Positions 1-64,000 of a stretch of 64,000 nucleotides of DNA are shown piece after piece. Position 1 is the stretch's first letter. Every line of letters begins with the position of its first letter. Location: contig CANBTI010000002.1 of assembly GCA_947372355.1 (NCBI GenBank), positions 1 to 64,000 of the forward strand, given 5' to 3'. The notes under the pieces were generated by a model, which saw nothing but the letters and a program-made list of their open reading frames with translations, was not told where the DNA came from and ran no database searches. Position numbers and translations under genes: made by a program. The stretch is from Bdellovibrionales bacterium. GTDB lineage: Bacteria > Bdellovibrionota > UBA1018 > CAIMNF01.

Positions 1-147
1 GCAGTGGGCTTATTAAAATACGGAGCTGAACGTTTGGGCGGACAAACTCAACATAACTCTTTGTTTGGAGAAAGTTTGCACAGTTTAGATGGTGTGATCG
101 GAAAAATGGGAACTTCAATGAAGTCCTTCATGAAAGATTTGTTTTAA
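1..147 (+). CDS. ftsA: Cell division protein FtsA, C-terminal fragment (5' truncated by window)
   Basis: Frame 1 reads ...AVGLLKYGAERLGGQTQ...MKSFMKDLF* immediately upstream of ftsZ; FtsA-like C-terminus and position. Confidence 0.75.
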   Translation, partial: AVGLLKYGAERLGGQTQHNSLFGESLHSLDGVIGKMGTSMKSFMKDLF

Positions 148-189
148 AAATAATTTAAGTAATTAACAACGATAGGAAAAGGAGTACAT

Positions 190-1581
190 ATGTTCGAGAT
201 TCAAACAGAAAAAACTTTAGGCGCGAAAATTAAAGTCATCGGTGTAGGTGGTGGTGGTTGTAATGCGGTAAACAGCATGATTCGTGCTGGATTAACTGGT
301 GTTGATTTCATCACTGCAAACACAGACAAACAAGTATTAGAAAGCTCCCTAGCTGGAACTAAAATTGCGATCGGACAAGAACTCACTCGTGGGTTGGGCG
401 CCGGCGCGAATCCTGAAATCGGACGTAAAGCTGCATTAGAAGATTATGCACAGATTGCCGAAGTTCTTGCAGGAGCTGATATGGTTTTTATCACTGCAGG
501 TATGGGTGGCGGAACTGGAACGGGTGCTGCTCCAATTTTTGCTAAAATTGCAAAAGAAATTGGTGCTCTTACTGTTGGTGTAGTGACTAAACCATTCTTG
601 TTCGAAGGCAAAAAAAGAATGAGACAAGCAATTGAAGGAATGAATCAACTCCGTGAATGTGTAGATTCACTCATCATCATTCCAAACAACCGCCTATTAA
701 ACATTTCTAGTAATTCACTTTCAATGATGGAAGCTTTCAAAAAAGCAGATGAAGTTTTATTGAACGCTGTTCAAGGTATTTCTGATTTGATTAACCACAC
801 TGGTTACATCAACAGTGATTTCGCCGATGTTCGCACGATCATGCAAAATAAAGGTCTTGCTCTCATGGGTATTGGTTACGGCGAAGGTGAACACCGTGCA
901 ATTGAAGCAGCAACTGCTGCGATCTCTTCTCCATTGCTTGAAGACATTTCAATTAACGGAGCAACCGGAATCATTATCAATATTACCGGCGCATCAACCT
1001 TAACTCTTCATGAAGTAAATGAAGCAACTTCTATTATTCAAGAAGCAGCAGATGAAGATGCACAAATCATTTTCGGAACTGTTTTAGATGAATCAATGAA
1101 CGCGAGAGTAAAAGTAACAGTAGTTGCAACTGGACTAGGATGTGATGCAAATCTTCTACTTGCACCAAATGTTGCTACTAACAACTCTTCACTTGCATCC
1201 AATGCTGCAGCTCAATCAATGAATAATGGATTGGGAGCAACCAGTGCAGGAAACAGTGTTCCTGTTTTGAGTGCAAACAATGCAAATAGTACCAATAATT
1301 CAAATACTGCTAGCAACACAAACACAGCAAATAACAATGGATCTGCTACAAACAGTAATCCTGCTGGAGCAACTAGCGTAAATAATAACAATAACAGCGT
1401 GGCTTCAGCGACTGCAACTGCGGCAGTTGCAGCAGCAGCGCCTGCGGCATCAGTAAATCCAGAATTGGCCCGTGCTCGTGAAATTGCACGTCGTCTTGGC
1501 ATGATTAACGACAATGAAAATGCAGACATTGATGTTCCTGCATTCATGCGTCGTAATAATGAAAATACAGATAACGCGTAA
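190..1581 (+). CDS. ftsZ: Cell division protein FtsZ with long Asn/Ala/Ser-rich C-terminal linker
   Basis: Tubulin signature [11 protein letters not shown]-terminal [12 protein letters not shown]-terminal peptide [10 protein letters not shown]. Confidence 0.98.
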
Positions 1582-1606
1582 TTGTTAGGAAATTTTAAAC
1601 GAAATC

Positions 1607-1638
1607 AGCCCCCCGTCTTCTAGATGGGGGGCTTTTTT
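1607..1638 (+). terminator. Rho-independent terminator after ftsZ
   Basis: AGCCCCCC-gtcttctagat-GGGGGGCT followed by a T run. Confidence 0.92.
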
Positions 1639-1676
1639 AATTGAATGTTGGCTCTAAAATTGTAGGATGATGATCT

Positions 1677-2567
1677 ATGTCAGTGAGTAAAGAAGTTCTC
1701 AGTAGTGGTGCAGCAAAAATCGATGAAAAGCTAAAATCGTTTGGTGCTGCTCGTCCGTTTTTTCATGCAGTTCTAGGTTCAGGATTTAAGGAATCAGTGA
1801 AAACAGGAATTCCTTCCCAATTCTCAATCAAGGGTGAAATTTTATTCACTGATGTTCCAGGTTTGTTTCCTTCTACAGCTCCAGGGCATGATGGAAAATA
1901 TATAATTGTTGAACACACCGCGAGTAAAAAAACTGGAGTGATTCAAGTAGGTCGTTTGCATGGATACGAAGGACTTGATCCCCGAGAAGTGGTTCGAACC
2001 GTGATGTACACTCGTGAATTGGGTGCTGATCAATATTTTATCACCAATGCGGCTGGTGGAATTGCAAAAGGACAAAAGCCCGGTGATGTAATGATCATCA
2101 ATGATCAAATCAATCTCACCGGAAAAAATCCGCTCGTGGGTGAAAATCCAAAAAAACCAAACGGTGAAGAATGGGGACCTCGTTTTCCCGACGTGACTTG
2201 TTTGTTTAACCGTGAAAAAAATCAAATTTTAAAAAAAGCATTTCAAGCTGAAAAGTTAACTGTGCATGAAGGTGTGTATGTTGGTGTTTTAGGACCCGTG
2301 TTTGAAACACCTGCAGAGATTGCATTTTATATTAAAGCAGGAGCTCAGTCGGTAGGAATGTCTACAGTTTGGGAAACCGTTGCTCTAAAACATAGTGGCG
2401 CACAAGTGAATGCACTTTCTTTGATTAGTAATTTGGGTGCAGGCATTGAAAGAGCAAGTGATGGAACTGCGATTGAGTTAGATCATTTCGCCATCATGGA
2501 TGCTTGCAAGAGTTCATCTGTGGGAATTTTAAAGGGGATATTGTTAACCGCATGCAATCATCTCTAG
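1677..2567 (+). CDS. Purine nucleoside phosphorylase (PNP/MTAP family)
   Basis: VLGSGF, PGHDGK, TNAAGGI and GMSTV.E motifs of class II PNPs. Confidence 0.88.
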   Translation: MSVSKEVLSSGAAKIDEKLKSFGAARPFFHAVLGSGFKESVKTGIPSQFSIKGEILFTDVPGLFPSTAPGHDGKYIIVEHTASKKTGVIQVGRLHGYEGLDPREVVRTVMYTRELGADQYFITNAAGGIAKGQKPGDVMIINDQINLTGKNPLVGENPKKPNGEEWGPRFPDVTCLFNREKNQILKKAFQAEKLTVHEGVYVGVLGPVFETPAEIAFYIKAGAQSVGMSTVWETVALKHSGAQVNALSLISNLGAGIERASDGTAIELDHFAIMDACKSSSVGILKGILLTACNHL

Positions 2568-3895
2568 TTCGCTTTGATCTTGGTATTCGCGCTGGCTTAC
2601 TCCTTCCCATGAAACATGGTAAGGGAGAGGTGCGAAATCAATTTTTTATTGGCATAAAAGATCATTATATTGCTGAAATCGCACCTTTTCGTGAAAATCA
2701 CATTTCAGCATGTGAAAAATTTTTAGATTTAAAAGATCAAATAGTTTTGCCAGGGTTAGTGAATGCTCACACTCATTTGGCGATGAGTTTGTTTCGTGGT
2801 TTTGAAGATGATCTTCCATTTCAAGAATGGCTTTTTGATCGCATTTTTCCTCTGGAAGCAGAACTGGTGGATGCAAACTTTGTTAAGGTTGGAACTAGGT
2901 TATCCGCTTTAGAGTGTATTCGTTTTGGTACCACTACAGTGAATGACATGTATTTTTTTCCTGAAGCCACAGCTGAGGTTTTAGATCAGGCAGGAATGAG
3001 AGCAATTGTTGCTAAGCCATTTATTGATTTTGTCATGCCAGATGAAAAACATCTTGGTGTAAATCCCATACCGGGTAGAGCTGAAAGATTTAAAAACTTT
3101 TACGAAAAATATAAAAATCATTCAAGAATTCAACCGGCACTTGGTCCGCATGCTCCTTATACTTGTAGCGATGAACTCTTAAAACAAATTGTAGAGTTAT
3201 CCGATGAATACGGTGTTCCGATTCATATGCATGTGAGTGAAACTAAGGGCGAAGTTGAGGAATCGATTAAAAAATACGGAAAACGCCCGGTTAAACGATT
3301 GCACGACCTTGGAATATTAAGAGAAAATTTTTTTGCAGCTCACATGGTTCATGTAGATGCGGAAGAGGCAAAGCTATTTTCAAAGGCTGGTTCTAAAGTC
3401 ATTTACAATCCAGATTCAAATTTAAAATTGAGTTCTGGAATAGCACCCATCGCTGAATATCGTAGAGAAAATATTTTAGTGGCTTTAGGCACGGATGGTG
3501 CTGCTTCAAATAATGATTTATCCATGTTTGGGGCAATGGATTTAGGCACAAAACTTCAAAAAGTTTCTAATCACAACAATACTGCAATGGTTGCACTGGA
3601 TGCGCTCAATTTAGCTACTTATGAGGGTGCAAGGGCTCTTGGTTTAGGAAATAAAATCGGCTCACTTGAAGTGGGTAAATGCGCAGATCTGATTTCAGTA
3701 CGAATGGATTACCCCCATGTGAAGCCACTTTACTCTGTATTGAGTCAGCTTGTTTATGCATATCAAGGTCTTGAGGTGGATACGGTGATTTGTGATGGTA
3801 AGATCTTACTAGAAAAGGGTGTTCATCAAACACTCAATGCAGAATCAATCTACTCCGATGTAGAAAAAATGCGCCATCTGATTAAAAGAGTTTAG
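2552..3895 (+). CDS. mtaD: Amidohydrolase, 5-methylthioadenosine/S-adenosylhomocysteine deaminase-like
   Basis: GLVNAHTHLAMSLFRG metal-binding motif, HVSET, LGTDGAASNNDLSM; ATG at 2552 preferred over the ORF-track start at 2504. Confidence 0.85.
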   Translation: MQSSLVRFDLGIRAGLLLPMKHGKGEVRNQFFIGIKDHYIAEIAPFRENHISACEKFLDLKDQIVLPGLVNAHTHLAMSLFRGFEDDLPFQEWLFDRIFPLEAELVDANFVKVGTRLSALECIRFGTTTVNDMYFFPEATAEVLDQAGMRAIVAKPFIDFVMPDEKHLGVNPIPGRAERFKNFYEKYKNHSRIQPALGPHAPYTCSDELLKQIVELSDEYGVPIHMHVSETKGEVEESIKKYGKRPVKRLHDLGILRENFFAAHMVHVDAEEAKLFSKAGSKVIYNPDSNLKLSSGIAPIAEYRRENILVALGTDGAASNNDLSMFGAMDLGTKLQKVSNHNNTAMVALDALNLATYEGARALGLGNKIGSLEVGKCADLISVRMDYPHVKPLYSVLSQLVYAYQGLEVDTVICDGKILLEKGVHQTLNAESIYSDVEKMRHLIKRV

Positions 3896-4629
3896 TTACT
3901 TTTGCCGGCTTTTTTTCGATATTTAAGGTTGAGTAATTCCACCACGAGTGAAAATGCCATCGCAAAGTAAATATAGCCCTTTGATACATGCTCACCTGTT
4001 CCTTCAACAATGAGCATCACACCAATTAAAATCAAAAAGGAGAGAGCAAGAATCTTAATCGTTGGATTTCGCTCTACAAAATCTCCAATCGGACCAGATA
4101 GTCTGAGCATGAAAAGCATAGATATAATTACAGCTAAAATCATGATCACAATGGATTGTGCCATTCCCACTGCGGTAATCACTGAATCTAAAGAAAAAAC
4201 AATGTCTACAATCATGATTTGAATTACTGCTGCAGTGAAGTTGTTTGGTTTTTTCTTTTTTAATGCATCCTCGGCTGAATCTGCATGATGAGAAGCTTCT
4301 TCGATTTTTTGATTAATTTCGATCGTGGATTTTGCTACGAGAAAGAGCCCACCGAGTAATAAAATAAGATCACGCCCTGAAACATCGTGCTCCATAAGAG
4401 TGAATAAAGCAGAAGTTAAACCCATGATCCACTTTAGGGAAAGAAGTAAACCAATTCTAAAAAAAAGTGCTAGAACAAGACCAATGGTTCGTGCTTTTTT
4501 CTGAAGATGCTTCTCTAAGCGTGACACTAAAATGGCGATGAAAATGATATTATCGATACCAAGCACAATCTCCATCACGGTTAGGGTAATGAGCGCTGTG
4601 AGATTTTCTATCGTAAAGAGTGCATCCAT
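3892..4629 (-). CDS. TerC-family integral membrane protein
   Basis: MEIVLGIDNIIFIAIL and DIVFSLDSVITAVGM TerC repeats; multiple TM segments. Confidence 0.9.
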   Translation of the reverse strand: MDALFTIENLTALITLTVMEIVLGIDNIIFIAILVSRLEKHLQKKARTIGLVLALFFRIGLLLSLKWIMGLTSALFTLMEHDVSGRDLILLLGGLFLVAKSTIEINQKIEEASHHADSAEDALKKKKPNNFTAAVIQIMIVDIVFSLDSVITAVGMAQSIVIMILAVIISMLFMLRLSGPIGDFVERNPTIKILALSFLILIGVMLIVEGTGEHVSKGYIYFAMAFSLVVELLNLKYRKKAGKSN

Positions 4630-4649
4630 AATGCTAATCTAATCTAAGA

Positions 4650-5951
4650 ATGAAAATTATGAAAGATCGTTTGATACAACCCGACCACTCTTTTAACTAC
4701 ATTAAAAAAGAATTTTGTGTGGATGGCATTCCATTAAACAAATTAGCGGATCGATATGGATCCCCACTTTATGTGTACTCTGGAACTGCTATTCGTGAAT
4801 CTTTTTCACGTCTTAAAAATGCATTAACTGGTATGCCGATTCAGATTTGTTATGCAATGAAGGCCAATTCAAATCTAACCATCTTAGAGTTATTTAAAAA
4901 GTTAGGAGCAGGGTGTGATTTGGTTTCCTATGGTGAGTGGTTTCGAGCAGAACTCGCGGGCATGCCAAGAAATTTAAGAGTCCTTTCGGGGGTCGCAAAA
5001 ACAGCTGAAGAATTTGATTGTTTGTTGCAATTCCCAAATGCAGCAGTGGGTTCGATTCACGTAGAATCAGTAATGGAGTTCGAATTAATTCAACTACTTG
5101 CACATTATCGCCAACAAAAAGTAACAGTTGCCTTTAGGTACAATCCAAATGTAGATGCTAAAACTCATGATAAAATTTCAACTGGTAGAAAAAAGGATAA
5201 ATTTGGACTCACTAGAGAAGAAATTTTAGATTTATGTGTAAATTTTGCTCAAGATGAGTTCGTAAACATTGCAGGAATTAGTATTCATATTGGGAGTCAA
5301 ATCACTAAAACATCTCCGTATGAAAAGGCATTTGGAGTATTAAGTGATCTTTGTGATGAAGTAGAAGATCACCTTGGAAGATCTTTAGAGTATGTGGATT
5401 TGGGTGGTGGAATCGGCGTGCCTTATCATTTGGGTGAAAAAACTATTTCGCTGAAGGAATATGCGGCGCTAGTAAAAAAATATTTTCACTCTAAAAACCG
5501 TAAGATGAAAAAAATTCTGATTGAACCAGGTCGTAGCTTAATTGCAAACGCTGGCGTTCTGGTTTCTGAGGTCGTTTATTCAAAAGAGCGTGGAACGCAT
5601 AAAACGCTTATTTTAGATTCAGGAATGAATGATTTGATGAGACCAGCCCTTTATGAATCATTTCACGAAATCGTATCCTTAAGAGATGAAGACGATTTGA
5701 AAATTAAAAAATGGGATGTGGTGGGTGGAATTTGCGAAACGACAGATTATTTTGCTAGAGGGAGACCCTTACCAATTGAAGGGTTACCAGGCGAGAGAAT
5801 TGCAATTTTATCTGCAGGTGCCTACGGATTTTCGATGAGTAGCACTTACAACACACGCCCACAATTAGCGGAAGTTTTAGTGGATCAAGGTAAAGTGAAG
5901 TTAATTCGAAAACGACAAACCCTTGAAGCTCTGGTTAGTTTAGAAAAGTAA
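4650..5951 (+). CDS. lysA: Diaminopimelate decarboxylase
   Basis: PLP motif CYAMKANSN, HIGSQI, EPGRS, GGICETTDYF. Confidence 0.95.
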   Translation: MKIMKDRLIQPDHSFNYIKKEFCVDGIPLNKLADRYGSPLYVYSGTAIRESFSRLKNALTGMPIQICYAMKANSNLTILELFKKLGAGCDLVSYGEWFRAELAGMPRNLRVLSGVAKTAEEFDCLLQFPNAAVGSIHVESVMEFELIQLLAHYRQQKVTVAFRYNPNVDAKTHDKISTGRKKDKFGLTREEILDLCVNFAQDEFVNIAGISIHIGSQITKTSPYEKAFGVLSDLCDEVEDHLGRSLEYVDLGGGIGVPYHLGEKTISLKEYAALVKKYFHSKNRKMKKILIEPGRSLIANAGVLVSEVVYSKERGTHKTLILDSGMNDLMRPALYESFHEIVSLRDEDDLKIKKWDVVGGICETTDYFARGRPLPIEGLPGERIAILSAGAYGFSMSSTYNTRPQLAEVLVDQGKVKLIRKRQTLEALVSLEK

Positions 5952-5964
5952 TCAGTAAAATAAA

Positions 5965-6429
5965 TTAACGGTATTGGCAATTGAAGGGGAGGTACCAACC
6001 CTTCGGATAATCCCCATAACCAATCCATGAGTAATAACTTCCATCGTCTTGTTTGGTGAGGGTTGCAAAAATGCGGGTACTGTTGACGTGTTTTTTTGTT
6101 TGGAATAAATGAATCACACTCGTTTTTGATTCCGTTTCAGCTGCAAATTGAAGTGGAACGGAGTAGGGCATTTTGTTCACTTTCAAATACTTACAAAAAT
6201 CACCACAATCGCTTCCGTCGGTAATTTTAAATCCCATGAACTGTAATTGAAATGGTTTGGTGGTAATGTGTAAACTGGTTACCGCTTCACCGGCTTTAAA
6301 ATTTAATTGATCAGCTGAGCTGCAGTCTAAAATTCCCTCTTTCAGAGTTGGCTCTACTGTTTGAGCTTGTCCGAGTGAGGTGAAATAAATATTCATTGCC
6401 GCAACAAAAATGAATGAACTGATTCTCAT
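5965..6429 (-). CDS. Predicted secreted protein of unknown function
   Basis: N-terminal signal-peptide-like segment MRISSFIFVAAMNIYFTSLGQAQ; four Cys; no family recognised. Confidence 0.6.
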   Translation of the reverse strand: MRISSFIFVAAMNIYFTSLGQAQTVEPTLKEGILDCSSADQLNFKAGEAVTSLHITTKPFQLQFMGFKITDGSDCGDFCKYLKVNKMPYSVPLQFAAETESKTSVIHLFQTKKHVNSTRIFATLTKQDDGSYYSWIGYGDYPKGWYLPFNCQYR

Positions 6430-6487
6430 GCAAAAAGCTTAAGCAGTGATTCAATTTGAGTAAATGATAATATAAAAGAGTAAAAAT

Positions 6488-6571
6488 TGGTGCGCGTAGA
6501 GGGACTTGAACCCCCACGACTTGCGTCACTGGTTCCTAAGACCAGCGTGTCTGCCATTCCACCATACGCGC
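6488..6571 (-). tRNA. tRNA-Leu (anticodon UAG), CCA encoded
   Basis: Minus strand: GCGCGTA...CTGGTCTTAGGAACCAG...GGGGGTTCAAGTCCCTC TACGCGC A CCA; acceptor, anticodon and T arms pair; type II variable arm. Confidence 0.95.
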
Positions 6572-6637
6572 ATGAATGAAGATTCACTTTAAACTGTTGA
6601 ATTGTTAAAATCCAGTGTAAAAACAAGCAATCCTCAT

Positions 6638-7588
6638 ATGCGCACCTTTTTTAGTTCTAAAGATACTCAAAACCCAGCAAATGGCTACCCACGGGAAACG
6701 GTGGTGGCAATTGGTAATTTTGATGGGGTCCACCTTGGGCATCAATCCATTCTTGCCCGGGCGCGTGATTATGGAAAAAAACTTAATTTACCAGTAGTTG
6801 TGTATACCTTTAAGCCGCATCCTACTTTAGAGCTCAGACCACAATCTCCGATGAAGTTGCTCATGACTTATCAGGAAAAACGCCTTCAATTGGAAAAGTT
6901 AGACATCGATTTTTGTGTGGAGGAGCCGTTCAATGCGGAGTTTGCAGCCACCTCAGCACATGATTTCATCCACGAAATTTTGCAAAACCGCTTACATGCA
7001 AAAGTTTTGATTGTAGGGAATGACTTCGCCTTCGGAAGAATGCGCGAAGGAAATATTGGATTATTAGAAGAAAATTGTCGGGAAGCGGGAATCATTTTGG
7101 AGTTGGCTAGCCCCGTTCTTCTTGAAGGGAAAGTGGTTTCAAGTTCACTCGTTCGAGAAGCGCTCTCCGAGGGGCATCTGGAAGAAGCGCAAAAATTATT
7201 GGGTAAACCGTTTTTTTATCGTGGCGAAATTGTTCATGGTGATAAACGCGGAAGAACGATTGGATTTCCCACCGCGAACATGAAGTGTGAAGAAAAGTTT
7301 CCGCTCCTTCCAGGTGTTTACGCTACGTCAGTTAATTGGCAGGGTAAAACTTATCAAAGTGTAACGAATATCGGAAAGCGTCCAACCTTTCAGGGTTCAA
7401 CTGAACTGAGCATGATTCCCTTAAAAATCGAAACTCATATTCTAGATCAAAACTTCGATCTTTATGGTGAGATTTTGGAAGTGAGCTTTCATCACCGCAT
7501 TCGTGATGAAAGAAAATTCGCATCCATCGATGAGCTCAAGGCCCAAATTCAAAGCGATGTAAATTTGGCGAAAAAGCTTTTGCAATAG
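6638..7588 (+). CDS. ribF: Bifunctional riboflavin kinase/FAD synthetase
   Basis: AIGNFDGVHLGHQ, SSSLVREAL, GKPFFYRGEIVHGDKRGRTIGFPTANM; ATG at 6638 preferred. Confidence 0.94.
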   Translation: MRTFFSSKDTQNPANGYPRETVVAIGNFDGVHLGHQSILARARDYGKKLNLPVVVYTFKPHPTLELRPQSPMKLLMTYQEKRLQLEKLDIDFCVEEPFNAEFAATSAHDFIHEILQNRLHAKVLIVGNDFAFGRMREGNIGLLEENCREAGIILELASPVLLEGKVVSSSLVREALSEGHLEEAQKLLGKPFFYRGEIVHGDKRGRTIGFPTANMKCEEKFPLLPGVYATSVNWQGKTYQSVTNIGKRPTFQGSTELSMIPLKIETHILDQNFDLYGEILEVSFHHRIRDERKFASIDELKAQIQSDVNLAKKLLQ

Positions 7589-7629
7589 AAGTTGCTACTC
7601 GTAGCTTAAAATATTAAAATCTAAGGATA

Positions 7630-9342
7630 ATGTCTCGCAAACTGGTCGAGCTCCTACACAAAGAACGTCTTCTCAACGATGCCCAACTACAGGAAGCCGA
7701 TCAGCTCATTCGATCAGGTAATGATCCCGTTCGACAATTTATCGATCGAAAAATATTAACTGAATCAAAATTAGTTTATTTCTTAAGTCAAAAATTTTCA
7801 CTCCAAAGTTTAAATCTTTCCAAATTTGAAATTAAGCCAGAAGTGATTTCAAGTTTATCTCCTGAATTGGTGCGTAAAACCCAAGCAATTCCGATTCAAA
7901 TGGGAAAAGGAATATTGGTGGTAGCTGTTCCGGATCCAACACAATTAAATTTACTGGATGATATTCGTTTTGCCACTAAGCTCAGTGTAGAGGCAGTTCT
8001 CACTACCTTTAGTTCTTTTGATCAGGCGCTCACGAAGTATTATGGCGGAACCCAAGGTTTGGGTAAAGCCATGGATCAGTTCAAAAAAGATTCCATCTCA
8101 GCAATGAGACAAGGCGATGAAATTCAACAGCTAGATCAATTTCAAATTCATGAAGTGAACATGGGTGGAGGCACTGATGATGCTCCCGTGATTGCTGTGG
8201 TGAATGGAATCCTTTCAGAAGCAATCAAGCGTGGCGCAAGTGATATTCATATTGAACCCTATGAAAAAGATTTCCGCGTGCGATTGCGTATCGATGGAAC
8301 CTTGATTGACATTACTCATATCCCTACAGAGATGAAGCGCGCTGTGGTGGCAAGATTTAAAATTATGTCGAGAATGGATATCGCCGAATCACGCATCCCT
8401 CAAGACGGACGCATCAAGATTAAAATTAACGGTAGAGAAGTGGATTTTCGTGTAAATACTTTACCCACTTTATTTGGTGAGAAAGTAGTTTTACGTATTT
8501 TGAGTAAGGGTAATCTTCAACTAGATCTCCGAAAATTAGGATTTGAAGAAAAACAGCTCGATATTTTTAGAAAAGGAATTCAGCAGCCAAGTGGAATGGT
8601 GTTAGTGACCGGGCCAACGGGATCAGGAAAAACAACCACCCTTTATTCTGCATTGATGGAGCTCAATCAAGTTTCTGATAACCTTTCAACCGTAGAAGAT
8701 CCAGTCGAGTACAACTTGGATGGAGTGAATCAAGTTCAAGTGAACAAGGATGTTGGGTTATCATTTGCTGCTGTATTAAGGGCGTTATTACGACAAGATC
8801 CAGATACGGTTTTAGTGGGAGAGATTCGAGATTTAGAAACTGCCGAAGTTGCCGTGCAAGCAGCACTCACCGGACACTTGGTTTTATCCACGCTTCATAC
8901 TAACGATACTGTTGCGACGATTACGCGATTAGTAAACATGGGTTGCGAACCATTTCTAGTAACTGCATCTGTAAATACCATCGTTGCACAACGATTATTA
9001 CGAACACTTTGCACGAGTTGCAAAGTTGCAATGGAAGTTCCAGAGCATCAACTTTATACCTTAGGAATAAAAGAGATGGCATCAGGAGCAATGTTTTATC
9101 AATCCAAAGGTTGCAGTGTTTGTAACAAAACCGGCTACAAGGGACGAGTGGCAATTTATGAAGTTTTAGAACTCAATTCTGCTTTAAAAGAAATGATTCT
9201 AAAAAGCAAAACTGCAATTGAAATTAAGCGCGAAGCAATCACAAAATTTAGTCTTCAAACGTTAAGAGTATCAGCACTGAGAAAAGCCATGGAAGGTGTC
9301 ACTTCATTAGAAGAGGCAATCTCCATGACTTCAGATGATTAG
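7630..9342 (+). CDS. pilB: Type IV pilus extension ATPase PilB
   Basis: GPTGSGKTTTLYSAL Walker A, DPDTVLVGEIRD, CxxC...CxxC, N-terminal MshEN-like region. Confidence 0.95.
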   Translation: MSRKLVELLHKERLLNDAQLQEADQLIRSGNDPVRQFIDRKILTESKLVYFLSQKFSLQSLNLSKFEIKPEVISSLSPELVRKTQAIPIQMGKGILVVAVPDPTQLNLLDDIRFATKLSVEAVLTTFSSFDQALTKYYGGTQGLGKAMDQFKKDSISAMRQGDEIQQLDQFQIHEVNMGGGTDDAPVIAVVNGILSEAIKRGASDIHIEPYEKDFRVRLRIDGTLIDITHIPTEMKRAVVARFKIMSRMDIAESRIPQDGRIKIKINGREVDFRVNTLPTLFGEKVVLRILSKGNLQLDLRKLGFEEKQLDIFRKGIQQPSGMVLVTGPTGSGKTTTLYSALMELNQVSDNLSTVEDPVEYNLDGVNQVQVNKDVGLSFAAVLRALLRQDPDTVLVGEIRDLETAEVAVQAALTGHLVLSTLHTNDTVATITRLVNMGCEPFLVTASVNTIVAQRLLRTLCTSCKVAMEVPEHQLYTLGIKEMASGAMFYQSKGCSVCNKTGYKGRVAIYEVLELNSALKEMILKSKTAIEIKREAITKFSLQTLRVSALRKAMEGVTSLEEAISMTSDD

Positions 9343-9355
9343 TGAAGGAGTATAA

Positions 9356-10417
9356 ATGTCTAAACTTACGTTAACAACATTATTGCGGGCGATGGTAGAT
9401 CAAGATGCTTCCGATTTGCATATTGCGTGTGGAACTCCCCCGCAGTTTCGTATTCATGGAAAACTGTTTAAAGCAAAATCGGATAATTTTACACCTGATC
9501 AAATTCAAGAATTAGTTTTTGAAATCCTCACCGAAGAGCAAAAACAAGTGTTTTTAGAAAAACAGGAATTAGATTTTTCTTTCGGCGTAAAAGATGTGGC
9601 TCGTTTTCGTGGAAATTTATTTTTCCAGCGAGGAAGTGTTGGAGCTGTATTTCGTAAGATCGCTATGATTGTTCCCAATATTGATGATTTGGGATTACCC
9701 GATGTTTTAAAGAAAGTAATGAGACAACCCAATGGGCTAGTGTTGATTACTGGGCCTACGGGTTCAGGAAAATCAACTTCTCTCGCTTCCATGATTGATT
9801 TTTTAAATCGAGAAGAGAATGGCCATATTCTTACTATCGAAGATCCGATTGAGTATGTTCATAATCATAAAAACTGCATCGTGAATCAGCGTGAAGTGGG
9901 TTCAGATAGTAAAAGTTTCCATGAGGCCTTGAAGCATTCTCTCAGACAAGATCCAGATTACATATTGGTAGGGGAGCTTCGAGATTTAGAAACGATTGAA
10001 ATGGCACTTACAGCCGCCGAAACAGGACACTTGGTATTTGCTACGCTTCATACGAATAGTGCGGTTCAATCGATTGCTCGTATTTTGAATGTATTTCCTC
10101 CGCATCAGCAGCCTCAAATTAGACAGCTCCTTGCCACCACTCTTCAGTGCGTGATGACCCAACAATTGGTTCCCAATTCTGGAAAATCAGGTCGCTGTTT
10201 GGCATTAGAGCTCATGATTCCAAACATGGCGGTTAGAAATTTGATTAGGGAAGATAAGATTCATCAGGTTTATGGAGCCATGCAGGCGGGACAAGGTGGT
10301 ACCGGAATGATCACTATGAATCAAAGTTTAGCTGAAAATGTGAGAAAAGGTAATCTCACTAAGCAAGATGCGATGGGATTCAGTTTAATACCTGATGAAT
10401 TACAAAAAATGGTTTAG
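9356..10417 (+). CDS. pilT: Type IV pilus retraction ATPase PilT
   Basis: GPTGSGKSTSLASM, LRQDPDYILVGELRD, C-terminal AVRNLIRE motif. Confidence 0.95.
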   Translation: MSKLTLTTLLRAMVDQDASDLHIACGTPPQFRIHGKLFKAKSDNFTPDQIQELVFEILTEEQKQVFLEKQELDFSFGVKDVARFRGNLFFQRGSVGAVFRKIAMIVPNIDDLGLPDVLKKVMRQPNGLVLITGPTGSGKSTSLASMIDFLNREENGHILTIEDPIEYVHNHKNCIVNQREVGSDSKSFHEALKHSLRQDPDYILVGELRDLETIEMALTAAETGHLVFATLHTNSAVQSIARILNVFPPHQQPQIRQLLATTLQCVMTQQLVPNSGKSGRCLALELMIPNMAVRNLIREDKIHQVYGAMQAGQGGTGMITMNQSLAENVRKGNLTKQDAMGFSLIPDELQKMV

Positions 10418-10426
10418 TATTAAAAT

Positions 10427-11653
10427 ATGCCTGAATTTAATTACACCGCTGCAGATCGAACGGGGAAAAAGATCCAGGGAAAAATGGAAGCTTCCAATGA
10501 GGGTGAGCTTCGGATGTCTCTGCGCGGCCAGGGATTAAGACCGGTTAAAATTTCTAGAACTTCAATCACTCAAGTGGATCTTGGATCTTATATCGCCGAT
10601 CTTTTGGGAACGGGCGGTTCGGTTCCACCCGATCGTTTGATGAACTTCATTAAACAATTACATGTGATGATCACTTCGGGTGTTCCGCTCATTCAGGCTT
10701 TGGAACTCTTTCACGAGCAAGAAACTCATCCCATGATGAAAAAAATCTTGGCTACCTCGAAAGAAAAAATTAAATCCGGAACATATCTTTGGGAAACTTT
10801 TTCAGCCTATCCACTTGTATTTGAAAGAGTGTTCGTATCGCTGATTCGCGCAGGCGAAAGTTCAGGAAGTTTAGATGTGATGCTCGAACGCTGTGGAAAA
10901 TATCTTGAAAACTCCTATCGATTAAAAAAATTAGTAAAAAGCTCGATGACCTATCCTATCGCAGTCGTGATCATTGCAATCGGTGTGGTTTCAATGATGT
11001 TGTTACTCGTGATTCCAAAGTTTGAAGAAATGATTGTGAGTAATGGGGGTGAGTTACCATTACCGACAAAAGTAGTGATCGCAATGTCGCACTGGTTTAG
11101 TTCAAATTTTTTACTCATTGCCATCATTACAGCCATTAGCAGTTATTTGTTTAGGATGTATGCAAAAAGTAGTGAAGGTAAAATCGTGCTTCAAAGAATC
11201 ATGATTAAAATTCCTTTATTTGGTGATTTGATTCAAAAAAATGGGGTGGCAAAATTTTCAAGAACGATGTCTACCTTGTTATCTTCTGGGGTACCGATGG
11301 TGGATTCACTGGAGATCTGTAAATCGGCATCAGAGCACATCGCTTTTGAAGATGCTTTGGGTGAAATGAAAAAAGAAATTGAATTAGGATCAACAGTTTC
11401 AACCGCGATGCACAGACAAAAAGTATTTCCAAAAATGGCAACTCAAATGGTTTCGGTAGGTGAAAATACCGGGAACATGGATAAGATGTTAGAAAGAGTT
11501 GCTGATTTTTACGAAGAAGAAGTTCAAAACACAGTACAAAATATGATGAAACTCATCGAACCATTCATGTTGGTTTTTTTAGGTGGGGTAGTTGGTGGAC
11601 TCATGATTGCCATGTATCTTCCAATTTTTCAAATGGCAGGGAATCAATCGTAA
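10427..11653 (+). CDS. pilC: Type IV pilus inner-membrane platform protein PilC
   Basis: GspF-type repeats: FIKQLHVMITSGVPLIQALE and FSRTMSTLLSSGVPMVDSLE; TM segments. Confidence 0.95.
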   Translation: MPEFNYTAADRTGKKIQGKMEASNEGELRMSLRGQGLRPVKISRTSITQVDLGSYIADLLGTGGSVPPDRLMNFIKQLHVMITSGVPLIQALELFHEQETHPMMKKILATSKEKIKSGTYLWETFSAYPLVFERVFVSLIRAGESSGSLDVMLERCGKYLENSYRLKKLVKSSMTYPIAVVIIAIGVVSMMLLLVIPKFEEMIVSNGGELPLPTKVVIAMSHWFSSNFLLIAIITAISSYLFRMYAKSSEGKIVLQRIMIKIPLFGDLIQKNGVAKFSRTMSTLLSSGVPMVDSLEICKSASEHIAFEDALGEMKKEIELGSTVSTAMHRQKVFPKMATQMVSVGENTGNMDKMLERVADFYEEEVQNTVQNMMKLIEPFMLVFLGGVVGGLMIAMYLPIFQMAGNQS

Positions 11654-12600
11654 TGGTAAGTATCGACGAAATTAAAAGACCAATTTTAGGTAAATCTCAA
11701 TCTGTTGAGGCTTTGAAGAAAATGATCACAAGGGTGGCGGCTTCAAAAACGAATATCTTAATTATTGGTGAAAGTGGAACGGGTAAAGAGTTAGTGGCGA
11801 GGGCGCTTCATGAGATGAGTCCGGTGGCGAGTGGTCCGTTCATTGCAGTGAACTGTGGCGCGATTCCTGAAACTTTGATCGAGAGTGAATTGTTTGGTCA
11901 CAAAAAAGGAAGTTTTACAGGAGCTCATGTAGATAAGCCGGGATTGTTTGAGGCTGCAGATGGTGGAACTCTTTTCTTAGATGAAATCGGAGAGTTGCCA
12001 CTTTCAATGCAGGTGAAGTTATTGCGTGCGCTTCAGGATCGTGCGATCAGAAGAGTTGGCGCAAACGATACCATTAAAATTGATGTTCGTATTGTAGCGG
12101 CAACGAATAAAAATTTAGAAGAAGCTTCAAAAAAAGGCACATTCAGAGAAGATTTATATTATCGCTTAAATGTGATTTTACTCGAAACTCCACCTCTTCG
12201 AGATCGGGTGGGGGATATGGAATTACTCACGGAGATATTCTTAAAAAAATTCAATGATAAACAAAAACGTTCTATCACTGGATTTACTCCATCTGCAATG
12301 GAGGTGATGCTTCATCATCGTTGGCCGGGAAACATTCGTGAATTGGAAAACGTAATGGAGCGAGTAGTAACGCTTGAATCATCAAACCAAATTCAAGTGA
12401 ATACTTTACCGCCTGAGATGGTAGTGGCAGCCCGTAAGGCTGCTGGAATTTCCCGCGAATTCACTCTTCGTTCTAATTTTATTATGGGGCCGATGGATCT
12501 TGAAAAAGTACTTCAGGAAGTGCGTGATTTTTATAAACGTGAGGCGATGCTTTATACCAAGAATGATGAAGAGGCTGCGAAGAAGTTACTGGGACTGTAG
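11653..12600 (+). CDS. Sigma-54-interacting AAA+ protein, PilR-like, lacking receiver domain and with truncated C-terminal HTH
   Basis: GESGTGKELVA, ELFGHKKGSFTGA, RWPGNIRELENV; starts directly at the AAA+ domain and stops at EEAAKKLLGL. Confidence 0.92.
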   Translation: MVSIDEIKRPILGKSQSVEALKKMITRVAASKTNILIIGESGTGKELVARALHEMSPVASGPFIAVNCGAIPETLIESELFGHKKGSFTGAHVDKPGLFEAADGGTLFLDEIGELPLSMQVKLLRALQDRAIRRVGANDTIKIDVRIVAATNKNLEEASKKGTFREDLYYRLNVILLETPPLRDRVGDMELLTEIFLKKFNDKQKRSITGFTPSAMEVMLHHRWPGNIRELENVMERVVTLESSNQIQVNTLPPEMVVAARKAAGISREFTLRSNFIMGPMDLEKVLQEVRDFYKREAMLYTKNDEEAAKKLLGL

Positions 12601-12611
12601 GATTACCCAAT

Positions 12612-12643
12612 AAAAAAAGCCGACACATTTCTGCGCCGGCTTT
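12612..12643 (-). terminator. Terminator for pilA (minus strand), shared with the convergent AAA+ gene
   Basis: AAAGCCG...CGGCTTT stem; on the minus strand followed by a T7 run. Confidence 0.85.
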
Positions 12644-12657
12644 GAGAAAATATAGAA

Positions 12658-13269
12658 TTAGTTTAAACCAGATTTATCATTGATCATTTGTTTGTTATTG
12701 TCGATAGACCAAGTATCCTTGTTCGCTGCACCTTTTAGAATTGCACCAGCAGCTTGTATTTTAAAGGCAGAGTTTGAAACTGATGTATTGCCAAGATCAG
12801 TTTGAGTTGAGGCGGCATTGCCACCGTCTCCGGTATTCGCTAAAAAAACATCAACATTTGGTAGTGCTGGGTCGCAGGCAGTGCCTGCAGGAGTTACAGC
12901 TCCCGCGGCATCGGTTTGCCATTGATAATAAGTGCAGAGTGTTGCACTTGCAGGTGCTGCGGGGCCACAGTTTGATCCACCGGATACGTTTGTTCCGAAT
13001 CCAAGTGTATAATAAAATTTTGTGCCTTCTCGAGAGAAACCGATATTACCTAAACAACCAGTATAGCTATTATTCTCAACCGCAAAAGTTGATTCAATAC
13101 TTTGCGCAGCTCCTAGAGAAATTTTCACTTCTGCTTGGCGTGCCTTAGCTTGGAATTTACTATATTGAGGAACAGCGATGGTAGCGAGAATACCAATGAT
13201 CGCCACAACAATCATGAGCTCAACGAGAGTAAAACCTGCTTCTAAATTTTTCATGGTTAGTTTTTTCAT
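12658..13269 (-). CDS. pilA: Type IV prepilin, major pilin candidate
   Basis: AG|FTLVELMIVVAIIGILATIAVPQY class III signal, disulfide-type cysteines; start at MKKLTMKN preferred over the longer ORF. Confidence 0.93.
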   Translation of the reverse strand: MKKLTMKNLEAGFTLVELMIVVAIIGILATIAVPQYSKFQAKARQAEVKISLGAAQSIESTFAVENNSYTGCLGNIGFSREGTKFYYTLGFGTNVSGGSNCGPAAPASATLCTYYQWQTDAAGAVTPAGTACDPALPNVDVFLANTGDGGNAASTQTDLGNTSVSNSAFKIQAAGAILKGAANKDTWSIDNNKQMINDKSGLN

Positions 13270-13293
13270 ATGATTAGTATACCATAATTGAAA

Positions 13294-13953
13294 ATGAGTA
13301 TAAGTAGTTTTTTTAAACGAAATCAGTTTAGTCAAATCCTTGTCGCCATTACTTTATTCTTAATGCAGTCTTATATGGTTCTTCCTGAGGGAGTGAAGAA
13401 CCTAAAACCAAAAGAGTTATCAGCCCCATTCTTTAAAATGATCACTATTGGCTATTGGCCAGCGGCTGTAGATTACCTTTGGATCGAAACCCTACAAATA
13501 ATCGGCGATAAAAAGTACTCTACGGATTTAGTGCCTTTTGCTGCTAATTTCTATGAATTAGCAACCGATCTCGACCCCTCATTTTATGAATTGTATGAAC
13601 AAGCGGGTGTATTATTTTCGCTCTTATTTAAAAACCCCGATCTTTCGATCCATTTTCTAGAAAAGGGGGTCAACAATGCGCCAGCTAGATGGACCCACCT
13701 CTACACTCTGCATCTACTCACTGCTTATCTATATTCTTATGAAAAAAATAATTGGGAAAAGGCTAGGGAGTATTATCTCAAGGCAGCAAATGTTCCTGGA
13801 TCTCCCGCCTACTTACAAAATATGAAAATTTGGTTGGTGGAGCCCGGCTCTGAAAAAAAACTCGCTCAAAAGGTTTTGAAGCTTTTGGCTTCGCAGGCAA
13901 GCGATGAGCTACTAAAATCTCAATATATGGAAAGATTAAAAGCTTATGAATGA
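13294..13953 (+). CDS. TPR-like membrane-anchored protein at the position of Myxococcus PilG
   Basis: N-terminal TM segment, helical repeat character (GYWPAAVDYLWIETLQ); start may be TTG at 13288. Confidence 0.6.
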   Translation: MSISSFFKRNQFSQILVAITLFLMQSYMVLPEGVKNLKPKELSAPFFKMITIGYWPAAVDYLWIETLQIIGDKKYSTDLVPFAANFYELATDLDPSFYELYEQAGVLFSLLFKNPDLSIHFLEKGVNNAPARWTHLYTLHLLTAYLYSYEKNNWEKAREYYLKAANVPGSPAYLQNMKIWLVEPGSEKKLAQKVLKLLASQASDELLKSQYMERLKAYE

Positions 13954-14569
13954 AGCATCCCAGCTTTCTTTTAATGCTATTTTGGATTCAATTTCGTTTA
14001 ATGTACCCCACGGTAAATCACTCGCGGTGATTGGCCACAATGGAGCTGGAAAAACCACTCTTTTTCATGTTCTTCTTGGTTTGAAATTTAGCATGAACGG
14101 CAGTTTTAAATTATCAGAGAAAAGTTTTGGATATGTTCCGGAACGCCCGTATCTTGAGATGGAATCCAGATTTGATGAGTTTCTGAAATTACATTTAAAT
14201 CTCATTCATTTCCCCAAAAACAAGATCAGTGAAGAAATCAATCGAGTTGCCGATATTGTTGGATTATCAGGCGAATTACAAAAAAAATTCAAACACTTTT
14301 CTAAAGGAATGCTTCAAAAATCATTACTAGCCCAAGCATTACTGGGTTCACCGAAACTCATGTTTTTAGATGAACCGATGAGCGGATTAGATCCAAACTC
14401 TAGAAAAGAACTGATGGCCGATTTACTTTCACTTAAAAATGGAGGAGTCACCCTTATCTTCACTTCGCACATGATGGAAGATGTGGAGCAGCTTTCTGAT
14501 TATGTATTAGTTTTAGATCATGGGAAACAAAAGTTCTTTGGTACAGCCCAGGAGTGGAGAGCACTATGA
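13946..14569 (+). CDS. ABC transporter ATP-binding protein (PilH position)
   Basis: Walker A GHNGAGKTT, signature FSKGMLQK, Walker B LMFLDEPMSGLD. Confidence 0.93.
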   Translation: MNEASQLSFNAILDSISFNVPHGKSLAVIGHNGAGKTTLFHVLLGLKFSMNGSFKLSEKSFGYVPERPYLEMESRFDEFLKLHLNLIHFPKNKISEEINRVADIVGLSGELQKKFKHFSKGMLQKSLLAQALLGSPKLMFLDEPMSGLDPNSRKELMADLLSLKNGGVTLIFTSHMMEDVEQLSDYVLVLDHGKQKFFGTAQEWRAL

Positions 14570-15294
14570 TTCACATTGTTCTTCACACATTTAAAGTTCT
14601 GATTCGCGAAAAAATTATCTTCAATGTTTTTGGAATCACCATTTTATTACTGTTTTTTGGCTATTTAGCATCTCAACTTGTTTATGGTCACCAAGATCGA
14701 GTGATGCTTGATCTTGGTTTAATGATGAATGCGCTTTCCATTATTTCTGTTTCCCTTGCAATTGGTTCTCGTTTTTTCAGACAAGACATTGAGAGTAAAA
14801 CTATCTATTTATTTCTCACTCGCCCCATTTCAAGAACTAATTATTATCTTGGGCGATTTTTAGGAATGGCAATGTTCTTGTTTGTAAACTTTCTATTTTT
14901 GGTTTTGGTGCTTTGGGGCTCAGTGATCTTGATGCAGGGGAAAATATCGCTAGCGTTCTTTCAGTCTTCTTTTTTAACCTTTTTAGAAGCTTTGATTTTA
15001 GTGGCTGGAAGTTTGATGTTTAGTTTTTGGTTAAGACCAGCACTGGTATCCATGGTGATGTTAACGATCGTGTTTTTAGGCCACAATCATCAACTCATTG
15101 ATTCACTGCAATCTAGCATCTCGATTTTAAACAAATTAACCCCAAACCTGAGCGTTCTTCTCATGAGCGACCGAGTGTATTATGAACAGGCACTGAGCTC
15201 TCAGCAGTTCTTTGGCGGTGCGATTTATGGAGTATTTTGGCTTTTGTTTTTTCTTCTGATTGGAAATGCAGTATTCTCAAGAAAGAACTTATGA
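14566..15294 (+). CDS. ABC transporter permease (PilI position)
   Basis: ABC-2-like TM organisation, follows ATPase; ATG at 14566 likely. Confidence 0.8.
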   Translation: MIHIVLHTFKVLIREKIIFNVFGITILLLFFGYLASQLVYGHQDRVMLDLGLMMNALSIISVSLAIGSRFFRQDIESKTIYLFLTRPISRTNYYLGRFLGMAMFLFVNFLFLVLVLWGSVILMQGKISLAFFQSSFLTFLEALILVAGSLMFSFWLRPALVSMVMLTIVFLGHNHQLIDSLQSSISILNKLTPNLSVLLMSDRVYYEQALSSQQFFGGAIYGVFWLLFFLLIGNAVFSRKNL

Positions 15295-16061
15295 CACTAC
15301 TTCCACCATTTTTTATATCCACGATTGTGATTTTATTTGGTTTGGTGATTGGTAGTTTCTTAAATGTTTTGATCTATCGTTTGCCACTGGATCTTTCGAT
15401 CGTAAAGCCAGGTAGTCATTGCCCGGCGTGTTCAAATCCTGTTCGCTGGTATTACAATATTCCCTTATTGGGTTATTTAATGTTGAGAGGAAAATGCGCT
15501 GAATGTGGTGTAAAAATCCACTGGCGTTACCCACTGGTTGAGTTTTTAACAGCGATTTTATTCTATTTTGGATTTAAACATTCTTTAGACATCGCTCAAT
15601 TTCGAATCTGGTTTTTTATTGCGAGTGGTATCGCCATTGCGTTTATTGATCTTGATCATCGAATTATTCCTGATGAACTGAGCTTGGGTGGCTGGGCCAT
15701 CGGATTACTCACTGCTTATTGGGATTATAGAAATGGTTTTGGCCATTTGATTCTTGCTTCCCTTGGTGGTTTTGGATTCTTTTTTGCTTTCGCCATGATC
15801 TATGAGAAAATTACCGGAAGAGTAGGTTTGGGCGGAGGTGACATCAAATTCATGGGGATGATTGGTGCATTTCTTGGTTTTGGCGGGATTTGGTCTAGCT
15901 TAGTGATTAGTTCGATCGTTGGTGCGGTTGTAGGAGTGGCGATCGGAAAAATCCAAAAAAATGAAAATATTTTAAAAACCTCAATTCCTTATGGTCCTTT
16001 TTTGGTATTGGGTGCTTTTGTGGAGTTATTTTTTGAGGTTTCAAAATGGATGAACATCTAG
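15291..16061 (+). CDS. pilD: Prepilin peptidase/N-methyltransferase
   Basis: GSFLNVLIYRLP, CxxC...CxxC zinc motif, DLDHRIIPDE and GGGDIKFM catalytic Asp motifs. Confidence 0.95.
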   Translation: MTLLPPFFISTIVILFGLVIGSFLNVLIYRLPLDLSIVKPGSHCPACSNPVRWYYNIPLLGYLMLRGKCAECGVKIHWRYPLVEFLTAILFYFGFKHSLDIAQFRIWFFIASGIAIAFIDLDHRIIPDELSLGGWAIGLLTAYWDYRNGFGHLILASLGGFGFFFAFAMIYEKITGRVGLGGGDIKFMGMIGAFLGFGGIWSSLVISSIVGAVVGVAIGKIQKNENILKTSIPYGPFLVLGAFVELFFEVSKWMNI

Positions 16062-16624
16062 AACGACAATATTTAGAAGTAGAACTCTATGAAAAGATAG
16101 TGGTGCGCGAGCGTCGTAGAAAAGCTATTTTAATTTCTTTAGCATCCATGATTTTTTTATTTTTATGCGCAATTCCTGTGTATAATGAGCGTTTTCCAAA
16201 GTGGGAAAGTTTAAAAGCAGCAAGAAATATTGCGGTTGAAATTCAACGAATTAAAACTGAATCTCTCAATTTAAAAAAACCACTTCTACTTTCTGTTTTG
16301 GAAAATGGAATGATTAAAGTTGAGCGTGTGAGTAGTTGTAATATTGCCCCAGGACAAACGCCAATTGCTGAAGAACAGCTTTACGAAAAAAACTGGATCA
16401 ATACCAATGAAGCCATCACTCTTTTAGGTGAAACAGATGCTAAAAAATTAAAATTTAATTTATCCGTTCATCAAATTTGTTTTGATCCTGTGACTGGAGT
16501 GAATTCTCCAAAATTTAAAAAGGTATTTGTAATTGTTCCTGTCAAAGATTTGGCGGAATCAAGACTCGATCGAGCTTCTTATGTAGAGGTCGAATCATCT
16601 TTCGCAAGAATATCCATAAATTAG
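16046..16624 (+). CDS. Membrane-anchored protein of unknown function within pil locus
   Basis: Single N-terminal TM; overlaps pilD by 16 nt; no family recognised. Confidence 0.65.
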   Translation: MDEHLERQYLEVELYEKIVVRERRRKAILISLASMIFLFLCAIPVYNERFPKWESLKAARNIAVEIQRIKTESLNLKKPLLLSVLENGMIKVERVSSCNIAPGQTPIAEEQLYEKNWINTNEAITLLGETDAKKLKFNLSVHQICFDPVTGVNSPKFKKVFVIVPVKDLAESRLDRASYVEVESSFARISIN

Positions 16625-16684
16625 AGTCAAGGTTTTGATTTTTATATCGACACGCATCAACACACTCAGTAGCATAATAGATGA

Positions 16685-17779
16685 ATGTCAACAGCTCAAG
16701 GAAGGGCAGGAAGCAGTCTGCTTGATCGATTAAAGTCCGGAATGAATTTTTCATTCAGCGGCGGTCAATCTGCTATTGGTTTATCGATAGGTGCTTCATC
16801 AATAAAAGTTTCTGAATTAAAAAAGAAAAAAAAGAAGTGGCACCTAATAAAGTACTCAGCGATTTCACTCACTGACATTCCTGGTGATCATCGCGAAATT
16901 TCTAATCCAACGTTAACGATCAATACAATTCAAGCCGTAATGAAGCAGGCAGGAATTAGTTCAAAGAATGTTTGTTCCGCGATTGCAGGTAGTGGATTAA
17001 TTATTAAAAATTTAATGGTCACTGTTGCAAACATGAAAGAACTTCAGGATCAGGTTTTTTGGGAAGCAGAACAATATATCCCCTACGAAATCTCAGAAGT
17101 GGTGATTGATTTTCAGGTGGTGGGTGAGCCTAAGGGTGATCAAGTAGAAGTGATTTTAGTTGCAGTAAAAAAGGATTTTTTAGAACAATACATGTCGGTG
17201 ATTGAGCAATCAAAATTAAATCCAAAAATTATGGATACTGAATTCTTCGCTCTTCAAAACACCTTTGAAGCAAATTACGAAGTTTCATCTACTGAGTCAG
17301 CGCTTCTAGCGGATGTGGGAGCGATCAGCACTAAAATTGTGATTTGTGGAAATGGCATACCTTACTTTACCAAAGATGCCCCTTTTGGCGGAATCGCGGT
17401 GACCAGCGAAATTCAAAGAGAACTGAATCTTCCCCGAATGCAAGATGCGGAGAGCTTAAAAGTTTCAGTAAATTTACCGCAAGAAGTGAGAGATGTTCTC
17501 ACTCGAACAGGACAAAATCTTGCAGGAGAAATTAAAAAAGCAATTGATTTCTATTCCGCATCTTCGCTGGGGCCTCCAGTGACAAAAGTTTTTTTATCGG
17601 GTGGTGGATCACGCATTGATGGGCTTACTAGAATTGTTAAAGAGTACACCTCCATTCCTTGTGAATATTTAAATCCATTTCAAGAGGTAGGATCAGAGTT
17701 AAAAGATTTAGGTGGAGATATTTCGCAAGAGGTAGTGATACCAATGGGCTTAGCGATTCGAGCGGGGTCTGAAAAATGA
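16685..17779 (+). CDS. pilM: Type IV pilus assembly protein PilM
   Basis: IGLSIGASSIKVSELKK, actin-like fold motifs, EAEQYIPYEI, LSGGGSRIDGL. Confidence 0.93.
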   Translation: MSTAQGRAGSSLLDRLKSGMNFSFSGGQSAIGLSIGASSIKVSELKKKKKKWHLIKYSAISLTDIPGDHREISNPTLTINTIQAVMKQAGISSKNVCSAIAGSGLIIKNLMVTVANMKELQDQVFWEAEQYIPYEISEVVIDFQVVGEPKGDQVEVILVAVKKDFLEQYMSVIEQSKLNPKIMDTEFFALQNTFEANYEVSSTESALLADVGAISTKIVICGNGIPYFTKDAPFGGIAVTSEIQRELNLPRMQDAESLKVSVNLPQEVRDVLTRTGQNLAGEIKKAIDFYSASSLGPPVTKVFLSGGGSRIDGLTRIVKEYTSIPCEYLNPFQEVGSELKDLGGDISQEVVIPMGLAIRAGSEK

Positions 17780-18396
17780 TCAAAATTAATCTCGCTAAGA
17801 AAAAGCAAGTGACCTATTCGGGAAGCGAAGGAGAATCAACGGGTGGAGTTCTCTCTTCAATAAAGGCTTTTGGCGCTTCCGCGGATTCAAGTGATTTTAT
17901 TGGCATCGTTTCGAAAATTTTATTACCCGTGGTTTTGTGTATCATTTCTTATTTCGCTTTCAGTTATTTTATTCAGCTTAAAACAGATGAGCTACAAGTT
18001 GAGGCGACCAATATTGAGAATGAAAAAACCAAAATTCAAGATGAGTTAAAAAAAATAGGTGGATTTGAAAAACAGAAGATCGAACTTGAAAAGACGCAAC
18101 AAGTGATCAATGTGAAAATCACCACTATTGAGCAATTAATTCAAGGTAAAGATCATACGGTGAAATCGATGATTGCACTTTCGCAAGCATTGCCGAAAGA
18201 TGTTTGGGTAACAGAAGTAACTGTATCAGAAAAGGCCTTTAATATACGTGGAAACACGATCGACATGGGTTTGGTAAGTGATGTGATGACCAAACTTGGA
18301 AACAGTGTGTATTTTAAGGATGTTACTTTAAAGGGCAGTACGGCTGATCCTTCGGGTAGACAGGCATCGTTCGAACTGAGTGCGAGGCGCGAATGA
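17776..18396 (+). CDS. pilN: Type IV pilus assembly protein PilN
   Basis: MIKINLAKKK N-terminus (PilM-binding), TM, coiled coil; 4-nt overlap with pilM. Confidence 0.9.
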   Translation: MIKINLAKKKQVTYSGSEGESTGGVLSSIKAFGASADSSDFIGIVSKILLPVVLCIISYFAFSYFIQLKTDELQVEATNIENEKTKIQDELKKIGGFEKQKIELEKTQQVINVKITTIEQLIQGKDHTVKSMIALSQALPKDVWVTEVTVSEKAFNIRGNTIDMGLVSDVMTKLGNSVYFKDVTLKGSTADPSGRQASFELSARRE

Positions 18397-19001
18397 TAGC
18401 AAAATTAAAATCATTTCCTTTTATTTTGATTTTTTTAATTTACGCGGCTTATTTGGGAAGTCAGTATTACCAATTTCAATATGCACCTGATGGGCAATTT
18501 GAAATGCATCAGATTAAAGTGAAGCAAAGTAAAGATGAAGTGGAAACGCTTAAGAAGAAATTAACTGAAGGTCAAAAATTTTTAAAAGGTTTAGAACTAA
18601 AGAAAGCAGAATTAAGAGCCCAAGTGAAAAAACTTTCTGATTATCAAGGGGTTCTTTCAGAGGGTTTAGATGTGGCTTCACTTCTTAAAGTATTGATCAC
18701 TGAAACTAAAAGAATTCAATTAAAAGTGGATCGCATTGAACCAGGTCGTAGAACACCTAAAGAATATTATATCGAACAAGAATTCAGATTAGATGTAAAA
18801 GGCACTTATGCACAAATGGTGTTACTTGCTCAAAGAATATCTCAACTTCAAAGAATTCTTAGAATCGAAGCATTCACATTAAAGCCATCTGCTGCAGCAA
18901 TTGCAAAAACAAATTCAAGCCTACTCGATGGACAACTCTCGATTAGAGCTTATCAATATACAGCGAGTAAGGAAGATACGATTGCGGGGGCTTACAAATG
19001 A
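18393..19001 (+). CDS. pilO: Type IV pilus assembly protein PilO
   Basis: N-terminal TM, coiled coil, order after pilN. Confidence 0.87.
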   Translation: MIAKLKSFPFILIFLIYAAYLGSQYYQFQYAPDGQFEMHQIKVKQSKDEVETLKKKLTEGQKFLKGLELKKAELRAQVKKLSDYQGVLSEGLDVASLLKVLITETKRIQLKVDRIEPGRRTPKEYYIEQEFRLDVKGTYAQMVLLAQRISQLQRILRIEAFTLKPSAAAIAKTNSSLLDGQLSIRAYQYTASKEDTIAGAYK

Positions 19002-19429
19002 AAATAGTTATTTTATTTTTAATGAGCATCTCTCTTGCACATGCAGATTCTCCTATGGAATCTATTTTAACTGAAGATGCAATTCATGCACTTCGTGATC
19101 CATTTCATGCACCGAGCATTGCGATTCTGGCTAAAGAGAAGCCAAAATCCGATTTAGAGTTATTTGCCATTAAGGAATATAAATTGAATGGTGTGATTAC
19201 TGGCTCAAAGAAAGCTAAAGCAATGGTGACCCTACCCAACTCAAAAAGTTTTTTCTTATCTATAGGTGATCGAGTGGGCTTGAGAGATGGCCACGTATTA
19301 TCCATAGCTGGAGATTCGATTAAAATTATTGAATATGATCGAGATGAAAATGGGAAAAAAATTCCTGAAATTTTTCAACTCCTCATTTCTGGTGACATTG
19401 TTTCGTTAACGAAGAAGGAGGAACTATGA
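18998..19429 (+). CDS. pilP: Type IV pilus assembly protein PilP
   Basis: Signal peptide, DPF motif, HQ-like fold sequence (VTLPNSKSFFLSIGDRVG), operon position. Confidence 0.85.
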   Translation: MKIVILFLMSISLAHADSPMESILTEDAIHALRDPFHAPSIAILAKEKPKSDLELFAIKEYKLNGVITGSKKAKAMVTLPNSKSFFLSIGDRVGLRDGHVLSIAGDSIKIIEYDRDENGKKIPEIFQLLISGDIVSLTKKEEL

Positions 19430-20823
19430 TGTTCCGAAAAATGAATACATTATGGATGATTTCGCTTCTCGGTTTGAGTGCTCATGCACAATCTCCACTT
19501 GAAATAGCGGCGGGTACAGCGGTTGCCAGTAAAGAAGGAAAATTTACTGGTTCGCCAATTACTCTTAAACTGAAAGATGCAGATGTTCATGAGGTGTTAA
19601 GACTCATCGGTGAAACTAGTGGTTTTAATATTGTGATTCATCCCATGGTTCAGGGAAAAATTACTGTTTCATTAGAGCAAGTGCCTTGGGATCAAGCGCT
19701 TGATGTTGTTCTCACCACCCTAAAGCTGGGTGCAGAAAGAAATGAAAGTGTTCTTCGTGTTCTTCCACGTGATTTATTATTCGCTGAAAAACAACAAGAT
19801 CTGGATTCAAAAAGATTGTCGCTCGCAACTGCGCCTCGAATCACCCGTGTTTTTCCAATTAGTTATGCGGATCTTTCTCAGCTTTCACAAATTCTTCAAA
19901 ATTTTGCAAATTCTCAAAACGCAACCGGTGGATCTTCTAGTAGTGGAACGCAAGTTCCACCCGCTACCATTATCATCGATAATAACACTCAAAGTTTAAT
20001 CGTTCGCGATACTTCTGAGAGTGTGGATAAAATTAAAAAAATGATTCAATTGCTTGATGTTCAAACACCTCAGGTGTTGATTGAAGCTAAAGTGGTAGAA
20101 GCTACCGAAGAGTTTTCTAGAAATATAGATGGATCACTTGGATTGGGTGGCGCTCAACTTGGTTTTGGATTTAACGGACAACAAGCACTCATTGGTTCTG
20201 CAATTTCTTTGCCTGCAACAGCAGGTGCAGGAGCAGTGGCTGGTGCTACAGTAATGAATATGGGTGGCAGATTAATTGGTTTGAATTCAACTCTTCGTAT
20301 GGCTGAATCCGATAGTAAGGTAAAAGTTGTTTCTTCACCAAGAACGGTAGTGTTAAGTGGGAAATCGGCTTCGATCACTCAATCAAAAACCACTGCTGTA
20401 AAATTAGTCACACCAGGAACTTCAACTTCACCTTCTACACAACAAATTGTTCAAGTGACTGCAAATACAAAACTCAATGTGACTCCTAGAGTAACGAACG
20501 ATGGTTCTGTGTTTATGAAATTGGATCTCTCTCGAGATGTTCTTCATTTGGACGGAGATACTCCTGCAACTGAGCCAAGACAAATGAACACGGAAGTGAT
20601 TGTAGAAAGTGGAAATACACTCGTGATCGGTGGCGTTCTCAATTTAGATGAGAATAGTACAGAGACGGGAATGCCTTTCTTACGTAAAATTCCTATTTTA
20701 GGGGCTTTATTTGGAAGTGAAAAAACGGCAAATACAAAAAGTGAATTAATGTTTTTCATCACACCAAGAATCTTAAATCAAAAGAAAACTGCTCTTTCAG
20801 ATGAAGAGATGAAAAAACTCTAG
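19426..20823 (+). CDS. pilQ: Type IV pilus secretin PilQ, short form
   Basis: Secretin/TonB short N-terminal domain, VLIEAKVVEA, VIGGVLNLDENSTETGMPFLRKIPILGALFGS. Confidence 0.94.
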   Translation: MMFRKMNTLWMISLLGLSAHAQSPLEIAAGTAVASKEGKFTGSPITLKLKDADVHEVLRLIGETSGFNIVIHPMVQGKITVSLEQVPWDQALDVVLTTLKLGAERNESVLRVLPRDLLFAEKQQDLDSKRLSLATAPRITRVFPISYADLSQLSQILQNFANSQNATGGSSSSGTQVPPATIIIDNNTQSLIVRDTSESVDKIKKMIQLLDVQTPQVLIEAKVVEATEEFSRNIDGSLGLGGAQLGFGFNGQQALIGSAISLPATAGAGAVAGATVMNMGGRLIGLNSTLRMAESDSKVKVVSSPRTVVLSGKSASITQSKTTAVKLVTPGTSTSPSTQQIVQVTANTKLNVTPRVTNDGSVFMKLDLSRDVLHLDGDTPATEPRQMNTEVIVESGNTLVIGGVLNLDENSTETGMPFLRKIPILGALFGSEKTANTKSELMFFITPRILNQKKTALSDEEMKKL

Positions 20824-20831
20824 GGTATAAA

Positions 20832-21437
20832 ATGAGAAGAGATCGATTAAAGGGAACACCCCAGATTTACCATTATTTAAAAAGCTATCAAGAAGATCCT
20901 TCTTCTCGAGTATTTGCCCCTCTTGCAGAGGCTTATAGAAAAGCTGGTCTTTTAGATGAGGCCATTGATATTTGCCGCGATGGACTCCGCGTTCATCCTC
21001 ATTTTATTGGTGGGAGAGTGGCTTTGGCTCGCGCATTTTTTGATAAAAGATTTTACGATGATGTGGTGAAGGAATTAGAGCCAGTGGTGATGGACGCCCC
21101 AGATAATCTGGTTGCTCAGCGATTGCTTGCTGATAGTTATTTAATTCTTGGAAGAATTGCTCAGGCATTGACTGCTTATAAAGTGCTCCTCTATTTTTCT
21201 CCAAAAGACGTGGAACTTGCTCAATTGGTAGTTGAGATTGAAACAAAGGCTTATGAAGATGGAGCCTTGGTGCTTCAAAATGATCCAATCCAGCTTAAGT
21301 CTTATTCTGTAAAGGGTGCGTTAAGTGCGATTTCTGACGATCCAATGGTGAAGAAACAGGAATGGATGAAGAAAATCGAAGGTCTACAGACTATGCTGCT
21401 CCGGGTGCAACGCTTTAAACTTGCCCATAGGGCCTAA
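20832..21437 (+). CDS. TPR-repeat protein
   Basis: Tandem TPR motifs (LAEAYRKAGLLDEAIDICRDGLRVHP; LADSYLILGRIAQALTAYKVLLYFSP). Confidence 0.8.
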   Translation: MRRDRLKGTPQIYHYLKSYQEDPSSRVFAPLAEAYRKAGLLDEAIDICRDGLRVHPHFIGGRVALARAFFDKRFYDDVVKELEPVVMDAPDNLVAQRLLADSYLILGRIAQALTAYKVLLYFSPKDVELAQLVVEIETKAYEDGALVLQNDPIQLKSYSVKGALSAISDDPMVKKQEWMKKIEGLQTMLLRVQRFKLAHRA

Positions 21438-21458
21438 TCAGAGGTAATTAATACTTCT

Positions 21459-22031
21459 ATGGCATCAGTATACCCTACAAACGAATTCAAGAAAAACGTT
21501 AAACTCGAGATCGATAACATCCCTTTCTCTATTGTTGATTTTCAACATGTGAGTCCTGGAAAGGGCAGTGCATTCACTCGCACCAAATTAAAAAACTTAC
21601 TGAACGGAAACGTGATTGAAAGAACATTTAAATCGGGTGATCGCATTCCAGCTGCAAATGTTGAAATGAAAGAAATGACCTTCCTGTTTAAAGACGGAAA
21701 CGGATTTAATTTCATGAATTCTGAAAACTACGAACAAATTGTAATTAGTGCTGAACAAATTGGTGATTTAGCGTTGTTTATGCAAGATAACATGTCTGTT
21801 CAAGTGCTTCATTATAACGATAAACCGATCAACGTGGATCTTCCTACATTCGTTGAATTAGTAGTGACTCAATGTGCACCAGCTTTCAAAGGGGACACAG
21901 TAACAGGCGGAACGAAACCAGCAACATTAGAGACTGGTGCAGTAGTGAATGTTCCTTTTCATATATCTGAAGGCGACAAAATTAAAGTCGACACACGGGA
22001 TTCTGCTTATGTCGAAAAAGTTAACAAATAA
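21459..22031 (+). CDS. efp: Translation elongation factor P
   Basis: [33 protein letters not shown]-terminal [14 protein letters not shown]. Confidence 0.97.
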
Positions 22032-22551
22032 AAAACCGTCTAAAACCACTAAAAAAATAGTAGTTTCAGCACCTAAAAAGAAATCACCCCTTCCATTTGA
22101 GCCGGAAGATTTTGGTGATCTTTTTGATTTTCTAAAATCAAAGGGCATTGCTGAATTTGAATGGGCAAAAGGAGATCAGTTGATCTCTATTAAAACGGTG
22201 AGTTCTTCTGGAATGATTTCTACCATGATTACTCCTCCCACTCCTTCAGCTGGTGGAACCTCTAAGGTTACTGAAACAGTGAGTGTTACCAATGTTGAAC
22301 CTGCTAGTTACAAAAAAGTTCTTTCACCATTTGTAGGAACTTTCTATCGATCTCCATCTCCCACTTCACCCTCTTACGTTGAAATTGGTAAGAGAGTTAC
22401 CCCGGGCGATTCACTTTGTATTATTGAAGCGATGAAGCTGATGAATGAAATTGAGGCGGATTTTGCAGGTACGATCGTACAAGTGTTGGTAGAAAACGGA
22501 CAAGCGGTTGAATTTGGTGAACCGCTTTTTGTAATCGATACTTCACGTTAA
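22009..22551 (+). CDS. accB: Acetyl-CoA carboxylase biotin carboxyl carrier protein
   Basis: [11 protein letters not shown] biotinylation motif; ATG at 22009 overlaps efp. Confidence 0.95.
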
Positions 22552-22563
22552 AGAAAATTTAAA

Positions 22564-23937
22564 ATGAAACAACCGTTTAAAAAAATCCTCATTGCAAATC
22601 GTGGAGAAATCGCCCTTAGGATTATCCGTGCTTGTAGAGAGTTAAACATTAAAACTGTTGCAGTCTATTCAACGGCTGACGAAAGTTCATTGCATGTAAA
22701 ACTAGCAGATGAGGCTATTTGCATTGGGCCACCTGCCCCAAAATTAAGTTATCTGAATATGATGAGTATTTTATCCGCAGCTGAAGTGACTGGTGCGGAT
22801 GCAATTCACCCTGGTTATGGATTCCTTTCGGAAAACGCAGATTTTGCAAGATTAGCACGTGAATGCAAATTTACTTTTATTGGTCCTACTCCAGAAAACA
22901 TTGAAGCAATGGGAGAAAAAACCAGAGCTCGGGCCAAGGCGCGAGAAGCTGGCGTACCCATGTTACCAGGAACTTTATCTGCTGTAGATGGTGTCGAATC
23001 AGCTGTGAAAGCTGCAAATGACATTGGATATCCGGTTATTTTAAAGGCATCAGCCGGCGGCGGTGGACGCGGAATTTTTATCATTAGATCTGAAACTGAT
23101 TTATCTGATTCATTTCAGCGTTGCAGTGAAGAAGCGAGAGCAGCATTTGGTGATGGTTCACTTTATGTTGAGAAATTTTGTGAACGCCCGAGGCATGTAG
23201 AGATTCAAGTGGCATGCGATCGTTTTGGGAATCGAGTGTATTTGGGTGAAAGAGATTGTTCGGTTCAAAGACGCCACCAAAAATTAGTAGAAGAGGCCCC
23301 ATCAGCAATTTTAACTTCAGACATTCGTAAAAAAATGGGTGAGGCGGCAATAGCGCTTTGTAAACATGTTAACTACGAAAGTGTAGGAACGGTTGAGTTC
23401 TTGGTGGATGAAGATAAAAAGTTTTACTTCATGGAAATGAATACTCGTATTCAAGTAGAGCACACGGTAACGGAAATGGTTACCGGAATTGATTTGATTA
23501 AAGAACAAATTCAAATTGCAGCTGGAGAAAAATTAAGTTTCACTCAAAATGATATTAAGATCACTGGGCATGCGTTTGAAGTTCGTATCAATGCAGAAGA
23601 TCCAGTAACGTTTCACCCATCCCCAGGAAAAATCACAGCACTCCATGTGCCCGGTGGTTTTGGCGTGAGGGTGGATTCATTTATCTATGATCAGTATAAG
23701 GTAGTTCCCTTCTACGATAGTTTGTTGGCGAAACTAATTGTTCATGGCAAAACTCGTGAAGATGCAATTGCAAAAATGCGTCAAGCACTGGACGAATTTG
23801 TGATCCATGGGGTGAAGTCGACTATCCCGCTTTTCAAAGAAATATTTACGAGTCAAAGCTTTGTCGAATCTAATTATACAACACGTTTTATTGAAGAATT
23901 TTTCGCTGAAAAATCTCAAAATTCCCCACAAAAATAA
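22564..23937 (+). CDS. accC: Acetyl-CoA carboxylase biotin carboxylase subunit
   Basis: KILIANRGEIALRIIRACRELNI, GGGGRGI, EMNTRIQVEHTVTE. Confidence 0.98.
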   Translation: MKQPFKKILIANRGEIALRIIRACRELNIKTVAVYSTADESSLHVKLADEAICIGPPAPKLSYLNMMSILSAAEVTGADAIHPGYGFLSENADFARLARECKFTFIGPTPENIEAMGEKTRARAKAREAGVPMLPGTLSAVDGVESAVKAANDIGYPVILKASAGGGGRGIFIIRSETDLSDSFQRCSEEARAAFGDGSLYVEKFCERPRHVEIQVACDRFGNRVYLGERDCSVQRRHQKLVEEAPSAILTSDIRKKMGEAAIALCKHVNYESVGTVEFLVDEDKKFYFMEMNTRIQVEHTVTEMVTGIDLIKEQIQIAAGEKLSFTQNDIKITGHAFEVRINAEDPVTFHPSPGKITALHVPGGFGVRVDSFIYDQYKVVPFYDSLLAKLIVHGKTREDAIAKMRQALDEFVIHGVKSTIPLFKEIFTSQSFVESNYTTRFIEEFFAEKSQNSPQK

Positions 23938-23962
23938 GCTATTTTAACGTATTCTTAAAGCT

Positions 23963-24688
23963 ATGTCGGAGAGTAATAACGACGAGATTGAATCAGCAAA
24001 GATTCTCATTCAAGAGAATCTTTTTGAAGAGGCGAAACATGTTTTGTTTCGTCTGCTTACGCATATTAAAGATTCACAATCTCACTCCTATCGAGTTGCA
24101 AATGAGCTTCTGAAAAAAATTGAAAAAATTGAATTAAATCAATTCATGAACTCTTCAGTGAAGCACAAAAAAGAAGAGTTCGTTGAAGATTCAGATTCAC
24201 TCATATTGCAACTAGAGAAAAATTTACAACTGAACTCATTTGAAGAAGATTCAAAAGATTTAGAGATTGAGAAGTGGAGCGTGAGCGAACCGCAGCATTC
24301 AACTCAAGTTCTTTTTGATTTGGCCGTAGCATTTTATGAGATGGAATGCTTTGCAGATGCGTTAAGAGAATTAAAAAGGGCAGAAAAGAAAATTAGAATT
24401 GAGGATTCATTTCTAGGAGAACTCGGGGTTTCGGTTGTGGCGCTAAAAGCACAAGCTTTGATCAAGATGGGTAGTTCTTTTAATGCAAAAATTTATTTAG
24501 AGCCAATTTTACTTGAAGACGATTTGCGCCATGAGCAAAAAATTATTCTATATTATAGCATGGGTCTTGCAACACAAGATCTACAAGAAAAGGACTCGGC
24601 AAAAGGCTGGTTTTTAAAAGTAGCTGAATTTGATCCTGAATTTAAAGACGTGCAACAAAGAATTAGAAATCTCTCAAAACAAACATGA
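23963..24688 (+). CDS. TPR-like helical repeat protein
   Basis: TPR-like repeats (DLAVAFYEMECFADALRELKRAEK; YSMGLATQDLQEKDSAKGWFLKVAEFDP). Confidence 0.65.
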   Translation: MSESNNDEIESAKILIQENLFEEAKHVLFRLLTHIKDSQSHSYRVANELLKKIEKIELNQFMNSSVKHKKEEFVEDSDSLILQLEKNLQLNSFEEDSKDLEIEKWSVSEPQHSTQVLFDLAVAFYEMECFADALRELKRAEKKIRIEDSFLGELGVSVVALKAQALIKMGSSFNAKIYLEPILLEDDLRHEQKIILYYSMGLATQDLQEKDSAKGWFLKVAEFDPEFKDVQQRIRNLSKQT

Positions 24689-27600
24689 AGAAAAAAAAGC
24701 TTAAACTTGCTTTTGCTTTCTTTTTTGGAATTGTAGGCATTAGTCTGCTTGCGGGTATTCTGTTCTTAGAGAGTCAATATTTTGCAAATATCGTTAAAAA
24801 AGCAATTTCTGAGCGTGCTCCAAAATCACTAGGAATCGTCGGTGATTTTAACAATGTTAAGTTGTATTTTTTTCCGCCTGGAATTGGATTAGCAAATCCT
24901 AAAGTACAAATTCAAAAAAATAATGTTTCAAAACTTCCCATTGAGGCTTCCATTGAAGCAAATGAACTCAGACTCCACTTTGAGCCCATCCAAATGCTTT
25001 CAGGCACCTTGGAAGTTTCTAAAATGGTAGTAAAAGAAGGTTCAGTAATCGCGAAAGTAGGAGCGGATGCCTTTAAGCCAAAAGCTGCAAAGAAAAAAGG
25101 CAGTCCGTTTAGTTTTGATCAATTATTAGAACTTCAGATTAATGGCGTTGAATTTGAAAACACATATTTATCTGTTGAAATAGAAACTCCAAATAATGTA
25201 GAAAAAATTATTAAAACAGAGTTTGTAGTGAAGCAACTGCTGGCACATAAAGAAAAATTTGAAAATCATGCTGTCCTTAAAACTTCAGCTTTGGTGAACG
25301 CAGTGAAGTTGGATATTCCAAAAGAAATTGCAGATATACCGATTCATGAAGCATCTGAATTAGAATGGAACTTGGTATTTTCTGATGAGGAAGTGTTGTT
25401 GTCATTGCTTCGAGTTCAGCTTTACGGCATGGAACTTTCTACTCAGGGAAAAGTAAGAGGAAATATTTTTGATATTCAAGCAAAGCTGAAGTCAGATCTT
25501 GAAGAGTTTTTCTCAGATAATGAGATTAGTCATGAAGTGAAGGGTGATGTATCTGCGAGTCTTAACGTGCAGGGCGATATTAAGAATTTTGAAAAAACAT
25601 TAAAAGGTCAATATCAAATTGCCGGTAATGGATTAAAGTGGAGAGATGCTTTTGCAGAATCTCTAGTGGGAGAAGGTGATATTGACTTAGCTGGGAAAAA
25701 AATTGAAATTAAAAATATTAGCTTGTATGAAAAAGCCAATCAAGATCAAGGTGGGATCATTAAGATCTCTGATGGAATTATTCCACTACAATCTTCTTTA
25801 GATGGTATTAAAGCCAGAATAAATTTTACCAACGCACCCATGCATTGGGCTGGTGGGGCAGTTTTGAGAAATGTTTTTCCATTAGAGGGTAGTATTAATG
25901 GTTCTGCACAAATCACATCCTCAAATAAAAAAATTGAAATTAAACCAGATCTTGAAGTTAAAAATTTTGCTCTCACCAATCAAAAATATAAAACACCAAG
26001 ACCTTTGCATTTTGTATTAAAGCCAAAGGAAACGGTTCATTTGAACGGATTGATCACCCATCAAAATGGCAAATTGAACTTCCAACAAGTAGCCGTCAAT
26101 CTCAAAAACACAAAACTAGAAGTGTTGGGATCCATTGATTCCAAAGATGGATTTGATTTGCACGCTAAGGGATTCTTGGATCTTTTAGATTTCAATGAGA
26201 TCTCTGAAATTCCTATCAGAGGCTCTGGTCCATTAAGTGCATTAGTGAGTGGAGATAGTGAAGGTGTGATCATTAATTTTGATACTGAATTAAAAGATGC
26301 AGAATACATCAGCTTGAAGCTTGGAGAGGTGAAGGGTAGAATTACTTACGACGAGCAGGCAGATGAGCTTCGATTTAGTAAGATCCATGCTAAAAATCAA
26401 AAAACATTTTATTCGTTGGAGGATGGACTCATTGATTTGAGTGATGCCTCGGAATTAAAGCTTCCTATTGTCATCCACTCGGGCAGAATTGAAGATTTAA
26501 TTCAAATTTTAGGATCAATGGTTAAAAAAATTTCTTGGTTCCCTGTTGAGTTAAAAGGGGAAGTTCATGGCTTGGTTGATTTACATGGGAAAACTGATTT
26601 TGATAAAATGATTATTGATTCCAGTTTAGAGGGCGTTGATTGGAGTTTTATGGGAGAGCGCGCCCGTAAAATTAAAATGAATGTTGGATATGATCAAGGC
26701 ACCTATTTCGCAAGAAATGTTGTTCTTTCTAAAACCGCTGGAACGATTAATGGGTTTATAGATTTTAACTCGAAAAACGAGAACTTAGATTGGAGTTTTT
26801 CTACCGATTCATTCTCTCTCAATGACATTGATTTTTTTGAAAGACTCGAAATTCCAGCAAGATCTAAAATTGAGGTTAAGAGTACTGGTACGGGGAATAT
26901 TAATCATTTAATTTCAAATACCAGTGGGAGATTTTATCAAACTCAAATTAAGGGAGATGTTCTAGATCCCACATCATTTAATCTGGAAGTCAGTGAAAGT
27001 ACTTTGCGAGCCAACCTAGATGTATTTGGTAAAAGATTTCATTCAACTTTAAAATATGCACTGATTCCAAAACAGCCCTCCAGTTTAAATCTAGAGTTTA
27101 ATAACTTTGATTTTTCACCAGCTTTATTGATTTTAAATCCAAAACTATTGGATGATCCTAATTTACAGGCATTAGTGGATGGACGGTTTCAATTTGATTT
27201 CCTCAGCACTCAATCTGAACTCGCCAGGGGAGAAATACAGCTTAGAAAGTATATTTTGAAGAAAACAGGTTTTTCACTCACTTTAGAAAAACCATTACAA
27301 TCGGCCATTCAACTCGGGTATTTCAGTATCAGCCCCACAATTTTTAAGTTTAACGATGATCAATTAGTTCTTTCCGGTGAAGGTAAAAGGGGAGATATTG
27401 ATTTAAATTTAAAGGGTAAAATTGATTTAGCATTTGCTGAAATATTTAGTTCTTCCATTCAGAAAATTAATGGAAAAGCGGATGTAGATGTTGGCATATC
27501 GGGTCCTTTAAAGAATCTCAGATTTAATGGTGATATTGATTTTTCCAATGCCTACGTTTTAATGAGATGGTTACAAACTCCATTTGAAGAAATGGATGGA

Positions 27601-28746
27601 TCTATTAAACTGAGACAAAACATAATTTATATTGAAGGAATTGATTCCTATTTGGGAGATGATGTTTTTTCTTTGAATGGAAAAATTGAAACCTTTGCTC
27701 AAAAATTTCCAGCTTTAGATCTCCGCGCTCAATTTGATGATAATAAGGTTAAAATGCAGCCATTAGAATTGGCTCAAGTTAAAGGTGTTGCCAACATTAA
27801 AGGAGATCATCCTCCTTATTTGATTAGTGGGACACTAGATGTATCACAGGCTCTTTGGACAAAAAGTTTTAGTCAGTCCTCTGGGGCTACTACGAGTGCG
27901 AATCGATTTGCTCCTTCAAACGTAGAAAAACAAACTTCAAATAATTTATTTAATCTAGATCTCATGATTAATGCACCTCAGGGCTTTTATGTGAGAAACG
28001 AAGTGATGGATGGGGAATTTAAAGGACGGGTAAAATTAATTGGACCTCCTGATAATCCAAAAATGTTGGGTGAGGGACAATTGGTTCAAGGTAAGGTGTT
28101 GTTTAGGGATCGACCATTTATTTTAGAAAGTGTTAAAATTAATTTTGATGATCCATACGTGATTAATCCTAAGTTCAATGCTTCAGCAATTTCAGAAATT
28201 AATCAGTATAAAATACGAGTTTTGGCATTTGGAAGATCTAGTTCATGGAAAGCTGAATTCAACAGCACCCCTTACTTATCAGAGGGTGAAATCTTTTCTT
28301 TGCTTGCTTCAGGTTTAACAACAACCGAAAATGGCCGCTTTCGAACGCGAGATCGAAGTTATGTAAATCAAGGTGAAGCCGCATCACTGGTATTGCATTC
28401 TATGGATTTTGGTAAAGATGTTCAAAGTAAAACTGGTTTTCAATTTGATGTAGAAGAAGCAGTCGATATGCAATCGGCAAACAGTATTTTTAGACCACAA
28501 AGTAGTGCTGATAATGTCGCTGCTCCTAAATTGGTAATTAAGCGGCAGGTGGGACGCAAGATTGGTCTCGCATTTGGAAGTACGGTAGGTGTGGGCAACC
28601 AAGTTCAGCGAGAAGTGAATGCAGAATATAAATTGAGTAATTCTGTATCGGTATTAGGTGTTTGGAATAATATTGAAGAAGCAAATACTCGTGAAACTCG
28701 AACCTCTTTTGGTTTAGATTTAAAACTGAATCGAAGGTTTAAGTGA
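24685..28746 (+). CDS. TamB/AsmA-like translocation-assembly protein
   Basis: 1353 aa, N-terminal TM anchor, long beta-rich repeat region, C-terminal DUF490-type region; followed by Omp85 gene. Confidence 0.85.
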   Translation: MKKKKLKLAFAFFFGIVGISLLAGILFLESQYFANIVKKAISERAPKSLGIVGDFNNVKLYFFPPGIGLANPKVQIQKNNVSKLPIEASIEANELRLHFEPIQMLSGTLEVSKMVVKEGSVIAKVGADAFKPKAAKKKGSPFSFDQLLELQINGVEFENTYLSVEIETPNNVEKIIKTEFVVKQLLAHKEKFENHAVLKTSALVNAVKLDIPKEIADIPIHEASELEWNLVFSDEEVLLSLLRVQLYGMELSTQGKVRGNIFDIQAKLKSDLEEFFSDNEISHEVKGDVSASLNVQGDIKNFEKTLKGQYQIAGNGLKWRDAFAESLVGEGDIDLAGKKIEIKNISLYEKANQDQGGIIKISDGIIPLQSSLDGIKARINFTNAPMHWAGGAVLRNVFPLEGSINGSAQITSSNKKIEIKPDLEVKNFALTNQKYKTPRPLHFVLKPKETVHLNGLITHQNGKLNFQQVAVNLKNTKLEVLGSIDSKDGFDLHAKGFLDLLDFNEISEIPIRGSGPLSALVSGDSEGVIINFDTELKDAEYISLKLGEVKGRITYDEQADELRFSKIHAKNQKTFYSLEDGLIDLSDASELKLPIVIHSGRIEDLIQILGSMVKKISWFPVELKGEVHGLVDLHGKTDFDKMIIDSSLEGVDWSFMGERARKIKMNVGYDQGTYFARNVVLSKTAGTINGFIDFNSKNENLDWSFSTDSFSLNDIDFFERLEIPARSKIEVKSTGTGNINHLISNTSGRFYQTQIKGDVLDPTSFNLEVSESTLRANLDVFGKRFHSTLKYALIPKQPSSLNLEFNNFDFSPALLILNPKLLDDPNLQALVDGRFQFDFLSTQSELARGEIQLRKYILKKTGFSLTLEKPLQSAIQLGYFSISPTIFKFNDDQLVLSGEGKRGDIDLNLKGKIDLAFAEIFSSSIQKINGKADVDVGISGPLKNLRFNGDIDFSNAYVLMRWLQTPFEEMDGSIKLRQNIIYIEGIDSYLGDDVFSLNGKIETFAQKFPALDLRAQFDDNKVKMQPLELAQVKGVANIKGDHPPYLISGTLDVSQALWTKSFSQSSGATTSANRFAPSNVEKQTSNNLFNLDLMINAPQGFYVRNEVMDGEFKGRVKLIGPPDNPKMLGEGQLVQGKVLFRDRPFILESVKINFDDPYVINPKFNASAISEINQYKIRVLAFGRSSSWKAEFNSTPYLSEGEIFSLLASGLTTTENGRFRTRDRSYVNQGEAASLVLHSMDFGKDVQSKTGFQFDVEEAVDMQSANSIFRPQSSADNVAAPKLVIKRQVGRKIGLAFGSTVGVGNQVQREVNAEYKLSNSVSVLGVWNNIEEANTRETRTSFGLDLKLNRRFK

Positions 28747-31292
28747 AAAAGTTTCTACTAGCGCTACTTCTCATTTCTACGTCATCTTGGGCAGTGCCCA
28801 TTGATGAAATTCACATTGAAGGAGATGGCGTTAGCTATGATCAAATTCAAACTCTAAAATCCTTATCTGGTTTTTTACCAGGAGATGAATTTGAAAAGCC
28901 AAAAAACCTAAGAAATATTGAAAAATTTCAGGAGTTCTTTCAAGCTAAAGGTTACGTCAATGTACAGGTTAATGATTCATTTGAAAAAAATAAAAGTTCA
29001 AAATTTGTTCTTAATTATCACTTAAAGCTGGGCGAGCCATTAAAGTTAATTAAGATCGAAATTTCACCAAAAACGGAAGGTTTAACAGGTGAAATTTCTC
29101 AAAAACTATTACAAACAGTAGAGTTAAAGCCCAATGAACTTTTGGATCGCGATCGAATTAAAGATATGAAGCGTTCCATTGAGGTTTCACTTCTTGCCCA
29201 AAATTTTATTGATTCTAAAGTTTCCGATATTCGAACAGAGCCACTAGGTAACAATTCTTTTAAGGTAATATTCACTATTGATCTTGGGCAAAGGGTTTCA
29301 TTCTCCATGATTGGAAATGAGTATTTTTCTAGAAATGAACTAGCTTCAATTATCGATGAGCAACGGCAAGTGGGTTTGGGAAGAGATTATATTTCCGTTT
29401 TAATGAATAGATTATCAGAGCATTACGTAGAATTTGGTTTTCGTTCTGTAGAAATTTTACCTTATACCTTTGAATCCAATGATAAAGAACCAAGAAAGGT
29501 GATTTTTGAAATTAAGGAGGGACCAAGGGTTCGTATTCACCAGGTGATCTTTGATGGTCAGGAAATGTTTTCAACCAAAGAATTGGAGAAGATATTTTAT
29601 GAAAATGCTAGCGATCGAATTCAGGCCAAAATATATAACGAAAAGATGGTGGAGGCCGCTGCTCAGCGAGCCGTAGAGGAGTTAAAAAAGAGGGGCTTTT
29701 TATCTGCCAAATTGATAGCCATTAAAAGCGAAGAAGCTCAAAAAAATAATGTTAACATTCGTATTTTCATCAACGAAGGTGTTCAAACCACCATTCAATC
29801 AATCGATTTTTCAGGCAATCATGTATTTACTGCCGAAGCACTCAAGCAATTTCTTGGTTTAAAAGAAGAGCAACCTTTGGGTTTGTTAAAGTTAGAAGAG
29901 GGTCTAGAAAGAATCAGAAAAGAATATAGAAATCTTGGTTATTTAGACGTGAAAATTTCAAATGAAAATTCTGGAAATCTAACCACCTATTCAGAAAGAA
30001 ATCAGTTTGCATTTTTAAATATTGAGATTGATGAAGGGACGCAGTGGTTTTACTCCCAATTGAAAATTTTCGGGACCGAGAAGACTCAAAATATTGTGAT
30101 TGAACGTGAAATTGTGCTTCAGGTGAATGAACCCATTTCAGAAAAAAAATTATTGGATACGGAAGATCGCCTGCGTAGATTGGGAATATTTAGTCAGGTG
30201 ACCATTGAACTCACACCAAGCGATCAAGGTGGTAAGTACAAGGATTTGAAAGTCTCTGTTTCTGAGGCTGTACCAGGAAACATGGGTCTCGGAATGGGAT
30301 TTCGAAACGATCTAGGTGTTCGGGTATTTGGTGAAGTCACCTACGCAAACTTGTGGGGTCTTAATCATGCATGGGTTTTCAACACGAGTGTGAATCGTCG
30401 TTTAAGTGATTATCGATTTTTAGAATTTAGTGCACAAACTGGATACATTTGGCCTTGGTTCACTTTGGGAGAAACTACTTTTCGTCCCAATCTTTCAGCT
30501 GAAAGACGTCAATATAGAGAGTTTGATGCTGAAACTTATGCATTTTCCATGACCTTTGAAAGAATGTTACTGAAATCTCCAAAACTTTCGGGATCGCTCA
30601 CTTATACCATTGAGCAAATCAGCCAATTTAACGCTGTAGATACAACTCAGAATCAGCAAATTCGAATTGGATCTATTACGCCCCAGTTGAAATTAGATTT
30701 ACGGGACCACCCATTAACTCCAAAAAGTGGCTTTTTTGCCTCGACTTCTTTTGAGTATGCGAACTCTCTATTGGGCTCCCAGGGCAATCCTTTACCAGTA
30801 AATTATGGCCGATTTCAAACGAGGGGCGATATTTACTTCGATTTTATTCCTCATGTCGTTTGGTACACGAGTTTACGAGGGGGCTGGTTAAAGAATTTTG
30901 CTCATACTTATGGAACGGCTAGTAACTTTTCCATTCCTTTGATTAAGCAATTTGCATTGGGTGGTGTGAGCTCTATGCGCGGGTACTTAGAGCAGGAAAT
31001 TAACGTTCAAGCTGACGATAAGGAGCGGAGGGTTCAAAACTTCATGACCTACGTTAACTATCGAACACAATTCGACTTTTACGCCTCCCAGAACCTCAGC
31101 TTGGGGCCATTTATGGATGCCGGAAACCTCAATGTAAACCAACTTTCTCTAGGGGCACTCCAGTACGGAACAGGGGTAGGACTGCGTTATATGACGCCCG
31201 TAGGACCGGTTAATTTCGACTGGGGATTCAAGCTTTTCCCTAAACCGGGGGCTGAGACGAATGTTTTTTATTTTTCGCTGGGTGTAAACTGA
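28743..31292 (+). CDS. Omp85-family outer membrane assembly protein (BamA/TamA)
   Basis: Signal peptide, POTRA repeats, C-terminal barrel with GGVSSMRGY motif; GTG start overlapping preceding stop. Confidence 0.92.
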   Translation: MKKFLLALLLISTSSWAVPIDEIHIEGDGVSYDQIQTLKSLSGFLPGDEFEKPKNLRNIEKFQEFFQAKGYVNVQVNDSFEKNKSSKFVLNYHLKLGEPLKLIKIEISPKTEGLTGEISQKLLQTVELKPNELLDRDRIKDMKRSIEVSLLAQNFIDSKVSDIRTEPLGNNSFKVIFTIDLGQRVSFSMIGNEYFSRNELASIIDEQRQVGLGRDYISVLMNRLSEHYVEFGFRSVEILPYTFESNDKEPRKVIFEIKEGPRVRIHQVIFDGQEMFSTKELEKIFYENASDRIQAKIYNEKMVEAAAQRAVEELKKRGFLSAKLIAIKSEEAQKNNVNIRIFINEGVQTTIQSIDFSGNHVFTAEALKQFLGLKEEQPLGLLKLEEGLERIRKEYRNLGYLDVKISNENSGNLTTYSERNQFAFLNIEIDEGTQWFYSQLKIFGTEKTQNIVIEREIVLQVNEPISEKKLLDTEDRLRRLGIFSQVTIELTPSDQGGKYKDLKVSVSEAVPGNMGLGMGFRNDLGVRVFGEVTYANLWGLNHAWVFNTSVNRRLSDYRFLEFSAQTGYIWPWFTLGETTFRPNLSAERRQYREFDAETYAFSMTFERMLLKSPKLSGSLTYTIEQISQFNAVDTTQNQQIRIGSITPQLKLDLRDHPLTPKSGFFASTSFEYANSLLGSQGNPLPVNYGRFQTRGDIYFDFIPHVVWYTSLRGGWLKNFAHTYGTASNFSIPLIKQFALGGVSSMRGYLEQEINVQADDKERRVQNFMTYVNYRTQFDFYASQNLSLGPFMDAGNLNVNQLSLGALQYGTGVGLRYMTPVGPVNFDWGFKLFPKPGAETNVFYFSLGVN

Positions 31293-31339
31293 ATTTAAAA
31301 ATTGACTCATCAGCAAGCCTCAGGTATTTCTTTCAGGCT

Positions 31340-31855
31340 ATGTTTCAACAAAAATCTTATTTAGCTAAACAAGTTGGCGCTCATTTCTTCGAAATTAAAG
31401 GCCCGAATGCCCCAAAATGGTACATCATCGATGCAAAAGATCAGGTAGTAGGCCGTCTTGCTTCAATGATTGCAAAAATCATTATTGGTAAACACAAAAC
31501 TACTTATACTCCACATGTGGATACCGGTGATTTCGTAATTGTAATCAACGCAGATAAAGTAGTTTTCACTCGTAATAAACTCGATGATAAAATTTATCGT
31601 GATTATTCTGGATATGTAAGTGGTTTGAAAGAGCGTACTGCTCGCCAAATGCTTGCTACTAAACCAGAAGAAATTATTACTCGTGCTGTTTGGGGAATGA
31701 CCAACAAGTCTACTCTCGCTCGTCACCAAGTGAAAAAATTAAAAGTGTATGCAGGTACAGAGCATCCACACGCATCTCAACAACCAACCGAAGTTTCTGC
31801 TGCAGCTAAATACCGTTCAGTATTTGAGAAAAAAGCAGAATTCAAAAAAGCTTAA
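31340..31855 (+). CDS. rplM: 50S ribosomal protein L13
   Basis: WYIIDAKDQVVGRLASMIAKII, YSGYVSGLKE, VWGMTNKSTLARHQVKKLKVYAG.EHPH. Confidence 0.98.
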   Translation: MFQQKSYLAKQVGAHFFEIKGPNAPKWYIIDAKDQVVGRLASMIAKIIIGKHKTTYTPHVDTGDFVIVINADKVVFTRNKLDDKIYRDYSGYVSGLKERTARQMLATKPEEIITRAVWGMTNKSTLARHQVKKLKVYAGTEHPHASQQPTEVSAAAKYRSVFEKKAEFKKA

Positions 31856-31868
31856 TTAGGGATTATCA

Positions 31869-32279
31869 ATGGCTCAAACTATCGAAAAAGAAATCAGTAA
31901 TGTAGGAAAACGTAAAACAGCAATTGCTCGTGTTTACCTTCGCCCCCGTAAGGGTGAGATGGGCATGATCAATGTGAATGGTCGTTCTTTGGAAGCTTAC
32001 TTCCCACGTCCAGCACTTCAAAAAATTGCTATGCAATCTTTAGATCTCACCAGCACTAACGGACAATTTGATATTTACGTTAACGTTGCAGGTGGAGGAA
32101 TTTCTGCACAAGCTTCAGCTATCCGTCACGGTGTTGCTAAAGCATTAAACGAGTTAGACTTAGCATTGCGTCCAGTTTTGAAAAAAGCTGGATTCCTTAC
32201 TCGCGATTCTCGTAAAGTTGAGCGTAAAAAATACGGCTTGGCTGGTGCTCGTAAGAGATACCAATTCTCTAAACGTTAA
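31869..32279 (+). CDS. rpsI: 30S ribosomal protein S9
   Basis: [15 protein letters not shown]-terminal [27 protein letters not shown]. Confidence 0.98.
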
Positions 32280-32331
32280 TCTGTTTACGAACCGAATGGT
32301 TCAAACTGTCACAAGATTGACAGAAAAGTTC

Positions 32332-32368
32332 AAAACGCGATCCAGGGAATCCTTGGATCGCGTTTTTT
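32332..32368 (+). terminator. Rho-independent terminator of rplM-rpsI
   Basis: AAAACGCGATCC...GGATCGCGTTTT followed by Ts. Confidence 0.93.
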
Positions 32369-32428
32369 ATTTCTGCAAGTCTCTGAATTTGTGCGATAAT
32401 TTTATTATATAAAGGAACGCACATCTCT

Positions 32429-33223
32429 ATGAAAAAAATGACTCTCAATTTAATCGCACTATCGGCTTTGGTACTTACATTTTACTCTGTGGCACAAGCT
32501 GGAACTGTTGCTACTGTAAATGGAAAAGTAATTACCGATGAAGATCTGCAAGCATTGGTTGCAAACCTTCCTGAAGTTCAAAAGGGTAACTTATTAAAAG
32601 ATTCAGCTACTCGTAAGCAATTGGTAGAAAATTTAATTGATCAAGAATTAATGTACCAAGATGCAACAGCAAAAAAAGTGGAAAATTCAAAAGAATACAT
32701 TTCTGCTCTGAATGCGTTTAAAAAACAGGCGTTAGTGAATATTTTGGTTCAAAAGCAATTGGCTCCAAAAATTACAGAAGAAGCTGTTAAGACATATTAT
32801 TCAAAAAATAAAATAAAGTATTCGACTGATCAGGTACATGCTCAACACATTCTCCTTTCTTCTGAAAAAGAAGCTCAAGAAGTGCTAGCAGAAGTAAAAA
32901 AAGCAGGAACAGATTTCCAAAAAGTAGCTGAAACTAAATCTAAAGATCCATCAGCAAAAAACAATCGTGGTGATATCGGTTATTTTTCTCGCGATATGTT
33001 TGATCCAGCATTTGTAGAAGCATCATTCACTACCAAGGTAGGAGAAATTGTTGGACCAGTTAAATCTGCATTTGGTTACCACGTGATCAAAATTGTTGAT
33101 CGTAAAGTTGGAAAAAACCCTGAATTTGCTGAAGTAGAGCAAAAAGTAAGAACTGATCTTCAGCGTGAAACTCTTCAAGGATATGTTGCAGCGCTAAAGT
33201 TAAAAGCTAAAATTAAACAATAA
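32429..33223 (+). CDS. Parvulin-type peptidyl-prolyl cis-trans isomerase, secreted
   Basis: Signal peptide; VHAQHILLSSEKEAQEVL, GDIGYFSRDMFDPAF, VKSAFGYHVIKI. Confidence 0.94.
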   Translation: MKKMTLNLIALSALVLTFYSVAQAGTVATVNGKVITDEDLQALVANLPEVQKGNLLKDSATRKQLVENLIDQELMYQDATAKKVENSKEYISALNAFKKQALVNILVQKQLAPKITEEAVKTYYSKNKIKYSTDQVHAQHILLSSEKEAQEVLAEVKKAGTDFQKVAETKSKDPSAKNNRGDIGYFSRDMFDPAFVEASFTTKVGEIVGPVKSAFGYHVIKIVDRKVGKNPEFAEVEQKVRTDLQRETLQGYVAALKLKAKIKQ

Positions 33224-33225
33224 TA

Positions 33226-33238
33226 GGTGTCTGACACC
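33226..33238. repeat. Perfect palindrome GGTGTCTGACACC
   Basis: 6+1+6 perfect inverted repeat immediately 3' of the PPIase gene. Confidence 0.75.
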
Positions 33239-33265
33239 GTATTGATGTTAGGTGCGTTAAAAATT

Positions 33266-33300
33266 AAAAAGCCCGGAAGAATTTCTTCCGGGCTTTTTTG
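33266..33300. terminator. Bidirectional terminator between the PPIase gene and the response regulator gene
   Basis: AAAAAGCCCGGAAGA-attt... /TCTTCCGGGCTTTTTT; A and T tracts on both sides. Confidence 0.93.
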
Positions 33301-33322
33301 CGTTAAAATTTTAGATAAAATT

Positions 33323-34771
33323 CTAATCGTTATAATCCTTTGCGGTAATTCCGTATTTCTCTAACTTGCGCAAGAGAGTTTTCTTAGGAATGTTTGCATG
33401 GATGGCTGTTTGATTGATTTTACCTTTGAATACTTTGAGAGCTTCCATGAGAAATTGTTTTTCAAACTCTTCTTTGCTCGCTTGAAAATCGAACTTCTGA
33501 ACAGAAAGTCGAAAGCTCATCGCACTTCCTTCCATTGGGATATCGCCTTCTTCAAAAGAAAGACTACCAGCAGCCATTTTATCGATATGTTGAACGGCTG
33601 GAGCTGAATTTCTAATCTTTTCAGGTAATGAATCTACTGAAATCATATCTTCAGCTTCTAAAACGAATGCATGCTCCATCACGTTTTCAAGTTCACGAAT
33701 GTTTCCTGGCCAACGATGAGATTTAAGAAGCGACATAGCATCTTCTTTAATGCCTCTGATTTGCTTGTGGTAACGTTGGTTGAATTTCTCAGTGAAGTAC
33801 TGAGAGAGTGATTCGATATCATTTTTACGTTCACGCAGTGGTGGAAGTTGAATAGGTAAAACGTTTAAACGATAGAATAAATCTTCTCTGAAAGAACCAT
33901 CCTTAATCATGGATTCAAGATTTCTATTGGTTGCTGCAACAATTCTTACGTTCATTTCAATCTCACGATTAGAACCAACGGGTGTAAACTTCTTTTCTTG
34001 AAGAACTCGAAGTAACTTCACTTGCATGGATGCAGGAATTTCACCGATTTCATCTAGAAAAAGAGTTCCGCCTTCTGCGTATTGAAACTTACCAATTTTT
34101 CTTGAATCTGCACCTGTAAAGGCACCTTTTTCATGTCCGAAAAATTCGCTTTCCATCAGTGATTCAGGAATTGCAGAACAGTTAATGGCAACGAAACGAT
34201 TGTCTTTTCTTGGACCATTATAATGTAGAGATTGGGCTACCAATTCTTTACCGGTACCGCTTTCTCCTCGAATGAGTACGGCAGTATCCACACGTGCAAG
34301 GCGATCAATGATACTGAAAATCTTTTTCATCTCATTACTTTGACCTACGAATTCATTACCACTTGGTAAATTAAATACTGGCGCTGAATAAGATAAGCTC
34401 TTCACCATGTTTTGGCTCTTGAAAGCGAGATCGATCATGTAAACCAAGTTGTCTGATTTTACAGGTTTCTCTAAGTAGTTGTAGGCTCCAAGACGAGTAG
34501 CTTCAATCGCATCACGAATATTTGAAAACGCCGTAAGGATGATCACCATGATCGAAGGATCGTGAGCTTTGATTTCTTTCAATGCTTCAATCCCTGATAA
34601 ACGAGGCATATTCACATCCATTAAAACCAAGTCAAACGCATTTGCTTTGATGCGGTTAACCGCTTCTTCGCCATCGCAGGCTTGCTCTACAACATATTGT
34701 CCTTCGGTGAGGGCAGAAGCTACTGTCATTCTTAATTCTGCATCATCATCTACTACTAGAATTTTACGCAT
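33323..34771 (-). CDS. NtrC-family sigma-54-dependent response regulator
   Basis: Receiver (VDDDAE..., LVLMDVNMP), AAA+ (GESGTGKELVA, GAFTGA), Fis-type HTH. Confidence 0.96.
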   Translation of the reverse strand: MRKILVVDDDAELRMTVASALTEGQYVVEQACDGEEAVNRIKANAFDLVLMDVNMPRLSGIEALKEIKAHDPSIMVIILTAFSNIRDAIEATRLGAYNYLEKPVKSDNLVYMIDLAFKSQNMVKSLSYSAPVFNLPSGNEFVGQSNEMKKIFSIIDRLARVDTAVLIRGESGTGKELVAQSLHYNGPRKDNRFVAINCSAIPESLMESEFFGHEKGAFTGADSRKIGKFQYAEGGTLFLDEIGEIPASMQVKLLRVLQEKKFTPVGSNREIEMNVRIVAATNRNLESMIKDGSFREDLFYRLNVLPIQLPPLRERKNDIESLSQYFTEKFNQRYHKQIRGIKEDAMSLLKSHRWPGNIRELENVMEHAFVLEAEDMISVDSLPEKIRNSAPAVQHIDKMAAGSLSFEEGDIPMEGSAMSFRLSVQKFDFQASKEEFEKQFLMEALKVFKGKINQTAIHANIPKKTLLRKLEKYGITAKDYND

Positions 34772-36749
34772 GGTTATTCTCCTTATTCATATAAAATTTA
34801 GGTTTTACTAAATCAATTTTTGGTAAATTTGTATCAGTCAGTGAAAGTGGTAATAATATTTTAAATTCAGTTCCGATTCCGAGCTCACTACTCACGGAAA
34901 TATGTCCACGGTGTGCTTCAATGAAGTATTTTGAAAGATACAATCCCAATCCAGACCCTTTGATCTTTTGGGTTGCTTCATTTTTAACTCGATAAAAACG
35001 TCCAAATAAATGATTTAAATCATTTTCAGACATTCCAAAACCTTGATCTCGAACACTAATTTGAACAAATTCCCCAACTTCGCGAGTCTCTACGTGAACA
35101 GTAGTTCCTTCGTTTGAGTACTTAATTGCGTTATCGATCAAGTTACTGAGTACTTTTGAAATAAGATCGGTATCGATTTTTATTGCAAATAATGGTTCAA
35201 AATCAGTAATAATTTGAATTTTTTTAGATTGAGCAACAAAACGAAGCTTCAAAATAACTTGTTCTAAAAGTTGATTGATATCTTTTGAGTGTAGCTGAAC
35301 TCTTACACCCTGATTATCCAAACGACTAAGTTCTAATATTGAATTCACGAACTGATTTAATTCTTCATTTGCATAAAAAATATGGTTCATGAGTTCCAGA
35401 TCTTTACTGGAAAGACGATCTGCAAGAGATCTTTTTAAAGATTCTGTGAGACCTTGAATTTTAGCGATTGGAGTTTTGAGATCATGAGTTACCAATTGTA
35501 AGAAATTTGTTTTCATTTCCTCAACCTCAATTAAAGCTTTATTTTCTTCTTCAAGTGCAAAACGCTTTCTGTGCTCAGAATATAAACGAAGAGGAATCAT
35601 GAGATAAAAGCTGAAGGTAAGGGAGATGAGTGGGGCTCCTAGAGGTAGCCAAAAAGAACCAAAATGTGGAATCGGTTGAAGAATGATCAGAGAAATAGCA
35701 AAAGTGCCAATGAGTAAGTAAAAAGTAAGTTGAATCAATCTGCTTGGACGAATTCGAAATGAAGCAACAATAATGGCCATGGAAAGTAAAAATGAAAGTA
35801 TAGCTAAGTATGGAAATTGAACCTGCTTAATGCCTTGTTTGTTCAAAATAGAATCAAGAATATTTGCGTGGATCAAGATTTTTGGAACTAATTGAGAATC
35901 TTGAGTGCTATTGATGATTGTGAAATCATTTGGATTATCACGTTGAAATGTTCCAACAAGTACGATTTTATCTTTTAATTCACCTGCTGGAATCTTGCCT
36001 TCAATTAAATCAACAAATGAATACCGAGGGTAAGAAAATGATTCATAGTTCGAATCGTAAACTTGATTATTGTTTTGATGATATTGCATTAAAAAATATT
36101 GAGCATCTGCTTCATTTGAAGAATAAGTGCCTGGTGGATTCACAATGCCATCATTAGGGTAGATTTTATTTGCAAGTGCCATTTCAAAAGCAAGACGATC
36201 ATTAAGAGAAATAAGCCCTCTTCTGGTGACTTTGTCTTTACCAAAAGTTGTTCCATCTCGATGAACAATTGCAATTGCTTGTGGTACTTGTGAAAGCGGA
36301 AATGGTGCAGTGATTTCACCGTTTACATCAAATGGGATTCCTAAAAGAAAAGGGATCCCTTGAGCATTCATTCTAACGGTTGAGCGATAGAGTTCTTGCG
36401 CGGTATCTTTTTCAAAACCATTTTTATCAATTCGTTGAACTTTATTGAAGTCCATCAAATATCCAACCGCTTTCACTTGTTGTTCTTCAAGTTTTTCTAC
36501 CGCTTTTAAATGATAAGAAAGAGGTAATGGATTGAGATCGTTGATTTGATTTAGCGTTTGATCATCAATGGTGATGAGTACGATTCGTTCATCGGCACTA
36601 GGTTTGTGAGAAAGTCTGCTTCTTAAATCATAAAGAGGTGCTTCTAAAAAATCTAAAGGAAGAGAAACAACGGAAGCAGTTACCACTGCTGCGAGTAGTA
36701 AGTGAAGAAGGGTTTCTTGAATGCTGGTCGAAAGTTTAAATTTTTTCAT
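34764..36749 (-). CDS. CHASE2-domain sensor histidine kinase
   Basis: N-terminal LYDLRSRLSHKPSADERIVLITIDDQTL (CHASE2-like), three TMs, HDLKTP H-box, NLIDNAIKYSNEG, GSGLGLYL. Confidence 0.92.
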   Translation of the reverse strand: MKKFKLSTSIQETLLHLLLAAVVTASVVSLPLDFLEAPLYDLRSRLSHKPSADERIVLITIDDQTLNQINDLNPLPLSYHLKAVEKLEEQQVKAVGYLMDFNKVQRIDKNGFEKDTAQELYRSTVRMNAQGIPFLLGIPFDVNGEITAPFPLSQVPQAIAIVHRDGTTFGKDKVTRRGLISLNDRLAFEMALANKIYPNDGIVNPPGTYSSNEADAQYFLMQYHQNNNQVYDSNYESFSYPRYSFVDLIEGKIPAGELKDKIVLVGTFQRDNPNDFTIINSTQDSQLVPKILIHANILDSILNKQGIKQVQFPYLAILSFLLSMAIIVASFRIRPSRLIQLTFYLLIGTFAISLIILQPIPHFGSFWLPLGAPLISLTFSFYLMIPLRLYSEHRKRFALEEENKALIEVEEMKTNFLQLVTHDLKTPIAKIQGLTESLKRSLADRLSSKDLELMNHIFYANEELNQFVNSILELSRLDNQGVRVQLHSKDINQLLEQVILKLRFVAQSKKIQIITDFEPLFAIKIDTDLISKVLSNLIDNAIKYSNEGTTVHVETREVGEFVQISVRDQGFGMSENDLNHLFGRFYRVKNEATQKIKGSGLGLYLSKYFIEAHRGHISVSSELGIGTEFKILLPLSLTDTNLPKIDLVKPKFYMNKENNHA

Positions 36750-36847
36750 TCTAACAATTCTTACGCATAGTATCATTTTGGCTCCATAGTGTAAAGCGAA
36801 AAGGTCGGTTAATGGAATTTATTGCCGTAACTATATGAAACTAAAAT

Positions 36848-36862
36848 AGTTTAATTTAAACT
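36848..36862. promoter_or_regulatory. Palindromic operator-like site AGTTTAA-T-TTAAACT
   Basis: Perfect 7+1+7 inverted repeat in intergenic region upstream of the secreted deamidase-like gene. Confidence 0.35.
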
Positions 36863-36943
36863 GAGCTTTTTATACATTAATTTTATTTAAATAATCAAAA
36901 AATAATGCTACATTCCAAAAACGGAAAAGATAAAGGAACAATT

Positions 36944-37693
36944 ATGCACATCTTACTAGCGATTTTTACAATGATTTCAACTGCACATGCTCAAGACGCT
37001 GGGTATTTGAAGGATTTCAATTACCAAGTGCAACAGGTATCGAGCATGAGGGATGCGCAGATTCTTGAGAATTTTCTCACCAAAGAAACCAGAAACACTT
37101 CTATTTGTGCAAATCGTGCTCATTACTGGGCATACGAACTAGCTAAATTTAAAAATGTGCAAACAGGTAAAGTGTTCATTCATTTTACAGCAGAAGGTGA
37201 AGCAAATGAAAATAAAGACTGGGCTTTCCATGTTGCACCTTATGTAATTGTAAATGGAGAAGAGGTAGTGTTGGATCCAGCTTTTGCAGTTTTTAATAAT
37301 GCTCCAGTAAAGATGGCAGATTGGACCAACTATTTTGGAAAAAGTAAAAAATGTGTAGTTCTTGATCCACTTCATAACCCAGCACACTTAAAGTTAGAAA
37401 TGAACAATGTTGGTAGTGATTCAAACACACCTCTTGATGCTAAAACAGGTTATGCTCGCCAGTATCCATCAACAGAAGGAATTTGTTATATCCGTAAAGT
37501 ACCAATGTATTACCAATGGCCAGCACAAGTATACGGTACGGATTTAATGCGCACGGGTAATACTAGATACTCAGACTTTAATTTCCAATCATTCGATCAG
37601 CAGTCTGTTTTGCAAGCCTGCAGACAAGCAGTTCGTTGGGATGTTCAGCTCAGCGTTTCCTGTTCAAAGTATTTAGGAATTAAACCAAATTAA
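36944..37693 (+). CDS. Secreted protein-glutaminase (protein deamidase)-like enzyme
   Basis: Signal peptide MHILLAIFTMISTAHA|QD; C..RAH ... W.FHVAP ... DP ... W motif order of Cys-His-Asp protein-glutaminases; RBS aaagga upstream of ATG 36944. Confidence 0.75.
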   Translation: MHILLAIFTMISTAHAQDAGYLKDFNYQVQQVSSMRDAQILENFLTKETRNTSICANRAHYWAYELAKFKNVQTGKVFIHFTAEGEANENKDWAFHVAPYVIVNGEEVVLDPAFAVFNNAPVKMADWTNYFGKSKKCVVLDPLHNPAHLKLEMNNVGSDSNTPLDAKTGYARQYPSTEGICYIRKVPMYYQWPAQVYGTDLMRTGNTRYSDFNFQSFDQQSVLQACRQAVRWDVQLSVSCSKYLGIKPN

Positions 37694-39181
37694 TTACTTT
37701 AGGATTACATACTTTAGAATCGGTAATCCAAGGTAATCAAAATAAATATTTTTAATATTCTTGTGTGCTAGATAACTTCCATTTTGAAAAAATAAAGGGT
37801 GGAGTACTCCGTTTTCTTTAGAAATAATCAGCTGAGCTTTTTTAAAATCTCCAGATTCAATCGCCCGATCATAGTCCTCATTGATGTAATGGGTTCTGTT
37901 TCGATTGGAGTAGCTACTGCTATAAGGGAACAAGAAGTCCTGAGGAGTTCTTACTTTTGCTGTCCAACTGGACATCAGCATATTGTATTCTCCCAAATTA
38001 CTAAAAGTTTCAAATTCCTGACTTTCGTAAGCCAACAAATCAACTGGAATCTTTAATGCTGATTCAATTTGAGAGGCCATTTTTTTTGAAGCTCCATAAT
38101 AAGGTTCTGATAAACCAGTGAGAAATGATATTTTAAAGCCTTTGCCCATCTGAACGCCTGATTTTTCTAAGTATTCTTTAGCTTTTTTAGGATCATAGGG
38201 TACTGATAAATCCTCGGAATTTTTTAGCAGAGAATGTGGAACAAGATTATTTGCAAGCGTGAAAAGTGGAATTCCATCAGGAAGAAGTTTTGAGCGATCA
38301 ATGGATGAAAAAAGTGCTAATCTAAAAAATTTGTTATTAAAAGGGAACCGTTCTGAGTTCATAGCAATCACAAAATGACGAAGTAGATTCATGGTGTGGT
38401 AATCAGCGCTTTTGATGTATTTTTCTGTTTTTACTCCACTAATAAATGGGAAGTAGTTTTCTTCATATTTTTTGATTGCTTCAGCTTGATCTGAAATAAA
38501 ACTAATTTCAATATCATCAATGTTAGAGTTGGTTTTTTTATAGAATGAATTTTTTTTCAAAACTGCTTTTTTACCAGGTTCGTATTCTGTAATTACAAAC
38601 GGACCAGAGGAAACCAATGTCCCTGCACGCCACCAATTATTCCCAAACTTTTCAATCAAATCTTTCCTCACTGGAAAAAGTGGCCAAAAGGTAGTATTCA
38701 CTTCCCAGTTTTTTTGTGGCTTGTTGAACTTTACCACTAAAGTTTTATCATCAATGGCATGGATACCCACATCATCAAATGAAGTGACTTTGTTTGCATG
38801 GTATTCTCGTGCATTTTTAATATCGAATAAATAGTAATAATAAATGGAGGTGGATTGAGGGGAGATGAGTCTTTGCCATCCATCAACGAAATCTTTGGCA
38901 TAGACAGCTCTACCATCTGACCATTTTGCATCATCACTAATTTTGAAAGTGTATTCAGTTAGATCTTTTGATTTTTTCAGTGAGCTTGAAATCCGAGGCG
39001 TAAGTTTTTCTGAAGGGTATTCGTAAATAAATAAACCTTCACATAAGTTTACGATGATTGGCGCTTCAGCCACGGTTACTTGCCCAGTCCAGTCCAGAGT
39101 GATGGGGGTTGCTGCTACCTTCATGTGAAGTGTTTTTGCACTGGCAGTGAGCGAAAACAGTAACGAAATTAAAAAGACCAT
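37694..39181 (-). CDS. Oligopeptide ABC transporter substrate-binding protein (OppA family, SBP_bac_5)
   Basis: Signal peptide; EGLFIYEYPSEKLTPRISSSLKKSKDLTEYTFKISDDAKWSDGRAVYAKDFVDGWQRL. Confidence 0.92.
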   Translation of the reverse strand: MVFLISLLFSLTASAKTLHMKVAATPITLDWTGQVTVAEAPIIVNLCEGLFIYEYPSEKLTPRISSSLKKSKDLTEYTFKISDDAKWSDGRAVYAKDFVDGWQRLISPQSTSIYYYYLFDIKNAREYHANKVTSFDDVGIHAIDDKTLVVKFNKPQKNWEVNTTFWPLFPVRKDLIEKFGNNWWRAGTLVSSGPFVITEYEPGKKAVLKKNSFYKKTNSNIDDIEISFISDQAEAIKKYEENYFPFISGVKTEKYIKSADYHTMNLLRHFVIAMNSERFPFNNKFFRLALFSSIDRSKLLPDGIPLFTLANNLVPHSLLKNSEDLSVPYDPKKAKEYLEKSGVQMGKGFKISFLTGLSEPYYGASKKMASQIESALKIPVDLLAYESQEFETFSNLGEYNMLMSSWTAKVRTPQDFLFPYSSSYSNRNRTHYINEDYDRAIESGDFKKAQLIISKENGVLHPLFFQNGSYLAHKNIKNIYFDYLGLPILKYVILK

Positions 39182-39185
39182 GATT

Positions 39186-41468
39186 CTATTTTACGTTATT
39201 TATTAGATCTTTTGGATATTCTTTCGCACAAGTTGATTTTTTTGGCTCCCGGCCTACAATTACCTTTTCTTGCACTACTTGAGATTCGTTACAGCTTGAT
39301 TCCGCTTTTTGACCCGTTAGTTTATCTAATCGCATGTCAATTAAATGATCGCTCTCTGGAAAAGGCAACGCGGGTTCATATTGAAGAATTTTATTCATCA
39401 TCTTGGCCCATACTGGCAAGGCGGTGTTTGCTCCAGTGAGTTTTGATTTTTGAGTTCCTTGATCAAAACCCATCCAAACAATGGCGGTGAGTTGAGGGGT
39501 ATAGCCCACAAACCAAGCATCACGATAATCATTAGTGGTTCCAGTTTTGCCGGCCGCTGGCCGATGAAAAGAAAAAAGGTTCCCAGCATTCGCAGCTGTT
39601 CCTTCAACAAAAACATTCTGCAACATTTCGGTCATCATGTCGGCTATTCCCGGATCAATTTTTTCTTTCACTCTAGGTTCGCTTGCATAAAACTCGGAGC
39701 CGTCAGGATTTAAAATTGATTTAATTACCGTTAAATCGCCTGATTTTCCGTGATTGGCCAACGTGGCATAGGCAGAAATAATTTCAATTGGACTGAGTTC
39801 CACACTGCCTAAGCTAATCGAGGGGATTGCTGGTATTTTAGTTTCAATTCCAAGAGTGTGAGCCGTATCTATAATTTCAGTGAGTCCTACTTTTTGAGCT
39901 AGCCGTGCAGCAGAAGTATTAATGGATTTTGCTAAAGCGGTTTTCATCGGAATCCAGCCTAGAGATTCTTTTTCATAATTTGCAGGCTTCCAAATCGGTT
40001 GTTTTGCATCGTATTTCCAGCCCCATTTTTCATCTAATAATGGATAAGCTGGGGTAAATGAGTTGCCTTCAGAATCTTCCATCACTCTAAACGCTGTTGC
40101 ATAAACAATGGGTTTAAATGTAGAGCCTGCTTGGCGTTTCATATTCAAAATTCGATTGAATGTACTATCGGCGTAATTTTTACCACCAATCAATGCTCTA
40201 ATTTCACTTGTAGATTGGTCAATGATGGCTACCGCACCTTGGAGTGCTGCATTTTTTGCAGGATTGGCAGGAATAGCAGATTGCAGTGTTTCTTGGGCAA
40301 TTTGATTCATGCTGAGATCAAGAGAGGTGTAAACTTGAAATCCTAATTCAGGAATTTCGTTTTCTTGAAAGTGATCATTTAATAAGCGGTTGATTTCTGC
40401 TTTCACAAAATCAACATAATAGGGAGCTCGATTGCCGGCAGAAGGAGGTGGAGAAAGTCTAATGGGCAATTGAAGGGCTATTTTTAGCTCGTTTTCACTG
40501 ATTTTTTTTGTTTCAAACATTCTCTCTAAAACATATCTCTGGCGAGTTTTTGCTCGATCAAAATGGCGGTAAGGAGAATAAAACGCAGGCCCTTTAATTA
40601 AACCAACCATGAGCGCAATTTCACCCATGTTGAGATCACGAACTTGTTTGCCGAAGAAAAATTTTGCTCCTTCAGAAAAGCCACGAATTTCAAAAGAACC
40701 AACTTGACCTAGGAACACTTCATTCAAATAGCGTTCGAAAATTTGTTTTTTTGTGTATTTCAATTCTAAAACCGGAGCTAAAAAAAGCTCGTTCACCTTC
40801 ATGAAAAGATTTCTATTTTTTCTTTCCATGAGATTTTTCACTAATTGCTGAGTAATGGTACTTCCGCCTTGAGAAAGAGAAAGTGTTTTTAGATCTACAA
40901 AAATCGCACGAGCAAATCCGCGCGGATCAATACCAAAGTGTTCATAAAAGTGCTGATCCTCAGCGGAGACAATTGCGTCTGGAATTGATTTTGGAAATTC
41001 ATCAAATTTTAACACTTCTCTAATTTGCGATTTTGTCGCGGATAGAGTTGCAACAAATTCTGGTTCCAAATAAAAATCATTTATTGAACCCGTTTCTGAT
41101 TCGATGTTTTCTAACAATGATTCAGGTTGGGTTCCATCAAAGTGAAGGCGGATTTTTTTATCTTTTAGCTGAAGAGTGATGTGATTATCGGGAAGCAGAT
41201 GCTCAGGATACTGGGGCGAGTGTAAGGTGAAGGAAAGCTCGCCTCCCTTTTCCGTTGCCGAATAGCCCAAAGATTTCAGTTTTTTCTCGATTGGCTGACG
41301 CGCCTGCCCAGGTGCAACGCGAGTTACGTTAGAATAAATGCGAGTGGGAATAAATTCAGCGGGAGCATCAAAAGCGATCTCAACTTGATGGAGAAGGTAG
41401 AGAAAATAAATTACTAAGCTGGAAATAATTGTGATGAGTAAAATCCACCTTAGTTTATGTTTTTTCAT
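39186..41468 (-). CDS. mrcB: Class A penicillin-binding protein, PBP1b-type
   Basis: N-terminal TM, UB2H-like region, GT51 (EDQHFYEHFGIDPRGFARA, GGSTITQQLVKN), transpeptidase SxxK (GSTFKP), SIN, KTGTT. Confidence 0.93.
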   Translation of the reverse strand: MKKHKLRWILLITIISSLVIYFLYLLHQVEIAFDAPAEFIPTRIYSNVTRVAPGQARQPIEKKLKSLGYSATEKGGELSFTLHSPQYPEHLLPDNHITLQLKDKKIRLHFDGTQPESLLENIESETGSINDFYLEPEFVATLSATKSQIREVLKFDEFPKSIPDAIVSAEDQHFYEHFGIDPRGFARAIFVDLKTLSLSQGGSTITQQLVKNLMERKNRNLFMKVNELFLAPVLELKYTKKQIFERYLNEVFLGQVGSFEIRGFSEGAKFFFGKQVRDLNMGEIALMVGLIKGPAFYSPYRHFDRAKTRQRYVLERMFETKKISENELKIALQLPIRLSPPPSAGNRAPYYVDFVKAEINRLLNDHFQENEIPELGFQVYTSLDLSMNQIAQETLQSAIPANPAKNAALQGAVAIIDQSTSEIRALIGGKNYADSTFNRILNMKRQAGSTFKPIVYATAFRVMEDSEGNSFTPAYPLLDEKWGWKYDAKQPIWKPANYEKESLGWIPMKTALAKSINTSAARLAQKVGLTEIIDTAHTLGIETKIPAIPSISLGSVELSPIEIISAYATLANHGKSGDLTVIKSILNPDGSEFYASEPRVKEKIDPGIADMMTEMLQNVFVEGTAANAGNLFSFHRPAAGKTGTTNDYRDAWFVGYTPQLTAIVWMGFDQGTQKSKLTGANTALPVWAKMMNKILQYEPALPFPESDHLIDMRLDKLTGQKAESSCNESQVVQEKVIVGREPKKSTCAKEYPKDLINNVK

Positions 41469-41541
41469 GAGTTTCCTTCTTTTATTGCTTGACCAAACCA
41501 ATATGCGCCTCGTATTTTCGGATTTCAAGGAGAGATCAAAT

Positions 41542-42999
41542 ATGTCTCATTTATTAGTCCTCATTTTTTCAATTTTTACTAGCCAAGCACATGCGTTGGA
41601 TCTTGATTGGCATGGCCAGTTTAGAACTGAAACAAATTGGATCTATGGATACTCTAACGGGAATCTCTTATCCACGCCACTATCCACTACAGATCAAGGA
41701 TACTTCATTCCTTCGAATGGTGATAGTCCCGCATCTTTTCAAAATTTATTTTTAAGACTCACTCCGCGCGTGATTGTGAGCGACAATGTTTCTATCTATT
41801 CAAACCTTTGGTTTGGATCTCCTGATAAAGGAATTTTTGGTGGTAATCAACCTACCACATCAACGGTGAATCAAACCAATACAGGTAACGCTACGATCTC
41901 AGCAAGTACGATGTATGCCGAAGTTGCTACTGATTTCGGAACCTTGGTAGTAGGACGTGTTCCACTGCAATGGGGTTTGGGTGTTGTATGGAATACCAAC
42001 AACGATGGATTTGATCGCATGCCTTCTACCGGTGACGGTTTCAGATTAGAAACTAAACTAGGAGCATTCAAAGTTGCTCCTGCGATGTATAAATATCGCG
42101 CTGGTTCTAACTATGGCGGATCGGCTTCTTATACAGCGGGTGGATCATTGTTGACTACCAATGCTGGAACTTCAACTGCTAGTGATTACTCTCTAGCACT
42201 GACTTACAATAACGATGATGAACAAATGGATTTAGGTTTATTGTTCCTTCGTCGTTTGGCTGGAATGCAAGCAACTGTGGTTGATCCATTTTCACTTACT
42301 GGAACTACAACTGGTTATGCTTACAATGTATGGGATTTTTATATTAAAAAGAAAACGGGTATTTTCACTGTTTCTGCCGAAGTTCCAATTGTTACCGGAT
42401 TAGTTGGAAATAAAAATTACAGCACTGTTGCTGGAGCTTTAAAAGTTGATACTCAAGTAGATGATCATTGGAAATTGAAGTTAAACGGTGGTTTAGCCGG
42501 CGGACAAGAATCAGTTGCAGCGGGTTCATCTTCTTCTAAATTATCAGCATTTTACTTCCACCCTGATTATCGTCCAGGGCTACTCATGTTTAATTATAAC
42601 ATGCGTAACTTATCTGATGGAAGCTTATCTCCATTCAATGATCCAGTGACCAACGCACAATTTGTAACTTTAGGATTTGATTTCAATAGTAACAAATGGA
42701 CTCACGGAGTTCAGTGGTTATATGCAACTGCTTCAAAGGTTGCTGATCAAGCAGGTGGAACTTATTTCAATAAATGGGATGGACACTATAAAAATCAAAC
42801 AGCAGGCACCACGCAAGATAAAGGTTTGGGCTCTGAGTTTGATTACTCTCTCAATTATCAATGGGATGAATCTCTTAAGTTGGGCTTAACGATGGGCCTC
42901 TACTTCCCTGGTAAATTTTACGAGTTCAGCAATAGCGCGACAGCAAATGTGACGAAGACTGCATTTGGATCTGGGCTTAATTTGCTCGTGAAATTCTAA
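41542..42999 (+). CDS. Predicted outer-membrane beta-barrel protein
   Basis: Signal peptide (MSHLLVLIFSIFTSQAHA), amphipathic beta repeats throughout; the upstream ORF extension overlaps mrcB and is unlikely to be translated. Confidence 0.75.
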   Translation: MSHLLVLIFSIFTSQAHALDLDWHGQFRTETNWIYGYSNGNLLSTPLSTTDQGYFIPSNGDSPASFQNLFLRLTPRVIVSDNVSIYSNLWFGSPDKGIFGGNQPTTSTVNQTNTGNATISASTMYAEVATDFGTLVVGRVPLQWGLGVVWNTNNDGFDRMPSTGDGFRLETKLGAFKVAPAMYKYRAGSNYGGSASYTAGGSLLTTNAGTSTASDYSLALTYNNDDEQMDLGLLFLRRLAGMQATVVDPFSLTGTTTGYAYNVWDFYIKKKTGIFTVSAEVPIVTGLVGNKNYSTVAGALKVDTQVDDHWKLKLNGGLAGGQESVAAGSSSSKLSAFYFHPDYRPGLLMFNYNMRNLSDGSLSPFNDPVTNAQFVTLGFDFNSNKWTHGVQWLYATASKVADQAGGTYFNKWDGHYKNQTAGTTQDKGLGSEFDYSLNYQWDESLKLGLTMGLYFPGKFYEFSNSATANVTKTAFGSGLNLLVKF

Positions 43000-43006
43000 T
43001 CATTAT

Positions 43007-43105
43007 ATTCGAGTAAAACTGTTTTTGGTTCAGCGAACATCCATGTTCTTTCCGTCTGTCACCATCCATGGTGACGGACTTCACCAAAAACAGTTTTACT
43101 CGAAT
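43007..43105. repeat. Nested inverted-repeat element: perfect 23-bp outer inverted repeat enclosing two hairpins
   Basis: ATTCGAGTAAAACTGTTTTTGGT (43007-43029) and its exact reverse complement (43083-43105); inside GAACAT-CC-ATGTTC and GTCACCAT-CC-ATGGTGAC. Confidence 0.95.
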
Positions 43106-43203
43106 GAGTTTATTAAAATTTCACAATTACATTCAGCTTGAGACGTCAAAAAACTAGGTAATCTTAGGCTAAGTAAAAGTACAAATATCACCGTTGATTC
43201 ATC

Positions 43204-43884
43204 ATGAAAAAGCCAGACTACACTCAACATGATTCTCAATATATTCAATTACGGAAAAATGGTTTTACGGGTTGGGGTGGTGAAACATTTGATCGTAGAA
43301 TGTTGGGCTGGGAAAAGACGCTAGAAAATTTGTTTAGTAGTGATCTCTTTCCAAATGTTGGAACTAAAGTTTTGGAGATCGGTAGTGGAGCAGGGGATAC
43401 TCTCATTCCCTTTGCTGAAAAGGGCTATCTTGTTTCTGGAATTGAGATTTCACCCGCTGCGGTTCAATGGGCAAAAGAAAAGTTCACTCAAAAAAAACTG
43501 AGTGCCCAAGTGGTTCAAGGGAATATTGCTGAGTCATTCCCTTTTTCTGATTTTGAGTTTTCCGCAGTGATCGATGGCGCTTGTTTGCATTGCCTAATTT
43601 CTACTGATCGAAAATTAGCGCTTTCAGAAATTTATAGAGTTTTAAGTCCAAATGGATTTTTTCTAGTTAGCCACATGATCAATGATCCTCGTGAATTAGA
43701 TTCAGAATTAACTTTTAATTCATCAACTCGTACACAAAATAAGAATGGAATTCCATATCGCTCAATGCCCACCTACGAGCAATTGATCAATGAACTTAGT
43801 GATGCTGGCTTTAGCGTGGTTCATGAATCAATTCGTGCAAACCCTTGGTGGGATCATGCTGAGATTTGGTGTTTAAAAAAGTAA
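43204..43884 (+). CDS. Class I SAM-dependent methyltransferase
   Basis: VLEIGSGAGDTLIPFAEKGYLVSGIEISPAAV motif I/II. Confidence 0.9.
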   Translation: MKKPDYTQHDSQYIQLRKNGFTGWGGETFDRRMLGWEKTLENLFSSDLFPNVGTKVLEIGSGAGDTLIPFAEKGYLVSGIEISPAAVQWAKEKFTQKKLSAQVVQGNIAESFPFSDFEFSAVIDGACLHCLISTDRKLALSEIYRVLSPNGFFLVSHMINDPRELDSELTFNSSTRTQNKNGIPYRSMPTYEQLINELSDAGFSVVHESIRANPWWDHAEIWCLKK

Positions 43885-43901
43885 ATAAATTTAAGCTTGA
43901 G

Positions 43902-44900
43902 TTACAGCCAACCATTCACCTTATACCAAGCCACCGTTTGAGGAACACCAGATTCCATCGTGTATTTTGGTTTAAATTTAAAATGATCGTATGATTTTTG
44001 TGACGAACAAATCCAGTAGTCTGGAGTGAGTTCATTGAGTTTATCGCGATTTAAGGCGAAGTTTTTATTCATGGCTTTACCGGCGATTGAGCCGAGAGAG
44101 GCCATGGTGTTCACCAGTGCTCCTGGAATTTTTACTTTGAATGGTTTTACTTTCAGTTCCTGAGCAATCACATTCATGATTCTTTCATAAGTGTAAATCT
44201 GCCCATCGGTTACAAAAAATCTTTCTCCGTTGATGAAATCTTCTTCTGGCGCATCGAGTGCTGCAACAAGCGCGGTAATTAAATCATCCACATGAATCGC
44301 GCTATAGTACTTGTGCCCGGTAGGTGTTTTTGATGGAAGAATGGGCATCCATTGTTTTTGAATCGTTTTAAAAAATAAAAATACATTTTTATCGCGAGGT
44401 CCGTAAACCATAGGCGGGCGAATCGAAATGAAGTTTAATTTACCCTTCAATTCATCCAAATAAAGTTCAGCTCTTAATTTGCTTTCTCCATATAAAGATA
44501 CTGGCAAATCGCTTTCTGATTCTGAACGAGGTGAGAGTCCAATGCTTGGGCCTGCAGCTGCAAGTGAAGAAACAAAAATAAATTTTTTAATCGATCCACT
44601 TTTGATTGCGGCATGGGCAAGATTTTTTGTTGCCTCAGCATTGTATTTAAAAAACTCTTCTTTGTTCCGAGCGCTAGTTAATCCGGCAACGTGATAAATT
44701 GCATCCATGTTGAGACATGCTCGAACCATGGATTCTTGATCGCTTAAATCTCCAGCCAATCGAGTGTACTTGATTCCTTTTAGGAATTCTGAAGAGGCGC
44801 TTGGTCGCATTAACGCGCTCACCTCATGCCCAGCCTCCGCGAGGGCGGCAACTAGCCCACTTCCAATGAATCCACTTGCTCCTGTGACTAAAATTCTCAT
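43902..44900 (-). CDS. NAD(P)-dependent epimerase/dehydratase (extended SDR)
   Basis: VTGASGFIGSGLV, YGESKLRAE (YxxxK), FISIRPPMVYGP. Confidence 0.92.
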   Translation of the reverse strand: MRILVTGASGFIGSGLVAALAEAGHEVSALMRPSASSEFLKGIKYTRLAGDLSDQESMVRACLNMDAIYHVAGLTSARNKEEFFKYNAEATKNLAHAAIKSGSIKKFIFVSSLAAAGPSIGLSPRSESESDLPVSLYGESKLRAELYLDELKGKLNFISIRPPMVYGPRDKNVFLFFKTIQKQWMPILPSKTPTGHKYYSAIHVDDLITALVAALDAPEEDFINGERFFVTDGQIYTYERIMNVIAQELKVKPFKVKIPGALVNTMASLGSIAGKAMNKNFALNRDKLNELTPDYWICSSQKSYDHFKFKPKYTMESGVPQTVAWYKVNGWL

Positions 44901-44930
44901 AAATTAAATGATACCATGACATTCAAAAAA

Positions 44931-45701
44931 ATGCGCATTGAGGTTTTAGGTTGTGGAACATCTACGGGGGTTCCATTCATTCACTGTGATTGCAGGGTTT
45001 GTAAATCTCGAAACCCTAAAAATAAACGCCTCCGAGCTTCCATCTGGATTCAGGTGGATGGGCTGAGTTTGCTAGTGGATACTTCAGCCGATTTAAGACA
45101 ACAAGCGCTCCGATCTAAAATTCATCACATCGATGCGATTTTATTTACCCATCCCCATGCGGATCATGTGGGTGGACTCGATGAAATTCGATCCTATAAT
45201 TTTATTCAAAAAGAAAGAATTCCTGCATACGCACACGCATGGACGATCGAGCAATTGCGCTCGCGTTTTCCTTATATATTTAACGATATGGTGATTGAGG
45301 GTGGGGGCGTTTCACAAGTGGATCTCCATGAATTTAAATTCAATGAAGGTGCATTTAAAATTAAAAATGTTTCCGTACTTCCGATTGAGTTAAAACACGG
45401 TTCACAATCGGTTGCTGGATTCCGAATTGGCAACTTTGCTTATCTCACCGATTGTCACGAGATTTCAGATCACTCACTCTCCCAACTTCATGGCTTAGAT
45501 GTTTTAATACTGGATTGTCTCAGATTGTCAAAGCATGGAACGCATATGAATTTTGATACGGCGATGGAATATTCAGCAAAAATTCAGGCAAAAAAGACGA
45601 TATTCACCCATATGAGTCATGACTTTGACTATCAATCTTTTTCAAGAAAACTCCCGAAAAGACATGCTTTGGCGTATGATGGAATGATCATTTCAATTTA
45701 A
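44931..45701 (+). CDS. MBL-fold metallohydrolase (PhnP-like)
   Basis: GCGTSTGVP, FTHPHADHVGGLD, YLTDCHE. Confidence 0.9.
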   Translation: MRIEVLGCGTSTGVPFIHCDCRVCKSRNPKNKRLRASIWIQVDGLSLLVDTSADLRQQALRSKIHHIDAILFTHPHADHVGGLDEIRSYNFIQKERIPAYAHAWTIEQLRSRFPYIFNDMVIEGGGVSQVDLHEFKFNEGAFKIKNVSVLPIELKHGSQSVAGFRIGNFAYLTDCHEISDHSLSQLHGLDVLILDCLRLSKHGTHMNFDTAMEYSAKIQAKKTIFTHMSHDFDYQSFSRKLPKRHALAYDGMIISI

Positions 45702-45735
45702 GCCACCAGGTTTAATAACTAACAGGAGCACTCGT

Positions 45736-46842
45736 ATGATCGTCGGCGTACCCAAGGAAATTAAAAATAAAGAAAATCGTGTATCAATGGTTGTTGCTGG
45801 AGTTCGAGCACTCACGAATGCTGGTCACCAAGTTTTGGTTCAATCTGGTGCAGGGATTGGTGCAGGAATCACGGATCAAGAGTACACGGGTGCAGGCGCA
45901 CAGATCATTGAAGGTGCAAGAGATGTATTTGCAAAAGCAGATATGATTGTAAAAGTAAAAGAGCCACTTCCTGAAGAGTATGAATTACTCCGCGAAGGAC
46001 AAATTCTTTATACTTATCTTCATTTGGCTGCCGATGAGCGTTTAACGAAAGCTCTTTTAGAAAGAAAAATTATTGGTATCGCTTATGAAACCATTCAGCC
46101 AGCTGATGGTTCACTTCCACTTCTTGCACCAATGAGTGCAGTTGCTGGAAGAATGGCAACTCAAATTGGAGCCACTTATCTACAAAAAGATAACGGTGGT
46201 AAAGGAATGTTACTGGGTGGAGTGACCGGAGTTGCTCGTGCAAATGTGACTATTTTGGGTGGTGGAGTAGTGGGCGTAAATGCTGCTAAAATGGCTGCAG
46301 GTTTAGGTGCGAAAGTTACCATTTTAGATGTGAACATGGAGCGCCTTGAGTATCTGAATGATGTTTTTGGAAATTCAATTCACACCCTTTATTCAAATAA
46401 CGAACAAATTGAACGTTCAGTTATTGAATCTGATTTAGTGATTAGTGCGATCTTGGTTCCAGGTGCTAAGGCTCCTAAACTAGTGACTCGCCAAATGGTT
46501 TCTCGTATGGCTCCAGGAGGAGTGATCATTGATGTGGCTGTGGATCAAGGTGGAGCGGTAGAAACTTGTCGTCCTACTTCTCATGAGCATCCAACTTATG
46601 AAGTGGATAACATTATTCACTACGCAGTTCCCAATATGCCAGGAGCAGTGCCACGCACTTCTACTTATGCACTCACCAATGTGACATTAAAGTACGCGCT
46701 GATGCTTGCAAATATGGGCTGGAAGGCAGCGATCACTAAAGATGCTGCTCTTTACAAAGGCGTTAACATTGCGAATGGTAAATTAACCTATAAAGCAGTT
46801 GCTGATGATCTAGGGTTGCCATTCGAGGCTGTTAAGCTTTAA
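45736..46842 (+). CDS. ald: Alanine dehydrogenase
   Basis: [50 protein letters not shown]. Confidence 0.97.
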
Positions 46843-46854
46843 ACTAATTACAGA

Positions 46855-47346
46855 ATGAAAAAACTCGGCCTCATCTTGGGGTTGGTCAATGCGCTAGTGA
46901 TTGCAGGAGTCTTGGGTCTCTTTGTTTATACAAAGATGATTTACAAGCGTCCGCCTATTACTGAAGCTCAAGAGCGCCAGCGTTTATCTAAAGCCCAGCA
47001 CAAAACTGAAGTGATGCACCTCCAGAAAAAAGGGATTGTACCTTTGGATTCTATCACTGCCAATTTAGATCCTTACACTGGAGCAGATGGAAAACAAAAA
47101 TTCCATTATGTATCGATATCGCTTTCTGTAGAAATTAGAGATGAAAAAGAGATTCATAAATTTGATGAGATTAAACCCATCGTGCTCGATCAAATCCTGC
47201 AGCAGTTGGGTAAAAAAACCTTCGAAGATTTAAATCAAGTTCAAGGACGTTATCTTTTTCGCTCGCTGATCATTGATGCAACCAACGCCTATCTTAAAGA
47301 GCCAATTGTAACTGAAGTTTATTTCACTGATTTTATTCTTCAATAA
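46855..47346 (+). CDS. FliL-like membrane protein
   Basis: N-terminal TM then periplasmic FliL-like region (YVSISLSVEI...KPIVLDQILQQLGKKTFEDL... EVYFTDFILQ). Confidence 0.72.
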   Translation: MKKLGLILGLVNALVIAGVLGLFVYTKMIYKRPPITEAQERQRLSKAQHKTEVMHLQKKGIVPLDSITANLDPYTGADGKQKFHYVSISLSVEIRDEKEIHKFDEIKPIVLDQILQQLGKKTFEDLNQVQGRYLFRSLIIDATNAYLKEPIVTEVYFTDFILQ

Positions 47347-47347
47347 A

Positions 47348-47689
47348 TTATACTGTGAAACCGCGAGCTTCAAAGTAAGCGCCCGGATCGATTTGAATTG
47401 ATGGAGCTTGAATGGTTCCGAATACCTTACCTAGGGATGTGACCCAGATTTTTTTCTGAGCGATGACTTCACCTTTTACAAATCCTTCGATAATTACTGT
47501 ATCGCCAAACACTTTTCCTTCAACGAGGGAATCTTCTTTTAAGAAAATTTCACTATCAGGAGCGCCTTTGATTTCACCCATCACATGACCAAAAAAGTGA
47601 ACTTCATCTTGAACTTCAAGTGTTCCAACTATTTTAGTTTTTTGAGAAATTACAGTGAGTGAAGATTCGGGTAAATTATTTTTTTCCAT
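47348..47689 (-). CDS. Bactofilin (polymer-forming cytoskeletal protein)
   Basis: IVGTLEVQDEVHFFGHVMGEIKG...VEGKVFGDTVIIEGFVKGEVIAQKKIWVTSLGKVFGTIQAPSIQIDPGAYFEARG beta-helix repeats. Confidence 0.93.
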   Translation of the reverse strand: MEKNNLPESSLTVISQKTKIVGTLEVQDEVHFFGHVMGEIKGAPDSEIFLKEDSLVEGKVFGDTVIIEGFVKGEVIAQKKIWVTSLGKVFGTIQAPSIQIDPGAYFEARGFTV

Positions 47690-48479
47690 ATTGAAAGCTT
47701 TGGGTAAGGATAAGTTTATTTTCAAGATCGAATAAGAAAATCTGAATTTGAGATAATTGGGCTGGAGTTTCAAAAGGCCCCAATTTTGTTTTTAAAATAC
47801 GAAAGCGGGCCACGGAAAAATATTCTCCATGATCGGCATTAAATAAAAACGAACTACTCGGTACATTCAAAACATTATCAGGATGCGCAAAAATACGATC
47901 CTTACCTCTTGCTAATACAACCAAGTGGCCTTGCTGGCTTCCTTTACCTTGTTCTCTATATGCAACAACTCCTGAAACGAGTGCAAACTTTCCCTGCCAA
48001 TTAATTTTAACATCGCTGAGTTGAACCGGAGCCGTACCACCGGTAGGAGGTAAGGTGATGCGAGGAGCTAGGCCTGTCCAAATACCCTCTTGGGCATCCA
48101 TTGCTTGTCCTGCTTCGGCTTCTGGTTTGGTGTCTCTTGAGTTTGGATCATCATTTTTTGCAGCTGGAGCTGGAGTTCCATTAGCGGTCGCTGCAGGAAT
48201 ATTGGATGAAAGTGTTTCGTTTGTGTGTTTTAGATCTCGAACTTCTCTTTCTAATTCCATGATGGCGCCTGATTGATTTCCACCCTTCATTCGGTAGGTT
48301 TTGACTGCAAAAAAGATTGATGTCAAACTAATGACGATCAAAAGCCATGCAATGACCGAACTTCTATAGATCCATTTCACGGGAACTTTGAAAGTGCGTG
48401 GATCTAGGTTCTGATGGTGGACTTGGACTGTCAAAACTTTGCCAGTTTTGTTATTGTTTGAAGCTTGATCGAGGCTCAT
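47676..48479 (-). CDS. Single-pass membrane protein of unknown function, overlaps bactofilin gene
   Basis: Cytoplasmic ~50-aa N-terminus, TM (SVIAWLLIVISLTSIFFAV), predicted periplasmic domain. Confidence 0.7.
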   Translation of the reverse strand: MSLDQASNNNKTGKVLTVQVHHQNLDPRTFKVPVKWIYRSSVIAWLLIVISLTSIFFAVKTYRMKGGNQSGAIMELEREVRDLKHTNETLSSNIPAATANGTPAPAAKNDDPNSRDTKPEAEAGQAMDAQEGIWTGLAPRITLPPTGGTAPVQLSDVKINWQGKFALVSGVVAYREQGKGSQQGHLVVLARGKDRIFAHPDNVLNVPSSSFLFNADHGEYFSVARFRILKTKLGPFETPAQLSQIQIFLFDLENKLILTQSFQYGKK

Positions 48480-48536
48480 TTTGCCCAGAATACTACAAAG
48501 ATTAAGATTTAGCTGCATCTTTCCGAAGAGTTAATT

Positions 48537-49928
48537 GTGAAGATACTTTTTATTGATGAAGGTTCAAGTTTACAAGAAAAATGGATCGAGCCATTACGCG
48601 GCGAAGGTTGGGGCGTGGTGCGTGCTAGAAGCACGGAAGACGCTGAAAAAATTTTAGAATTTCATGGTGATAGCTTAAGTGCAATCGTGGTTTCTGAAAA
48701 CTTTGTTGATTGGGCTGAAAAATGGAATTATCCGTATATTGTTTTCATCAAAACTTGGAAAGAAGCACAAGTTTTAAAACATCAAAACACTTCTCCTCGC
48801 GCCGCGGTTGCGTACTTGGAGTTTGATTCAAATTTAGAATTATTAAAACAATCTCTTGAGGGTGGATTAAGAGCAACTGGAACTTCCGCAACATCAGCTC
48901 CAGCTTATTCCAAATCAAAGCCTTCAATGAATGAAGTGAAGCCAAATTCAGATCATGAATCAGTAGTGATTTCTTTCGAGAAATATTCAGAGAAAAAAAT
49001 TGAGATTCAAAGTACATCTTTAAGTACGGCTGAAGCGTCACCGGTTCAAGATTTAGATAGAACCATGATGCTAGAAAGTACTTCTGTTTCAAATGCAAGA
49101 GTTTCCTTAAATGAAGAAATTCAGCCGAATATTCAGCCAGAAATTAAACTTGATTTATTTGGTGATGAAATTGGAAAATTTGAAGAAAAAAATGATGTAG
49201 AAGAAGTAGTAGCGGATGAGGCAGAAGTATTGCTTAATTCTGATGCGGATGAGGTTTCTCAAGAAATAGAGCTTCCTGTTGTTGCAATGCCTAGTTACTC
49301 TTCTGGTCCTGTTTCTGGAAATAAAGATTTAGATACCATGAAAAACTATCTTGCTCTTCGTGAACAAGATGTAGCCCTCTTGACTGGTCAGATGAGATCC
49401 ACTCAAGAGAGAGTTCAGCAGCTTGAAATGCAATTGAAAATGGAAAGAGCACGCAGTGGCGAGCTTCAGCACATGGTTCAAAAGCAAGAGCAACAGATCC
49501 AAAATTTTGAACGAGATAAACAAGTTGAATTTGAAGTGATCCATCAGCAAGTTGAAGATTTGAATCTTCAGTTACGAGAAAAAACAGATAAAGTAAGAAC
49601 CATTGAGGCAAAATTAAAAATTACGACTGATGAAGTCGAAAAAGTAAAAGAGAGAGTTCGAGTTGATATTCGAAGAATTCGGGTTCGCGAAAAAGAGCTT
49701 GAAGGACAACTCGAAATATTGAAAAAAGACTCTACTGCCCTTCTGGTGGCCCGCGACGAGAAAATAGTTGAATTAAAGCGTAAGATTGATCTTCTAGAGT
49801 TCAATATGGAGCTGGTTCAAGAGCAGTATGCCAAAGAGCGTAATGCTACAGAGCAGCTACGTCATAAATTAAAAGAAGCTTCGGGAGTCATGAACGCGGC
49901 TCGTGGCTTGCTCGATTCGTCGAACTAG
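48537..49928 (+). CDS. Receiver-like (pseudo-receiver) N-terminus fused to long coiled coil
   Basis: MKILFIDEG... receiver-like N-terminus without canonical phospho-Asp; C-terminal ~200-aa coiled coil; GTG start. Confidence 0.7.
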   Translation: MKILFIDEGSSLQEKWIEPLRGEGWGVVRARSTEDAEKILEFHGDSLSAIVVSENFVDWAEKWNYPYIVFIKTWKEAQVLKHQNTSPRAAVAYLEFDSNLELLKQSLEGGLRATGTSATSAPAYSKSKPSMNEVKPNSDHESVVISFEKYSEKKIEIQSTSLSTAEASPVQDLDRTMMLESTSVSNARVSLNEEIQPNIQPEIKLDLFGDEIGKFEEKNDVEEVVADEAEVLLNSDADEVSQEIELPVVAMPSYSSGPVSGNKDLDTMKNYLALREQDVALLTGQMRSTQERVQQLEMQLKMERARSGELQHMVQKQEQQIQNFERDKQVEFEVIHQQVEDLNLQLREKTDKVRTIEAKLKITTDEVEKVKERVRVDIRRIRVREKELEGQLEILKKDSTALLVARDEKIVELKRKIDLLEFNMELVQEQYAKERNATEQLRHKLKEASGVMNAARGLLDSSN

Positions 49929-49944
49929 ACTAAACTCAGTTTAC

Positions 49945-50682
49945 ATGATGATCGTGGCCGTAATTCCTGCTCGTTATGGGTCTACTCGTTTGCCAGCTAA
50001 GCCGCTTGCAGACATCTGCGGCAAACCCATGATTCAATGGGTGTACGAAAAAACAAAACAATCTAAACTTTGTACTCGTGTGGTGGTTGCCACTGATGAT
50101 GAACGCGTTGCATCTGTTGTGCGTGAATTTGGTGGAGAAGCGATCATAACTTCAGCCGATATTCAAAGCGGCACAGATCGCATGGCTGTGGTTGCCCGCA
50201 TGATCGATGCAGATATTTTTGTCAATGTTCAGGGGGACGAGCCACTCATTGATGGCGCTTCGATTGATTCAGCAATTCAGCCGGTGATTGATCAAAAATT
50301 TAATCTCACTTCACTCAGAGTTCCGATTAAATCGACAGAAGATTTATTAAGTAAAAATGTAGTGAAGGTGATTGTAGATGATTTTAATCGAGCACTCTAT
50401 TTTTCACGTTATCCAATCCCATACTCCAGAGTTGAGCCAGAGCAAGCTAAGGCGCCTTTTATATGCTCACAACATGTGGGAATTTACGTTTATCGAAAAG
50501 ATACCTTGTTAAAAATAAACGCGATGTCACCCAGTGATCTTGAGCGTGCTGAAAGTTTAGAGCAACTTCGGGCAATGAAAGCTGGAATTGAAATTGGAGT
50601 TATAGAAGTAAATTTTGATTCAGTGGGCGTAGACACAATAGAAGATTTAGAAAAAGTAAGGAGAATGATTAATCGTGGCTAA
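49945..50682 (+). CDS. kdsB: 3-deoxy-manno-octulosonate cytidylyltransferase
   Basis: [42 protein letters not shown]. Confidence 0.97.
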
Positions 50683-52333
50683 ACAAAAAAAATATATATT
50701 CGTTACGGGTGGCGTTTTATCCAGTATCGGTAAAGGAATTACTGCTGCTTCACTCGGAATGTTGCTCGAGCAACGTGGCATTAAGGTAACGATGGTAAAA
50801 ATGGATCCATATTTAAATTTGGATCCAGGCACGATGAGTCCCTTTCAGCATGGTGAAGTGTTTGTGCTGGATGATGGAACTGAAACCGACTTGGATTTAG
50901 GTCATTATCAGCGGTTTACTCAACATGCAAAATTCACACGTAAAAATAGTTTTACTGCGGGTCGTGTTTACGAAGCAGTATTGAAAAAAGAGCGAGCAGG
51001 GGAGTATCTAGGTAAAACTGTTCAAGTGATTCCTCATGTGACTGATCAAATTAAAGAAAATATTAGAGCAGCGGTTGAAGATGCCGATCTTGCGATTATT
51101 GAAGTGGGTGGAACCGTAGGAGATATAGAAGGACTTCCGTTTTTTGAAGCGATTCGCCAAATGAAACATCAAGAAGGCGCTGAAAATGTTTTATTCGCGC
51201 ATCTTACTTTAGTTCCATATATTGCCACTGCTGGAGAATTAAAAACTAAACCCACTCAACATAGTGTGAAGGAATTGCGTGAAATTGGGATTCAACCCGA
51301 CGTATTGATTTGCAGAACTGATCGAGTGATTGATAAAGAGGTAAAAGAAAAAATCGGTTTATTTTGTAATCTTTCTGCTGATTGTGTTTTTAGTGCTCGG
51401 GATGCTGATAGTATTTATGATGTCCCACTATTCTTTTCAGAAGAGGGACTCGACGATCGCATTGCTGAGAAGCTTGGAATTTGGACTGGTCGACCTGATC
51501 TTTCAAAATGGAAAGCAATGGTAGATGTGATCCATCACCCAAAACATGAGGTGAAAATTGGAATCGTTGGAAAGTATACGGATTGGCGTGATGCTTACAA
51601 ATCAATTTCTGAATCATTAATTCATGGTGGGGCTGCAAACAGCACACGCGTAATTCCCGTTTACATTGACAGTGAAGAACTAGAAAAAGGGAACTTATCT
51701 GCCATTCAAGATGTAAATGGAATATTAGTTCCCGGTGGATTTGGTGAACGTGGAATTGAAGGAAAAATAAAAGCAATTGAATATGCTAGAACCGAAAATA
51801 TTCCCTTTTTTGGAATTTGCTTGGGCATGCAACTCGCAGTGGTAGAATTTGCGAGGAATGTGGCTGGTTTAGATCATGCAAACTCGGCTGAATTTAAACC
51901 GGGTGGAGATCAAAATGTAATTGATCTGATGGAGTCGCAAAAAGGAGTGACTGATCTCGGTGGCACGATGAGATTGGGTGCGTATTCATGTCAGGTTCTT
52001 CAGAAGTTCAATGGAAAACCGACGCATGCATTTCTTGCTTATCAGAAAGAAAAAATTTCTGAACGTCATCGCCATCGTTTTGAGGTTTCAAATCAATTTC
52101 GCTCTCGTTTAGAAGAAAGCGGATTATTGGTCAGTGGTAAAAACACCGACGCTGCTCAAGGAATTGAGTTAGTAGAAATGATCGAACTTCCTAATCATCC
52201 TTGGTTTTTGGGTTGTCAGTTTCATCCGGAGTTGCTCAGTCGCCCATTGGATCCACATCCTTTATTTGTTCAATTCATCAAGGCTTCTCTTTCATCTGGA
52301 AAAGCTCAAACTAAACTAAAGGGAATAAAGTAA
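50675..52333 (+). CDS. pyrG: CTP synthase
   Basis: [32 protein letters not shown], glutaminase [14 protein letters not shown] start. Confidence 0.98.
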
Positions 52334-53205
52334 TGCAAGCTATAGTGAGTAAACCAATGACCCTCATCGCTGGGCCTTGTGTAATTGAAGATGAAGGTTT
52401 GGTGATGGAGATTGCTACTGAACTAAAACATCAACTTGCTGGCGTGGGAGTGCAGTTCTTTTTTAAAGCATCTTTTGATAAGGCTAATCGATCATCCATT
52501 GATGGATTTCGAGGCCCAGGCATGGTGGAAGGATTAAAGATTCTTTCCAAAGTAAAAGATAAACTGGGATTACCCGTGGTTACCGATATTCATTTACCTG
52601 ATCAAGCTGAAGAAGTAGCGAAGGTGGCGGATTTTTTACAAATTCCTGCGTTTCTATGTCGTCAAACAGATTTGATTGTTGCTGTTTCAGAAGCTGCAAT
52701 CAAGTGGGGACGTAAACTCAATGTAAAAAAAGGTCAGTTTTTAGCTCCTTGGGATGCAAAAAACATTGTTGATAAAGTTCGAGCTGTAGAAGCACTTCAT
52801 GCCTCAAAAAACGGCGGAAAAAAAATTGATCTTTATCTTACAGAGCGGGGAAGCAGTTTTGGCTACAATGCACTCGTGGTAGACATGACCTCTTTTCAAA
52901 CCATGCAAAAATTTGGTGTGCAAACCATTTACGATGCAACTCATTCTATTCAAATTCCAGGCGGCGGAGCAGGTGGAAAATCAACTGGTGGCAAGCGTGA
53001 ATATTTAGAAGTGCTCGCTCGTTCTGCTTTTGCGGCAGGAGCGGATGCACTATTTATGGAGTGTCATCCACGCCCAGAGTTGGCAAAGAGTGATGGCCCG
53101 AATGCTTTTTATCTTGAGCATGTTGGAACATTTGTTCGTCAAATTTTAGAGTTCAGAAGATTAGCTCAGAGTTTTCCTAAATTATTACCTGAGGCAAATC
53201 GATGA
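52333..53205 (+). CDS. kdsA: 3-deoxy-8-phosphooctulonate synthase
   Basis: LIAGPCVIEDE, FKASFDKANRSS, VKKGQFLAPWD, ERGSSFGYN. Confidence 0.97.
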   Translation: MQAIVSKPMTLIAGPCVIEDEGLVMEIATELKHQLAGVGVQFFFKASFDKANRSSIDGFRGPGMVEGLKILSKVKDKLGLPVVTDIHLPDQAEEVAKVADFLQIPAFLCRQTDLIVAVSEAAIKWGRKLNVKKGQFLAPWDAKNIVDKVRAVEALHASKNGGKKIDLYLTERGSSFGYNALVVDMTSFQTMQKFGVQTIYDATHSIQIPGGGAGGKSTGGKREYLEVLARSAFAAGADALFMECHPRPELAKSDGPNAFYLEHVGTFVRQILEFRRLAQSFPKLLPEANR

Positions 53206-53723
53206 GTTCAAAATTATTTACCGCCGAAGAATTTGAAACAAAGATTAAAAAAATTAAACTACTTCTACTCGATGTAGATGGAATTTTAACCGATGCGACC
53301 ACCTTTTATGTAGAGGGTAGCGGTTTTACTCGAGTTTTTAATATGTATGACGGTTATGGAATTAAGCTTCTACTGAGAGCAGGTTTCCCCGTGGGTATTA
53401 TTAGTGGGGGACAGGCAAAAGATCTTCAAGAGCGAATTAAAATTTTAGGAATAGAGCACTTTGTTCTTGGAAGTGAAGATAAGATAAGTTCGATGAAAAC
53501 AATTTCAGAAAAACTATCCATTCCTTTTGAAAATATTGCTTATATGGGCGATGAGCTTTTTGATTTGCCAGCACTAAAAGCGGCTGGCATATCCATTACC
53601 GTTCCCGGTGCAGTGGAAGAAGTAAAAAACCAAGTGAACTGGATTACCAAAAAATCGGGTGGCGATGGAGCTGTTCGGGAAATTATAGATGCGATTCGCA
53701 AATCTCAGAACCTTACTCACTAG
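53202..53723 (+). CDS. kdsC: 3-deoxy-D-manno-octulosonate 8-phosphate phosphatase (HAD, KdsC/YrbI)
   Basis: LLLDVDGILTD, GIISGG, YMGDELFDLPALKAAG. Confidence 0.94.
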   Translation: MSSKLFTAEEFETKIKKIKLLLLDVDGILTDATTFYVEGSGFTRVFNMYDGYGIKLLLRAGFPVGIISGGQAKDLQERIKILGIEHFVLGSEDKISSMKTISEKLSIPFENIAYMGDELFDLPALKAAGISITVPGAVEEVKNQVNWITKKSGGDGAVREIIDAIRKSQNLTH

Positions 53724-54528
53724 CATTGGATTAATATTAACTTTAGGCGCGTGTTTTGGATCTCCGCAAGGATGTGCTCCAAAATTTAAAGATCTAAAAA
53801 CCCAATTTCCGCACGTGATTTACCATGGGCCAAAGCAACCTTTTGAAGTTGAAATTGTAAAAAATCAGCTTTCAAATTGGACCTCTATTAACCAAATTTC
53901 AAAACCTGCACAGATGGCAATCCTCATTTCGGAAGATTGGGCTTTTTATTCTCATCCTGGATATGATGAAAAACAGATCAGAGAAGCGATTGAAGAAAGT
54001 ATTGAATCTGGAAAGTTAAAGCGTGGTGCAAGTACCATCACTCAACAGGTTGTAAAAAATGTATACCTTTCTCAAGAAAAAAGTTTAATTCGCAAAGCTC
54101 GTGAGCTTTGGCTCGCAACAAAAATAGAAAAAGTTTTAGGAAAAAAAAGAATATTAGAAATTTACTTAAATATAGCTGAATGGGGTGAGGGTATTTTTGG
54201 AATCTCTCAGGCAGCTCAATTTTATTTTCAGAAGTCACCATCTCAACTTACAGCAAAAGAGGGTGCTTTTTTGGCCATGCTTTTGCCTTCACCTAAAAAG
54301 TACTCCATTTCCTATCGGAAAAAAGAACTAACGAAGTATGCAAAAAAAACAGTTCATTCAATTTTAAATAAATTAGTGAGTGCCAATGTGTTGACATCAG
54401 AGCAGAGAGATGAAGAATGGAAAAAACCATTTGTTTTTGAAACCGATCAAAGTGCACTAAGTGAGGTTGGCGCCACATCCTTAGAAAACGATGCATCAGA
54501 TGAAGAAGAAGATTTGCCCTCTGAATAA
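53689..54528 (+). CDS. Monofunctional GT51 peptidoglycan glycosyltransferase, possible lipoprotein
   Basis: ISEDWAFYSHPGYD, RGASTITQQVVKNVYLS, ILEIYLNIAEWGEGIFGI; N-terminal ILTLGAC lipobox-like; acidic C-tail. Confidence 0.9.
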   Translation: MRFANLRTLLTSIGLILTLGACFGSPQGCAPKFKDLKTQFPHVIYHGPKQPFEVEIVKNQLSNWTSINQISKPAQMAILISEDWAFYSHPGYDEKQIREAIEESIESGKLKRGASTITQQVVKNVYLSQEKSLIRKARELWLATKIEKVLGKKRILEIYLNIAEWGEGIFGISQAAQFYFQKSPSQLTAKEGAFLAMLLPSPKKYSISYRKKELTKYAKKTVHSILNKLVSANVLTSEQRDEEWKKPFVFETDQSALSEVGATSLENDASDEEEDLPSE

Positions 54529-54548
54529 TACTTTGTCATAATTAATCA

Positions 54549-55802
54549 ATGAATCCGAAGCTCAAAAAAATTTCCAAATTGGCAGTTTTCGTCTCCCTCA
54601 TGCTTATGGTGTTTGTTGGTGGATGGTATTTTGGAATTCGTGGAAATTCAAAACACTCATTAGTGTACTCAAAGTTTTTAAATCCATATTTAGCTAAGGA
54701 AGCACTTCAACAAAAGTTAGCACTCTGTGATCTCAAAGAGGTATGTGCGTTCAGACAAAATGAAGTCAATATTGCAGATTATAATGAGCCAGTTATATTA
54801 GATTTTGCTTTTGATCCAGCAATTCAAACTGCCTCTGAAGAATTATTAGAACGATACAAACCTGATCTTGGAGTGATGGTAGCAATGGATGCTTCTACTG
54901 GAAGAATTCTAGCTATGGCTTCTCAAAATAGATCATTCCCCAATATTGCCGGCAATCCTGTATTAGACATTACCTATCCATCTGCTTCTGTTTTTAAGGT
55001 GATTACAGCCGCAGCAGCTCTGGAGAAAGATAAACAACCTAACTCTCAAATTGCTTACGCGGGCAGAAATCACACACTTTATAAATCTCAAATGAAAGAA
55101 AAAGTTTCAGGTTGGAAACGAGCTGCAACTTTGAAAGAGGCATTCGCAAAATCAATCAATACTGTATTTGGAAGAATTGGTGTTTTTTCAATTGGTAAAG
55201 AGCCTATGCAATCACTTTCTAAGCGTTTTTGGTTTAACGAAAAAATTCCTAGCGAATTTCCTGTTGTGAATTCTAAATCAGCAAATCCAAGCAATGATTT
55301 TGAATTGGCTGAAATGGCTTCAGGATACACTCAAGAAAATGCGATGACTGTTCTGCATGGAGCTATGATTGGCGCAGCCATTGCCAATGATGGACAAATG
55401 ATGGAGCCATACTTTTTGAATGCAGCATATTTGAAGTCTGGAAAAACAATCTATCGTTCAGAGCCTCAAGTATTAGCAAGAGTGATTTCTCCAGAAACCG
55501 CATTTGAATTACGTACGCTCATGCAGGAAACAGTAGCAAAGGGTACCTCTAGAAAAAGTTTTAATGGATTTTTTAAGGGTCAGTTTAAAGAGCTTCAGGT
55601 TGGTGGAAAAACAGGCTCTCTCACTGATAAGGCTTTGAAGGCTAAAGTAGATTGGTTTGTTGGGTTTGCACAATCGCACGGAAGAAAAATCTCTGTTTCT
55701 GTACTAACTGTGAATAAGAAGTTTTGGACCGTTAAATCCTCTTATCTCGCTAGGAAAACAATTGAGACTGCTTTTTCAGTTAAAAAAGTAGCTCTAAAAT
55801 AA
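54549..55802 (+). CDS. Penicillin-binding protein, stand-alone transpeptidase
   Basis: N-terminal TM, YPSASVFKVITA (SxxK), KSINTVFG (SxN), GGKTGSLTD (KTG). Confidence 0.9.
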   Translation: MNPKLKKISKLAVFVSLMLMVFVGGWYFGIRGNSKHSLVYSKFLNPYLAKEALQQKLALCDLKEVCAFRQNEVNIADYNEPVILDFAFDPAIQTASEELLERYKPDLGVMVAMDASTGRILAMASQNRSFPNIAGNPVLDITYPSASVFKVITAAAALEKDKQPNSQIAYAGRNHTLYKSQMKEKVSGWKRAATLKEAFAKSINTVFGRIGVFSIGKEPMQSLSKRFWFNEKIPSEFPVVNSKSANPSNDFELAEMASGYTQENAMTVLHGAMIGAAIANDGQMMEPYFLNAAYLKSGKTIYRSEPQVLARVISPETAFELRTLMQETVAKGTSRKSFNGFFKGQFKELQVGGKTGSLTDKALKAKVDWFVGFAQSHGRKISVSVLTVNKKFWTVKSSYLARKTIETAFSVKKVALK

Positions 55803-55911
55803 ACTAATAGTTCATAGTCATTAGCACCCTAACCTATTGTAATTTAAGTATCTTTAGGTTTAGCTTGAAATCCATACTTTTTTGTCGTATTTTAAATCCT
55901 TAGGAAATTCG

Positions 55912-57081
55912 ATGATTTACCTCGATAACCATTCTACTACGCGTGTTGATCCAATTGTTTTTGAAGCGATGAAACCATACTTTTTGGAAAAGTATGGAAA
56001 TGCCTCCCATGGTGTTCATCGATTTAATTGGGAAGCTGAATCTGCGGTTGAAAATGCACGTTCTCAATTAGCTCAACTGATTGGAGCGCACGAGAAAGAA
56101 ATCGTATTTACCAGTGGGGCTACCGAGAGCAATCATTTTGCATTATTAGGACTCATCCCATTTTTACAAACCAATCAAAGAAAAAAAATTCTTTCTACTG
56201 AAATTGAACATGCTTCCTTATTGGGTGCGCTTGAGCAAATGCAAGCGAGAGGATTTGTTGTTGAATGGATTAAAACTCATTCCGACGGAAGATTAGATCT
56301 CTTGGATCTTCAGAGTAAACTTAATGAAAATGTAGCCTTAGTTTCCATTGCTTATGCAAATCATGAAATTGGAACGATACAAGATATTAAAGCAATTTCA
56401 AAATTAACGCACGAATCTGGTGCAATTTTTCACACGGATGCTGTTCAAGCAATTGGAAAAGTGAAAGTGAATGTGCAAGAAGATGGCATTGATTTACTCA
56501 CGATGAGTGCACATAAAATTCATGGACCAAAAGGGATTGGAGCACTTTATGTGCGTCGTAAAAATCCGCGTGTAGAATTAGATTCTCTATTTTGGGGAGG
56601 CAATCAAGAGCGCGGAATGAGAGCGGGTACCCCAAACACTCCTGCAATTGTAGGCTTTGGAAAAGCGGCTGAATTGATGGGTAAAAATTTAGAACATGAA
56701 TCCTCTCTTATTGCGGAACTGCGAGATCATCTTTGGAGTGAGCTATCTAATATTAGCGGAATCATTCGTAACGGCTCAGTTGCGCATGCACTGAGTAATA
56801 ATTTAAATGTAAGCATTCCCGGTGTTGATGGAGCTGCAATGTTTGGGGCATTTAAAAATATAGCCGTTTCTAACGCTTCTGCTTGCATCAGTGGAGTACA
56901 GGATTATTCGCAGGTTTTAACGATTTTGGGTGTAGAGAGTGAAATGGCCAGGGCAACTCTACGATTTGGATTGAGTCGTTTTAATACAAGAGAAGAAATA
57001 AACTCTGCTGCAAATGAAGTGATTTCAGTGGTAAAATTATTAAGAGAGATGGAGAAGTTATATGATCATGCTGACAGATAA
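55912..57081 (+). CDS. Cysteine desulfurase (IscS/NifS family)
   Basis: IYLDNHSTTRVD, FTSGATESNHFAL, SAHKIHGPKGIGALYVR, SNASACISG. Confidence 0.95.
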   Translation: MIYLDNHSTTRVDPIVFEAMKPYFLEKYGNASHGVHRFNWEAESAVENARSQLAQLIGAHEKEIVFTSGATESNHFALLGLIPFLQTNQRKKILSTEIEHASLLGALEQMQARGFVVEWIKTHSDGRLDLLDLQSKLNENVALVSIAYANHEIGTIQDIKAISKLTHESGAIFHTDAVQAIGKVKVNVQEDGIDLLTMSAHKIHGPKGIGALYVRRKNPRVELDSLFWGGNQERGMRAGTPNTPAIVGFGKAAELMGKNLEHESSLIAELRDHLWSELSNISGIIRNGSVAHALSNNLNVSIPGVDGAAMFGAFKNIAVSNASACISGVQDYSQVLTILGVESEMARATLRFGLSRFNTREEINSAANEVISVVKLLREMEKLYDHADR

Positions 57082-57391
57082 AGCAGTTAAAGAGATCAAG
57101 CGATTACAAGAAGGTGATGTGGCAACTTTAGGTAAGCCACTTCGTGTTCAAGTGATTGGCGGTGGCTGTTCCGGAATGAGTTACAAACTTGGTTTTGATA
57201 ATGAAAACGCAAGTGAACTAGATAAAACCTTCGAAAAAGACGGTGTAAGTTTGATCATTGATAACAAATCATTTTTATTTCTCACTGGAACTGAACTTGA
57301 TTTTTCAGATGGTTTAAACGGTAAGGGATTTGTTTTTAATAACCCAAATGCGAAAAGAACTTGCGGATGTGGCTCAAGTTTTAGTACCTAA
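57062..57391 (+). CDS. HesB/IscA-family iron-sulfur assembly protein
   Basis: GGGCSGMSYKLGF and C-terminal CGCGSSF. Confidence 0.95.
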   Translation: MIMLTDKAVKEIKRLQEGDVATLGKPLRVQVIGGGCSGMSYKLGFDNENASELDKTFEKDGVSLIIDNKSFLFLTGTELDFSDGLNGKGFVFNNPNAKRTCGCGSSFST

Positions 57392-57396
57392 GAAGT

Positions 57397-57690
57397 ATGG
57401 CAAAAGTAAAATTTCTACCCAGTGGTTTTGAATGTGAAGTAAAAACAGGTGAATCAATACTTGATATCGCTTTGGCTAATGGAGTTCCGATTCAACATGC
57501 TTGCGGTGGGTTTTGTGCGTGCACCACCTGTCATTGTGAAGTTGTAGAAGGGTTATCAAATCTTGAAGCTCCAGATAGTGATGAGTTGGAACGTTTAAGT
57601 GTTCTGGAGAATCGCACTCAAAATTCACGTCTTGGATGCCAATCTAAAGTTAAAGGCGATGTCGTTATTCGGGTTGTAAATCAAGAATAG
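57397..57690 (+). CDS. fdx: 2Fe-2S ferredoxin
   Basis: HACGGFCACTTCHCEV, LGCQSKVKGDVVI (adrenodoxin-type). Confidence 0.93.
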   Translation: MAKVKFLPSGFECEVKTGESILDIALANGVPIQHACGGFCACTTCHCEVVEGLSNLEAPDSDELERLSVLENRTQNSRLGCQSKVKGDVVIRVVNQE

Positions 57691-58755
57691 CTACTGCTGG
57701 ATTAATTTTTCTGCTTCATTTACCAATACACTTACGCCCAAAGCATTCCAGTGAGTGTCGTCGGTATGATGAAGTAATGAATGGTTTTTTTCATATTCCT
57801 GTTTAAAGATTTTTAAAAGATCCACATAATTAAATTCAACTACACCTGATTTAAGAGAGTTCCTAAAGTGAGAACCAAAGTTTTTTGATTCATTTGGGTA
57901 AATTGACTCTTTGTTGGGAACAAACGTCACCATTAGTTTAGCGCCATTTTTTTCAAGTGATTCTGAAAATTTATCTAAAATTTTTATTAATTGAATAATT
58001 TCTAGTTCAGATAGATTTTCAACACTCTCTGTATCTCCAAAATAAAGTAACTGTGGATTGGGTGATTTTTGAATTTCATCAGGTAGTTTAAAAGAGCGTT
58101 CAATGGCGGATAAAATTCCGTGTGCAGATCGATAGTTCCAATAAAAATTTTTTCTAAAATGAATCCATTTTATATAAAGAGGATAATTTGAGTAAAAGTG
58201 AAAATCAGAATTTCCACGAGCACCAAAAGTGTTTAATTCGTTAATAGTATTAGCCATCCGCTCAGCGATCACTAAAATAACCCAATTAGGATGAAGCTTA
58301 TTGCTATAGATGAAATTTGCTTGATCACCAATTTTTCCACCAGCAAAAGACTTGGTACATTGACCTGTTTTATTGAAGAGTTGTTCTGAAAAAGTTTCTG
58401 ATTGGGTGAGTGATGTTCCAATAGCCATACTATCGCCAATGATCACAATTTTAGGATCCCTACAAAGATCGCTTTTATTTCTGTAGCCATATTGATCTGT
58501 ATTCCAAATCGTTTTTTTTGAAACTGCATTAGAAGTGTAGGGTGCTAAATCGCCAACTTCGGTCATAGAAAGAGTTTGATTCGGATAAAAAGGACCCTTG
58601 AAAAAAAGGCTTGATTTAGGAGTGATTAGAGCTTCCCAAGTGCGAAATGTGTATTGATTAAATGCAAGGGAAGACTGCCAAACCCACCATAAAATTAATG
58701 GTATTGAGATTAAGAGTAATTTAGAAAAAATGATTTTATAATTTTTTTTATTCAT
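57691..58755 (-). CDS. Membrane-anchored SGNH-type hydrolase/acyltransferase partner
   Basis: N-terminal TM, GDSMAIGTSLTQSETF (GDS), C-terminal HHTDDTHWNALG (D..H). Confidence 0.8.
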   Translation of the reverse strand: MNKKNYKIIFSKLLLISIPLILWWVWQSSLAFNQYTFRTWEALITPKSSLFFKGPFYPNQTLSMTEVGDLAPYTSNAVSKKTIWNTDQYGYRNKSDLCRDPKIVIIGDSMAIGTSLTQSETFSEQLFNKTGQCTKSFAGGKIGDQANFIYSNKLHPNWVILVIAERMANTINELNTFGARGNSDFHFYSNYPLYIKWIHFRKNFYWNYRSAHGILSAIERSFKLPDEIQKSPNPQLLYFGDTESVENLSELEIIQLIKILDKFSESLEKNGAKLMVTFVPNKESIYPNESKNFGSHFRNSLKSGVVEFNYVDLLKIFKQEYEKNHSLLHHTDDTHWNALGVSVLVNEAEKLIQQ

Positions 58756-58762
58756 TTTTCCC

Positions 58763-60169
58763 TTAAAATTGAAAGTATATAAATTGATTACCTGTGAACT
58801 GTGCGGCGAAAAGAAAAATGATAGCTACAGTCCAATAAATAGTCCATCTTGGTATCCAAAATAACGATCTGACCCATTCGTGTATATTCTTTTTAGAGTC
58901 TAAAAACTCAAACATCACCAAGAAAAAGATTAATATTAATGCTTCAATCATTTGATATTTTTTAATCAAATCAAATCCTAGGTATGGGGATCGAAAAACT
59001 GAACTAAATATTCCTAAAGCATCATCCATGCTGTTAGCTCTAAAGAACACCCAAGTGGTTGAAACTAAGATCAGTACATAAAATCTACTCAATACCTTTG
59101 GCCAGTGGTCAAATTTCATATTCTTCAAAATGGATAATTCTAAAATTAAAAATAAACCGTGAAGAGCGCCCCAGCTCAAAAATGTCCAATTTGCTCCATG
59201 CCAAAATCCACTCAAAATAAAAACAAGCATGAGGTTAAAGAAGGTTCTTGATCTAGATGTTCGATTCCCTCCAAGTGGAATATAGAGATAATCTCTGAAC
59301 CAAGTGGATAGAGAGATATGCCAACGTCTCCAAAAATCAGACATAGAGTTGGCAAAATAAGGTTTATTAAAATTTATCATTAATTCAATTCCCAGAATTT
59401 TACTAATTCCCCTGGCGATATCTGAATATCCAGAAAAATCACAATAAATTTGAAAAGTAAAAGCAATGACCCCAGATAAGGTTGGGACCAAGCCAAAGCT
59501 CAATGGGTGACTAAAAATTGTATTTGCCAAAGGTGCAAGAGAATCGGCAATTACCGATTTTTTGAATAAACCTTGAGTGACTAAATAGAGTCCTGCTACA
59601 CAACGTTCATAATCAAATGGATGAAATTGGTGTAATTGAGGGAAGATATTTTGAGGGCGCTCAATGGGGCCAGCCACTAATTGCGGGAAATATAAAACAT
59701 ATACGGAGTAATGTAGGATGCTTTTTTCAGCTGGAAATCTTTTTTTGTAAACTTCAAAAACATACGACATGGATTGAAAGGTATGAAAGGAAAGGCCGAT
59801 GGGGAGAATGATCTTCAATGCTGATATTGATAGATTCCAATGAAAAAATCCAATGATGTGATTGATGTTTTCAACCGTAAAATTATAATATTTAAAGAAG
59901 AATAGTATTGAAACATTTGCAACTAAGCTAAATGTTAAGAAGAGCTTTCTTTTTTTCTCATTAGTAGTGGTTTCAATTTTTTTCCCAGCATAAAAATCAA
60001 TACCAATCACTAAAAACAAGATGAGTAAATATTGAGGAATAAAAAACCCATAGAAAAAACAGCTGGAGACTAAAAGTAAAATTAACCTTGATTTTTGTTT
60101 TGAGAGCCAGAAATACAGTAAACAAACGACAGGGAAAAACAATAAAAAGGAAAATGAATTAAAGAGCAT
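58763..60169 (-). CDS. MBOAT-family O-acyltransferase (AlgI/DltB-like)
   Basis: Multi-TM, FTFQIYCDFSGYSDIARGISKILGIELMINFNKPYFANSMSDFWRRWHISLSTWFRDYLYIPLGG, SGFWHGANWTF. Confidence 0.96.
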   Translation of the reverse strand: MLFNSFSFLLFFPVVCLLYFWLSKQKSRLILLLVSSCFFYGFFIPQYLLILFLVIGIDFYAGKKIETTTNEKKRKLFLTFSLVANVSILFFFKYYNFTVENINHIIGFFHWNLSISALKIILPIGLSFHTFQSMSYVFEVYKKRFPAEKSILHYSVYVLYFPQLVAGPIERPQNIFPQLHQFHPFDYERCVAGLYLVTQGLFKKSVIADSLAPLANTIFSHPLSFGLVPTLSGVIAFTFQIYCDFSGYSDIARGISKILGIELMINFNKPYFANSMSDFWRRWHISLSTWFRDYLYIPLGGNRTSRSRTFFNLMLVFILSGFWHGANWTFLSWGALHGLFLILELSILKNMKFDHWPKVLSRFYVLILVSTTWVFFRANSMDDALGIFSSVFRSPYLGFDLIKKYQMIEALILIFFLVMFEFLDSKKNIHEWVRSLFWIPRWTIYWTVAIIFLFAAQFTGNQFIYFQF

Positions 60170-60176
60170 TGATTGA

Positions 60177-61019
60177 TCAGCTCCCGATGCTTGAACCCAG
60201 AGAGCTTTTAGGATCCAGTACATCCCGTAAGGCATCTCCTAAAAAATGAAACGCAAGCATCGTGATAAATAATGCTAAACCTGGAAAAAGCATCAAATGC
60301 GGATAGCTTTGAATTCCTCGAAAACCTTCATTCGCGAGTGTTCCCCAACTTGAGTAGGGTGGCTGAAGACCAAGACCCACAAAGGATAAAAAACTTTCAG
60401 TAAGAATATTATTTGGAATTTGAAATGTAAGAGAAACAATCATGGGTCCCATGAGATTTGGTAAAATGTGTTTAAAGATGATCTTAGTGTGAGTGAGTCC
60501 GATGGCCCGGCCCGCTTCCACATAAGGTTGTTCTCTTGCTTGCATCACTAGCGCACGAACTAACCGTGCCTGAGTGACCCAAGTAGTAGCACCAATGGCC
60601 AAAAATATTCCTAAAAAACCGCGTCCAAAAAGAAGTGTAAATAAAATTGCGAGTAGCAACATCGGTAAAATATAAAATATATCAACAATCGACATTAGGA
60701 TTTTATCCCATTTTCCACCGTAGTATCCTGCAATGGCTCCCGTTACCGTTCCCATCACCAGTGCAAAAATGGCAGTACAAAATCCCACGGCTAATGATAA
60801 TCGGGCACCATACAAAATCCTGCTATAGAGATCGCGACCAAGCACATCGGTTCCCATGATGAAGCCCTTAATGGGTGGACTCAGGTTCGGTCCAACTGAA
60901 ACTGCATCATAATCAAAGGGTGCAAAAAATGGAGCACCGATTGCGAAAATGCATAGAATACCCAAAATTAAGATACTGAAAATAAATCGTTTATTTTTAA
61001 GTAATTTTGAATTCAGCAT
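60177..61019 (-). CDS. Oligopeptide ABC transporter permease (OppC family)
   Basis: MGTDVLGRDLYSRILYGARLSL, EAGRAIGLTHTKIIFKHILPN. Confidence 0.95.
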   Translation of the reverse strand: MLNSKLLKNKRFIFSILILGILCIFAIGAPFFAPFDYDAVSVGPNLSPPIKGFIMGTDVLGRDLYSRILYGARLSLAVGFCTAIFALVMGTVTGAIAGYYGGKWDKILMSIVDIFYILPMLLLAILFTLLFGRGFLGIFLAIGATTWVTQARLVRALVMQAREQPYVEAGRAIGLTHTKIIFKHILPNLMGPMIVSLTFQIPNNILTESFLSFVGLGLQPPYSSWGTLANEGFRGIQSYPHLMLFPGLALFITMLAFHFLGDALRDVLDPKSSLGSSIGS

Positions 61020-61023
61020 AAAA

Positions 61024-61950
61024 TTAATTTTTTGCCTCACTCTTGATTCTAGGATCAATCCAGCTATATGCAAGATCAACGAGTAAGTTACAAATAATGA
61101 GGATAATCCCGAACATGAGGGTCATGCCCATCACGAGAGGATAATCTCTGTTAACCACAGAAGTGATGAAGTATTGTCCAAGACCAGGAATTTGAAATAC
61201 AGTTTCAACCACATAACTACCAGTGATGAGAGAGGCTGCAATTGGCCCAAGTAAGGTAATGACTGGAATTAATGCATTTTTGAGTGCGTGCTTAAATAAA
61301 ACTGTAGAGTCACTGAGCCCTTTACTGTAGGCGGTTCGAATGTAATCGGAGTGAAGGATTTCAAGTAAAGTGGTTCTGGTCATGCGGGCAATGATTGCTA
61401 AAGGTCTCATGGAGAGTGTGATTACAGGTAGGACCATTGAGGCTTTATCTTCCCAAAGTGCGGGGGGAAGTAGATTCCAGTAATTTGAAAAAAGTAAAAC
61501 AAGTAGAGTAGCAATTAAATAAGAGGGAAGAGTAATTCCGGCGATGGCAATGAACATGGATGAAAAATCCCAAATAGTACCGCGTTTCCATGCAGATAAA
61601 ACACCGAGTGATAATCCAAGCGAAAGAGAAATCAGTAGCGCAAGTGCTCCAAGTTGAAGTGAAGGTTTTACCGCATCTGAAATAATTTCGCTAACGGGTG
61701 TTCCGATGTAATGAAAAGATTCGCGTAGGTCTCCATGAGCAGCGTCATTGGCCCATGAAAAAAACTGTTTATACAAAGGCTTATCTAATCCATATTTTGC
61801 ATTAATATTCGCTTGGATTTCTGCAGGCCATACTTTTTCTTCATCAAAGGGGCCGCCGGGAGCTAGGCGCAAAAGAAAAAAAGTAGCTGTGGCTAAAAAA
61901 GTTAAAGTTACTAGAGATTGAATGAGGCGCTTTAGTATAAATTGTATCAT
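61024..61950 (-). CDS. Oligopeptide ABC transporter permease (OppB family)
   Basis: LRLAPGGPF, RMTRTTLLEILHSDYIRTAYSKGLSDSTVLFKHALKNALIPVIT. Confidence 0.95.
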   Translation of the reverse strand: MIQFILKRLIQSLVTLTFLATATFFLLRLAPGGPFDEEKVWPAEIQANINAKYGLDKPLYKQFFSWANDAAHGDLRESFHYIGTPVSEIISDAVKPSLQLGALALLISLSLGLSLGVLSAWKRGTIWDFSSMFIAIAGITLPSYLIATLLVLLFSNYWNLLPPALWEDKASMVLPVITLSMRPLAIIARMTRTTLLEILHSDYIRTAYSKGLSDSTVLFKHALKNALIPVITLLGPIAASLITGSYVVETVFQIPGLGQYFITSVVNRDYPLVMGMTLMFGIILIICNLLVDLAYSWIDPRIKSEAKN

Positions 61951-62828
61951 TCTTCACCTTCCTCAAATGAAGAATGTGGATAACGGATCCAACCCGATGA
62001 AACCGGAAATCCCTTAGGTGGAGGAACGCATTCATTTTGATCAAAAAGTAATATGGTATACGCACATAAAAATGCATCAAAAGCGTTTAAATTTTGAGTG
62101 AGCTTTTTCATGTCACGATCGTAAATAAAAATATCATGTAAATCACACATTTTTTCCAAAATAACTTGGCGTGCTTCAGCCCCTTCTTCCATTTTACGAT
62201 AATTTTGAAGATGCTTAACCGATGTTTTAAGCGTGGGCATGAGAAGGGCTACGGTTAATTTGGGTAACACTTCATGCATTTCAAATTGGTGTAGATGGCG
62301 CTGTAAATATTGCATGCGCGCAGTGAGTGGCGCTTTGTTGCCGCCTAAGGTTTCATCCACTTCAAAGCGAATTTTTTCAGGAAGTTTAGAAATCACTTCA
62401 TGTTTAAGCCATAGTTCAATCGGGCGTTGGGTGTAAGGAGTAAAAAAGTTTTTTAATTTAGCTACCTTTTTTGAGACCGGTTTTTTCAATAGCGGCATCG
62501 TTCGCATCCACTTTACTTCTGGAGAACTACAGCCATCAGAAGCACAGCTTTTTTTGGTACAATTAAAACAAGGGGGAAGAGTGAGTGGAACATTCACACC
62601 GATCTTTAGATCTGGATGGTTATTCGCGTGATCCAGTAATGTTTCAATGAGTACTTCATCAGAATCCTTGGTTGCATCCGCTCCAATGCCAGTGTGAACA
62701 TCCAATAGAAAAACTTTTTCTTCTTTAGGATAATACTCGAGAGTCGCTAAAGTGGTTTTTGAGTTCTTTGCACCAGAAAGCTCTAATCCTAAATAACGTT
62801 TTTGATGCTTGGAACTTTTAGCACTCAC
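61947..62828 (-). CDS. DUF429-like protein with Cys cluster
   Basis: YLGLELSGAKNSKTTLATL, IGVNVPLTLP, C-x2-C...C-x4-C cluster, NAFDAFLCAYTILLF. Confidence 0.55.
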   Translation of the reverse strand: MSAKSSKHQKRYLGLELSGAKNSKTTLATLEYYPKEEKVFLLDVHTGIGADATKDSDEVLIETLLDHANNHPDLKIGVNVPLTLPPCFNCTKKSCASDGCSSPEVKWMRTMPLLKKPVSKKVAKLKNFFTPYTQRPIELWLKHEVISKLPEKIRFEVDETLGGNKAPLTARMQYLQRHLHQFEMHEVLPKLTVALLMPTLKTSVKHLQNYRKMEEGAEARQVILEKMCDLHDIFIYDRDMKKLTQNLNAFDAFLCAYTILLFDQNECVPPPKGFPVSSGWIRYPHSSFEEGEE

Positions 62829-63901
62829 TTGATGGTTAATCCATGAGGTACAGCCTCAAAAGGAAGTGATTGAATTTCTGATGATTCTAAAACTGCTTTT
62901 TTGACTGCGTCTTTGAGTTGATCATTTTTTTCTGGCAATAAGATGAAGAAACAACCGCCACCGCCAGCACCACAAACTTTAAAGGCTACATCGCAAACAT
63001 TTTTAGCTCGAAGATGGGCTTGATCCATATCTTCAGTGCTAATTCCTGGAGCGAGCGTTTTTCTGGTTTCCCATTCTTTTTGAACGGATTTCACTACAGC
63101 TTGAAAATCTTGCTTTAATAAAGCCTGTTCTAAATCGCGAGTGGCTTCACAGATGGCTTTAAATTTTTGCTCAACTTCAGGATTTTTATCAATAAGACCT
63201 TTAAATAGCTGCCAATTGTTAATTCCTGAGTTACGTGATTTTCCAGAGTAAAATAGTAAAGTTCGTGCCTCTAATTCTTTAAGAGTGGAGAGTGGGAATG
63301 AAGAGCGTTCATTTTTTGCAATTTTCCAACTGAGTAATTGTAGGCCGCCAAAGGCTGCTCCGTAATAGTCTTGTAATCCTGCTGGTCCGTAAAGTACTTG
63401 GCTTTCTACATCACGAACAAGAGAAATTAAAAATTCACCATCTTTATCCAGATCGAGTTGTTCGCGTGGATGAGTCCACTTCCAAAGTGCTCCGATGATT
63501 GAAATCGCGAGAGCAGAAGAGCCACCTAAGCCAGCACCCGACGGGCTTTTTGCTTCCGTTTTTAAGGAAAATGTTAAGGATTGAGGATTAGGATGTTGTT
63601 TAGCGAAGTAACGAAGCAATCGAACCAGAAGAGTGAGTTCTGGAATAGCCTCGTAAGTGTCATCTAATATTTGTGCCCAAGTAAAAGTATTTGATTTTTT
63701 TTGATCCAGGGATTCGAGTTGAACCTGTGGATTAGATGAAGGTTGGGCTTCGATGATTGTTTTTGCAAATAAACTAATTCCGAAATTAATCGTTTTAGGT
63801 TGTTTGAGTAATAAATACAGAGGCCAAATATCTACAGTTCCACCTGCAAGGTCTACGCGAACAGGTGCTATGGATTCTATCGTTACTTTTTCTGTGCTCA
63901 T
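62825..63901 (-). CDS. GHMP-family sugar kinase
   Basis: APVRVDLAGGTVDIWP, SPSGAGLGGSSALAISI, VCGAGGGGCFF. Confidence 0.93.
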   Translation of the reverse strand: MSTEKVTIESIAPVRVDLAGGTVDIWPLYLLLKQPKTINFGISLFAKTIIEAQPSSNPQVQLESLDQKKSNTFTWAQILDDTYEAIPELTLLVRLLRYFAKQHPNPQSLTFSLKTEAKSPSGAGLGGSSALAISIIGALWKWTHPREQLDLDKDGEFLISLVRDVESQVLYGPAGLQDYYGAAFGGLQLLSWKIAKNERSSFPLSTLKELEARTLLFYSGKSRNSGINNWQLFKGLIDKNPEVEQKFKAICEATRDLEQALLKQDFQAVVKSVQKEWETRKTLAPGISTEDMDQAHLRAKNVCDVAFKVCGAGGGGCFFILLPEKNDQLKDAVKKAVLESSEIQSLPFEAVPHGLTIK

Positions 63902-63906
63902 GTTAA

Positions 63907-64000
63907 CTAGTCTAGCGTACCGATGTACGGAAGTCCGCGATAATGTTCAGCATAATCTAGCCCATAGCCAACTACGAATCGATTTGGAATTTCAAACCCA
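63907..64000 (-). CDS. hpt: Hypoxanthine phosphoribosyltransferase, C-terminal fragment (truncated by window)
   Basis: Minus strand reads ...[30 protein letters not shown]. Confidence 0.88.

Follow-up and report, generated by a model that had tools for sequence, protein, structure and literature searches.

The 64,000-nucleotide stretch of DNA analysed here (the window) contains a rightwards-transcribed gene for a putative exported relative of the bacterial protein-glutaminases (Table 1). The first-pass annotation had described an open reading frame at 36905–37693 on the forward strand, and reading of the sequence confirms that this frame is a real gene, with the codon of the proposed catalytic cysteine and the quoted motifs exactly as claimed. 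The start is the one part that did not hold. The ATG at 36944 (residue 14 of the long frame) is more likely than the longest-frame start at 36905, because it has a Shine-Dalgarno sequence (AAAGGAAC) at good spacing and because the syntenic ortholog in L013 begins at the matching position, with the leader MKLLLALLPFVSAFA followed by EE. The precursor from ATG 36944 is 249 residues long, comprising a 16-residue signal peptide and a mature protein of 233 residues (26.7 kDa); residue numbers throughout are those of the long frame (start 36905). The export signal, read by eye, is a hydrophobic leader ending in AHA immediately before QD, much as first annotated, and it is kept in the orthologs.

The gene appears to be monocistronic. 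Upstream and divergent from it are genes for a CHASE2 sensor kinase and a sigma-54 response regulator, and downstream and convergent with it are genes for a family-5 solute-binding protein and a class A penicillin-binding protein. We note that a 522-residue open reading frame divergent from the penicillin-binding protein gene (window 41431–42999, forward strand) has no Pfam match and is porin-like in appearance. The order of the neighbours is common only to the relative in G007/L013 and is not kept around the second ortholog (L014), which sits between genes that we name from their translations as a polysaccharide deacetylase and a trypsin-like protease. The trypsin-like serine protease frame (L014:3955–4905) overlaps the 3′ end of that ortholog, whose last residues are five consecutive histidines, and an S41-like peptidase is encoded further downstream. 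The neighbourhood points to no particular substrate. The adjoining CHASE2 kinase/sigma-54 regulator pair and the nearby class A penicillin-binding protein would suit a housekeeping modifier of the cell's own envelope proteins, but true orthologs were found in only 2 of the 11 other genomes of the genus, a patchy presence that fits such a role poorly, and one of these two is located elsewhere, as just described; we regard a housekeeping role as quite improbable.

Table 1. Positions of the gene and its features in the window
Feature	Position	Strand	Basis
AAAGGAAC, probable ribosome-binding site for ATG 36944	36932..36939	+	Sequence
Protein-glutaminase-like gene, preferred start	36944..37693	+	Shine-Dalgarno sequence and ortholog start in L013
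Signal peptide MHILLAIFTMISTAHA, cleavage before QD, no lipobox	36944..36991	+	Read by eye from sequence
PF18626 Gln_deamidase_2 domain, residues 65–142	37097..37330	+	Pfam match
Cys68, predicted catalytic nucleophile	37106..37108	+	Invariant in 59/59; aligned with protein-glutaminase Cys in 2zk9/3a54/8z3i
His109, predicted catalytic base	37229..37231	+	Invariant in 59/59; aligned with protein-glutaminase His
Asp124, predicted third catalytic residue	37274..37276	+	Invariant in 59/59; aligned with protein-glutaminase Asp
C-terminal module Cys150 ... Cys194-Y-x-x-K-x-P-Met201-Y ... Pro206	37352..37522	+	Conservation in 59 relatives
Stretch with extra ~24 residues peculiar to the ortholog group	37367..37468	+	Cys68–Cys194 spacing; low model confidence
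Cys239 and Cys253, probable second disulphide	37619..37663	+	Kept in all three orthologs

Family membership, catalytic residues and fold

The protein matches Pfam PF18626 (Gln_deamidase_2) with E=5e-12 and 46.4 bits against a curated cut-off of 25, in line with the family proposed at first pass. A profile from which the window protein and its orthologs were left out still gives this protein 128.5 bits, whereas the best of 2000 shuffles reaches 5.8, and the match is therefore beyond chance. A single-sequence search of the PDB gives FBPG of Flavobacterium sp. 316 (8z3i) as the best match at E=0.025, and a profile of 35 relatives retrieves protein-glutaminases only (8z3i, 3a54, 3a56, 2zk9 and 2ksv; E 2.8e-7 to 4.5e-5), with 8z3i again first at 2.8e-7 and 3a54 at 1.5e-6. 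Searches of NCBIfam and PADLOC returned no match and PHROG only E=0.2, leaving nothing for the window protein in the defence-system and phage-protein libraries.

In the alignment from the 35-relative profile, C68, H109, D124 and W140 fall opposite their counterparts in the solved protein-glutaminases, and the parallel drawn earlier with the Chryseobacterium motifs (C.RAH, W.(F/Y)HVA, D and P...W) is recovered against 2zk9 and 3a54. The Cys-His-Asp layout likewise agrees with the solved enzymes, and C68, A72, W75, K89, W106, H109, D124, W140, C150 and C194 are invariant in all 59 relatives. With the Chryseobacterium proteolyticum protein-glutaminase (2zk9, 2ksv; pro-form 3a54/3a56) the window protein has in common PF18626, the order of the triad, export, a Cys-His spacing of 41 residues, and a mature domain that starts about 40 residues before the cysteine (position 42 of the Chryseobacterium mature chain); however, the His-Asp spacing is 15 residues rather than 20, and the identity is very low.

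Between the orthologs and the window gene 78–85% of synonymous sites differ and 32–33% of nonsynonymous sites, showing the protein to be constrained, and these counts indicate purifying selection (pN 0.32–0.33 against saturated synonymous sites). A degenerate, inactive copy of the family might be suspected because the ortholog group sits on a long stem (1.75 changes per column) and has no N-terminal domain (see below), but the purifying selection, together with the retention of all catalytic and core residues in all orthologs, makes this highly improbable. A different case is the divergent paralog L097 of G007 (L097:1495–2271), in which the profile aligns a glutamate (VLEGSY) at the position of the triad aspartate while the C-terminal cysteine module is kept; this protein possibly has an altered chemistry or is inactive.

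The AlphaFold model of the window protein has a pLDDT of 76.9 and a pTM of 0.76. The cysteine protease-like fold expected at first pass is borne out in a fold search, where the six best PDB matches are all protein-glutaminase chains (E 1.6e-4 to 2.6e-3, best probability 1.0); SseI follows far behind at E 0.36, with NTAQ1 and the Pasteurella toxin lower. These three are papain-like deamidase-type proteins too. TM-scores to the protein-glutaminases are 0.30–0.45, so only the core is alike, and in structural alignments the identity to any characterised protein-glutaminase is about 13–20%. A search of viral models gave nothing below E 0.001. The model thus supports a protein-glutaminase fold, and this fold class covers protease and transglutaminase as well as deamidase activities (PMC10318531). 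Since papain-like folds serve proteases, transglutaminases and acyltransferases, and identity to the characterised enzymes is low, the protein could be a cysteine protease or transglutaminase that cleaves peptides or transfers amides, and not a glutamine deamidase. We consider this quite unlikely, as protein-glutaminases account for the Pfam family, the profile matches and the best structural matches alike, the protein-glutaminase-specific pattern WxFHVA...D...P...W is present, and no transglutaminase ranks above these enzymes in the fold search. Sequence and model together support the first-pass assignment as a secreted protein-glutaminase-like deamidase in family and mechanism, the activity being predicted.

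Domain architecture

Synthesis of the Chryseobacterium enzyme yields an inactive pro-protein, whose pro-domain restrains the active site. The N-terminal pro-region of about 110 residues in characterised secreted protein-glutaminases of the C. proteolyticum type (114 residues in the Chryseobacterium enzyme), which is a feature of those enzymes and not of the Pfam domain, is absent from the window protein. Most of the relatives have the catalytic cysteine at residue ~123–174 and an extra N-terminal domain before it; among them are the Bacteriovoracaceae-type relatives (L002 and L003 in the same genome, L035 and others), which have the same catalytic domain and C-terminal cysteine module. The N-terminal domain is missing from the window protein, in which only ~39 residues separate signal cleavage from Cys68, and from its two orthologs. 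The chain of FBPG also reaches well N-terminal of its catalytic cysteine. PGB of Bacteroides helcogenes, a secreted protein deamidase found through its similarity to the Chryseobacterium enzyme and likened here by description only, has a pro-sequence, unlike the window protein; its pro-form is already partly active, and removal of the pro-sequence raises activity 17-fold (PMC13139226).

A sequence profile of the relatives' N-terminal domain alone did not find the protein-glutaminase pro-region, whereas structural comparison did, and the proposed homology of the two therefore rests on structure. The model of L035, which carries the domain (pLDDT 90.5), matches the pro-forms 3a56 and 3a54 with E 2e-10 to 4e-9 over 259–266 columns at TM 0.51 (3a56 at E=2e-10 over 264 columns), and mature-only protein-glutaminases more weakly, at 2e-5 to 3e-4. 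Because the pro-form is matched well ahead of the mature-only structures, the N-terminal domain of L035 most likely corresponds to the pro-domain. When a tree is built from the catalytic region, the window protein groups with its two orthologs under full support, and repeated loss or gain of the N-terminal domain is seen, well-supported branches forcing at least five changes (presence was scored by length before the cysteine, and a few rows may be miscounted). With no pro-domain, and with the cysteine ~39 residues past the cleavage site as in mature protein-glutaminase, the window protein should be born mature and should need no activation.

The window protein also has an extra C-terminal module with Cys150 and Cys194 that is not found in the Chryseobacterium enzyme. 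Both cysteines are present in 59/59 relatives, P206 in 58/59 and M201 in 56/59. Most relatives have three to five cysteines in all, which fits one nucleophile and one disulphide, the latter probably Cys150–Cys194. This conserved cystine module probably lends the domain stability once it is outside the cytoplasm. In profile alignments its motif, C-Y-x-x-K-x-P-M-Y...P, is unmatched in most canonical PF18626 proteins of the same order, the alignments mostly ending before it, and of those checked only the divergent L097 retains it; it also lies outside the region aligned with FBPG (8z3i). Judged from these alignments, the motif is subfamily-specific. The ortholog group departs further from the other relatives, with a Cys68–Cys194 spacing of 125–126 residues versus 98–102 in most of them, and with the additional cysteines C239 and C253. 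In the model of the window protein the pLDDT falls below 50 at residues 170–183, within the stretch that includes the extra residues.

Distribution and proposed role

In the genome from which the window comes, five copies of the family exceed the Pfam cut-off and a sixth is weak. This divergent sixth relative (L012:1327–1893, contig 34; 188 residues) falls below the cut-off, shows the order Cys-His-Asp (KCGERE, NYHMANLVL, VMDAQF) and has no match to the C-terminal cysteine module. Across the phylum 178 of the 286 sampled genomes have a PF18626 match, with up to 12 copies per genome, and the window copy is therefore one of many; 0/14 control genomes pass the cut-off, and the enrichment is judged only against these 14. 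The named relatives, mostly Bacteriovoracaceae, Halobacteriovoraceae and Oligoflexia MAGs, are Bdellovibrio-like bacteria. Many of the matches in the phylum (G061, G087, G112 and others) lie in open frames of ~510–730 residues, which suggests fused multi-domain versions. The family sequences in the CALPVV02 records (L013, L015, L016), from a MAG titled Nitrosovibrio sp. Nv4, are the same as those in G007, which belongs to the genus of the window, and the public title looks wrong. Plasmid and phage records contain no relative, and a place for the gene in mobile-element cargo is unsupported. Three points are new here and go beyond the first-pass annotation: the protein lacks a pro-domain, it has a conserved cystine module near the C terminus, and the family is multi-copy across the phylum, the window gene being one of five or six copies in its genome.

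The best explanation, which we hold with good confidence, is that the gene encodes an exported, pro-less protein-glutaminase (EC 3.5.1.44 type) with a Cys68-His109-Asp124 triad, predicted to convert Gln to Glu in proteins. The protein would pass through the Sec pathway and lose its 16-residue signal peptide; its papain-like/transglutaminase-like domain would then use the triad to attack the carboxamide of a protein-bound glutamine, forming a thioester with release of ammonia, and reaction with water would then yield glutamate. Computation supports the export, the triad and the fold, and glutamine deamidation is the chemistry expected by analogy with the characterised family. The likeliest use, at which lineage and export hint, may be to deamidate, outside the cytoplasm, proteins that are foreign or come from prey, either aiding their solubilisation and breakdown or disabling targets. 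We saw no sign of an association with a host that would speak for host-directed virulence.

Alternatively, the protein could act as a dedicated effector or toxin, deamidating a single target protein in prey or a competitor, and not as a general digestive deamidase. Targeted deamidase effectors are among the fold relatives (PMC10318531), and the family has been repeatedly duplicated and has diverged in the phylum, as is common for effectors. However, the signal peptide is plain, there is no toxin-delivery domain and no adjacent secretion system or immunity gene, and the locus (sensor kinase, gene, solute-binding protein, penicillin-binding protein) is common to one syntenic relative only; we think a dedicated effector unlikely. 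Returning to the exported protein-glutaminase, a wider possibility that we raise tentatively is that Bdellovibrio-like bacteria use diversified enzymes of this type, some checked by a pro-domain and some active from birth, on the proteins of prey or competitors. Copies without the pro-domain would then have to be kept in check by other means, for example through the insert peculiar to the ortholog group or through regulation by the adjacent sensor kinase.

Protein-glutaminases have value as food enzymes, and a natural pro-less version might not need proteolytic activation; it also poses the question of what keeps such an enzyme from harming the cell that makes it. To our knowledge the natural role of protein-glutaminases has been little discussed, and the open-access literature that we searched contained no paper linking Bdellovibrio to protein-glutaminase. 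The phylum includes Bdellovibrio-like predators, and the abundance of the family there (178/286 genomes) makes this role testable, raising the question of whether protein deamidation helps bacteria to take other cells apart.
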